A stretch of 40,658 bases of DNA from an uncultured Clostridia bacterium (GTDB taxonomy: Bacteria > Bacillota > Clostridia > Saccharofermentanales > Saccharofermentanaceae). The stretch spans positions 1 to 40,658 of the forward strand of contig CAMVBS010000017.1 of NCBI GenBank assembly GCA_947165785.1. The letters are read 5' to 3'. Below are positions 1 through 40,658 of this stretch, one piece after another (position 1 is the first letter of the stretch; the number at the start of each line of letters is the position of its first letter). A program made the translations under genes and the position numbers. A model generated the notes under the pieces. That model saw only the letters and a program-made list of their open reading frames with translations. It was not told the DNA's origin and searched no databases.

Positions 1-1
1 G

Positions 2-199
2 GGCAGGGAGAAGCATCTTTCCGTGTTTGCCTTTATCATTTCCGTACCGATAGTAATATCCAGGATGGTACTTGGTGATCACTATCTAAGCGATATCTCG
101 TTCGGATCGCTGGTGGGAATAGTTTTTGGTGCCTTATTCAGATATTTGAGTATCGTTTTTTGGGGGGGTAATAGAATCGATGCTTGTATAAAAAAATAA
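2..199 (+). CDS. PAP2-family phosphatase, C-terminal fragment (partial)
   Basis: The window opens inside a reading frame that runs for 65 codons to a TAA stop. It contains SRMVLGDHYLSDISFG, which matches the third conserved motif of the PAP2 (type 2 phosphatidic acid phosphatase) superfamily: SR, then the catalytic His and, five residues later, the Asp. Members are membrane enzymes that dephosphorylate lipid phosphates such as undecaprenyl pyrophosphate or phosphatidylglycerol phosphate. The residues after the motif are hydrophobic and fit the last membrane helix. The start and motifs 1 and 2 lie outside the window, so the substrate cannot be inferred. No hairpin terminator is obvious after the stop. 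Confidence 0.75.
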   Translation, partial: GREKHLSVFAFIISVPIVISRMVLGDHYLSDISFGSLVGIVFGALFRYLSIVFWGGNRIDACIKK

Positions 200-442
200 C
201 GAATTGTTTTTATATGGTAAAAATGTAATTATTTATTCACGGATTCTTTTCTTTTGAGAGCCTCTAACAATGATTCGCAATAGTATAATCTAGATGTGAC
301 ACAATTTAATAGCAATCTTAACAAAAGAGCTGCTATATAATTGGTATAGATTTCCCCTTTTGTTGAATAAGCAGTGTCGCAGAATGAGACTGATTTTACT
401 CTCGACAGTCTCGATTGTTACCTTTTTGTTGGAGGTGATTTT
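200..442. other. AT-rich intergenic region
   Basis: No gene is seen between the phosphatase stop and the zinc-ribbon gene. There are TATAAT-like hexamers at 284-289 and near 335-340, but neither has a convincing -35 box at 16-18 bp. The promoter of the following unit is probably here but cannot be fixed. Confidence 0.4.
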
Positions 443-1231
443 ATGAATATCACTAATGTTAGTTGTCCGAATTGCGCAGCTTCCTTGACTGTTCAGGGAA
501 ATTCCAAATCAATGATTTATTGTCAATTTTGTGGAGCATCGGTGTACCTGGAGACTGCCCATAATACCGGATACGATTTGGAAATGGGACGTAGAGAAGC
601 AATAGCTAATACTGCAGATAGCTATGTATCTATGTTACAGGAAATACGTGGACCTTTGTTGGAGCTTCCTCAAGACTATCGAAAGGTGAAAGCCTGTGAA
701 GCATCCATAAAGAATTGCGAAAATAATATATACAAATACAATAAGCCAAGCACTCCGTATGTTATTCCTTCGATTGTAGCGGGATCGGTAGTATTATTCT
801 TGTGCATGATAAGAGCCCCGTTTATTGTGTTTCTTTTAGCAGGGATTCTTTGCTTGGGTGGATATATATTAAGAGGTCAGACGTGTGTTACTAATGCGGC
901 AAACGCAGCAACTCTTCTTGAAAAGAAAAAGCAGGAGCTTATCTCTTTGAATGAGACTGTGAAGTATAAAGAAAGTTTAGCTACAAAATATCCTGGTGTT
1001 AATATTCCTCAAAAATATCGTAATGACAAGGCGTTTGATTATTTCATAAATCTGTTTAAATCCAGACAGGCATTTACTCTTGAGGAAGCATACAGCAGAT
1101 ATGAAGAGGTGCTTAAACAAGAAGAGGCCTTGCAGTTGCAGCGTCAGCAAATAGAATTGCAGCAAAAACAGATTCAGCAGATGCAACAGATGCAAAGGCA
1201 AATGCAACAGCAGAACAGGCGCAGAAGGTAA
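443..1231 (+). CDS. Zinc-ribbon membrane protein with Gln-rich C-terminus, function unknown
   Basis: 262 residues. The start is the ATG 7 nt after GGAGGT at 431-436; a longer GTG-initiated frame from 374 has no ribosome binding site. The N-terminus has a four-Cys zinc ribbon (CPNC at 8-11 and CQFC at 27-30) of the kind found in TFIIB-like or rubredoxin-like ribbons. A charged segment follows, then two adjacent hydrophobic stretches (about 105-145) that look like a membrane hairpin, then a charged, probably coiled-coil region. The tail (about 225-258) is very rich in Gln with Met and Arg. I do not recognise the family. The architecture of zinc ribbon, membrane hairpin and long helix suggests a membrane-tethered binding or scaffolding protein. 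It is followed after 16 nt by the next gene, so the two are probably cotranscribed. Codon use is more AT-rich than in the genes from 2.1 kb onward. Confidence 0.6.
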   Translation: MNITNVSCPNCAASLTVQGNSKSMIYCQFCGASVYLETAHNTGYDLEMGRREAIANTADSYVSMLQEIRGPLLELPQDYRKVKACEASIKNCENNIYKYNKPSTPYVIPSIVAGSVVLFLCMIRAPFIVFLLAGILCLGGYILRGQTCVTNAANAATLLEKKKQELISLNETVKYKESLATKYPGVNIPQKYRNDKAFDYFINLFKSRQAFTLEEAYSRYEEVLKQEEALQLQRQQIELQQKQIQQMQQMQRQMQQQNRRRR

Positions 1232-1247
1232 GACAGGAGGTGCGATT

Positions 1248-1889
1248 ATGGATTTTAATAAGTACACGGAGCCCCTTGGAGGGAACAAGAAATTTATTAT
1301 TCTATGCATAGTTGTCGGCTCAGTCTTTGTTACTATGGGTGGTTGCACTGGTATTGTCCGTTTGGGAAGTAAAAAGAATGATAAGAAAATAGATAAAGCG
1401 GAAGAGACACAAGCTGTTGAAGAAATGCAAACAGTCTCTGAATCGGAGTCGGAAATTACCACGACTGTTTCAGAAACAAATGTAACAGAAACTACAGAAG
1501 AAACTGTTTTGACTGAAGAGTCTGATAATGGTGCTGATTCTGATGCTGTTGAACAGACACAGATAGAACTGATTGCAGGTGAACTTGGAGAGTATGGGCA
1601 GATTATTACACTGAATGAAGGTTCTGATTTGGCTGATACCAATTACTGCTATTTTGTTCCAAGTGGCACTTATCAAGTTACAAATATGGGTGAACATCCG
1701 ACACAAGTAGATGTTTATAAAAACGAAAGATCAACCGATACAGATGCTGATGGAAACGAATATGAATATTGGGCTGATGGCACAGCATATTTGATAGATG
1801 TTGGAACTACCAAAGAGGTAGTTGTTGATGAAGGCTATTTTATAGAAATAGAAGAGCCTACACATATTGTTTTATTAACTGAAAACTGA
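1248..1889 (+). CDS. Single-pass membrane or lipoprotein-like protein with acidic Thr/Glu linker, function unknown
   Basis: 213 residues, ATG preceded by AGGAGG at 1235-1240. The N-terminus is cytoplasmic and short, followed by one hydrophobic segment (about 16-38) ending in MGGC, which only poorly resembles a lipobox, so anchoring as a membrane protein is more likely than as a lipoprotein. Residues about 50-105 are a low-complexity linker of Glu, Thr, Ser and Val typical of extracytoplasmic stalks. The C-terminal half (about 108-213) is a compact, probably beta-rich domain with a repeated G-x-Y pattern. It probably works with the zinc-ribbon protein encoded 16 nt upstream. No known family is recognised. 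Confidence 0.6.
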   Translation: MDFNKYTEPLGGNKKFIILCIVVGSVFVTMGGCTGIVRLGSKKNDKKIDKAEETQAVEEMQTVSESESEITTTVSETNVTETTEETVLTEESDNGADSDAVEQTQIELIAGELGEYGQIITLNEGSDLADTNYCYFVPSGTYQVTNMGEHPTQVDVYKNERSTDTDADGNEYEYWADGTAYLIDVGTTKEVVVDEGYFIEIEEPTHIVLLTEN

Positions 1890-1896
1890 TCATGAG

Positions 1897-1924
1897 GGGG
1901 GTAATCTTAATAAAGATTACCCCC
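1897..1924 (+). terminator. Perfect 12-bp hairpin after the two-gene unit
   Basis: GGGGGTAATCTT (1897-1908) pairs without mismatch with AAGATTACCCCC (1913-1924) around a 4-nt loop. It lies 8 nt after the stop codon. The following bases are AATTATTG rather than a T run, so it may terminate weakly or act as a 3' RNA stabiliser. Confidence 0.65.
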
Positions 1925-2093
1925 AATTATTGAAAAGAAGTCAGAGTTTATTTTGCTATCGAATCTGAAGTCATTCATTTGATGTAGATGTGTACCCGAT
2001 AAAAAGGTGATCTTTCCATTTAATGATTGTTTAATAACTTCTCGGCTATCATCTGAACCATAAGAGAACAATTGTGGTTTTACGGAGGATGAT

Positions 2094-3329
2094 ATGTCTA
2101 AGGATTCAAATTTCGGTAAGTTCCTCCTGCTGTGGGCAGGAGAGTTTGTATCGGCTATCGGAGGCGGCCTTACGAGCTTTGGCCTGGGCGTATATGTGTT
2201 TAACGAGACGGGAAGCGCAGCGAGCATGGCTCTTGTCACGCTCCTGTCGTTCTTGCCGATGCTGGTCTTAAGCGTTCCTGCGGGGATCCTTGCAGACCGC
2301 TATGACAGAAGGATATTGATGATGCTCGGTGACGGACTTTCTGCACTGGGACTCGTATATATCCTCGTACGTATGCTGATGGGAGGTGCGACCCTCGTTG
2401 ATATCTGCATAGGCGTTACGATAAGTTCAGTTTTCTCGGCTCTTTTGGAGCCTTCTTACAAGGCGACCGTATCCGACATGCTCACCAAAGAGGAATTTTC
2501 CAAAGCCAACGGCCTTGTCAGTATCGCAGGAAGCGCGAGATATCTCATCTCTCCCGTCATAGCAGGATTCCTTCTTGCCGTGGGTGATATCAGGCTCATC
2601 CTCTTGATCGATATCTGCACGTTCTTTATCACTGTATTAACGACGGCGTTAGTTCGTAAGGGCATTACGAGCAAGATCTCCGATGAGAAAGTATCCTTCA
2701 GGGACGAAATCAAAGAAGGCTTTGCAGTTATCAAGGCCAGGAAGGGCGTCATGACTCTTATCGTGATGACATCCGTTATCACATGCTTTATCGGAATCAT
2801 GATGACTTTGTCCGAGCCCATGGTCCTTGCGTTTAAGAGCAGCAAGACACTCGGCGTAGTCGAGACCATATGCGCCGGCGGAATGCTCGTCACGAGCGTA
2901 GTTTTGGGCGCCATAGGCATCAAGAAACACTTTGCTAAGCTTCTTTCAGTATCGCTCGCGTTAAGCGGTATCGGAATGGCGGTCTTTGGACTTAAGGAAA
3001 ACATCGTTCTCATGACCGTAGCAGGCTTTTTCTTCTTCGCGATGCTTCCTGTTGCCAACAACTGTCTTGATTACCTCATAAGGATAAACATTCCGGAACA
3101 GACTCAGGGAAGAGCCTGGGGTATCATTGGTTTCATATCTCAGCTCGGCTATGTCGTGGCATTTGCCCTGTCCGGAGCTTTGGCGGATGTGACGGCCAAA
3201 GTAATGGAAATAAGCGTCGGAAGAGGCGCCGGCCTGGTAATTACCGTTGCAGGTATCCTTCTTTCAGTGGTATCATTGTCTTTGCTTTTTCGAAAAAGGA
3301 TCAGGAACCTCGAAAATGCCGTCGGGTAA
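2094..3329 (+). CDS. MFS drug/siderophore-type efflux transporter
   Basis: 411 residues with about 12 hydrophobic helices, a normal major facilitator length. The loop after helix 2 reads AGILADRYDRRILMM (about 64-78), the classical MFS G-x-L-aD-r-x-D-R-R motif. The overall pattern (SFGLGVYVFNETGSA near the start) resembles the MefA/EntS branch, which exports macrolides or siderophores by proton antiport, but the substrate cannot be read from the sequence. The start follows GGAGG at 2083-2087. Codon use here is richer in G and C than in the preceding unit. The gene stands alone, bounded by the 1897-1924 hairpin and the rpsU promoter. Confidence 0.8.
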   Translation: MSKDSNFGKFLLLWAGEFVSAIGGGLTSFGLGVYVFNETGSAASMALVTLLSFLPMLVLSVPAGILADRYDRRILMMLGDGLSALGLVYILVRMLMGGATLVDICIGVTISSVFSALLEPSYKATVSDMLTKEEFSKANGLVSIAGSARYLISPVIAGFLLAVGDIRLILLIDICTFFITVLTTALVRKGITSKISDEKVSFRDEIKEGFAVIKARKGVMTLIVMTSVITCFIGIMMTLSEPMVLAFKSSKTLGVVETICAGGMLVTSVVLGAIGIKKHFAKLLSVSLALSGIGMAVFGLKENIVLMTVAGFFFFAMLPVANNCLDYLIRINIPEQTQGRAWGIIGFISQLGYVVAFALSGALADVTAKVMEISVGRGAGLVITVAGILLSVVSLSLLFRKRIRNLENAVG

Positions 3330-3334
3330 AAATA

Positions 3335-3361
3335 TTGAAACTCGCAAGACGCAGTTTTCAA
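3335..3361 (+). terminator. Weak terminator-like hairpin after the MFS gene
   Basis: TTGAAACT (3335-3342) can pair with AGTTTTCAA (3353-3361), with one bulged T, directly after the MFS stop. The downstream T content (GTATTTATT) is moderate. It ends just before the rpsU -35 box. Confidence 0.4.
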
Positions 3362-3368
3362 GTATTTA

Positions 3369-3397
3369 TTGACTTGATATCGAGTTTTTAGTATAAT
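3369..3397 (+). promoter_or_regulatory. Sigma-A promoter of rpsU
   Basis: TTGACT (3369-3374), a 17-bp spacer and a perfect TATAAT (3392-3397), 43 bp before the rpsU start. The near-consensus match fits a highly expressed ribosomal protein gene. Confidence 0.85.
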
Positions 3398-3439
3398 TCC
3401 TTGCGTTATTATTTCTACGCACGAGGGGAGGGATAAAGA

Positions 3440-3613
3440 ATGTCGGAAATCAGACTTAAGGAGAATGAGTCCCTTGATAGTGCGCTTCGCAGATTTAAGC
3501 GTTCATGTGCAAGATCAGGAGTTCTCGCTGAAGTACGTAAGAGAGAGCACTACGAGAAGCCATCTGTACGTCGTAAGAAGAAGTCAGAGGCAGCTAGAAA
3601 GCGTAAGCGCTGA
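3440..3613 (+). CDS. rpsU: 30S ribosomal protein S21
   Basis: 57 residues starting [20 protein letters not shown], which matches bS21 (E-N-E-S-L-D-x-A-L-R-R-F-K-R), then the basic [15 protein letters not shown] segment and a Lys/Arg tail. S21 binds the small ribosomal subunit near the anti-Shine-Dalgarno end of 16S rRNA and helps initiation. The ribosome binding site is GAGGGGAGGG. It has its own near-consensus promoter and its own terminator and so is monocistronic. It is too short for many gene callers. Confidence 0.97.
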
Positions 3614-3635
3614 TCTATTTGATTTTGATTCTTAA

Positions 3636-3670
3636 GGGTATCTCAAGTAAGTTTGAGGTACCCTCTTTTT
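3636..3670 (+). terminator. Rho-independent terminator of rpsU
   Basis: GGGTATCTCAA (3636-3646) pairs with TTGAGGTACCC (3653-3663) with one G-T wobble around a 6-nt loop, followed by TCTTTTT. It lies 22 nt after the rpsU stop. Confidence 0.9.
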
Positions 3671-3674
3671 ATTA

Positions 3675-3703
3675 TTTAAAAAGTCTTGCGTTTTTGGTAA
3701 AAT
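3675..3703 (+). promoter_or_regulatory. Possible promoter of the recJ operon
   Basis: TTTAAA (3675-3680), 17 bp, TAAAAT (3698-3703), 30 bp before the recJ start. The -35 box is poor, but the position after the rpsU terminator means a promoter must lie here. Confidence 0.45.
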
Positions 3704-3733
3704 ATGAACAAATATGTATTGTGAGATGTTTAT

Positions 3734-5869
3734 ATGTTATTGACGAGCAAGACTTGGAATTGCGCGTTGACTCTTGGTGAAGTCAATGCGGATACTATCG
3801 TTGAGAAATTGCTTGAATCACGCGGAATAACGACGGAGAGCCGTAAGGAAGACTTTCTGAGCAGAAATCCTTCCGAATGGCACGATCCTTTTTTATTCGT
3901 TGATATGAAAAAGGCTGTCGACATAATTGTCGATTCGATGCAAAAAGGCGAGAAGATACTGGTTTACGGAGACTATGATGCGGACGGAGTTACTGCTACG
4001 TCCATATTGGTCAGGTATTTTCGAAGCCATAAATGTGATGTTGATTATATCGTTCCTGAGCGTGCGGCTCACGGATACGGACTTACGGATTATATCCTCG
4101 AAGACGTTCTCAAGACTTCCCCGGGACTTCTTATCACGGTCGACTGCGGTATCTCGAACTTTGATACCATCGAGAAGATAAGAAAGCAGGGGATCAAGGT
4201 CATCGTCACGGATCACCATACGGTTCAGGACAGGCTTCCTGATGCCGATGCAGTCATCTGTGCCAAGAGAGAGGACAATACTTACCCTTGTGTTGATCTG
4301 TGCGGAGCAGGCGTTGCCATGAAACTTGTCGAGGCACTGGGAAGGGATAAGAGATTCAAAGTGTTCCCGAGCGTCTGGCGCCAGGTCATAGAACTTGCAG
4401 GAATAGCAACCATCGCCGATCTCGTTCCCGTAGTAGGCGAGAACAGGACTTTGGTAAAGAAGGCTTTCCAGAGCATGGAAAATCCGACCAATATCGGCAT
4501 AAGGATGATGAACGAGATGCTTCTCGACAACGGTAAGGTACCGGATGAGTCGTATATCTCGTTTGTTTTCGTTCCGAGGATCAATGCGGCAGGAAGGCTT
4601 TATGATTCTTCCGATGCGCTCAACCTCTTCCTTAACGATGACAGGAACGTAGTAAAAGCGGCGGCGCAGGCACTTACGAAGCAGAACGACGAGCGTAAGG
4701 CGATAGAGGCACAGGTCTTTGAAGAAGCCAAGGCTCAGATCGAGAGCAGCAAGAGACCTGACGAGTGGCTCCTGACAAATACAAAAGGACCTATCGTAGC
4801 TTACGGCAAGAACTGGCATCAGGGTGTTCTCGGTATCGTAGCAGGCAAGCTTTCCCAGCATTTCAGAAGGAGTGCGATCGTCTTTACCGATGACGGACTT
4901 GATGAGGAGAACATCAAGGGTTCATCGAGAGCTTACGGTGAATTCGATATCTATCACGCCATCGAGAGTGCTTCGGAGTATTGCGTTAACTTCGGAGGCC
5001 ATAAGAAAGCAGCCGGTCTCGTTATCAGGAAGAAAGATATCGGCAAGTTTATGAGAGCTCTTGAAGAATATGCTTCAGGTCTTTCGGATGAGGAAGATCA
5101 GAAGGATATCCTCGAGATAGACGCTCAGATTCCGGCATCCTGTATCTCGATGGAAGTTCATGACGCGATAAGGAGCCTTTCACCGTTTGGACTTGGGAAC
5201 AATAAACCGGTATTTCTTACCAGGGGTCTTTTCCTCGGAAATATCCAGTTTATGAGTGACGGGGCTCACATAAGGCTCGATCTTTATGATACGGAACATG
5301 ATCCTGACATGAAGTATGTTATCTCGGCCGTTGGATTCGGAATGGGAAACTATTCATCCGTTCTTAAAGTCGGTGACAGAGTGGACATAGCATATACGAT
5401 GAACGTATTTAATCTCTGGGGCAATGATACTCTGAGCCTTCATCTTGCGGATATCCGTCCGCAGATGCCTGACAGCATCGAGTGGCAAAAGCCGGATACA
5501 CTTGAGAAACTCTATGCAAGCGGTCTTGCTCCGGAACAGATCGCCAAGCTAAGCAAAGGTGCGGATAAGAGTATCCTCATCCCAGATTCAGAGCAGTATG
5601 GTGACACTTATAAGACGATAAAGGCCGTGTTCGGAAACGGCATATCCATAGTTGATACGGATCTTCTGGCCAGAGTCATAACCTTAAGGACAGGCAAGAC
5701 CATAACACCTTTCCAGGTGCTCCGCTGTCTCGAGGTTTTCGATGAGGCTAAGATCATAAAGCTCGGCAAGTTCTCTTCTGCCAGGGTGTGCTTCAGCCTG
5801 GCTGAGGTCAAAGGTAAAGCGAATCTTCATGATACCGCTACGTATAAGAGGTTAAACGGCAATGGGTGA
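3734..5869 (+). CDS. recJ: Single-stranded-DNA-specific exonuclease RecJ
   Basis: 711 residues, within the range of Firmicute RecJ proteins, which carry an extra C-terminal domain compared with the shorter E. coli enzyme. The DHH phosphoesterase motifs are intact: GDYDADG (79-85), the Asp of TVDCGIS (about 135-141), and DHH (160-162). The DHHA1-type motif follows as GGHKKAAG. RecJ degrades single-stranded DNA 5' to 3' in recombination and mismatch or base-excision repair, using Mn2+ or Mg2+ held by these residues. The ribosome binding site is weak (GTGAG). The stop overlaps the rel start by 8 bp, so the two genes are translationally coupled. Confidence 0.96.
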   Translation: MLLTSKTWNCALTLGEVNADTIVEKLLESRGITTESRKEDFLSRNPSEWHDPFLFVDMKKAVDIIVDSMQKGEKILVYGDYDADGVTATSILVRYFRSHKCDVDYIVPERAAHGYGLTDYILEDVLKTSPGLLITVDCGISNFDTIEKIRKQGIKVIVTDHHTVQDRLPDADAVICAKREDNTYPCVDLCGAGVAMKLVEALGRDKRFKVFPSVWRQVIELAGIATIADLVPVVGENRTLVKKAFQSMENPTNIGIRMMNEMLLDNGKVPDESYISFVFVPRINAAGRLYDSSDALNLFLNDDRNVVKAAAQALTKQNDERKAIEAQVFEEAKAQIESSKRPDEWLLTNTKGPIVAYGKNWHQGVLGIVAGKLSQHFRRSAIVFTDDGLDEENIKGSSRAYGEFDIYHAIESASEYCVNFGGHKKAAGLVIRKKDIGKFMRALEEYASGLSDEEDQKDILEIDAQIPASCISMEVHDAIRSLSPFGLGNNKPVFLTRGLFLGNIQFMSDGAHIRLDLYDTEHDPDMKYVISAVGFGMGNYSSVLKVGDRVDIAYTMNVFNLWGNDTLSLHLADIRPQMPDSIEWQKPDTLEKLYASGLAPEQIAKLSKGADKSILIPDSEQYGDTYKTIKAVFGNGISIVDTDLLARVITLRTGKTITPFQVLRCLEVFDEAKIIKLGKFSSARVCFSLAEVKGKANLHDTATYKRLNGNG

Positions 5870-8327
5870 TAAAGATAAAAATGACATGACTCCGGAAGAA
5901 CTGGAGATATTTCAGGAGATACAGTACCTGAGAGATAATGACGATGTCCCTGAGATACCGGCAGGTATCGAGGAGCGATTCGGCGAGATCATCAAGGCCT
6001 TCGAACTTTACGCGGGCAAAGTCCACGAGAGTGCCGAGGACTTTGAGCACGACATGACGATGATCAGGGAAGCGTTCATATTCGCTTACAAGGCTCACAG
6101 GAACCAGAAGCGTAAGTCGGGCGAGCTTTACATCATCCATCCGATCGCAACTGCTCAGATCCTTGTTGAGCTTGAAGTTGATGCCGAGACGATCGAGGCT
6201 GCACTTCTTCACGATACGGTTGAGGATACCGTAGTCGATATTCACCTTATTACCGAGATGTTCGGTGAGAATGTTGCACTTCTCGTAGACGGTGTTACTA
6301 AGCTCGGTAAGATCCCTTATGTTTCCAAGGAAGACATCCAGGCTGAAAATGTCCGTAAGATGTTCGTTGCCATGGCGAAAGACATCCGAGTAGTCCTTAT
6401 AAAGCTTGCGGACAGACTCCATAACATGAGGACCATGAAACATCAGCCGCCTCAAAAGCAGATCGAGATTTCCAGAGAGACGCTTGATATCTATGCTCCT
6501 CTGGCTCACCGACTCGGAATCAACAAGATCAAGTGGGAGCTCGAGGACCTTTGTCTTCGTTATCTCGATAAGGATGCTTATTATGAGCTCGTCGGCATGA
6601 TCTCTTCCAAGAGATCCGAACGTGAGGCGTTCATGGCTGACGTTGTTAACGAGATCAGCGCCAAGGTAAAGGAATACGGCATAAAGCATGTTGAGATCGA
6701 GGGAAGGCCTAAGCACTTCTACAGTATCTACAACAAGATGAAGGAGCAGAACAAGACGCTCGAACAGATCTACGATCTTTTTGCCTGCCGTATCATCGTT
6801 GAGACTTTGACAGACTGTTATACGGTCCTCGGTATCGTTCACGAGATGTATCAGCATATCCCTGGAAGATTCAAGGATTATATCGCGATGCCTAAGCCGA
6901 ATATGTACCAGAGTATCCATACGACGGTCCTTGGTAAGGGCGGTGTGCCGTTTGAGGTCCAGATAAGGACATTTGCGATGCACAGGACTGCCGAGTATGG
7001 TATCGCTGCGCATTGGCACTATAAGGAAGCAGGTAACTCGGAAGTATCGAAGTTTGACCAGCTCGACAGCAAGATGAACTGGATCAGACAGATCCTCGAC
7101 AGCCAGAAGGACTCGAGAGATCCGTCAGACTTCCTCGATGTACTTAAGAGCAACCTGACACCTGATACGGTTTATGTATTCACTCCTAAGGGTGATGTCA
7201 TCAACCTTCCTAAGGGTTCGTGTCCTATCGATTTTGCATACAATATCCACAGCGGTATCGGTAACCATATGCACGGTGCCAAGGTAAACGGTAGGATCGT
7301 GCCGCTTTCCTATGAGCTTAAGAGCGGTGATATCGTTGAGATCCTCTCATCCGATAAGATCCACGGACCGTCCAGAGACTGGGCAAAGATGGTAAAGACC
7401 GCATCTGCAAGAAGCAAGATCAACGCGTGGTTCAAGAAAGAATCACGTGCGGAAAATATTGCAGACGGTAAGGAACTTCTTGAGCGTGAGATGCAAAGGA
7501 ACGGATTTACACCTTCACAGCTCCTTCTTCATAAGTCGCTCGAGGGCATTTTCCGTAAGTACAGCTATTCTAACCTTGATGATGTCTATGCAGCCATAGG
7601 TTACGGTGTCCTTACGGCAGGTAAGGTCTTCTCCAAGCTTCGTGACGAATACATAAAGTCGCTTCCTGAAGAAGAAAGACAGGCGATGGGTTATCGCGTT
7701 AATGCCGCCGGACAGGTCCTTTATACACCGTCAGAACTTATCGAGGACATCGGTAAGAACTCTCTTGTGGGACTTCCGAAAAATCTCACACAGCAGGCAG
7801 CTCCTAAGCCGAAGCCTGTAGTAAAGCGTGTTCAGGAGAAGAAGACCAAGACTTCCGTAGGTGTGACGGTAGAAGGTCTTGAGAACTGTCATGTTCATCT
7901 TTCAAACTGCTGCCATCCGGTCCCGGGTGACGAGATCATAGGTTACGTAACGCAGAACGGCGGTGTCGGTATCCACAGGACCAACTGTTCCAATATCATC
8001 AACCTTCATAAGTATGCCAACCGTTCTCCTAAGGACAAGGAACGTGAGAACAGGCTTGTTAAGGTTCATTGGGATAACTACAGCGCTACCGATATCTACG
8101 AGGTGGAGATAAAGATCGTTGTAAGTGACAGGCGTTACATACTTAACGAGATTACAAGCGCGATAAGTGAAGAACATGTCTTTATAAGCTCTATATCCAG
8201 CCAGTCAAAGCCTGACTTTACGGCAACCATCAATCTCGTTGTCGAAGTAAGGGGACAGACTCAGTATGACAGGCTCATAGGAAGGATAAAGAGCATAAAG
8301 GATGTCATAAGTGCGGGTCGTGCATAA
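5862..8327 (+). CDS. rel: Bifunctional (p)ppGpp synthetase/hydrolase
   Basis: 821 residues, somewhat longer than the usual 720-750, with about 50 extra acidic residues at the N-terminus. Domain order: HD hydrolase with His93 and HD at 117-118, followed by TVED; synthetase domain at about 270-390; TGS domain at about 435-500; a Cys-containing zinc-finger-type segment (LSNCCHPVPGD); C-terminal ACT domain. The synthetase has RFKD (336-339), the RXKD signature of bifunctional Rel, not the EXDD of monofunctional RelA. The intact HD site means it should also hydrolyse the alarmone. It makes pppGpp on stalled ribosomes, the stringent response. It overlaps recJ by 8 bp. The usual downstream partner dtd is absent; an ABC exporter pair follows instead. 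Confidence 0.96.
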   Translation: MGDKDKNDMTPEELEIFQEIQYLRDNDDVPEIPAGIEERFGEIIKAFELYAGKVHESAEDFEHDMTMIREAFIFAYKAHRNQKRKSGELYIIHPIATAQILVELEVDAETIEAALLHDTVEDTVVDIHLITEMFGENVALLVDGVTKLGKIPYVSKEDIQAENVRKMFVAMAKDIRVVLIKLADRLHNMRTMKHQPPQKQIEISRETLDIYAPLAHRLGINKIKWELEDLCLRYLDKDAYYELVGMISSKRSEREAFMADVVNEISAKVKEYGIKHVEIEGRPKHFYSIYNKMKEQNKTLEQIYDLFACRIIVETLTDCYTVLGIVHEMYQHIPGRFKDYIAMPKPNMYQSIHTTVLGKGGVPFEVQIRTFAMHRTAEYGIAAHWHYKEAGNSEVSKFDQLDSKMNWIRQILDSQKDSRDPSDFLDVLKSNLTPDTVYVFTPKGDVINLPKGSCPIDFAYNIHSGIGNHMHGAKVNGRIVPLSYELKSGDIVEILSSDKIHGPSRDWAKMVKTASARSKINAWFKKESRAENIADGKELLEREMQRNGFTPSQLLLHKSLEGIFRKYSYSNLDDVYAAIGYGVLTAGKVFSKLRDEYIKSLPEEERQAMGYRVNAAGQVLYTPSELIEDIGKNSLVGLPKNLTQQAAPKPKPVVKRVQEKKTKTSVGVTVEGLENCHVHLSNCCHPVPGDEIIGYVTQNGGVGIHRTNCSNIINLHKYANRSPKDKERENRLVKVHWDNYSATDIYEVEIKIVVSDRRYILNEITSAISEEHVFISSISSQSKPDFTATINLVVEVRGQTQYDRLIGRIKSIKDVISAGRA

Positions 8328-8404
8328 AATAGTCGATAATCAGATATACATGTTATCAGGGTACGAAATATAATGTCAGTATCCTGTGGGGGAGAATTCA
8401 AGGT

Positions 8405-10171
8405 ATGATAAAAACGTTGGCAAGAGAGATAAAGCAATACGTCGCTGCATCCGTAGTGACACCGCTTTTTATGATACTCGAGGTTATCTGTGAGATGATA
8501 ATCCCGTATCTTATGGCTTCTATCGTAGATAACGGTATCGAGAAAGGTAATCTTAATCACATATACAACATAGCGGGATTAATGGTCATCGTTGCTCTCG
8601 TATCGCTCTTTGCGGGAGCGATGGGAGGTAAATACGGAGCACGTGCTTCCGCAGGTTTTGCGCATAACCTGAGAGAAGCGATGTTCTATAGGATCCAGAA
8701 GTTCTCGTTTAAAGAGATCGATAAGTATTCCACGGCAGGTCTTGTAACCCGTCTTACGACAGACGTTACGAATATCCAGAATGCTTATCAGATGGTCCTT
8801 CGAATGCTCGTAAGATCTCCTATGAGCCTTATCGTTGCGATGGTCATGGCATTTACCTTAAATGCCAAGATCGCACTTATCTATCTTGCTGCAGTATTTG
8901 TCCTTGCGATCGTCCTTATCGTCATCATGCTCCTTGCAATGAAGCATTTCCGTGTCCTTTTCGAAAAGTACGATAAGATGAACGAATCAGTTCAGGAGAA
9001 CGTGGCATCCATAAGAGTAGTTAAGTCCTTCGTAAGAGAGGACTACGAGAAGAAGAAGTTCAACACGGCTTCCAACAATATCTATAAGCTTGCCGTAGCA
9101 GCAGAGAAGGTCCTTTCCTTCAATAACCCTGCCATGGTACTTACAACGAACGCATGTATCCTTTTGATCTCTTGGTTCGGCGCCAAGCTCATCGTTGCGA
9201 ACGAACTTACAACGGGTGATCTTCTCGCGCTCCTGAGTTACTGTATGAACATCCTCATAAGTCTCATGCTCCTCAGCATGGTCTTCGTTATGATCACCAT
9301 GAGTTCGGCATCCGCAAAGCGTGTAGCCGAGGTCCTTGAACAGGAAAGCTCCATAGTAAATCCTGCTGAGCCTGTCATGGAAGTGAGTGACGGTTCCATC
9401 TCATTTAAGGATGTAAGCTTTAAGTACTATGATGACGCAGAGAACTACGTACTTAATGATGTCGACCTTGATATCAAGTCAGGTGAGACGATCGGTATCG
9501 TCGGAGGAACGGGTGTAGGTAAGAGTACATTCGTAAATCTCATCAGCAGATTCTATGACGTTAACGAAGGTAAAGTAATGGTCGGAGGCCATGATGTTAA
9601 GGAGTACGATCTTGACGTTCTCAGGAACAACGTATCAATGGTCCTTCAGAAGAATGAGCTTTTCACGGGTACGATATTCGATAACCTTCGCTGGGGTGAT
9701 GAGAATGCATCCGAAGAAGAGTGCATCAATGCATGTAAGATAGCTCAGGCAGATGAGTTCATAAGGAACTTCCCTGACGGTTACAACACCAAGATCGAAC
9801 AGGGCGGTACCAATGTATCCGGTGGCCAGAAGCAAAGACTTTGTATCGCCAGAGCGCTTCTTAAGAAACCGAAGATCCTTATCCTTGATGATTCGACTTC
9901 GGCAGTTGATACGAGTACGGACAGAAAGATCAGAGAAGGTCTCAAAAATGACAGACCTGACATGACCAAGATCATAATCGCTCAGAGGATCTCATCCGTT
10001 AAGGATGCAGACAGGATCATCGTGATCGAGGACGATAAGGTTACGGCTTTTGCTCCTCACGAGGAACTCCTTAAGATCAATGAGACATATGCTTCGCTTT
10101 ATGAAGCACAGACAAGCGGAGGCGGAGACTTTGACGAAGCCAAGCTTAACAGCAAGGGAGGTGAGGCTTAA
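8405..10171 (+). CDS. ABC exporter half-transporter, degenerate-site subunit
   Basis: 588 residues: an N-terminal six-helix exporter domain (about 1-310), then an ATPase domain with Walker A GGTGVGKST, a canonical VSGGQ signature and Walker B ILILDDSTSAVD. The catalytic Glu after Walker B is Asp, as in the non-catalytic half of heterodimeric exporters such as BmrCD or TM287/288. Its stop overlaps the next gene by 1 bp (TAATG), so the two subunits are translated together. Such exporters move lipids or drugs out of the cytoplasm; the substrate is unknown here. The start follows GGGGGAG. The gene begins 77 nt after rel and may be read from the same transcript. Confidence 0.92.
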   Translation: MIKTLAREIKQYVAASVVTPLFMILEVICEMIIPYLMASIVDNGIEKGNLNHIYNIAGLMVIVALVSLFAGAMGGKYGARASAGFAHNLREAMFYRIQKFSFKEIDKYSTAGLVTRLTTDVTNIQNAYQMVLRMLVRSPMSLIVAMVMAFTLNAKIALIYLAAVFVLAIVLIVIMLLAMKHFRVLFEKYDKMNESVQENVASIRVVKSFVREDYEKKKFNTASNNIYKLAVAAEKVLSFNNPAMVLTTNACILLISWFGAKLIVANELTTGDLLALLSYCMNILISLMLLSMVFVMITMSSASAKRVAEVLEQESSIVNPAEPVMEVSDGSISFKDVSFKYYDDAENYVLNDVDLDIKSGETIGIVGGTGVGKSTFVNLISRFYDVNEGKVMVGGHDVKEYDLDVLRNNVSMVLQKNELFTGTIFDNLRWGDENASEEECINACKIAQADEFIRNFPDGYNTKIEQGGTNVSGGQKQRLCIARALLKKPKILILDDSTSAVDTSTDRKIREGLKNDRPDMTKIIIAQRISSVKDADRIIVIEDDKVTAFAPHEELLKINETYASLYEAQTSGGGDFDEAKLNSKGGEA

Positions 10172-12087
10172 TGGCACAGCCCAAGCAGGTTAAGATGGGA
10201 CAAAGAGGAAGAGGTCCGATGCCTAAGATCGAGCATCCTTTCAAGATAATAAAGAGGATATTCGGATATACGTTCAGATGGTACTGGATCCACTGGATAT
10301 TTGTTATCATCTGCGTATTGGCGAGCACATTCTCCAATGTCCAGGGAACGCTTTTCATGAAGTCATTGATCGATGACTATATCGTTCCGCTCACGAAGCA
10401 GACTTCTCCAGACTTCATGCCTCTTCTTTATGCGATCTTACGCGTTGCTGCATTCTACCTTGTCGGTGTCATAGCGGCTTTTGCTCAGGCAAGACTTCTC
10501 ATGTACATTACACAGGGTACTTTGCGTAACCTGAGAGACGAATTGTTTAACAAGATGGAGAGCCTTCCGGTCAAGTACTTTGATACGCATGCTCACGGCG
10601 ATATCATGTCTGTCTACACCAACGATATCGATACGTTAAGACAGATGGTATCCCAGAGTATCCCGCAGCTCCTGTCAAGTATCGTAACTGTAGTAAGCGT
10701 TCTTACGAGTATGATCGTCCTTAACTGGCTTCTTACGCTCATTACGATATCCATGGTATTCGTAATGCTCTTCTGTACGGCCAAGTTAAGTGCTGCTTCA
10801 GGTAAGAACTTTGCGATCCAGCAAAGAAGCCTCGGTTCAGTTAACGGTTACATCGAAGAGATAATGACCGGCCAGAAGGTAGTTAAGTCATTCTGCTACG
10901 AAGACAAGGCGATGGAAGAGTTCAAGAAGCGTAATGACGAGCTTTACGTCAGTGCCGATAAGGCTAACACGTTCGCCAATATCCTGATGCCTATCAATGC
11001 ACAGCTGGGTAACTTAAGTTATGTACTCTGTGCTATCGTCGGCGGTGCATTCGCGATCAAGGGTATCGGAGGATTTACACTTGGTGCTCTTGCAAGCTTC
11101 CTTACATTTAACAAGCAGTTTGCTCACCCGATCAATCAGATCTCCATGCAGCTTAATTCCATCATGGTTGGTCTTGCAGGCGGCCAGAGGATCTTCGATC
11201 TTTTGGATCAGACACCTGAGACAGACGAAGGTTACGTTACTTTGGTCAATGCCAAGATGGTAGACGGCAAGATAACAGAGTGTGAAGAAAGAACAGGTAT
11301 GTGGGCATGGAAGCATTTCCACAAGGCTGACGGAACAACTACTTATGTTGAACTTAAAGGTGACGTTGAATTCCATCAGGTTGATTTCGCATATGAAGAA
11401 GGTCATCCTGTCCTTCACGATATCGATCTGTTTGCTACACCTGGTCAGAAGATCGCATTCGTAGGTTCGACCGGTGCAGGTAAGACGACTATCACTAATC
11501 TCATCAACCGTTTCTATGACATAGCAGACGGTAAGATCAGATATGACGGCATCAACATCAACAAGATAAAGAAGGACGATCTCCGTCATTCCCTCGGTAT
11601 CGTTTTGCAGGAGACACACCTTTTCAGCATGTCGGTTAAGGACAATATAAGATACGGTAAGCTCGATGCGACTGATGAGGAAGTCTATGCAGCAGCCAAA
11701 CTTGCAAATGCAGATGCATTTATAAGACACCTTCCGCAGGGATATGACACTATCCTTGAAGGAGACGGTGCAAACCTGTCACAGGGTCAAAGACAGCTCC
11801 TTGCTATTGCGAGAGCAGCTATCGCAGACCCGCCTGTGCTTATCCTTGATGAGGCAACGAGTTCCATCGATACTCATACCGAGTCTTTGGTACAAAAAGG
11901 CATGGATAAGCTCATGAAGGGCAGAACGACATTCGTTATCGCTCACAGGCTCAGTACCGTCAAGAATTCCGATTGTATCATCGTTCTTGAGAAAGGACGT
12001 ATAATAGAGAGAGGTAATCACGATCAGCTCATCGAGAAGAAGGGCAGATACTATCATCTATATACCGGTAACACGGCACAAAACTGA
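10171..12087 (+). CDS. ABC exporter half-transporter, catalytic subunit
   Basis: 638 residues: a hydrophilic N-terminal extension of about 30, six membrane helices, then an ATPase domain with Walker A GSTGAGKTT, signature LSQGQ (G replaced by Q) and Walker B LILDEATSSID with the catalytic Glu. Paired with the upstream subunit, one composite ATP site is fully canonical (this Walker A/B with the partner's VSGGQ) and the other is degenerate on both faces (partner's Asp, this LSQGQ). That is the known layout of asymmetric heterodimeric exporters. There is an insert of about 40 residues between the membrane domain and the ATPase (about 350-395), as in the BmrD/YheH type. The trxB gene follows after 21 nt. 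Confidence 0.93.
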   Translation: MAQPKQVKMGQRGRGPMPKIEHPFKIIKRIFGYTFRWYWIHWIFVIICVLASTFSNVQGTLFMKSLIDDYIVPLTKQTSPDFMPLLYAILRVAAFYLVGVIAAFAQARLLMYITQGTLRNLRDELFNKMESLPVKYFDTHAHGDIMSVYTNDIDTLRQMVSQSIPQLLSSIVTVVSVLTSMIVLNWLLTLITISMVFVMLFCTAKLSAASGKNFAIQQRSLGSVNGYIEEIMTGQKVVKSFCYEDKAMEEFKKRNDELYVSADKANTFANILMPINAQLGNLSYVLCAIVGGAFAIKGIGGFTLGALASFLTFNKQFAHPINQISMQLNSIMVGLAGGQRIFDLLDQTPETDEGYVTLVNAKMVDGKITECEERTGMWAWKHFHKADGTTTYVELKGDVEFHQVDFAYEEGHPVLHDIDLFATPGQKIAFVGSTGAGKTTITNLINRFYDIADGKIRYDGININKIKKDDLRHSLGIVLQETHLFSMSVKDNIRYGKLDATDEEVYAAAKLANADAFIRHLPQGYDTILEGDGANLSQGQRQLLAIARAAIADPPVLILDEATSSIDTHTESLVQKGMDKLMKGRTTFVIAHRLSTVKNSDCIIVLEKGRIIERGNHDQLIEKKGRYYHLYTGNTAQN

Positions 12088-12108
12088 TCACACAGGAGGT
12101 GGATCATC

Positions 12109-13032
12109 ATGTATGACATCATTATCGTCGGTGCAGGAACGGCAGGCCTTACCGCAGCTATCTACGGAAGACGTGCAGGTAAATCGGTTATCGTCTATGA
12201 GGGCGAGAGCTATGGCGGACAGATCATCAATACACCGGAGATCGAGAATTATCCGGGTATCAAGAATGTATCGGGTTATAAGTTTGCCACAGATCTTTAC
12301 GAGCAGGTCATTGCTCTGGGCGCTGATTTCGAATATGACAAGATAGTTAAGGTAGAGGGAAGTTTTAAAGAGGGATTTGTTCTTACTACTGAGTTCGGAA
12401 AGACTGTTGAAGGTAAGACGATAATCCTTGCATGCGGTGCGAAGAACCGTAAGCTCGGACTTCCTATGGAAGATAAGCTTCTCGGAAGAGGTGTCTCATA
12501 TTGTGCAACCTGTGACGGTGCTTTCTTTAAGGGAAAGGATGTAGCAGTTAACGGCGGCGGTAATACGGCACTCGAAGATGCTATCTATCTTGCAGGAATT
12601 TGCAATAAAGTATACCTCGTTCACAGAAGAGATGCCTTCAGAGGCGAGCAGGCACTCGTTGATATCGTAAGACAGACAGCCAATATCGAACTCGTATTGA
12701 ACAGCACCATAAGCGAACTTAAAGGCGAGAAGAAACTCGAGGCTATTACAGTCAAGAATACTCAGACATCAGGTGAGATGGATATCTCCGTAAGCGGTCT
12801 TTTTGTTGCGATCGGACAGGTTCCTTCCAACGAGCCGTTCGCAGAGCTCGTAAACGTTGATCCTTCAGGCTATATCGTAGCAGGTGAGGATTGTAAGACT
12901 AATGTCGAGGGAATCTTTGCTGCAGGTGACGGAAGGACCAAGACCCTTCGTCAGCTTACTACAGCCGCTTCAGACGGAGCGATCGCTGCAGTTGCATGCT
13001 GTGATCTTATCCTTCACTCGAATCAGAACTGA
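12109..13032 (+). CDS. trxB: Thioredoxin reductase
   Basis: 307 residues, the normal length of the low-molecular-weight enzyme. It has the FAD-binding GAGTAGLTAA at 8-17, the redox-active CATC at 132-135 followed by DGAFF, the NAD(P)H-binding GGGNTALEDA region, and the C-terminal FAD motif GIFAAGDGR. It reduces thioredoxin using NADPH or another donor. The start follows CAGGAGGTGG. It is the last gene of the recJ-rel-ABC run, and its 3' end overlaps the convergent AI-2E gene by 26 bp. Confidence 0.96.
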   Translation: MYDIIIVGAGTAGLTAAIYGRRAGKSVIVYEGESYGGQIINTPEIENYPGIKNVSGYKFATDLYEQVIALGADFEYDKIVKVEGSFKEGFVLTTEFGKTVEGKTIILACGAKNRKLGLPMEDKLLGRGVSYCATCDGAFFKGKDVAVNGGGNTALEDAIYLAGICNKVYLVHRRDAFRGEQALVDIVRQTANIELVLNSTISELKGEKKLEAITVKNTQTSGEMDISVSGLFVAIGQVPSNEPFAELVNVDPSGYIVAGEDCKTNVEGIFAAGDGRTKTLRQLTTAASDGAIAAVACCDLILHSNQN

Positions 13033-14299
13033 GTTCGTCTTCGACATCAGGAGCTTTCATAAACTTATTCAATACTCGCGACAAGAACGCGAGTATTTTT
13101 TTGTCGAGTTCGAATACCTTGAGGATCTGGATGCAGATGATCATGACCGTAGGTCCGAGAAGGAATCCGATAGGACCCCAGACATAGACACCGATTACCA
13201 TTGCAACGAGCATGAGGAGCGGATGAAGCTTCATTGACTTACCGAGGATCAAAGGTTCGATGATACGTCTGATGATGGTCATGAGGGCCATACCGACAAT
13301 GAGCACTGCTGCACCTGCGATATTGCCTTCAAGTGCACAGTATATGATCACAGGCCACATCGTTACTGCGATACCGAGTACCGGAAGGAAGTCGATGACA
13401 CCTGTTATGAGCGCGAGGATAAGTGCATAGTCAACACCGGCGATCTTAAAGATAAGGAAAGCCTCTGCTGCCGTTATTATAAGAAGTGCGGTGTAACCGC
13501 CGAGAACTCTGAAGAGAGTAACGGAAAGGTCATTAACGAGCGACAGGGACTTTTTCCTGAAGGACTTATGAGGAACGTTCTTAAGATAGAACTTCATTAC
13601 CGCAGGTCCGTCGCTTATGAAGTAGTATCCGCTGAGGATAACACAAACGATGGAAAAGAGCACTGTAGGAAGGCTTCCTACGAACTTCCAAAGAGCACTG
13701 ACGAGCGAAGAGAGGATCGAAGGGATGGCCTTAACAGCATTATGTGCCCATGTATTGACATTTTCCTTGATGAGCTCAACGATCTCATTGCTTAAGAAAC
13801 CGCCGTGATCTACGGAGAGTTTATTAAGGTTTGCAGCTTTTTTAAGTGCCTCATAGTCGATATCTTCGGCAAATCTCGAGAGAGCTGTTACGGCATTTGT
13901 TGCCTGTGAGATAAGAGCGAAGATGCCGAGTGCACAGACGATGAAAACGAAGATGAGAAGAATTATGTATACAACAATGGAGATCTTAGTCTGAAGTGAC
14001 TTCTCTTTTTTCTCACCTTCCGGATGTGTAAACTTGTACCAGACTGAATTCTGCTTTTTGGGATCGACCTTCTTGTGCGGCTTTGGCGGCTTGTTCTTCG
14101 GTGTGAAGAGTTTCGTCAAAGGCTTGGCGATCGCATAACTTGTCTTTGCAAGTACGAATCCGATAAGGAACGGGATAAGGATAATGGCAAGCTTGGAGAA
14201 GAAGTAGATGACTACGCAGGCGATAAGAGTGATCAATATAAATTTGATCATGCTTATTACCGATGCTTTATCCTTGTTATAACGTTCTCTGTTAGTCAT
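13007..14299 (-). CDS. AI-2E family transporter
   Basis: 430 residues with about eight hydrophobic segments and the family's typical pattern: paired N-terminal helices, a long soluble segment (about 150-210), then a cluster of helices ending in PLILGKSMKLHPLLMLVAMV and GPIGFLLGP. AI-2E proteins are exporters or Na+/H+ antiporters; a role with autoinducer-2 is shown only for some members. There is an extra Lys/Pro-rich cytoplasmic loop at about 68-100. The start follows AAGGGGTGATG. The C-terminal codons overlap the end of trxB and contain its terminator. The upstream gene ends 6 nt before this start. Confidence 0.85.
   Translation of the reverse strand: MTNRERYNKDKASVISMIKFILITLIACVVIYFFSKLAIILIPFLIGFVLAKTSYAIAKPLTKLFTPKNKPPKPHKKVDPKKQNSVWYKFTHPEGEKKEKSLQTKISIVVYIILLIFVFIVCALGIFALISQATNAVTALSRFAEDIDYEALKKAANLNKLSVDHGGFLSNEIVELIKENVNTWAHNAVKAIPSILSSLVSALWKFVGSLPTVLFSIVCVILSGYYFISDGPAVMKFYLKNVPHKSFRKKSLSLVNDLSVTLFRVLGGYTALLIITAAEAFLIFKIAGVDYALILALITGVIDFLPVLGIAVTMWPVIIYCALEGNIAGAAVLIVGMALMTIIRRIIEPLILGKSMKLHPLLMLVAMVIGVYVWGPIGFLLGPTVMIICIQILKVFELDKKILAFLSRVLNKFMKAPDVEDELSSDSSEG
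13071..13102 (+). terminator. Terminator of the recJ-trxB run, inside the convergent AI-2E gene
   Basis: AATACTCGCG (13071-13080) pairs perfectly with CGCGAGTATT (13088-13097) around a 7-nt loop, followed by seven T (13096-13102). It lies 39 nt after the trxB stop but wholly within the coding sequence of the minus-strand AI-2E gene. Confidence 0.85.
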
Positions 14300-14305
14300 A
14301 TGTCA

Positions 14306-15310
14306 TCACCCCTTGATCACCATGATCCATAATATCAGGAAGATTATTATCGCACATATCATGGACAAATTCACTCCCGAGAATATGGAAGGCGTCTCAT
14401 CTCTGACCTCACCGTTTATGGAAATATCTGTATCATAAGACATCTTAAAGTCATTAAGAGTCTTCGCAAAGAAGGCCAGAAGTATAACGCCGACCAGGAA
14501 AGCCGGAAGTGACGAGTAGAAGAATGTCGAGTCGATATCGGAATACACCTGGACCATCGTGATATCAACGGCCTTAACGAATCTTCCGAGTAAAAGCTCA
14601 GACAGGCCGCATCCCAAAAGTGAGAAAAAAGGTGCCCAGACATTCTTGGTCCTGTCCCTCAAAAAGCACAGCCAGATGCCTGTAACGAATATTCCGAGGA
14701 AGTCTATGAAGTTGAGTGAGAATACTGCCATAAAAAGGGAGATCATCAAAGTTGCTATCTTGTGATCTTCTTTTCGAAAACATGCCCACAACAGACCCGT
14801 GAAAAATAAAGAGAAGCCAAGGGCAGGTATCACGGTACCGGTAAGATAACCGAGTACTACCTCTGACTTGGATCCCTGATCATTTACAAAGAAGAACGCA
14901 GGGAAGATCAATGTCCTTCCGATCCTGAGCCAGGCCCAGGAAAAGAGATTGTGCATCGGAACTCTTATGAACATAAGTCCGACTCCCGATATAAGAGACA
15001 GGAGCAAAGGACCGATTCCCGTAAATGTGCCAATCGAATCAACGATGACGTTGGCAGGTTTTCTCTTTTTTTCGATAAAAAGAGTTGCGACAGGCATGAG
15101 AAGTGCAAGTGCCACCAAAAGCGGCTCGGTAAGCGAATATCCCGTAAGTGAAGTAGGAGATATCGGTGAGCCTTCGACAAAGAAGATATCTTTAAGAAGG
15201 AAGACTATAAGAAGCCCCAGTGAACAAAGGAACAGGGAATATCCCCAGTTTATCGTTACCGGAAAGCCGAAGTGGTTTTTAAGGATCCTAAATATCTTTT
15301 TCAGTGTCAT
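14306..15310 (-). CDS. Polytopic membrane protein resembling CPBP (CAAX-like) protease but lacking catalytic residues
   Basis: 334 residues with about eight membrane helices. The segment from about 165 to 245 aligns by eye with the CPBP/Abi intramembrane protease core: a Pro, a hydrophobic stretch ending FFTG where the family has FRG, then a helix, then FVTGIWLCFLRDRTKNVWAP, cut here into matches with the family pattern F-x-x-G-x-x-L-x-x-x-x-x-R-T-x-x-x-x-A-P. The EExxxR motif, the F-x-x-x-H motif and the final H-x-x-x-N motif are all absent. If the homology is right this is a pseudoprotease. Its ribosome binding site GAGG overlaps the stop codon of the upstream prepilin peptidase gene, so it is coupled to it. 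The alternative is an unrelated membrane protein. Confidence 0.5.
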   Translation of the reverse strand: MTLKKIFRILKNHFGFPVTINWGYSLFLCSLGLLIVFLLKDIFFVEGSPISPTSLTGYSLTEPLLVALALLMPVATLFIEKKRKPANVIVDSIGTFTGIGPLLLSLISGVGLMFIRVPMHNLFSWAWLRIGRTLIFPAFFFVNDQGSKSEVVLGYLTGTVIPALGFSLFFTGLLWACFRKEDHKIATLMISLFMAVFSLNFIDFLGIFVTGIWLCFLRDRTKNVWAPFFSLLGCGLSELLLGRFVKAVDITMVQVYSDIDSTFFYSSLPAFLVGVILLAFFAKTLNDFKMSYDTDISINGEVRDETPSIFSGVNLSMICAIIIFLILWIMVIKG

Positions 15311-15318
15311 GCAATGCC

Positions 15319-16206
15319 TCAGAAGTACAGATTAAATACCGTCATGTAGTTGAGCATCAGTTTGAAGAATACCGGCTCCATGGCGATGAAGACTCCTGCG
15401 CCGATGGCAAGGAAAGGTCCGAATGCCAGGTAATCAGGGTCATCTGCATAGTGCATGTTCTTCTTCTTGAGCTTAAGTTCGATCTGAGCTTTGATCGGAT
15501 CGTCGCTCGAATCGATGTATTCCTGTTCTTCTCTAAGTCTTTTCTGCTTCCTGATAAGAAGCGGGATCGCGAAAAAGACGCCTACGATAACGGCTACGTA
15601 GATAAGGACGATAAGTCCGTAAAGACCTGTTACCATACCGCATCCAATAAGGAGCTTCATGTCGCCCTGGCCCATTGCCTCTCTGGAAGTGACCATCTCA
15701 CCGATAAAGCCGATGAGAAAGAGAACACCGCCTCCGAGGATCGCAGCACCGACCCTGTTGATGATCGGAGCATACCATGGAGCATTCTCCGTAAACCAGA
15801 TCGTTCCTTCAAGATAATCAGATGCAAGAAGCAGAAATCCGAATATGAGGATAAGGATAGGGAACTGGTCAGGGATTATCCTGTTGAGCTTGTCGGATAT
15901 AAGTACCAGGAATAATACCGGTACGGTAAGAACGATGGCGATCATATGAATGATCCAGCGTCCGGTCAGAAGTTCAGGGAAAAATATCGCTGCAGCAAGG
16001 TAAAACGCTGCGCAGAAGATCCCTGCAAGTACTCCGTGAGGAACCATCTTCATTCTCTTGGACGGACGATAGTTGTCAGCCTTGGGGTCATAATCATAGT
16101 CCTGAAGCCAGGATTCCGGGAGTCTGCCGAATACAAATGTCAAAGAACATCCGATCAGAAATCCCAATATCACCGCTATTACGGCTGCTATAACTGTACT
16201 TGTCAT
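15319..16206 (-). CDS. Type IV prepilin peptidase (A24 family)
   Basis: 295 residues. The start is the ATG 5 nt after GGAGG; a TTG-initiated frame 4 codons longer overlaps that site. The aspartate motifs of A24 peptidases are present: the first Asp in ISDKLNRIIPDQF (about 105), GQGDMKLL (GxGDxK, about 200), and FGPFLAIGA near the end. The enzyme cuts the leader of prepilin-like proteins at the inner membrane. The N-terminal region keeps a trace of the usual G-x-x-x-x-x-x-R-L-P but has no paired CxxC motifs, so N-methylation is doubtful. No pilin or secretion ATPase gene lies in the window. There is an unusual charged insert (about 225-265) before the last helices. Confidence 0.82.
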   Translation of the reverse strand: MTSTVIAAVIAVILGFLIGCSLTFVFGRLPESWLQDYDYDPKADNYRPSKRMKMVPHGVLAGIFCAAFYLAAAIFFPELLTGRWIIHMIAIVLTVPVLFLVLISDKLNRIIPDQFPILILIFGFLLLASDYLEGTIWFTENAPWYAPIINRVGAAILGGGVLFLIGFIGEMVTSREAMGQGDMKLLIGCGMVTGLYGLIVLIYVAVIVGVFFAIPLLIRKQKRLREEQEYIDSSDDPIKAQIELKLKKKNMHYADDPDYLAFGPFLAIGAGVFIAMEPVFFKLMLNYMTVFNLYF

Positions 16207-16259
16207 TACGTCCTCCAAAACAGTAATCAGATAAATAAGAGTTTAATATAATGCGACAT

Positions 16260-16288
16260 ATTATTCAACGTTGTAAATTTATTGTCAA
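16260..16288 (-). promoter_or_regulatory. Promoter of the prepilin peptidase-CPBP-AI-2E set
   Basis: On the minus strand TTGACA (16288-16283) is followed by 17 bp and AATAAT (16265-16260), about 54 bp before the start. The -35 box is perfect; the -10 box has four of six matches. Confidence 0.6.
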
Positions 16289-16336
16289 TTTGCATAGAAA
16301 AGGCAATAAATCAGAGCGATAAACGTCTATAACGAT

Positions 16337-16366
16337 TTGACCAAAATAAGAATAAACTGATAAAAT
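16337..16366 (+). promoter_or_regulatory. Promoter of the glycogen phosphorylase gene
   Basis: TTGACC (16337-16342), 18 bp, TAAAAT (16361-16366). Transcription would start near 16373, leaving a leader of about 50 nt that includes the hairpin at 16401-16416. The divergent promoter at 16260-16288 lies about 50 bp away. Confidence 0.6.
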
Positions 16367-16391
16367 CATTATGGTGTAAAAGAATTTATGT

Positions 16392-16427
16392 GAGGGGGTG
16401 GACGCATATAAGCGTCGACTTATTATG
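16392..16427 (+). promoter_or_regulatory. Ribosome binding site separated from the start codon by a small hairpin
   Basis: A strong GAGGGGG (16392-16398) lies 26 nt before the ATG at 16425, too far for normal use. Between them GACGC (16401-16405) pairs with GCGTC (16412-16416) around a 6-nt loop. If that hairpin forms, the effective spacing falls to about 10 nt. The alternative start is GTG at 16398, which would overlap the binding site. Confidence 0.5.
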
Positions 16428-18812
16428 GCTAAGAAAGTAACGACCAAGATGTTAACTGACATGATCGATGCTCACGTAAGAGCTGAGACAGGCTTTACAG
16501 TCGAGAAGGCTACGGCAAGAGACTTCTGGACGGCATTATCCAAGAGCGTTGTTGAACTTATCTCCGACAACTGGGAAGAGACGAGAGTCGCTTACAGCAA
16601 TGAAAGACAGGCTTACTACTTTTCTGCTGAGTTCCTTGAGGGCAGATCGCTCCTCAACAATCTCGTAAATCTCGGTATCTATAACGAAGCCAAAGAGGCA
16701 ATGGCTAATTACGGATACGATCTTACAGACATCCTTGAGCAGGAGACAGACCCGGCTCTCGGTAACGGCGGTCTCGGAAGACTTGCAGCATGTTTCCTTG
16801 ATTCATGTGCAACACTTAACCTTCCTGTAACCGGTTACGGTATCATGTACCGTTACGGTCTGTTCCGTCAGTCCATCGAGAACGGTTTCCAGAAAGAGTA
16901 TCCGGACAGCTGGATGGAGAGAGGATATCCTTTCACACTTCAGCGTTTCCAGGAGCGTGTAAAGGTTCACTATAACGATATGGACGTATGGGCTATCCCT
17001 TGCGACCTTCCTATTACGGGTTACGGCACGAAGAACATCAATCTCCTTCGTCTTTGGAAGGCAGAGCCTGCCGAGGAATTCGACTTCAATCTCTTCAATT
17101 CACAGAGATTTGATGATGCCGTTATCCAGAGAAACCGCGTAAACGATATCTGGCGTGTCCTTTATCCTAACGACACATCTTATGACGGTAAGGTACTCCG
17201 TGTAAGACAGCAGTACTTCTTCGTATCTGCTTCTTTGCAGGATATCGTCAGAAGATATAAGAAGGTTCACGGTGATGACCTTAGGGATTTTGCAAAGTAC
17301 AATACGATCCAGCTTAACGATACACACCCTGTTATCGGTATCCCTGAGCTTATGCGTATCCTCGTTGACGAGAACGGTATCCGTTGGGAAGATGCATGGG
17401 AGATCGTTAAGGAGACATTCGCATATACCAACCACACTATCATGGCTGAGGCTCTCGAGAAGTGGGATATCTCAATCTTCAGATATCTCTTCCCGCGTAT
17501 CTTCGAGATCGTTGAAGGTATCAACAACCAGTTCAGAGCTCAGATGTATGAGGCAGGTATCTATTCCGAGCTTATCGATCGCATGAGCATGCTCGCTGAC
17601 GGTAAGGTTCAGATGGCTTGGCTTGCTATCTACGGTTCTCACTCCGTAAACGGTGTTGCAGCTCTCCATACTGAGATCCTTAAGAACGAGACTCTCAAGG
17701 AATGGTATAACATCTATCCTGAGAAGTTCTCCAACAAGACAAACGGTGTTACCCCTAGAAGATGGCTTCGTATGTGTAACCCTGAGCTTTCTGCTCTCTT
17801 TACAGAGCTCTTGGGCAACGACAAGTGGATCACACATCTTGAGGATCTTAAGAAACTCGAGAAGTATAAGGATGACAAGGCAATAATGAAGCGTCTCATC
17901 GCTATCAAGAAGGCCAACAAGAAGAACTACGCAGAGTTCCTTAAGAAGACCGCCGGCGTAGAGATCAATCCTAACTCCGTATTCGACGTACAGATCAAGC
18001 GTCTGCATGAGTATAAGAGACAGCTCCTGAATGCACTTTATGCTCTTAACCTCTACGACAGGATCAAGGAGGATCCGTCACTTGCACTTCCTCCTGTAAC
18101 TATCATCTTCGGTGCTAAGGCAGCTCCGGGTTACTTCAGAGCTAAGGCTATCATCAAGTTCATCAACGAGATCGCTAAGCTCATCGATAATGATCCTGAT
18201 ATGAAGGGCAGACTTAAGGTCGTATTTATCGAGAACTATAACGTATCCAACGGTGAGCGTCTCTTCCCGGCATCGGATATCTCCGAGCAGATCTCCACGG
18301 CAGGTCTTGAGGCATCAGGTACCGGTAACATGAAGTTCATGATGAACGGTGCTCTTACACTCGGTACATTGGATGGTGCTAACGTTGAGATCGCTGAGGC
18401 TGTAGGCAATGACAATATCTACATCTTCGGTTGCCGTGCAGGTGACATGGCTGCAACAAAGGCTTACTACAATCCTAAGTGGCAGTATGAGAATATCCCT
18501 GGTCTTAAGAAGGCATTGGATCGTCTCATCGACGGTACGTTCGATGATGAGGGAACAGGAATGTTCAGAGATCTTTATAACGGCATCATCTACGGTGATA
18601 ACTGGCAGCCTGGTGACACATATTATGTCCTCGGTGATTTTGATGATTACAGAAAGACCCGTGACAGGATCTACATGGATTACAAGAATGAGATGAAGTG
18701 GGCTAAGATGGCTTGGATCAACATCTGTAATTCCGGAAGATTCTCTTCAGACCGTACTATCAGTGAGTACGCTAAGGAGATCTGGAACATCAAGGCTTGC
18801 AAGATCAAATAA
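16425..18812 (+). CDS. glgP: Glycogen/maltodextrin phosphorylase
   Basis: 795 residues from the ATG at 16425, the usual length for GT35 phosphorylases. The N-terminal part has SAEFLEGRSL and ALGNGGLGRLAACFLDS, typical of the family. The C-terminal part carries EASGTGNMKFMMNGALT, in which Lys637 should bind pyridoxal phosphate, followed by GTLDGANVE. The enzyme releases glucose 1-phosphate from the non-reducing ends of alpha-1,4-glucans in the cytoplasm. It stands alone between its own promoter and a strong terminator; no other glycogen genes are in the window. Codon use is strongly biased, suggesting high expression. A start at GTG 16398 would add 9 residues. Confidence 0.95.
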   Translation: MAKKVTTKMLTDMIDAHVRAETGFTVEKATARDFWTALSKSVVELISDNWEETRVAYSNERQAYYFSAEFLEGRSLLNNLVNLGIYNEAKEAMANYGYDLTDILEQETDPALGNGGLGRLAACFLDSCATLNLPVTGYGIMYRYGLFRQSIENGFQKEYPDSWMERGYPFTLQRFQERVKVHYNDMDVWAIPCDLPITGYGTKNINLLRLWKAEPAEEFDFNLFNSQRFDDAVIQRNRVNDIWRVLYPNDTSYDGKVLRVRQQYFFVSASLQDIVRRYKKVHGDDLRDFAKYNTIQLNDTHPVIGIPELMRILVDENGIRWEDAWEIVKETFAYTNHTIMAEALEKWDISIFRYLFPRIFEIVEGINNQFRAQMYEAGIYSELIDRMSMLADGKVQMAWLAIYGSHSVNGVAALHTEILKNETLKEWYNIYPEKFSNKTNGVTPRRWLRMCNPELSALFTELLGNDKWITHLEDLKKLEKYKDDKAIMKRLIAIKKANKKNYAEFLKKTAGVEINPNSVFDVQIKRLHEYKRQLLNALYALNLYDRIKEDPSLALPPVTIIFGAKAAPGYFRAKAIIKFINEIAKLIDNDPDMKGRLKVVFIENYNVSNGERLFPASDISEQISTAGLEASGTGNMKFMMNGALTLGTLDGANVEIAEAVGNDNIYIFGCRAGDMAATKAYYNPKWQYENIPGLKKALDRLIDGTFDDEGTGMFRDLYNGIIYGDNWQPGDTYYVLGDFDDYRKTRDRIYMDYKNEMKWAKMAWINICNSGRFSSDRTISEYAKEIWNIKACKIK

Positions 18813-18832
18813 TGTAACATTGTTACCATATC

Positions 18833-18870
18833 ATCCCGATCGGACTTGTTTCCGGTCGGGATATTTTTTT
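18833..18870 (+). terminator. Rho-independent terminator of glgP
   Basis: ATCCCGATCGGA (18833-18844) pairs with TCCGGTCGGGAT (18851-18862) with one wobble around a 6-nt loop, followed by a run of seven T. Confidence 0.9.
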
Positions 18871-18980
18871 GCCTCAAAAACGTGAAACCCTTGCAAGCGT
18901 AACGTTTCGCGGATATTTGCGCACAAATTATCTGCCGATAGGCCGCCTGTTTTTTGGTCTAATTGTCAAGAGTATTTATA

Positions 18981-19009
18981 TTGTTCGGGGTGTCTTGTTT
19001 TGGTATATT
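18981..19009 (+). promoter_or_regulatory. Candidate promoter of a small RNA
   Basis: TTGTTC (18981-18986), 17 bp, TATATT (19004-19009). No gene lies downstream on this strand; the only following signal is the terminator-like hairpin at 19084-19108. The stretch 18871-18980 before it holds only an 8-bp inverted repeat (CGTGAAAC 18881-18888 with GTTTCGCG 18904-18911) and no gene. Confidence 0.4.
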
Positions 19010-19015
19010 TTTAGT

Positions 19016-19108
19016 GTTCGTGAGAGAACTTGCCGTTCTCGTCACATTCATAAGTTTTTTTGCCCAAAGATTTATGTACCCATGGCCTTCCGATCGGATG
19101 GCCTTTTT
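19016..19108 (+). ncRNA. Candidate small RNA of about 93 nt
   Basis: Between the glgP terminator and the convergent phosphoesterase gene there is a promoter-like pair at 18981-19009, then a hairpin (GTGAGAGAAC 19020-19029 with the complementary strand at 19035-19045, one bulged G, 5-nt loop), then a T-rich linker, then an 8-bp hairpin with one mismatch (19084-19091 with 19096-19103, loop GATC) followed by five T. The latter does not serve glgP, which already has a terminator, and is in the wrong orientation for the phosphoesterase gene. The family is unknown and expression is inferred only from layout. Confidence 0.35.
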
Positions 19109-19116
19109 CTTTGCTC

Positions 19117-20004
19117 TTATTTCTCGAATTCGACTATAGTTATCTCAGGTCTTGCGAACAATCTGAACGGAACGAGAACGCAGCCGATCCCGCGGCCTAT
19201 GAAGAAGGTTACGCCCGCACCGTCAAACACTCCGTTGATGACTCTTTTTCGAGGAAGGACATCTTTACGGATGACCATGATCTCGAGCCTGAATGGAAGG
19301 CAGATCTGACCGCCGTGGATATGACCGGAGATCATGTGATCGACATTGCCGAGCCTGCTCTTTGAAGCAGCGTCCAAAAGCCAGTCCGGATTATGCGATA
19401 TAAGTACGTGAGTAAGACCTTCATTATCGATATCGGAAACATCACCCCATACGCGGTCTTTCTTGCCGGTATCGTTCACTCCCGAAAAGATGATATCCCT
19501 TACTTTTACGGGGCCGTCTCGAAGGTCAGTAAATCCTGATTTAAGGACCTCTTCTTTGGTAAGGTGAACATCATGATTTCCCGTCGTTCCGAGGAATGGG
19601 ATATGAAGTTCATCACATGCTTTTTTTATCTCGAAAAGGTACGAAGTTCCGACCTCGTGTTTCAAAGGATCGTTGCAGATATCACCACCGAAAACGACGG
19701 CGTCGACGTTGGCTTTTCTGATCGTATCTATGACCTTGGCAGCAGGTATGAAACAGAACTCCGCATGAAGGTCGCTTATGAATAATATCTTGGTATTCTT
19801 GGTGTTTGAAAGTGATGACGGATCGACGTTTTTTGCATAGGAACCCTTCTGTTTTACAAAGCGTGAAACGTCGTTTTTTGAAGTCTTTGAAGGACGTAAG
19901 ACCGCGTGGCTGATACACAGTTTATGAGCTTCGAGAAACCCTACGAGATTGACGATAAGATAGCATCCGAGAAGGATGAAAAAAGCTGTTAGAAAATATC
20001 GCAT
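19117..20004 (-). CDS. Membrane-anchored metallophosphoesterase (YaeI/YkuE-like)
   Basis: 295 residues. An N-terminal hydrophobic anchor (about 3-24) precedes a calcineurin-like phosphoesterase domain with the metal-binding motifs in order: ISDLH (D-x-H), GGDICND (GD), GNHD, SHNPD and GHIHGGQ. Enzymes of this type hydrolyse phosphodiesters, for instance lipid A or phospholipid headgroups in some members; the substrate here is unknown. The active site should face outward if the anchor is a signal-anchor. It is transcribed divergently from ydbC and is probably monocistronic. No clear terminator lies on its strand after the stop. Confidence 0.88.
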   Translation of the reverse strand: MRYFLTAFFILLGCYLIVNLVGFLEAHKLCISHAVLRPSKTSKNDVSRFVKQKGSYAKNVDPSSLSNTKNTKILFISDLHAEFCFIPAAKVIDTIRKANVDAVVFGGDICNDPLKHEVGTSYLFEIKKACDELHIPFLGTTGNHDVHLTKEEVLKSGFTDLRDGPVKVRDIIFSGVNDTGKKDRVWGDVSDIDNEGLTHVLISHNPDWLLDAASKSRLGNVDHMISGHIHGGQICLPFRLEIMVIRKDVLPRKRVINGVFDGAGVTFFIGRGIGCVLVPFRLFARPEITIVEFEK

Positions 20005-20011
20005 TATGTTA

Positions 20012-20039
20012 TTTACCTTTGAATGACTTGTGTTATAAT
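20012..20039 (+). promoter_or_regulatory. Promoter of the ydbC-ligA operon
   Basis: A TATAAT with an upstream TG (TGTTATAAT, extended -10) ends about 54 nt before the ydbC start. The best -35 candidate, TTTACC at 16 bp, is poor. The region also holds the 5' leader of the divergent phosphoesterase gene. Position is uncertain by one base. Confidence 0.5.
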
Positions 20040-20092
20040 CATCACGTATTTAATTATTTAGTCAATTGTATCTTATTACGGAGGATATTCAA

Positions 20093-20335
20093 ATGCCAAA
20101 GACAGAAATCAAGTCCGAGATCGTTAAGAACATCGGAATCCTTGCTACCAACAAATCCGGTTGGAACCGAGAGGTTAACATAGTAAAGTGGAACGAAGGT
20201 AAGGCTAAGCTTGACATTCGTGATTGGGGCCCGGATCATGAGAAGGTTGGTAAGGGTCTTTCTCTTAACGCAGAGGAAGTTGCTGTTCTTAAGGAGCTTC
20301 TTGCAGATTACGATCCATACGAGTTTGAGGATTGA
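20093..20335 (+). CDS. YdbC-like PC4 family ssDNA-binding protein
   Basis: 80 residues. The ATG follows GGAGG at 20080-20084 with an 8-nt gap; a TTG frame 9 codons longer lacks support. The sequence EIVKNIGILATNKSGWNREVNIVKWNEG and KLDIRDWGPDHEKVGKGLSL, cited here as separate pieces, matches the YdbC family of the PC4/Sub1 fold, small proteins that bind single-stranded DNA and RNA. Length and the W-x-x-E-V-N motif agree. It heads a run that includes ligA. Confidence 0.85.
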   Translation: MPKTEIKSEIVKNIGILATNKSGWNREVNIVKWNEGKAKLDIRDWGPDHEKVGKGLSLNAEEVAVLKELLADYDPYEFED

Positions 20336-20341
20336 TAATAA

Positions 20342-20977
20342 TTGAGAAGCGAAGAACGTTCCGGAATTATTGCAATAGTTATGATTTTATTGTGGGGGAC
20401 TCTGGCAACAGAGCCCTTCCGTTATTTTGCGACAATTATCTCGGAAGGGATATGCTTTGTGTCGGAAAAGCTCGGAATACCTCATGCAGGTAAGATCGAG
20501 GTTCTTATCGCTTCCGTAGTAATAACACTTATCGCTCTTCTTTTTCTGTTTCTTTCCAGAGGAGAATTCGGAAAATATCTTGCACCGATAGGTGTCAGCA
20601 CGTCTCTTATCGTTTTTATGATAAGAAGTCTTTTGAAGCAGAGCGTTGACGTAAAGACGGCGGTCGCACTGATCGTTTTTGTCCTTGCAGTCCTTGTCTT
20701 GTATTTTCTTAAGATCGAGAGAACATGGATATGGATCTCAGATGCATTCATCATGTCGCTCCCGATCTTTTTACTTTCTTCCTGGCTCCTTGTTCCATTA
20801 TCAAGGATCTCGGGAAAGATAACGAAGTTTTTCTTCATTACATTCAGGAGCAGCGAAGATTACGCAGTCGCGTTTAAGGGATTGTTCTCGATACCGAAGA
20901 TCGCGTGGGGAATATTCTTTGCGGTGCTCTTTATTCTTCCGATTGCATACTTTATTCCTGAAAGGAGAAAAGGCTGA
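20342..20977 (+). CDS. Polytopic membrane protein, function unknown
   Basis: 211 residues with about six hydrophobic segments and few charged loops. The start is a TTG 10 nt after GAGG inside the end of ydbC; the next in-frame ATG is 13 codons later and lacks a binding site. The stop overlaps the ligA start by one base (TGATG), which couples translation. No family is recognised. Its position between an ssDNA-binding protein and DNA ligase does not by itself suggest a role in DNA metabolism. Confidence 0.7.
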   Translation: MRSEERSGIIAIVMILLWGTLATEPFRYFATIISEGICFVSEKLGIPHAGKIEVLIASVVITLIALLFLFLSRGEFGKYLAPIGVSTSLIVFMIRSLLKQSVDVKTAVALIVFVLAVLVLYFLKIERTWIWISDAFIMSLPIFLLSSWLLVPLSRISGKITKFFFITFRSSEDYAVAFKGLFSIPKIAWGIFFAVLFILPIAYFIPERRKG

Positions 20978-22998
20978 TGGACGGACAGCTTTCCCTGTTT
21001 GATAACGATCCCGAACTTACCAAGGAATATGAGTCTTTGGTTAAGACTTTGAACTATCATTGTGAGAGATACTATAACGATGATGAGCCTGAGATCTCCG
21101 ATGCGGAATATGATGCTCTCAACAGACGTCTGAAGCAGATCGAGAAGGAACATCCGGAGATGATCACAAAGGATTCTCCGTCTCTTCGTGTAGGCTGGAA
21201 GGCTACCAAAGGCGTACTTGTTAAACATAACGTTCCTATGCTTAGCCTTCAGGATGTTTTCTCAAAGGAAGAAGTAGATTCTTTTGTGGATGATACGATC
21301 GAGGCATTGGGTCCTGATACCGAGTTCCTCGTTGAGACTAAGATCGACGGACTGTCGATGGCGCTTCGCTACGAGAACGGTGAACTTACGATGGCAGTTA
21401 CGCGAGGTGACGGCATCAACGAAGGTGAAGATGTCACCATGAATGCGAAGGTCATTAAGGATGTCGTAAAAAAACTTCCGGAGCCTATCGAATATATCGA
21501 GATCAGAGGCGAGGTCTACATGACCAGGGAAGCCTTCGAGAATGTAAACCGCAAGGCTGAAGAAGAGGGCAAGAAGGTCTTTGCCAATCCGAGAAACTGC
21601 GCAGCAGGCACATTAAGGCAGATCGACACGAGGATCACCAAGCAAAGAGATCTGTCACTTTTTATCTTCAATGTCCAGGAGACAAGAGGAAGAGAGTTCA
21701 AGACGCATCTTGAAGGTTATGAATATCTCAAGAGAAACGGCGTCAAGGTAATAGATCAGCACTTCCTTTGCAAGAACAAGGAAGAAGTATGGGAAGCAAT
21801 CCAGAAGATAGGAAACATGAGAGGACAGCTCCCGTATGATATCGACGGAGCAGTCGTTAAACTCAATAACATAAAAGACAGGGAAAAGCTCGGAAATACG
21901 ATCAAGGTCCCGAGATGGGCAGTTGCCTATAAGTATCCGCCTGAAGAAAAAGAAACAGTCCTCACAGACATCGAAGTGGGACTAGGAAGAACGGGAAGGA
22001 TCACTCCTGTTGCCCTGTTCGATCCTGTCATCCTTTGCGGTACGACCGTTCAGAGAGCTACGCTTCATAATCAGGATTTTATCGATGAACTTGACCTTGG
22101 TATCGGAGATACAGTCGTTGTTTATAAATCAGGTGAGATCATCCCTAAGATCAAGGCGGTAAATAAGTCCAAGCGCCCTTCTGACTGGCAGAGATATCAT
22201 CTTCCTGAGAATTGCCCGGTATGCGGTCATAAGCTCATACGAGAAGAAAATACGGCTGATTTTAAATGCACCAATCCTTCATGCAGAGGACAGCTTCAGT
22301 TCAGGATCATAAACTTCGTATCCAGAGACTGTATGGATATCAAGGGCTTTGGTGAAGAATACATTAAAGAACTCGTAGACAGGGGATATCTTAACGATAT
22401 CGCTGATGTTTTCGAGCTTAAGGATAAGAGAGAAAGGCTCCTTGAAGATAAGATATTCGGACTTGAGAAGAATACGGATAAGATCTTGTCTTCGATCGAA
22501 GCTTCCAAGGCAACGCCTGCCGAGAAAGTCCTTGCGGCTTTGGGCATACCGAACGTCGGTAAAGCAACTGCCAAGGAGCTTTTGAGATACTTTGATTCCA
22601 TAGATGACGTTATGGATGCATCTGTTGAGGAACTTACCAAAGTCGGAGATATCGGTGAGATATCTGCGACGGCGATACATGACTTTTTCGAGGATGAAGA
22701 TAACAGAAAACTCCTTGAAAGGCTTAAAGCAGAAGGCCTTCAGTTCGTGAAAGATAAGTCCGAGACAGGCGACAAGCTCCAGGGTATGTCGATCTGCATT
22801 ACAGGAACTCTTCCTACCATGAGCAGGGATGAGGCTTCGGCTCTTATCGAAAAAAACGGCGGAAAGGTCGTAAGCAGCGTCTCCAAAAAGACTTCGATGC
22901 TGCTTGAGGGAGAGGCTGCAGGAAGCAAGGCAGTTAAAGCACGTGAACTCGGAATCAAGATCATAAGTGAAGCAGAATTACTTTCCATGCTCGAATAA
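20977..22998 (+). CDS. ligA: NAD+-dependent DNA ligase
   Basis: 673 residues, the standard length. Domains in order: Ia NAD-binding region (about 15-75), adenylation domain with the nucleophile Lys122 in ETKIDG, OB fold (about 320-400), four-Cys zinc finger (CPVC and CTNPSC, about 410-435), helix-hairpin-helix repeats (about 440-590), and a C-terminal BRCT domain (about 597-673, GMSICITGTLP). It seals nicks in replication and repair. Coupled to the preceding membrane protein gene. Confidence 0.97.
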   Translation: MDGQLSLFDNDPELTKEYESLVKTLNYHCERYYNDDEPEISDAEYDALNRRLKQIEKEHPEMITKDSPSLRVGWKATKGVLVKHNVPMLSLQDVFSKEEVDSFVDDTIEALGPDTEFLVETKIDGLSMALRYENGELTMAVTRGDGINEGEDVTMNAKVIKDVVKKLPEPIEYIEIRGEVYMTREAFENVNRKAEEEGKKVFANPRNCAAGTLRQIDTRITKQRDLSLFIFNVQETRGREFKTHLEGYEYLKRNGVKVIDQHFLCKNKEEVWEAIQKIGNMRGQLPYDIDGAVVKLNNIKDREKLGNTIKVPRWAVAYKYPPEEKETVLTDIEVGLGRTGRITPVALFDPVILCGTTVQRATLHNQDFIDELDLGIGDTVVVYKSGEIIPKIKAVNKSKRPSDWQRYHLPENCPVCGHKLIREENTADFKCTNPSCRGQLQFRIINFVSRDCMDIKGFGEEYIKELVDRGYLNDIADVFELKDKRERLLEDKIFGLEKNTDKILSSIEASKATPAEKVLAALGIPNVGKATAKELLRYFDSIDDVMDASVEELTKVGDIGEISATAIHDFFEDEDNRKLLERLKAEGLQFVKDKSETGDKLQGMSICITGTLPTMSRDEASALIEKNGGKVVSSVSKKTSMLLEGEAAGSKAVKARELGIKIISEAELLSMLE

Positions 22999-23007
22999 TG
23001 CTATAAT
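22978..23007 (+). promoter_or_regulatory. Possible promoter upstream of the cyclo-ligase gene
   Basis: TGCTATAAT (22999-23007) is an extended -10 element directly after the ligA stop; the best -35 is a poor TTACTT at 18 bp. It could add transcription to the two downstream genes. Confidence 0.4.
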
Positions 23008-23033
23008 GATTCAAAAAGCAGGGGAGGCCGACT

Positions 23034-23630
23034 ATGAAAAAAGCCATACTCAAATCACAGATCCGTGATAACGTCAGAAAGCAGAGGATCCTTCTTACCA
23101 AGGAACAGATAGAGGACGCTGCTGAGGTGCTCGCAGAGCATGTTACAAAGGACGGTTCTCCCGAGATAATGGAAAAGGTTGCAGCAGCTAAGACCATTGC
23201 TCTTTACAGGGCTGTTAACGGCGAACTTTCCTGTGATGATATTGCGAAATTCTTTATCGAGAACGGAAAGACGGTATGCTTCCCGAGAGTCAAGGGTGAG
23301 ACGATGGATTTCTATGAGGTAAAGGATCTGGAATCTGATTTTTCCATCGGAAGTTATAACGTTCCTGAACCGAAGAATAATATGCGTAAGGTATATCCTT
23401 CCGACATCGACCTTATCTTTGTTCCTGCCGTAGCTTACACAAATGATGGTGCAAGATTAGGTCAGGGCGGCGGCTATTACGACAGATACCTGAATCAGTA
23501 CGGAGCCGGTAAAAAGCCTGTTACTGTAGGCGTATGCTATGACTTCCAGATGTATTCGGCTTTGCCGGTGGAAAGTCATGACTACATGGTCGATTATGTT
23601 CTATGTGTTTCCTGTGAGGAAAAGAAATGA
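23034..23630 (+). CDS. 5-formyltetrahydrofolate cyclo-ligase
   Basis: 198 residues, the family length. Motifs include KKAILKSQIRDNVRKQR at the N-terminus (basic substrate-binding Lys/Arg residues) and DLIFVPAVAYTNDGARLGQGGGYYDRYL, of which RLGQGGGYYDR is the phosphate-binding signature of MTHFS. The enzyme converts 5-formyl-THF to 5,10-methenyl-THF with ATP. The ribosome binding site is GGGGAGG. The stop overlaps the next start by 4 bp (ATGA). Confidence 0.94.
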   Translation: MKKAILKSQIRDNVRKQRILLTKEQIEDAAEVLAEHVTKDGSPEIMEKVAAAKTIALYRAVNGELSCDDIAKFFIENGKTVCFPRVKGETMDFYEVKDLESDFSIGSYNVPEPKNNMRKVYPSDIDLIFVPAVAYTNDGARLGQGGGYYDRYLNQYGAGKKPVTVGVCYDFQMYSALPVESHDYMVDYVLCVSCEEKK

Positions 23631-24034
23631 AGTACTTCATTTGTAATCTTTTGGTGCACATATTTATCTTCATCTTATTTACGGCTGTGACCTTGTTCTT
23701 CCATGAGAGAAATCGCAAGAGGAAGACGCTTCACGGGTTTATGTATTTTGCACCGCTGTTTTTCGCGATAATTGCGGTAGTATATGCTCTTCTCGTACCT
23801 GTGCCGAGGATCCTGGACCTCAAGAATGTGATGAGTAAGAAATACACTTCATATACGGGAACGGTTGAAAGTGTAAGTAAGCTTAAGAATACGATAACGG
23901 TTGATGATGAGACATTCTTCATAAATCCCGCTTCAAAGATGCCTAAGATAGGAGAGAGCATAAGGGTTAAGTATACGGGTTATTCACACTACGTAATGGA
24001 ACTTGAGTCGGCGGAAACGGCTGATTACAACTGA
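23627..24034 (+). CDS. Small two-TM membrane protein with C-terminal beta domain, function unknown
   Basis: 135 residues: two hydrophobic helices (about 5-27 and 40-60), then a soluble region of alternating hydrophobic and charged residues (about 70-130) that could be a small OB-like barrel (YTGTVESVSKLKNTITVDDETF). Start coupled to the cyclo-ligase stop through ATGA. Last gene before the terminator interrupted by the IS element. Family not recognised. Confidence 0.65.
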   Translation: MKYFICNLLVHIFIFILFTAVTLFFHERNRKRKTLHGFMYFAPLFFAIIAVVYALLVPVPRILDLKNVMSKKYTSYTGTVESVSKLKNTITVDDETFFINPASKMPKIGESIRVKYTGYSHYVMELESAETADYN

Positions 24035-24040
24035 TAACAA

Positions 24041-24051
24041 AAAAGGCGGTC
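24041..24051. terminator. Left arm of a bidirectional terminator split by the IS element
   Basis: AAAA plus GGCGGTC (24045-24051). It is complementary to GACCGCC at 25549-25555. Without the IS and one copy of the duplicated ATGA the two arms form a 7-bp stem with a 4-nt loop, flanked by A run on the left and CTTTAGTTTT on the right. Confidence 0.75.
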
Positions 24052-24055
24052 ATGA

Positions 24056-24079
24056 TGAAGTGAACCCCTGAAGTTGAAC
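24056..24079 (+). repeat. Left terminal inverted repeat of the IS
   Basis: TGAAGTGAACCC, three variable bases, AAGTTG, one variable base, AC. It matches the complement of 25521-25544 at 20 of 24 positions. Confidence 0.85.
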
Positions 24080-24096
24080 AAACTTCGGGGGTTTTT
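24065..24096 (+). terminator. Terminator-like hairpin just upstream of the transposase start
   Basis: CCCCTGAAGTT (24065-24075) pairs with AACTTCGGGGG (24081-24091), 11 bp with one wobble, loop GAACA, then TTTTT. The start codon ATG is at 24099, so the GGGGG that could act as ribosome binding site is buried in the stem. It overlaps the left inverted repeat. Confidence 0.75.
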
Positions 24097-24098
24097 AT

Positions 24099-25517
24099 AT
24101 GAAATACAGTTTTGAACTAAAGAAAGAAATTTATGAGAAGCATTGTGAAGGTTATGGATGCAAAATCCTTTCAAAGAAATATGGTATTCACCATGAAAAG
24201 ATTCGGTATTTTTGCAAATTAATAGATAAGCATGGGTTAGATGCAATCCTTCACAAACACACAGAACATTCTCCAGAGCATAAATTGGATGCAATTAATC
24301 GTGTGTTAGTAAACGGAGAATCTATTAAAGTTGTCGCTGTTGATCTTGGATTAACTTCGGACAGTGTATTGCGCCAATGGATTAAATCCTACATTGAGAA
24401 CGGGTATAATGTCGTTACCAAGAAGAAAGGCAGGCCTTCAACCCGTGGCAAAGAAAAAGAAGACGGTCGAAGAGCTGGAGAAGGAGAACGAACTCCTTCG
24501 CGAACAGCTGTTGAAGAAGACCGTAGAAGCCGAATACTTAAAAAAATTGTATGCCTTAACTCACGAGGAAGAAAAGAAGAAAAAGAACAACTGACCAAGG
24601 CAGTGACTGAGTTAAGGCAGGAATTAAAGTGTTCATTGGATTTTATCCTGGATACAATCAACACAAACGACTCACTGCCGGATCTCCCAAGGTCAGATTA
24701 CTACTATTGGAAGAACCGTATCGATCCGGATACGAAGAATACAGATCTTATGGATGCAATAGCAGCCATATATACAGATAACCATAAGCGTTACGGTTAT
24801 CGCAGGATCACATTGCAACTCAAGAACGAAGGTTGGGCAGTAAACCATAAGACCGTAAAGAGACTTATGTCTAAACTAAAGCTATACGGAATTACGCCAA
24901 GAGCCAAATACAAGTCCTATAAGGGCGATTTTAACGGAACAGTAGATAACAAGCTCCTGCACAGGAGAGTAGACACCAAGAAACACAAAACAGAATACAT
25001 AAGAGATTTCAGCACATCTGATGTCAACGAGAAATGGACCACGGATGTATCTGAATTCCATATTGCTGCCGGCAAACTATATCTATCTCCAATCTTAGAT
25101 ATGCATAACAGAGAGATAGTTTCCTATAGCATTTCAAAGCATCCTGGATACAAGCAGATAACAGACATGTTGAATAAGGCATTCAACAAATACGATGACC
25201 TCAGCAATCTCATATTCCATTCAGATCAGGGGTGGCAGTATCAGATGTATCACTACCGCAAAGCATTGAAAGAACGAGGAATAACACAATCCATGTCACG
25301 CAAGGGGAATTGCTTGGATAACAGCCCAATGGAGAACTTCTTTGGGAAGATGAAGAATGAGATGTTCTACGGACACGAATATGAATTCAAGACATTAGAG
25401 CAGTTACAAAAAGCTATGGAAGAATACATTGAGTACTACAACAAAGAGAGAATCCAGGTCAAACTGAAAGGACTGACTCCTTGCCAGGCAAGAAATCAGT
25501 CCTTATACTCGTTTTAA
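24099..25517 (+). CDS. IS3-family transposase, OrfA and OrfB in one frame after an apparent 1-nt insertion
   Basis: 472 residues as one open frame. The N-terminus (about 1-115) is a two-HTH OrfA ending VVTKKKGRPST. From about 116 to 162 this frame is Arg/Gly-rich and unlike any transposase, while the +1 frame over 24445-24594 encodes AKKKKTVEELEKENELLREQ and a further leucine-zipper heptad run, the expected end of OrfA. From about 163 on, the frame is OrfB with DDE residues in WTTDVSEFH, FHSDQGWQYQ and SPMENFFGKMKNE. Removing one C from CCC at 24442-24444 restores a normal OrfA, which would then pass to OrfB by the usual -1 shift at AAA-AAG (24580-24585). So either the OrfA zipper is lost and the element is crippled, or the fused product works without it. 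Confidence 0.8.
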   Translation: MKYSFELKKEIYEKHCEGYGCKILSKKYGIHHEKIRYFCKLIDKHGLDAILHKHTEHSPEHKLDAINRVLVNGESIKVVAVDLGLTSDSVLRQWIKSYIENGYNVVTKKKGRPSTRGKEKEDGRRAGEGERTPSRTAVEEDRRSRILKKIVCLNSRGRKEEKEQLTKAVTELRQELKCSLDFILDTINTNDSLPDLPRSDYYYWKNRIDPDTKNTDLMDAIAAIYTDNHKRYGYRRITLQLKNEGWAVNHKTVKRLMSKLKLYGITPRAKYKSYKGDFNGTVDNKLLHRRVDTKKHKTEYIRDFSTSDVNEKWTTDVSEFHIAAGKLYLSPILDMHNREIVSYSISKHPGYKQITDMLNKAFNKYDDLSNLIFHSDQGWQYQMYHYRKALKERGITQSMSRKGNCLDNSPMENFFGKMKNEMFYGHEYEFKTLEQLQKAMEEYIEYYNKERIQVKLKGLTPCQARNQSLYSF

Positions 25518-25520
25518 GCC

Positions 25521-25544
25521 GTCCAACTTTGTGGGTTCACTTCA
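25521..25544 (-). repeat. Right terminal inverted repeat of the IS
   Basis: Read on the minus strand it begins TGAAGTGAACCC followed by ACA, AAGTTG, G, AC; matches the left repeat at 20 of 24 bases. Target duplication ATGA follows at 25545-25548. Confidence 0.85.
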
Positions 25545-25548
25545 ATGA

Positions 25549-25559
25549 GACCGCCCTTT
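25549..25559. terminator. Right arm of the bidirectional terminator split by the IS
   Basis: GACCGCC (25549-25555) with CTTT after it. On the minus strand it would form the 5' arm for the DUF1858 gene, whose T run is now 1.5 kb away at the left flank. Confidence 0.7.
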
Positions 25560-25582
25560 AGTTTTCCTGATCAATGAATCCA

Positions 25583-25786
25583 TCAGCCTACGGACTGAAG
25601 ATAATTGTTAAGCTCCTCGATCAAAGAATCACAGTCGATGCCGTGAACAACGCAAGCTTCTTCTACAGTCTCACCTGATGCCATAACGCAACCGAGGCAG
25701 TGAAGACCGGCAGACATGAGGATAGGTGCAACACCTTCATCAGCCATAAGAAGATCGCCAATAACTGTATCATTTTTTACTACCAT
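25583..25786 (-). CDS. DUF1858 redox-disulfide domain protein
   Basis: 67 residues, start after GGAGGT. The sequence has the CxxC of LHCLGCVMASGETVEEAC, the pattern of DUF1858 / hybrid-cluster-associated disulfide proteins. Members are small cytoplasmic proteins, often fused or adjacent to hybrid cluster or DUF438 proteins, thought to be redox or metal sites; a defined role is not known. It stands alone with its own promoter, convergent with the ligA run; its terminator has been split by the IS. Confidence 0.87.
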   Translation of the reverse strand: MVVKNDTVIGDLLMADEGVAPILMSAGLHCLGCVMASGETVEEACVVHGIDCDSLIEELNNYLQSVG

Positions 25787-25812
25787 TGGAAGTTACCTCC
25801 TTGTACGCGTAT

Positions 25813-25841
25813 AGCATACATAAAAGGCCTTTTCTTATCAA
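25813..25841 (-). promoter_or_regulatory. Promoter of the DUF1858 gene
   Basis: On the minus strand TTGATA (25841-25836), 17 bp, TATGCT (25818-25813), 27 bp upstream of the start. Divergent from the hup promoter. Confidence 0.65.
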
Positions 25842-25883
25842 GTGGATAAATTAAGTTTTTTCTCGGCAAATAGGCAAAAATGC

Positions 25884-25912
25884 TTGACAGTATTGGCTTT
25901 TCAATTCATAAT
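25884..25912 (+). promoter_or_regulatory. Promoter of the HU gene
   Basis: Perfect TTGACA (25884-25889), 17 bp, CATAAT (25907-25912), 34 bp before the start. Confidence 0.85.
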
Positions 25913-25945
25913 GATATTGCAAAATTGCCCTGAAGGAGGCTTATT

Positions 25946-26236
25946 ATGAACAAAACAGATCTTATTGAAGCAATTGCTAAGGACGCTAACCTCACAAAGA
26001 AGGATGCAGAGGCTGCTCTTTCCGCAACAATGAAGGCTATCGAGACAGCTCTCGTTAAGGAAGAGAAAGTAGTTCTCGTTGGCTTCGGTACATTCGAGAC
26101 AAAGAAGCGTGCAGCTCGTAAGGGCCGCAACCCTAGCACAAAGGAAGTTATCAACATTCCTGCATCTAAGGTTCCATCTTTCAAGGCTGGTAAGGATCTT
26201 AAGACTAAGGTTAATGCCGGCAAGAAGAAGAAGTAA
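25946..26236 (+). CDS. hup: DNA-binding protein HU
   Basis: 96 residues. MNKTDLIEAIAKDANLTKKDAE at the N-terminus, GFGTFETKKRAARKGRNP over the beta arms with the conserved R-x-x-R-x-G-R-N-P, and I-P-A-S-K-V-P-S-F-K-A-G-K match HU. Cited pieces are fragments of a continuous match. HU bends and compacts the nucleoid as a dimer. A short Lys-rich tail follows. Strong promoter, GAAGGAGG binding site and terminator make it a highly expressed single gene. Confidence 0.97.
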   Translation: MNKTDLIEAIAKDANLTKKDAEAALSATMKAIETALVKEEKVVLVGFGTFETKKRAARKGRNPSTKEVINIPASKVPSFKAGKDLKTKVNAGKKKK

Positions 26237-26259
26237 TTCTTATTCAAATGATCTTAGAC

Positions 26260-26288
26260 GGGCATCTCGCATGAGATGCCCTTTTTTT
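26260..26288 (+). terminator. Terminator of hup
   Basis: GGGCATCTC (26260-26268) pairs perfectly with GAGATGCCC (26273-26281), loop GCAT, followed by seven T. Confidence 0.93.
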
Positions 26289-26292
26289 ATCC

Positions 26293-26859
26293 CTAGATCC
26301 TGACGACCATCGCATCCTTGATCTCGTCCAGAAGAATGAAATAAGCACTGGAGTTTTTAAGTCCTTCATGCCACAGACTGCTCTTTTGCAGGCTGTAGCG
26401 GATATTGCGTTCTACCTGACCTGCGCTCATCCCGTAGATCTTTCCCACTTCAGAGTAGATCTTTTTGTAGTGGACACGGACTCCCGTGACATAGAGATAT
26501 TTAAGAAGCGACATCATAAGTGATGTTCCTATCAATGTCTTATCGAAACCATGTTCCGTCAACACAGAATTGATGGCTGATTCCAAAGGCGGGTCGTTAG
26601 GTCCCGGATTGAGAAGATTTGCCTTATCATCTTCATCCTGCGACAGCAGGAGCTTCTTAATGCACTGAGTTGCAAAGCATGGATTGCTCCTTGCATCAAT
26701 AAGAAAGTGATGGCGTCCTGCCGTATCTGAGATAGACATCAGGCCGTTCTTCCTCAGCATCTGATTAATGACTCCCAGAAGCTTGGCATCGTCACACACT
26801 ATGTAGATCCCTATCTCATCGTAAACTGAACTTGAATAACCGAAAGCATTCTTTTCCAC
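26293..26859 (-). CDS. Spo0A-like output-domain protein with degenerate receiver
   Basis: 188 residues from a GTG after AAAGGAGC. The C-terminal part (about 95-165) aligns by eye with the Spo0A DNA-binding domain: GFDKTLIGTSLMMSLLKYLY matches its first helices ([20 protein letters not shown] in Spo0A), and GQVERNIRYSLQ matches the recognition-helix region RVERAIRHAIE. The N-terminal part (15-90) begins like a response-regulator receiver (IGIYIVCDDAKLLGVINQML) but is too short and shows no clear phosphoacceptor Asp or Thr/Lys switch residues. It is therefore not a normal Spo0A. It lies 153 nt downstream of a histidine kinase gene on the same strand, so it may be regulated with that system. It may be a DNA-binding regulator of a non-sporulation process. 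Confidence 0.6.
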   Translation of the reverse strand: MEKNAFGYSSSVYDEIGIYIVCDDAKLLGVINQMLRKNGLMSISDTAGRHHFLIDARSNPCFATQCIKKLLLSQDEDDKANLLNPGPNDPPLESAINSVLTEHGFDKTLIGTSLMMSLLKYLYVTGVRVHYKKIYSEVGKIYGMSAGQVERNIRYSLQKSSLWHEGLKNSSAYFILLDEIKDAMVVRI

Positions 26860-27012
26860 TTATCTGCTCCTTTCGTTTTTGGTGCTTATATTTTGACAGC
26901 CGCAAAGGATCTGAAGCAAGGAAAAAAGTATCAATTTTACGCAAAGTGAACATACAGACGTAATTTTGGTCATCGTCCACAACAAACTGAATATGCTTTT
27001 GGTGAATCTGTC

Positions 27013-29190
27013 TTAATAAGTCGGCTTCATGAGAACATGGAAAGAGGTGCCTTCACCGAGAACACTCTCAACATTGATCTCTGCATCGTGACGATCGATG
27101 ATCATCTTTACGATTGAAAGACCAAGGCCTGTTCCTTTGATGTTCTGGCCGGAGTTCTTGGCCCTGTAGAACCTGTCGAAGATATGTGGAAGCTCGGCAG
27201 GAGGTATACCTATACCGTTATCCTTGATCTCGATATGGATCTTCTGCTCTTCAAAAGGCTTATCGGCATTGTCTCGCCATGCCTTTATCTCGATCACGGC
27301 CTCTTCCTTGGTATAGTTGATCGCATTTGATATCAGATTCTCGAAAACACGACTTATACGCTTCGGATCGGCCTTTGTGATGAGAAGATCCTCATCCGGC
27401 AGATCGAGAAGAAGTTTCTTCTTACCGTTTCTGAGGTCGCTTGAGTAGAGCATGTAAAGCTCATCCAAAAGTTCCGTCATCGATATATCCATGAATTCGA
27501 ATTCGAAACCGCTGGATTCCATCTTGGAGATCTCTACGATATCGGATACTATCCTTTCCATTTGCTGGGATCTCTTCATGATATTTTGGAGATATACCGA
27601 TCTTTGTTCTTCGTTGAGGTTTGAACCGCTTTGAAGAAGAAGTTCCGAATATCCTCTGATGGCCGTAATTGGAGTCCTCAGGTCATGCGAAACATTACTC
27701 ATGACATTCTTACGTGCTTCTTCGTTTTCGAGAAGCTTCTTGTTCGTATTGTAAAGATCTCTGTTAATCATGGAGATATGAGCTGTCTTTTCCTCAACAA
27801 CGAGTCTTAAGTGTTCGGATGAATGCTTAAGTTCGCTGTACTGTACGAGATAGCGCTGCACAAAGTAGATCATTATAGAAACGAGTGCAACGAGATAGAA
27901 GATCGCATATAGCGGGCAGTTGGATCTTAAGTTGTTGCAGAACATCATATCAAAGTAAGTGAAGAATAATGATATAGCCGTACAAAGTCCGATGGTGGAA
28001 TTAGGTGCATCCATATAGAACAAGAGGATCTTTGAGACTGACATTATCGTTATCGTGATCACAAAGATAAGAAGTGTAGTACTCTTAAAAGACGTACTTA
28101 AAAGTCTGCTGTCAAGGAAAGCCAGTGCAAGGATCATTATTCCCGCGCAGCTTACGATGATGCAGTCGAGGCTTCCGTATTTACTTCCGTTCTCGGTCCT
28201 GTAACTGGTGAAAAGGAAGGTGATCATGCAATATCCGAATATAGCAGATGTAGTCATGAACAGAAATTCCATCAGGGCCCTGTATGGTGATGCGAGAACA
28301 AGGAAGTTGCCGTTTACGACGTAATACAGGAAAAGACTTGTGATCGACAGTGCAAAATACGTATAACTTCTCGGATCAGACAATGTCTTACGAAGAAGAA
28401 AACCTCCGATGACGGCGATAACGGTCATGATAGCGATAGCAGCGAGGAATGCCGACGGAAGCGTCGTAAGGATAGCATTTGATTTCTCGTGGAACAGGGC
28501 AGGGGTAGTGTTAAGACCAGCATGCAAAGTCTGTTCGTTCGCATATATTATAATGATGAGTTCGATGGTGTCATTCCTGTTTTGAACGGCCGTAGATGAG
28601 TAACCGCCGATGTATTCAGGAACGATGTTGAAACTTGTGTCGTCACCCGTGTTTCCGACAGGATAACCGTTACAGAAGATAAATGCGTGACCGTTGAGCT
28701 TTCCGAGGTCGAGATAAAGTGTGTTTGTTGCTCTGCTGACCTTTATGGTTGCCATATAGGCACCGGATACCATTCTCATGCCTTCGTTCATAAAAGGACG
28801 GAATTCAGGAACTTCACCGTCAACAAGGTTTTCCCATTCTGCATTCGGACCTAAGTTATCCCAGCCGTTTTCGGAAATAGTAACATTCTTGGCATGTGGA
28901 CGTTTCCTGTAATCTATGGATGACATATATGATCTTATGTCGTTGGTTCGAAGATTTGGGAAGAATGTCCAGTTATCCTTTATGAAAAGATCATTGTCTT
29001 CAGACAGCGTCGTAGCATCAAATCTGTAGTTCTCACTGTTATAAAGGATGTTGGTGTCCTGTCGTAAGTTGATAATGAAATATACATACATTATCAACAA
29101 AAAGATCGCGATGAATAAGATGGAGAAAAGAAGCTGCGTCAGGTGAGATTCCCCGACTTTTATTGTTCTGTTGCGTTTCTTCTTTTCCAT
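27013..29190 (-). CDS. 7TM-sensor histidine kinase
   Basis: 725 residues. An N-terminal signal-anchor helix (about 19-42), an extracellular domain of about 200 residues that looks like a beta-sandwich binding domain (LYLDLGKLNGHAFIFCNGYPVG), seven hydrophobic helices (about 245-450), a short coiled coil, then HisKA with the phospho-His in VSHDLRTPITAIRGY, and HATPase with ENLISNAINYT (N box), DNGIGIP (G1), FDRFYRA (F) and GTGLGLSIVK (G2). The layout matches 7TMR-DISM kinases, which sense extracellular ligands. It lies downstream of its regulator gene with two hairpins between. Confidence 0.9.
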   Translation of the reverse strand: MEKKKRNRTIKVGESHLTQLLFSILFIAIFLLIMYVYFIINLRQDTNILYNSENYRFDATTLSEDNDLFIKDNWTFFPNLRTNDIRSYMSSIDYRKRPHAKNVTISENGWDNLGPNAEWENLVDGEVPEFRPFMNEGMRMVSGAYMATIKVSRATNTLYLDLGKLNGHAFIFCNGYPVGNTGDDTSFNIVPEYIGGYSSTAVQNRNDTIELIIIIYANEQTLHAGLNTTPALFHEKSNAILTTLPSAFLAAIAIMTVIAVIGGFLLRKTLSDPRSYTYFALSITSLFLYYVVNGNFLVLASPYRALMEFLFMTTSAIFGYCMITFLFTSYRTENGSKYGSLDCIIVSCAGIMILALAFLDSRLLSTSFKSTTLLIFVITITIMSVSKILLFYMDAPNSTIGLCTAISLFFTYFDMMFCNNLRSNCPLYAIFYLVALVSIMIYFVQRYLVQYSELKHSSEHLRLVVEEKTAHISMINRDLYNTNKKLLENEEARKNVMSNVSHDLRTPITAIRGYSELLLQSGSNLNEEQRSVYLQNIMKRSQQMERIVSDIVEISKMESSGFEFEFMDISMTELLDELYMLYSSDLRNGKKKLLLDLPDEDLLITKADPKRISRVFENLISNAINYTKEEAVIEIKAWRDNADKPFEEQKIHIEIKDNGIGIPPAELPHIFDRFYRAKNSGQNIKGTGLGLSIVKMIIDRHDAEINVESVLGEGTSFHVLMKPTY

Positions 29191-29205
29191 TTCACACCTT
29201 CATAC

Positions 29206-29231
29206 AAAAGGCGGCTCCCTACGGTTCCGCC
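29206..29231 (-). terminator. Second hairpin between regulator and kinase genes
   Basis: GGCGG (29231-29227 on the minus strand) pairs with CCGCC (29214-29210) around a 12-nt loop, followed by TTTTG. It lies 16-40 nt before the kinase start. Weaker than the first hairpin. Confidence 0.4.
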
Positions 29232-29235
29232 CATA

Positions 29236-29272
29236 ATAAAATTAAAATGGGCTGCCTCGGGTGAGACAGCCC
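29236..29272 (-). terminator. Terminator-like hairpin after the response regulator gene
   Basis: On the minus strand GGGCTGTCTC (29272-29263) pairs with GAGGCAGCCC (29258-29249), one wobble, loop ACCC, then ATTTTAATTTTATT. It follows the regulator stop by 8 nt and would reduce, but perhaps not abolish, read-through into the kinase. Confidence 0.75.
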
Positions 29273-29279
29273 GCGATTA

Positions 29280-29996
29280 TCAATTACTGAATTCTCCGTG
29301 GAGACTGTTCTTGACCGGAGGATAAGCGAATGAATATCCGATACCCCACTCAGTCTTAACGTATGTGATCTCAGGAGCGATCTTCTCCATCTTCTTACGG
29401 AGGTAAGAGATGTTAACCATTACGAGGTGGTTATCGCACGGGGAATCATCACCCCAGACCTGGGAATAGATCCTTGAGAAAGGAACGATTACGTTCGGTG
29501 TCTCAGCAAGGAGTCTCAAGATGTCGAACTCTCTGTTCGTAAGGTGAACAGCTTCGTCCTTAAGTGTAACTTCACGTGTCTTGATATTGATCTTGAGAGG
29601 GCTGAACTCCATAAGGAAGCCTTCGCTCTTAAGGTTTCTCTTGATATGAGCATTGATACGAAGAGAAAGCTCAGGGAGAGAATAAGGCTTTGTGATGTAG
29701 TCATCAGCACCGGCCTTGAAACCTACGATCTTATCGTCAATGTCTTCCTTAGCTGTGAGGAAGATGATAGGAGCCTTGCAGTATACCTGGATCCTAGGAG
29801 GAAGCTCGAAAGCACTTCCGTCAGGGAGCATAACATCAAGGACGATACAGTCAAAGTTGATAACCTGTACCTTTTCCATTGTCTGAGCTACTGTTGTAGC
29901 AGTATAAACATCATATCCTTCGCTTGAAAGGAATGAACGGTTGATCTCGAGAATATCGGTATCGTCATCAACCAGAAGAATTTTGTGTTGAGCCAT
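29280..29996 (-). CDS. OmpR/PhoB-family response regulator
   Basis: 238 residues from the ATG after GGAGGTTTATAT; a longer upstream frame includes that binding site and is rejected. Receiver domain (about 4-118): acidic pair in LLVDDDTDI, phosphoacceptor Asp in CIVLDVMLPDG (about 52), Thr in IIFLTAKED, Lys in DDYITKPYS. C-terminal winged helix (about 130-230) with LTNREFDILRLLAETPN and YLRKKMEK, the OmpR type. Probably the partner of the kinase 90 nt downstream. Confidence 0.94.
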   Translation of the reverse strand: MAQHKILLVDDDTDILEINRSFLSSEGYDVYTATTVAQTMEKVQVINFDCIVLDVMLPDGSAFELPPRIQVYCKAPIIFLTAKEDIDDKIVGFKAGADDYITKPYSLPELSLRINAHIKRNLKSEGFLMEFSPLKINIKTREVTLKDEAVHLTNREFDILRLLAETPNVIVPFSRIYSQVWGDDSPCDNHLVMVNISYLRKKMEKIAPEITYVKTEWGIGYSFAYPPVKNSLHGEFSN

Positions 29997-30053
29997 ATAT
30001 AAACCTCCGCGCACACTTTTATCATATATCCGTTTTTTGATATTTACACCATC

Positions 30054-30081
30054 ATTATAGTGAAAATGTCACACAATACAA
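30054..30081 (-). promoter_or_regulatory. Promoter of the response regulator gene
   Basis: On the minus strand TTGTAT (30081-30076), 16 bp, TATAAT (30059-30054), about 58 bp before the start. The overlapping sequence TGTGTGACATTTTCAC and a related TGTGAACATTTT about 30 bp upstream form an imperfect direct repeat that could be an autoregulatory site. Confidence 0.6.
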
Positions 30082-30137
30082 CCGTGTTAATAAAATGTTC
30101 ACAATTAATTTTTGATTTTATCAAACGTCAAAAAACC

Positions 30138-30166
30138 TTGAAAACAGCGCATTTCTCTGTTATAAC
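30138..30166 (+). promoter_or_regulatory. Promoter of dinB
   Basis: TTGAAA (30138-30143), 17 bp, TATAAC (30161-30166). A single GTTC half-site at 30176-30179 is too little for a LexA operator. Confidence 0.65.
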
Positions 30167-30195
30167 AGAAAATATGTTCGTATCAGGAGGTTGTT

Positions 30196-31437
30196 TTGAG
30201 ACGCGTTATCTTTCACATCGATCAGAATTGCTATTTTGCGTCAGTTGAGATGATATCTCACCCGGAATATCGCAATGTCCCGATGGCTGTTGTCGGTGAT
30301 AAAGAAAGAAGGCACGGAATAATCCTTGCCAAGAATCAGCTCGCATCGATGGCAGGTGTAAAGACAGCCGAAGTGATCTGGCAGGCTCAGAGCAAATGCC
30401 CCGATCTTGTCCTTGCACCCGCTCATTATGATAAATATCAGTTTTATTCTCGAAAACTTCGTGAGATGTACCTCGAATATACAGACAAAGTCGAGCCGTT
30501 CGGACTTGATGAGTGCTGGCTCGATCTTACGGACACCATAGGTGACAGAGATCCTCAGGAAGTGGCAGATGAGATAAGGGAGAGGGTAAAAAGTGAATAC
30601 AAGCTTACCTGTTCTGTAGGGGTAAGCTTTAACAAGATCTTCGCCAAGCTCGGTTCGGACTATAAAAAGCCTGATGCAACGACTGTAATAACAGAAGAGA
30701 ATTTTAAGCAGATAGTCTGGCCTCTGCCATGCTCGGATCTTCTCTTTGTCGGAAAGTCGACGAGGGAGCGTCTTAATAAAGTAAATATAAAAACTATTGG
30801 GGATCTGGCCGGAAGTACAGGGGAATTCTTAAATGATTATCTTGGCAAGAACGGTTATCAGTTATGGCTTTATGCGAATGGTCTTGATGATTCGGAAGTG
30901 AAGACAGCCGATTATAAAAGGACCGTCAAATCAGTCGGTAATTCCACGACTACTTCAGACGACATGTGTTCGTTACGAGAGATATCTTCAACCTTCCTCA
31001 CGCTTTCATCTTCGGTTGCCGGGAGACTTCGAAGGGCCGGCTTAAAAGGAAAAGTCGTTCAGATAACGGTAAGAGACAGTGCATTAAATGTCTACGAGAA
31101 ACAGAAAGTGCTATTTAATGATACCGACAGTGCCAGAGTGATACATGAATGTGCGGTCGAGCTTTTTAAGGAATCCTATGACTGGCATCTGCCCGTCAGA
31201 AGCATCGGTGTCAGGCTTACTGACCTTGTGAGCAGCGATGCACCCGAACAACTTAGCCTTTTCGAGGAGGTTGACAGGAACGAGAAGGAGGATCGTCTGG
31301 AAAAGACTGTCGACACGATACGGGAACGCTTCGGCAAAAAGAGCCTGATGCTCCTGGGAGAACTCGGAAACAAAGCTGAAAACAGGCGTGAAGAAGGTGA
31401 TTCACAGAATCAAGACAAGGAATTTGATACAAAATAA
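30196..31437 (+). CDS. dinB: DNA polymerase IV (Y family)
   Basis: 413 residues, start TTG 5 nt after AGGAGG. The catalytic carboxylates are present: Asp in FHIDQNCYFASVEM (family HIDMDxFFASVE) and the D-E pair in FGLDECWLDLTD. The palm and fingers continue with RPS-like KTAEVIWQAQ and GVSFNKIFAKLGSDYKKP. The thumb has helix-hairpin-helix residues around VNIKTIGDLAG. The C-terminus includes QLSLFEE, a beta-clamp-binding motif. It copies past damaged template with low fidelity. No SOS operator is visible upstream. Confidence 0.94.
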   Translation: MRRVIFHIDQNCYFASVEMISHPEYRNVPMAVVGDKERRHGIILAKNQLASMAGVKTAEVIWQAQSKCPDLVLAPAHYDKYQFYSRKLREMYLEYTDKVEPFGLDECWLDLTDTIGDRDPQEVADEIRERVKSEYKLTCSVGVSFNKIFAKLGSDYKKPDATTVITEENFKQIVWPLPCSDLLFVGKSTRERLNKVNIKTIGDLAGSTGEFLNDYLGKNGYQLWLYANGLDDSEVKTADYKRTVKSVGNSTTTSDDMCSLREISSTFLTLSSSVAGRLRRAGLKGKVVQITVRDSALNVYEKQKVLFNDTDSARVIHECAVELFKESYDWHLPVRSIGVRLTDLVSSDAPEQLSLFEEVDRNEKEDRLEKTVDTIRERFGKKSLMLLGELGNKAENRREEGDSQNQDKEFDTK

Positions 31438-31451
31438 AAGAATGATATAAT
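31424..31451 (+). promoter_or_regulatory. Promoter of the radical SAM operon
   Basis: TTGATA (31424-31429), 16 bp, TATAAT (31446-31451), inside and after the end of dinB, 30 bp before the next start. Confidence 0.65.
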
Positions 31452-31480
31452 AATCGCAGAAATTAGGGAGGTATGTGAAT

Positions 31481-31963
31481 ATGTGGATGAGCATAGATGA
31501 AGGTATCAGAAGCAGGATAAAAACCAATATCGTTAACTCAGCAAGATCTAGAATGATAATCTATCTTCTTCTTTTACTTCTTGTTGTATTAGTCGCATTC
31601 TTAATCGTTTCGGGCGACAGTATGCTTATGTCCATACCATTCCTTATAATCTTGATGATCGCGGTTGCTTTCGGCCTTTTGGCTGTATTCTACATTTATT
31701 ATGCCGCTATCCGTGAAGATTCCAAGATCGTTGATGAAGCTCCATATATGGTGGTCGGTAAGGTAATCACAAAGATCTCCAATAATAAGGTTATAGTCAA
31801 GATCCCGGGCGAGAAGGTGAACTTTACCATAGACTGTGACAGAGAGTTTTATAAGAATGTTCACTCGGATTCACGTATCCTTGTTCTCGCTGTTTCCAAG
31901 AGAAACGAGAATGAGATGATCGGATTTGATCCTTCAACTTATGACACAGACGGAATACTCTGA
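31481..31963 (+). CDS. Two-TM membrane protein with C-terminal beta domain, function unknown
   Basis: 160 residues. The ATG at 31481 sits 9 nt after GGGAGG; the GTG two codons earlier is too close to it. Two hydrophobic helices (about 25-47 and 50-73) are followed by a soluble domain with a strand pattern (PYMVVGKVITKISNNKVIVKIPG in pieces) suggesting a small barrel. The layout recalls the 135-residue protein encoded at 23627-24034. The 3' end overlaps the radical SAM gene by 23 bp. Confidence 0.65.
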   Translation: MWMSIDEGIRSRIKTNIVNSARSRMIIYLLLLLLVVLVAFLIVSGDSMLMSIPFLIILMIAVAFGLLAVFYIYYAAIREDSKIVDEAPYMVVGKVITKISNNKVIVKIPGEKVNFTIDCDREFYKNVHSDSRILVLAVSKRNENEMIGFDPSTYDTDGIL

Positions 31964-32840
31964 CGCCAACTCATATTTTCGAGAGCGATTCGGTTCCAAG
32001 GTATACAAAGCCTCTATAAGTCTCAAGGTTACCTGTCCTAACAGGGACGGCAGTAAGGGATCTGGAGGCTGTTTGTTTTGCAGCGAAGGCGGTTCGGGGG
32101 AGTTTTCCGCGTCTTCATTACTTCCTGTCAAAGAGCAGATAGATGAGGCGATCTTAAGAGTTTCCCGTAAGATAAAAGGTGAAGCCAGGTATATTGCGTA
32201 TTTTCAAAGTTTTACCAATACTTATTGTGATCCTGATTACCTGGATGCAAGTATCAGCGAAGCGATGAATGACGACCGCATTTGTGCAGTTTCCATCGCA
32301 ACAAGGCCTGACTGTATCTCCAAGCCGATCCTTGATGTTCTGGTAAGACAGAATAAGGTTAAGCCGATCATGGTGGAACTCGGGCTTCAGACTATCTTCG
32401 ATGAGACGGCGAAGTGGTTTAACAGGTGCTATGAAACATGCGTTTTCGATGAAGCTGTAAGCCTTCTTAAAAGTTCAGGCATAGAAGTCATCGCTCATAT
32501 CATATTCGGACTTAAAGATGAAACGACTGAGATGATGCTCCGGACAGTAAAGCACGTAGCAGATCTTCATGTCGACGGCGTGAAGTTCACCTGTCTTTAT
32601 GTGCTTAAAGGGACGGGTCTTGAGAAAGAGTGGAAAGAAGGAAAGATCGATATCCTTACCCGTGACGGGTACTTTGATATAGTCGAAGAAGCTCTTAAGA
32701 TCCTTCCTCCCGACGTGATCGTTCACAGGCTCACCGGTGACGGCCCCAAAAGTCTTCTCATAGAACCTTCATGGACAAAAGACAAGCGAAGTGTAGTAAA
32801 CTATATTAACGGCAGATTTAAGGTCAGGAGGCGGTCATAA
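31941..32840 (+). CDS. YhcC-like radical SAM protein (TIGR01212 type)
   Basis: 299 residues from the ATG at 31941; the TTG five codons earlier is an alternative, and neither has a good binding site, consistent with coupling to the upstream gene. Family signatures: FGSKVYKASISL, then VTCPNRDGSKGSGGCLFCSE, where the three Cys should hold the 4Fe-4S cluster, and GSGEF. Later IATRPDCIS and VELGLQT are typical. The family is a radical S-adenosylmethionine enzyme set of undefined substrate. Stop overlaps the next start by one base. Confidence 0.88.
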   Translation: MTQTEYSDANSYFRERFGSKVYKASISLKVTCPNRDGSKGSGGCLFCSEGGSGEFSASSLLPVKEQIDEAILRVSRKIKGEARYIAYFQSFTNTYCDPDYLDASISEAMNDDRICAVSIATRPDCISKPILDVLVRQNKVKPIMVELGLQTIFDETAKWFNRCYETCVFDEAVSLLKSSGIEVIAHIIFGLKDETTEMMLRTVKHVADLHVDGVKFTCLYVLKGTGLEKEWKEGKIDILTRDGYFDIVEEALKILPPDVIVHRLTGDGPKSLLIEPSWTKDKRSVVNYINGRFKVRRRS

Positions 32841-33187
32841 TGAAGAAGTATATAAGCGAATATATGGCATCGGTTAAGAAATTTATCTCAGATGATCTTG
32901 CTTCTTCTGACAGGGAAACGATCCTTAAGGTTATGAAGGAACTTGAGACAAAGATCCTTTATTTCCAGCACGAGAGACTCATACACCTCATCGTTACCGT
33001 CCTTTTTGCCATCATGGAGATCATGTCCATCCTTAGCATGTTCATGGTCACGAGTATTGTCCCTTTGATACTCGCGTGCATGTTCCTGATACTTCTCGTA
33101 CCATACGTCCTTCATTACTATTTTCTCGAAAACAGTGTGCAGGAGATGTACAGATTAAGAGATAAGATAAACGGATTTATTTCCTGA
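32840..33187 (+). CDS. Small two-TM protein, function unknown
   Basis: 115 residues: a charged N-terminal helix region (1-45), two hydrophobic helices (about 48-72 and 73-95) and a short charged tail. It starts at TAATG after AGGAGG and so is coupled to the radical SAM gene. The 3' end overlaps the convergent mechanosensitive channel gene by 11 bp. Family not recognised. Confidence 0.65.
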   Translation: MKKYISEYMASVKKFISDDLASSDRETILKVMKELETKILYFQHERLIHLIVTVLFAIMEIMSILSMFMVTSIVPLILACMFLILLVPYVLHYYFLENSVQEMYRLRDKINGFIS

Positions 33188-34355
33188 GTGCGTTTCCGGA
33201 TTGATACTGTTTAAGTCCCAGATCACGCATGAGGTTTAATGCCAGTTCTTCCTTTGAAGCTGAGATGGAACTGAAGTGTTCCCAGTCTGTCAGATCGGTA
33301 AAGAAGAAAAACTCTACCGGAATACCGAAATTGCTCGGTGCATCATCTATCTGGCAGATCACGAGCTTTTCTTTAAGAACATGAGGATCTTTTTTGATCA
33401 TCCTTGGAAGGATCTCCATAAAAACGCTTAAGTTTGTAAGCTTCCCGCAGCTGTCCTTTTTGGTCTTGAGGGCTTCCTCCAGATCTTCAAACTCACTGTA
33501 TTCTTTGAGAAGTTCATCTGTTATCTCGATGTTCTTTACCGATTCCACATCCACTGAGATAGTCCTGAATGCTCTTCTTGCTTTATTATTCAGTACCGTA
33601 TGCCAGTTCCTGAACGGAACAGAGAGAAAAGTGTAGGCAGGGATCGTATACAAAGTATTATCGAATGCAAGGATCTTTACGGAGATAAGTGAGATATCCT
33701 GAACAGTTCCTTCAACTTTTTCGGAAGGGATCTCGACCCAGTCACCGATGTGTACAAGATCATCGGAAGTGATCTGGACACCTGCGACAAGACCTAAGAG
33801 TGCATCCTTGAATACTATGGATATGATCGCCGTAAACGTACCGATACCACCGATCAGTACCAATGGACTTTGATTGATGAACAATGAGATGAGGATGATC
33901 GTAAGGACTATAAAGATAAGAGCTCTGACGATCTGAAGAAGACCTTTGATAGGACGTCTCTTGGCGATCGGTTTGGTACCGTAAAAATCTCCGATGATAT
34001 TGATGATACAGTTTACAAGGATCATGAGAATGAAGATCAGGGCATAACTCATGATCTTTATTATCTTTGATTCATATCTCGGGAAGGCATAAGCAAAACT
34101 GCTTATGGTTACGCAGATGGCAAACCATGAAACGGAAGAAAGGAAATGTCTTTCCTTGGCTGATTTCGTGATCGTCTTTAATGTCTTGGTCTTTGCTCTG
34201 GAAGTGATTATCTTTGAGATGATGCCGAGCACGATACATATGATCACGCATGCCGCACAGACAACAAGAGCCTTGCTGACTGTTATCAGTATCTTTTCAA
34301 CGGAATCAATAAATCCGAACGATTCAATTAACTTAGTGATGTTTTCGAAAATCAT
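33177..34355 (-). CDS. MscS-family mechanosensitive channel (YbdG-like)
   Basis: 392 residues from the ATG 6 nt after AAGGTG; a GTG three codons earlier is in the binding site. Four or five N-terminal helices lead to the MscS pore helix (GIGTFTAIISIVFKDALLGLVAGVQI in pieces), then the beta domain DDLVHIGDWVEIP, DISLISVKILAFDNTLYTIPAY and FRNWH, which is close to E. coli YbdG. Such channels relieve moderate osmotic downshock. Gene overlaps the convergent 115-residue protein gene by 11 bp and is divergent from the DUF368 gene. Confidence 0.88.
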   Translation of the reverse strand: MIFENITKLIESFGFIDSVEKILITVSKALVVCAACVIICIVLGIISKIITSRAKTKTLKTITKSAKERHFLSSVSWFAICVTISSFAYAFPRYESKIIKIMSYALIFILMILVNCIINIIGDFYGTKPIAKRRPIKGLLQIVRALIFIVLTIILISLFINQSPLVLIGGIGTFTAIISIVFKDALLGLVAGVQITSDDLVHIGDWVEIPSEKVEGTVQDISLISVKILAFDNTLYTIPAYTFLSVPFRNWHTVLNNKARRAFRTISVDVESVKNIEITDELLKEYSEFEDLEEALKTKKDSCGKLTNLSVFMEILPRMIKKDPHVLKEKLVICQIDDAPSNFGIPVEFFFFTDLTDWEHFSSISASKEELALNLMRDLGLKQYQSGNALRK

Positions 34356-34485
34356 TGTAGTCACCTTTTATGGAAATGCTTTTTGTATTATATAAAAAAA
34401 CATACAAAATATCATCTATGCTAAATTTGGAGGTTCTTGTAGAATGGAACTGTTTTAGTACGAATAGGAAAGGTATTGAATTACT

Positions 34486-35379
34486 ATGATGACGATTATC
34501 GGAGGCTTTCTTATGGCCCTCGCAGACAGTGTCCCGGGTGTATCAGGCGGAACTGTCGCTTTTATCCTCGGATTTTATGATGAATTTATCAACTCCATAT
34601 CCCTTCTCATCAAAGGCAAAAAGGATGAGAGAAAGAAAGCATTCTTTTTCCTTCTCAGAGTCGGTATAGGCTGGGCAGTGGGAATGGGACTTGCCGTATT
34701 TGTCTTGACTGCTGTTTTTGAGAAACATATCTATCTGATCAGTTCTCTGTTCATCGGATTTATACTTGCGGCTATCCCGTTGATCATAATGGAAGAGAAG
34801 AAGTGCCTCAAAGGTAAATACTATAATCTCATCTTCACGGTTATAGGTATTGCTGCAGTTGTAGGTATTACATTATTGAAGGCTAACCTTGCTACCGGTG
34901 AAGGTGAGTTTAAACTTACGGTAGGCAGTGCACTTTACTTGTTCGTTTGCGGTGCGCTTGCAGTCTGTGCAATGGTCCTTCCGGGAATTTCAGGTTCTAC
35001 GTTGCTCCTTATCTTTGGTATATATATGACAGTTATTGGAGCAGTTAAGGCTGTTCTTACGTTCGATCTTAAGGCTGTTCCGATCTGCATTGCATTCGGG
35101 TTGGGTGTTATTGCAGGCGCTGTAGGCATAGTCGGACTTCTTAAAAAGGCCCTTTCAAAGTTCAGATCTCAGACGATATATCTTGTTATGGGACTTATGA
35201 TCGGATCATTCTACGCTATCATCAGAGGACCTGAATCTCTCGATACGCCTAAGCCTTCTATGGATATCCATACATTCAGCATCGTATTCTTCATCATAGG
35301 TGTTGCGGTTATTGCAGGACTTCAGCTTCTTAAGTCGGTTATGGAGAAGAAGGCAAAAAAGAACGCTCCTGCCAAATAA
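34486..35379 (+). CDS. DUF368 polytopic membrane protein (PopT-type undecaprenyl phosphate carrier)
   Basis: 297 residues with about eight to nine helices and two copies of the family's hallmark: ADSVPGVSGGTVAFILG near the N-terminus and AMVLPGISGSTLLLIFGIY near residue 165. This internal duplication defines DUF368. Proteins of this family have been shown to return undecaprenyl phosphate across the membrane for cell-wall and glycan synthesis. The start has a distant AAAGG; a short MELF frame at 34444-34458 lies before it. Divergent from the mechanosensitive channel gene. Confidence 0.88.
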   Translation: MMTIIGGFLMALADSVPGVSGGTVAFILGFYDEFINSISLLIKGKKDERKKAFFFLLRVGIGWAVGMGLAVFVLTAVFEKHIYLISSLFIGFILAAIPLIIMEEKKCLKGKYYNLIFTVIGIAAVVGITLLKANLATGEGEFKLTVGSALYLFVCGALAVCAMVLPGISGSTLLLIFGIYMTVIGAVKAVLTFDLKAVPICIAFGLGVIAGAVGIVGLLKKALSKFRSQTIYLVMGLMIGSFYAIIRGPESLDTPKPSMDIHTFSIVFFIIGVAVIAGLQLLKSVMEKKAKKNAPAK

Positions 35380-35512
35380 GCGAGAAACGTTATACTTTGA
35401 AAGTCTAATCATTTGTGCGACTTCACAACATAATTATTATACAGCCTTGGGCATCTTGTATAAAGTGTACAAAATGCACAAGGTTTTTCATATTATTTGG
35501 AAAACATTACAA

Positions 35513-35541
35513 TTGTGTTACAGGCATACCCGTTATATACT
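35513..35541 (+). promoter_or_regulatory. Promoter of the large noncoding RNA
   Basis: TTGTGT (35513-35518), 17 bp, TATACT (35536-35541). The predicted start, about seven bases on, coincides with the 5' arm of the closing helix at 35548. The stretch 35380-35512 holds nothing recognisable. Confidence 0.7.
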
Positions 35542-35547
35542 TAAACT

Positions 35548-36034
35548 AGCTCCAGGGAATACGAGAACACAAAGTTTTCGAACCACGGTCGCCGACATAG
35601 ATCATTGATCTGTCGGAAGCGAGCAGCGATTGACGGGATGGGATGCCATCCGCAAGTCGCAGGTTGTAACAGTTTAGTCGATTCGGATTTTTGTCCGCGG
35701 TTGAGTGAGAGGTCGCCACCGATAGGAAAGGTTCGAGGTTTGAGACTTAACGGTACATCTTAATCGTGCGAACCGAGTAGCCGGTTTTAGTTTATGACAG
35801 CTGTTGATGAAGTGACAGCGATAAACGATGAAAGTGAGTAACGACTGATTAGGCGGTGAAAAGGGTCATTGTTTGGGAGTTACGTTAAGGGCAATGGCAA
35901 TCGGTTAGGTGTTATGGCTGATAGAGGCTCGGCACAGTAAAGGACTTGTTGGTTATGAGAGATCAGAGTGGATTGGTTCGCTGGAGCTTTTCTATGCATA
36001 AAATGTCGTTCTCGGAATTGGGGACGACTTTTTT
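35548..36034 (+). ncRNA. Large structured noncoding RNA, about 487 nt, family not assigned
   Basis: The region has no plausible gene yet is G-rich and full of nested inverted repeats. The ends pair: AGCTCCAG (35548-35555) with CTGGAGCT (35981-35988). Inside, in order, are CGAGAAC/GTTTTCG (35562-35568, 35574-35580), CCGACA/TGTCGG (35592-35597, 35611-35616) enclosing GATC/GATC, GGATGG/CCATCC (35636-35641, 35646-35651), CGGA/TCCG (35684-35687, 35694-35697), GGTTCG/CGAACC (35730-35735, 35769-35774), GTTTAT/ATAAAC (35790-35795, 35821-35826) enclosing GCTGT/ACAGC, and GTCATTG/CAATGGC (35865-35871, 35892-35898). It has a promoter at 35513-35541 and a terminator at 36005-36034. The layout is that of a housekeeping-sized RNA. 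It lacks the core motifs of RNase P RNA, tmRNA, SRP RNA and T-boxes. Large ornate classes such as ROOL are candidates, unverified. Confidence 0.75.
36005..36034 (+). terminator. Terminator of the large noncoding RNA
   Basis: GTCGTTCTC (36005-36013) pairs with GGGGACGAC (36020-36028), two wobbles, loop GGAATT, then six T. Confidence 0.9.
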
Positions 36035-36069
36035 GTGTTCTAGCCGTTCATCTATATAAATAAAAACTT

Positions 36070-36098
36070 TTGATTTTGTATACTTGCTGTTGTAGAAT
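36070..36098 (+). promoter_or_regulatory. Promoter of the DUF3592 protein gene
   Basis: TTGATT (36070-36075), 17 bp, TAGAAT (36093-36098), 33 bp before the start. Confidence 0.65.
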
Positions 36099-36130
36099 GT
36101 ATTTGTTCTTTATTTATTCGGAGGGTTACT

Positions 36131-36700
36131 ATGAAGCGTTTTTTAATCTATTTTTTGACTTACATCCTTGTAACGATCTTCTCTGCAGTTATCGTATGGA
36201 GTATTTGGACACTCCTTAAAGGTGCTTCTCAAGATACTATGTTTGATAAAGCCAGTGGTGTTATTCAAATGGCATCATCTCCGCTTGCAAGAGCTGACCA
36301 GGATAAGACACTTTTGGCGGATCGTTGGAGGATTCAGTTTACTCAAAACATTAAGGTTTCTTACCAGTACAATGGCAAGAAGTATGTTGAAGAGAGAGAA
36401 CTGGTAGTTCACACTGATTATTATGATACAGAGGTGTCTCCACAAGGCAAAACATATAACACACCTTATGTAACTGGCGCAGCAGTTCAGATCTTCGTTA
36501 ATAAGCAAGATCCTAGTATTTTCCAGCTTGCCGATACTGGTGAAGCACATGAAGTACCTCTTAAAGATGTTCTTAAGTTTGCTATTCCTGCGTATGCATT
36601 GATCATGATCTTGTTTACGATCTCCTTCATCAAGAAAGAGAAGAGAGTCAAGAAAGAGAATTTCTACCACAAGTACGGTATGGACCGCGATCAATTCTAA
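36131..36700 (+). CDS. DUF3592-like two-TM membrane protein
   Basis: 189 residues after CGGAGGG. One N-terminal helix (about 5-27) and one near the C-terminus (about 155-173) flank a soluble beta-rich domain with VSYQYNGKKYVEE and VQIFVNKQDPSIFQLADTG, the pattern of DUF3592 proteins (Y-x-Y-x-V-x-G-x-x-Y ... V-x-V-x-Y-N-P-x-x-P). The exported or cytoplasmic face of the domain and its role are unknown. It is a single gene with its own promoter and terminator, lying directly after the large RNA; the terminator between them argues against cotranscription. Confidence 0.7.
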   Translation: MKRFLIYFLTYILVTIFSAVIVWSIWTLLKGASQDTMFDKASGVIQMASSPLARADQDKTLLADRWRIQFTQNIKVSYQYNGKKYVEERELVVHTDYYDTEVSPQGKTYNTPYVTGAAVQIFVNKQDPSIFQLADTGEAHEVPLKDVLKFAIPAYALIMILFTISFIKKEKRVKKENFYHKYGMDRDQF

Positions 36701-36716
36701 TTATCGAAATAATAAC

Positions 36717-36752
36717 GGGGCTGTCTCACATGTAGTGAGGCGGCCCCTTTTT
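36717..36752 (+). terminator. Terminator of the DUF3592 gene
   Basis: GGGGCTGTCTCAC (36717-36729) pairs with GTGAGGCGGCCCC (36735-36747), 13 bp with two wobbles, loop ATGTA, then five T. It ends 3 bp from the 3' end of the tRNA-like gene on the other strand. Confidence 0.9.
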
Positions 36753-36754
36753 AA

Positions 36755-36826
36755 CGGAGTATACGGGATTTGAACCCGTGCCCCCACACTTATGGTGTGG
36801 TGCGCTCCCAACTGCGCTAATACTCA
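36755..36826 (-). tRNA. tRNA-like gene with anomalous anticodon loop (apparent anticodon AUA)
   Basis: A full cloverleaf can be drawn on the minus strand: acceptor TGAGTAT with ATACTCC (6 of 7 pairs, U1-C72 mismatch), U8 A9, D arm GCGC-AGTTGGGA-GCGC, anticodon stem CCACA/TGTGG, loop CCATAAG, 4-nt variable region, T arm ACGGG-TTCAAAT-CCCGT, discriminator G. CCA is not encoded. The anticodon loop is abnormal: position 33 is C instead of U and positions 34-36 read AUA, which would be Tyr although bacterial tRNA-Tyr has a long variable arm and GUA. C32 and G38 could also pair. The fold is intact and a good promoter lies upstream, so it is expressed or recently was; it may be a degenerate tRNA or a tRNA with a special role. 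Confidence 0.7.
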
Positions 36827-36835
36827 CCCAAGCTG

Positions 36836-36865
36836 ATTATAACAGAAGCAACATACCCCGCACAA
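36836..36865 (-). promoter_or_regulatory. Promoter of the tRNA-like gene
   Basis: On the minus strand TTGTGC (36865-36860), 18 bp, TATAAT (36841-36836) with an upstream TG (extended -10). The start would be within a few bases of the tRNA 5' end. Confidence 0.65.
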
Positions 36866-36913
36866 ACGAGCCTTTTAATTGGTTTGTGTTAGTAATTAGT
36901 TATGCTATAGTTA

Positions 36914-36922
36914 TGCTATAAT
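36914..36922 (+). promoter_or_regulatory. Extended -10 promoter of the methyltransferase-glycosyltransferase operon
   Basis: TGCTATAAT (36914-36922) without a good -35 box, preceded by a repeat of TTATGCTATA at 36900-36909 and 36911-36920. Start of translation is 40 bp on. Confidence 0.5.
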
Positions 36923-36961
36923 TAACCGAACATCTGCTGACCACAAAGGAGTTTTAATGAT

Positions 36962-38131
36962 ATGAATACCGGTAATAAGGTTTCTGAGATCTTGAATGAT
37001 ATCGGAGATGAGGATTATACCAGAACGGCTGATGCCAAAGCTTTGGCTTTCTTTTACAATTCCAGAGGCTTCGAGAAAGTCGTACTGGAGAAAAATGCCG
37101 TAACAGGTGACGATATGGATCTTCGTATCGAACTTGAAGCAGTTAATGCACATTTCCACACAACTCTTGAGAGAAGACATCTCGGAAATAAGGTTGCTGC
37201 TTTCATCAGAAAATGGTCTTGGAAGATCAGATGCAAGTTGTTCAGACCTATGTTTTATGAACAAAATGAGATCAACGGTCATATCGTTGCTTCTTTAAAT
37301 GAACTTAACAGGATGAGGGGCGAGGTTGAGATGGAACTTTCCAACCTTCGTAACTGTGTCGCTAAGTTTAATACGCAGAATCAGTATCTAGCCGAGCGTA
37401 TCAACAGACTTCAGGAACTCGCGGATTATCTTGATATCCCTATGAGTTCCGGTCTTACTGATGTTGAGTATGAGCAGTTCGAGAATAATTTCAGAGGCTC
37501 CACAGAGAAGATAAAGGAAAGAATGAAGATGTATGTTCCATATTTTAAGGATGCATCTGATCTCGTACTCGATATCGGCTGTGGCAGAGGTGAGTTCCTT
37601 GAACTTATGAGAGAAAATGACATCAAGGCTAAGGGCGTTGATATTTTCGAGCCTTTTGTAAGCAGATGTAAGGATAACGGACTTGATGTAGTAAGCGGCA
37701 ACGGACTCGGATTCCTGGCAGGTGCCAAGGATGATTCTCTTGGAGGTATCTTTGCTGCTCATGTTATAGAGCATGTAGCAAGTCAGGATCTTGTTCTTCT
37801 TTGTAAGAATGCTCTTCGTGTCGTAAAGAAGGGCGGATACGTTATTTTCGAGACACCGAATCCTATGTGTCTTTCCATCTATACAGATGCTTTCTATATC
37901 GATCCTTCTCACAGAAGGCCGGTTCACCCGCTTTATATCGAGTACATCATGCGAATGGTCGGCTTCGAGGATGTAAAGATCGTTTATATCGATAAGAGCC
38001 GTGCAGGTGACGGCATCCCTGAGATAAAGGGAGAAGGCATCGAGAACCTCGATGAGGTCAACGAAGCGATCAAAAAGATGTCCGATAAGATCTACGGATG
38101 TCAGGATTTCGCGGTCGTTGCGCGCAAGTAA
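36962..38131 (+). CDS. SAM-dependent methyltransferase with N-terminal helical region
   Basis: 389 residues after AAAGGAG. The N-terminal half (1-190) is mostly charged helix with a probable coiled coil (about 115-150). The C-terminal half is a class I methyltransferase: motif I VLDIGCGRGEFLELM (about 203-217), the acidic end of strand 2 in GVDIF, and IEHV after motif post-I, then FETPNP. The layout resembles O-antigen chain-length or termination methyltransferases such as WbdD and related surface glycan enzymes. It is followed after 18 nt by a double glycosyltransferase, supporting a role in capping or decorating a glycan. The acceptor is not known. Confidence 0.82.
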   Translation: MNTGNKVSEILNDIGDEDYTRTADAKALAFFYNSRGFEKVVLEKNAVTGDDMDLRIELEAVNAHFHTTLERRHLGNKVAAFIRKWSWKIRCKLFRPMFYEQNEINGHIVASLNELNRMRGEVEMELSNLRNCVAKFNTQNQYLAERINRLQELADYLDIPMSSGLTDVEYEQFENNFRGSTEKIKERMKMYVPYFKDASDLVLDIGCGRGEFLELMRENDIKAKGVDIFEPFVSRCKDNGLDVVSGNGLGFLAGAKDDSLGGIFAAHVIEHVASQDLVLLCKNALRVVKKGGYVIFETPNPMCLSIYTDAFYIDPSHRRPVHPLYIEYIMRMVGFEDVKIVYIDKSRAGDGIPEIKGEGIENLDEVNEAIKKMSDKIYGCQDFAVVARK

Positions 38132-38149
38132 TTTCGAAGGGGAAACATT

Positions 38150-40498
38150 ATGAAGATAGCTGTAGTAGCACCAAGCCCGGTACCGTTCAGGATCGGAGGT
38201 ATCGAGAATCTGGTATGGGGTATCTGCGATTATATCAATAAAGAGACGGAGCACAGTTGTGATCTCATCAAACTTCCGTCAAGGGAATTGGATTTCTGGT
38301 CTTTGATCGATACATATAAGGCTTTCTATGATCTTGATCTGAGCCACTTTGATGCAGTCATTACGAGCAAGTATCCTTGCTGGATGATAAGACATGAGAA
38401 TCAGGTAGTTTATATGGCCCACAGATTAAGGGGCCTTTATGACACGTATCATTTCCATCAGCTTCCTTTCGAGACTGACAGAAAATGCGTATTCGTTAAC
38501 AGGATCCTTGACTATATGAAGGAAAATCCTAAGCCTGAATCACTCGATAAGTTCTTTGATATGGTCTATGGACTTAAGGATCTTCGAATCCCTGACAGAT
38601 ATTATATCTTCCCGGGACCGTTCATCAGAAGTCTTGTTATGTACATGGATAATTTCGGAATGTCATATTGCGGAAGAAATAATTTCTTCTCAATATCCGA
38701 TACGGTCAAGAAGAGGACCGAGTATTTCCCTTCGGGAGCATCAGTAAAGACTTTATATCCTGAATCCGAAAAGCATGATACAACGACAGGCAAATATGAG
38801 CATGTCTTCATGATCAGTAGACTTGATACTGCGAAAAGGATAGATCTTCTCGTTAAGGCAATGAAATATGTTAAGTCTGACGTTAAGCTCAAGATCGCAG
38901 GTACGGGTCCTTGTGAAGCTGAACTTAAAGCGCTTGCAGGAGACGACAAGAGGATCGAATTCTTAGGTTTTGTAAGCGATACGGAAGCATCTGACCTTTA
39001 TGCCAATGCTCTCGTTATCCCATATTTCCCATATGATGAAGATTACGGATATATAACCTGTGAGGCCATGATGCACAGTAAACCTGTCATTACGACCAAA
39101 GATGCAGGCGGACCTACGGAATTTACAGTTGATAATGAGACAGGATTTGTAGTAGATACGGACCCTGAACAGATAGCAAAGGCGATCGACTATTTTGCAG
39201 AGCATCCAGAAGAAGCCGAGAGAATGGGTAAGAATGCCTATGAGAAGGTAAAGGATATCTCATGGAAAAATGTCGTCGACGAACTTATAAAAGAACTTAA
39301 GGGAGACGGAGTCCGTAAGAAGATAACTGTCCCTGTTACATTTGGAGTTTATCCGGCGCAGGGAGGCGGTCAGGAAAGACTTTTAAGCCTTTATAAGTGT
39401 GTGTCGGAGGCTTACGATGTTGAGTTCGTAACCAATGTTATCGACCATGTAAAAGAAAAGGAGACCGTAAATATCAAGTTCGGTCTTAAAGAGGTGAAGG
39501 TTCGTGTCTCTGAAGCTATGCGCACAAAGACACGAGCATACGAGGAAGAACTCGGATGTCCTTCCGGTGATATAGTTAACCTTCTTGATTATGAGCTTAA
39601 TCCGGAATATATCGCTGCATTCAAGGAATCCGTGAAAAGCGGTGATCTTGTTGCGTTCTCACATCCTCATCTTTATAACATGTATAAGTCCATGGGCATC
39701 GATAAACCGTTCGTTTATGAGGCTCAGGATGTTGAATACAAGATAAAGAAAGAGATGTACAAGGACTGCGAGACCAAAGATCGTCTTTTGAAGGCTTTAT
39801 TTGAGGCTGAGAAGGCTTGCTGTACGGAAAGTAAGTTCATCATCACCTGTTCCGAGAAAGACAGGGACGACCTTGTTGAGCTTTATTCCATCGACCCTGA
39901 TAAGGTCCTTGTTGTTCCTAACGGAGTTGATGTCCTTAAGACACCTTTTACTTCCGTCGAGAGCAGGATCAAGAAGAAGAATGCTTTAAATCTCGGTTCG
40001 GGAAAGACAGGTATCTTTATGGGTTCGTATCATAAGCCTAATCTTGAGGCTTGCGAATTCATTATCGACATGGCTCATAAGTGTAAGGACACGGCGTTCC
40101 TTCTTATGGGAAGCCAGTGCTATCACTATAATCAGATGTCCCTTCCTATCAACGTCGGACTTCTGGGCTTTGTTGATGACGATGTAAAGCAGAATCTCTT
40201 CGAGACATGTGATTTTGCCGTTAATCCGATGTTCTCGGGTTCAGGTACAAATCTTAAGATGTTTGATTATATGTCTGCAGGTATCCCTATCATCACGACT
40301 GAATTCGGTACGAGAGGTATCGATGACAAATCTGCGTTTATCGTATGTGATAAAGATGAGATGGCAGATAAGATCAATTCCTTTGTTCTTGAGGAGCAGA
40401 CAGATCGTGTCAAGAAGGCCAGGATCCAGGCAGAGAGCACGTTTGACTGGCATGTTATCGCTAAGGAATATATCGACAGGATAGGCTCTTGTCTGTGA
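38150..40498 (+). CDS. Tandem double glycosyltransferase (two GT4-type GT-B modules)
   Basis: 782 residues in two halves of about 380, each a GT-B fold. First module (1-385): N-terminal VAPSPVPFRIGGIENLVW, then the C-terminal nucleotide-sugar domain with ISRLDTAKRIDLLVKA, GTGP and the E-x7-E-like YITCEAMMHSKPVITT. Second module (about 392-782): GVYPAQGGGQERLL, then VPNGVD, GSYHKPNL and the GT4-like FSGSGTNLKMFDYMSAGIPIITT. Two active sites in one chain suggest that two sugars are added one after the other, or that it is a polymerising enzyme. It is cotranscribed with the methyltransferase. The linkage and sugars cannot be inferred. Confidence 0.88.
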   Translation: MKIAVVAPSPVPFRIGGIENLVWGICDYINKETEHSCDLIKLPSRELDFWSLIDTYKAFYDLDLSHFDAVITSKYPCWMIRHENQVVYMAHRLRGLYDTYHFHQLPFETDRKCVFVNRILDYMKENPKPESLDKFFDMVYGLKDLRIPDRYYIFPGPFIRSLVMYMDNFGMSYCGRNNFFSISDTVKKRTEYFPSGASVKTLYPESEKHDTTTGKYEHVFMISRLDTAKRIDLLVKAMKYVKSDVKLKIAGTGPCEAELKALAGDDKRIEFLGFVSDTEASDLYANALVIPYFPYDEDYGYITCEAMMHSKPVITTKDAGGPTEFTVDNETGFVVDTDPEQIAKAIDYFAEHPEEAERMGKNAYEKVKDISWKNVVDELIKELKGDGVRKKITVPVTFGVYPAQGGGQERLLSLYKCVSEAYDVEFVTNVIDHVKEKETVNIKFGLKEVKVRVSEAMRTKTRAYEEELGCPSGDIVNLLDYELNPEYIAAFKESVKSGDLVAFSHPHLYNMYKSMGIDKPFVYEAQDVEYKIKKEMYKDCETKDRLLKALFEAEKACCTESKFIITCSEKDRDDLVELYSIDPDKVLVVPNGVDVLKTPFTSVESRIKKKNALNLGSGKTGIFMGSYHKPNLEACEFIIDMAHKCKDTAFLLMGSQCYHYNQMSLPINVGLLGFVDDDVKQNLFETCDFAVNPMFSGSGTNLKMFDYMSAGIPIITTEFGTRGIDDKSAFIVCDKDEMADKINSFVLEEQTDRVKKARIQAESTFDWHVIAKEYIDRIGSCL

Positions 40499-40535
40499 TA
40501 TCTGAAATACTTGACGAACTTTTTTTAATTCGTTG

Positions 40536-40564
40536 TTGACAAACGTGTATACGTTGTTTATAAT
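40536..40564 (+). promoter_or_regulatory. Consensus promoter of the tRNA-Val gene
   Basis: Perfect TTGACA (40536-40541), 17 bp, perfect TATAAT (40559-40564), as expected for a stable RNA gene. The 17-bp spacer contains AACG...CGTT. Confidence 0.9.
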
Positions 40565-40605
40565 CTCTTTGCGCTTGAGAGAGCGCCCCAGTAAAACAAC
40601 GGCAT

Positions 40606-40658
40606 GGAAGCTTAGCTCAGCTGGGAGAGCATCTGCCTTACAAGCAGAGGGTCACAGG
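40606..40658 (+). tRNA. tRNA-Val (anticodon UAC), 5' part, cut by the window end
   Basis: GGAAGCT acceptor strand, TAGCTCAGCTGGGAGAGC D arm, anticodon stem CTGC with loop CTTACAA (UAC), and the start of the T arm. The acceptor 3' strand is beyond the window. Possibly the first gene of a tRNA cluster. Confidence 0.92.

Follow-up and report, generated by a model that had tools for sequence, protein, structure and literature searches.

A probable new class of large structured RNA at a conserved chromosomal locus of Saccharofermentans-like Clostridia

We describe a structured RNA of 441 nt encoded in the DNA of a Saccharofermentans-like rumen clostridium, within a stretch of 40,658 nt that was analysed as a whole and is referred to here as the window. 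On the evidence of sequence comparisons, and as judged against Rfam, this RNA very probably represents a new class of large structured RNA. All 4227 models of Rfam 15 were scanned at an E-value of 10, with further scans at E 1-3, and neither the window nor several diverse members of the family gave a credible match even at E 10, the only matches near the RNA being those expected by chance. Nor did we find a description of this RNA in the literature searched, although some published motifs lie outside both Rfam and the open-access papers. The initial annotation of this locus had left two branches, namely, a divergent ROOL-like RNA or a new class, and the conserved structure, the RNA's own promoter and terminator, and the lack of an Rfam match all speak for the second.

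Bacterial RNA classes that are as large and as complex as this one are few, and among the characterised ones several are ribozymes, scaffolds or cages. Large structured RNAs without an assigned job have precedents as a broad kind, and it is the class itself for which no Rfam relative was found. The putative class would offer about 100 sequences, which covary clearly and have fixed ends, together with a promoter and a chromosomal address that is conserved.

Locus, ends and transcription signals

The RNA is encoded on contig C17, at a chromosomal locus, and is present as one copy in a genome assembly of 2.46 Mb. It is a compact member of a family whose length ranges from 246 to 624 nt, and from about 440 to 620 nt within the genus. 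The RNA and its flanking signals are placed as follows.

35548..35988, + strand: structured RNA, 441 nt (fold z −3.94, homologues, covariation)
35513..35518, + strand: −35 element TTGTGT (position-aligned promoter comparison, 95 loci)
35536..35541, + strand: −10 element TATACT, 17-nt spacer, 6 nt upstream of nucleotide 1 (promoter comparison, 95 loci)
36005..36034, + strand: intrinsic terminator (plain scan)

The minimum free energy of the + strand between 35548 and 36034 is −158.8 kcal/mol, versus −138.9 ± 5.0 kcal/mol for shuffled sequences (z −3.94; 0/100 shuffles), and the minus strand of the same region shows no excess folding over its shuffles (z −1.16). Distant homologues fold at z −4.8 to −5.0. 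Together with covariation above controls in the homologues, as detailed in the following section, these values bear out the structured RNA that had been proposed at this locus. Its ends are indeed self-closing, with AGCUCCAG (35548-35555) pairing with CUGGAGCU (35981-35988). The size first given, of about 490 nt, applies to the unit that includes the terminator, which measures 487 nt, but the conserved RNA itself is shorter, of about 441 nt.

The promoter that had been read upstream of the RNA agrees in position with the promoter of the homologues, but it is weak by simple consensus (TTGTGT-17-TATACT, with 8/12 consensus matches) and is missed by a plain promoter scan. When 95 loci were compared, the promoter-like element just 5' of nucleotide 1 reached a mean of 9.46/12, versus 4.04 for shuffled sequences. 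Most of the loci have a spacer of 16-17 nt, and in these 6-7 nt separate the end of the −10 element from nucleotide 1. The terminator, initially described as clean, was recovered by plain scan as a hairpin (36005-36028) followed by a T run. The absence of a credible gene also stands: the longest + strand frame wholly within 35548-36034 is of 52 aa, and the homologues vary by many indels in the alignment.

Conserved helices and covariation

The helices and conserved motifs of the RNA are listed here, with the evidence for each of them in brackets.

35548..35563, + strand: closing helix P1, 5' strand, AGCUCCAGGGAAUACG (alignment, covariation; common across the order)
35974..35988, + strand: closing helix P1, 3' strand, UGGUUCGCUGGAGCU (alignment, covariation)
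35588..35621, + strand: P2, GUCGCC, hairpin, GGAAGCG (alignment)
35620..35624 with 35927..35931, + strand: long-range helix, CGAGC with GCUCG (98.3% of cells paired)
35626..35660, + strand: P3 hairpin, GCGAUU...AGUCGC, with inner helix 35636-35640/35647-35651 (covariation, cross-genus variants)
35663..35667, + strand: helix 5, partner 35914-35918 (98.9% paired)
35674..35682, + strand: helix 6, 3-pair core 35678-35680/35902-35904, extendable to 9 pairs (covariation)
35695..35726, + strand: helices 7/8, conserved hairpin (six doubly changed pairs)
35759..35767, + strand: CUUAAuCGU, possible partner ACGUUAAG at 35882-35889 in the window (alignment)
35764..35784, + strand: most conserved block, UCGUGCGAACCGAGUAGCCGG, of which 35780-35783 pairs with 35854-35857 (alignment)
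35937..35952, + strand: 3' motif matching the AAAGGG element of relatives (read from alignments)

Covariation was evaluated in a sequence-only alignment of 36 members from the genus, with a consensus structure obtained by RNAalifold, and led to the following results. First, two-sided changes are seen in 27 of the 70 pairs of the consensus structure, and for 61 of the 70 pairs 97.0% of cells are paired. Second, the covariation score of 0.322 lies above that of both controls, namely, 0.181 ± 0.005 for shuffling, which ignores the relatedness of the sequences, and 0.04-0.08 for slid partners, a comparison that favours the structure because this was derived from the same alignment. Third, a home-made tree-based null, which is stricter than shuffling, found seven significant pairs when only the proposed pairs were considered; over all column pairs it had little power and returned one pair of the predicted structure. 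The number of supported helices, namely, 12, is somewhat higher than the roughly eight initially read by eye.

P1 extends beyond a G/G mismatch (GAAU.C with G.GUUC), and its 13 pairs are 99.6% paired among the 36 genus members, three of them doubly changed. P3, which comprises helices 3 and 4 (100% and 94% paired, respectively, with 8/11 pairs doubly changed), recurs in several other genera, and its sequence differs by lineage with the pairing kept, as in GCGAUU/AGUCGC, GUGGUU/AGCCAC, GCAGCU/AGCUGC, GCGGUC/GGUCGC and GUGAUU/AAUCAC. At P2, most of the lineages examined have a RYCGCC motif some 37-44 nt away from the 5' end, among them the window and the locus L241 from outside the order, and it was not found at this position in several members of families f2 and f4. 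In most of the genus the P2 arm is extended by an insertion that measures about 150 nt, the lineage of the window having the short form without it; this insertion and the range of 246-624 nt show much of the RNA to be dispensable. Relatives have, in the alignment, an ACACCG/CGGUGU-type helix at the site of CUUAAuCGU, whose pairing register with ACGUUAAG, as judged by eye for the lineage of the window, is a putative one.

Distribution of the RNA

The genomes compared were mostly MAGs. A model of the 120-nt core matched in 76/83 genomes of the genus, with one copy each except for G072, and gave no match in three well-completed genomes of the same genus (G006, G052 and G080). DNA similarity found the RNA in 74/148 relatives, and the contigs with the conserved block come mostly from rumen or gut Saccharofermentans-like MAGs, together with a few isolates; the Ruminococcaceae strains KHP2, YAD3003 and AB4001 are among the genomes that carry the RNA. 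At the level of the order, the 5' end, AGCTCCAGGGAWTRC, is present in 66/188 genomes from all four families, whereas a reversed-pattern control occurs in two genomes. Most of the loci that were read have a matching 3' end 246-624 nt downstream of the 5' motif, and a promoter just before it.

Outside the order, sampling 391 genomes from the class yielded one true member, located at L241 1501-1775, with 275 nt and a fold z of −4.97, and the remaining matches to the 5' motif were without the 3' end. The L241 member is accompanied by a promoter-like sequence and a terminator-like hairpin. Among the genome matches as a whole, those to the bare 5' motif at L202, L204, L214, L239, L240, L242, L243, L246 and L247, with no 3' partner and no promoter, were left out as probably due to chance, and exact-pattern matches in unrelated genomes (Hoyosella, Shimia, Salinivenus and others) were discarded as chance.

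In several genomes of families f3 and f4 the RNA is found twice in tandem, the two copies having diverged and both having a promoter of their own. Such copies were observed at L034 (4240-4493 and 4784-5047), L201 (5811-5499 and 5311-4907) and L205 (4964-5344 and from 5659). At L249, near the 3' end, there is a run of short AAAAGATC tandem repeats, within or next to an incomplete second copy of the RNA where the contig ends.

Functional interpretation

Taken as a whole, the explanation that we favour, with some reserve, is that of a new, independently transcribed and trans-acting RNA of the housekeeping type that would serve as an RNP scaffold. The promoter, the terminator, the single copy and the chromosomal address point to a trans-acting RNA, and a conserved core with expandable arms would be typical of RNAs that hold proteins or are catalytic. 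The scaffolding of proteins, as the specific mechanism, is suggested by analogy, with about even chances of being correct. A sigma-A-type promoter would drive transcription from about A35548, and the long-range P1 would then close the RNA on itself, with both ends protected. The multi-branched core, namely, P2, P3, the CGAGC/GCUCG junction and the GUGCGAACCGAGUAGCCGG block, may provide a platform for at least one protein, surrounded by peripheral arms that would grow or shrink between lineages. The RNA would act as an RNP scaffold, as proposed for OLE or raiA/ModT, which would set it apart from antisense regulators and from gene leaders. What speaks against this explanation is that much of the RNA is dispensable, that three well-completed genomes of the genus gave no core match, and that the convergent neighbours offer no link to a function.

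It is also tempting to speculate, more tentatively, that we are dealing with a housekeeping RNA machine that is nearly universal across the order, has protein partners or a catalytic activity of its own, and is unrelated to RNase P, tmRNA, SRP or 6S. If this were true, one bacterial order would possess an additional core RNA of the cell, so far undescribed. The RNA is amenable to in vitro synthesis and probing, and the members of 250-270 nt are a natural minimal version for structure work.

Among the alternatives to a protein scaffold, an RNA-only homo-oligomer, either a cage or a dimer, which would resemble ROOL, GOLLD or OLE in its action while being unrelated to them, is the one we take most seriously, although we still regard it as unlikely. 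The size, the ornate multi-branched fold, the self-closing ends and the variable peripheral arms would suit such an assembly, and each of these three RNAs assembles into RNA-only multimers (PMC12286853). However, ROOL and GOLLD belong to phages and prophages, in many cases close to tRNA islands (PMC12286853), whereas the structured RNA has no match in phage and plasmid collections, shows chromosomal synteny, and among viral contigs has 105 matches to its 5' motif of which 0/105 have the 3' partner nearby. Moreover, members of 246-275 nt would be small for a cage.

A regulatory role, through base-pairing with mRNAs or the titration of a regulator, seems rather improbable to us, since the RNA is very large and highly structured for one of that sort, even if a promoter and a terminator of its own, as well as the tandem diverged paralogues of some genomes, would also fit. 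There is, in addition, a small chance that the RNA is a ribozyme: its conserved core and variable periphery are reminiscent of an RNase P-type architecture, but no match was obtained among the ribozymes of Rfam.

Comparison with known RNA classes

We see a very small chance that the RNA belongs, in strongly diverged form, to one of the known families, be it raiA/ModT, OLE, ROOL, 6S, SRP, tmRNA or RNase P. What could suggest it is mainly raiA/ModT, an RNA of 215-260 nt from Clostridia, housekeeping-like, with its own sigma-A promoter and a neighbourhood that varies within the class (PMC11706538), whose size is near that of the shortest members described here. Nevertheless, besides the lack of a credible Rfam match already noted, specific models for ROOL, OLE, GOLLD, raiA, RNase P, tmRNA, SRP and 6S had no match at the RNA locus, where ARAGORN found no tmRNA either. 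Among the translations read, the downstream neighbours of the RNA are hpt-like and cytidylate-kinase-like, comFC or raiA being genes that may adjoin raiA/ModT (RF03072). The RNase P RNA, the tmRNA and the SRP RNA of the window's genome are found on other contigs (C74, C19 and C21, respectively), in keeping with the initial argument that core motifs of the first two are missing here.

With regard to ROOL, which forms an octameric cage, a true, full-length copy (RF03087, 227 bits) was found in G065, at C34:33040-33587 on the minus strand, the only one among 186 genomes of the order, which indicates that the ROOL search works. The same genome has the structured RNA on a different contig, C43, with no significant sequence similarity between the two; thus, the structured RNA is not ROOL, and the divergent-ROOL branch of the initial annotation had to be abandoned. 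Both RNAs are large, ornate and present in rumen Firmicutes, yet ROOL is associated with phages and prophages, whereas the structured RNA has a conserved chromosomal location and no match to an Rfam model. GOLLD is likewise large and ornate, with many members above 800 nt (PMC12286853), but it is associated with phages or tRNA islands. OLE, another large structured bacterial RNA, has a scaffold-like role (PMC12286853); the structured RNA differs from both in having no Rfam match, and from OLE in that no associated protein gene was identified at its locus.

A 6S reading was raised on the absence of a match to the 6S model in the window's own genome, and dropped when 6S was found in 108/186 genomes of the order, in 29/30 genera, elsewhere than the RNA locus. 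6S is an independently transcribed RNA with paired ends, and in this it resembles the structured RNA; the difference is that 6S (RF00013), with a model of 187 positions, is separately present in the order. In the genus of the window, 6S scores below the Rfam gathering cut-off where found. Because of these low scores, and of the missing match in the window's own genome, annotation pipelines may overlook 6S in this genus.

Genomic neighbourhood

At about 60 loci from several families, the genes downstream of the RNA are convergent with it and encode an hpt-like phosphoribosyltransferase and a cytidylate-kinase-like protein, names that come from reading some of the translations and not from a family search, and the upstream gene differs among loci. 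Such a conserved address favours vertical descent and, since these conserved neighbours are convergent, they give no functional link. In the lineage of the window, the upstream neighbour is what we take to be a DUF368-like membrane protein, and a small membrane protein and a tRNA gene are found downstream.

The remaining alternative, an untranslated or riboswitch-like element of the adjoining gene, can practically be dismissed, as the gene that begins some 140 nt further downstream in the lineage of the window would allow it but gene order already contradicts it, with a terminator between the RNA and that gene, a varying upstream gene, and a downstream gene that is convergent in most relatives, which argues against a leader or riboswitch.

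Two further observations concern the window. The tRNA gene at 36755-36826 (minus strand), called as Tyr with anticodon ATA, has C at position 33, which is usually U, and is thus odd or degenerate. At 24099-25517, a frame of 472 aa presumably corresponds to an IS3-type transposase, which it resembles.
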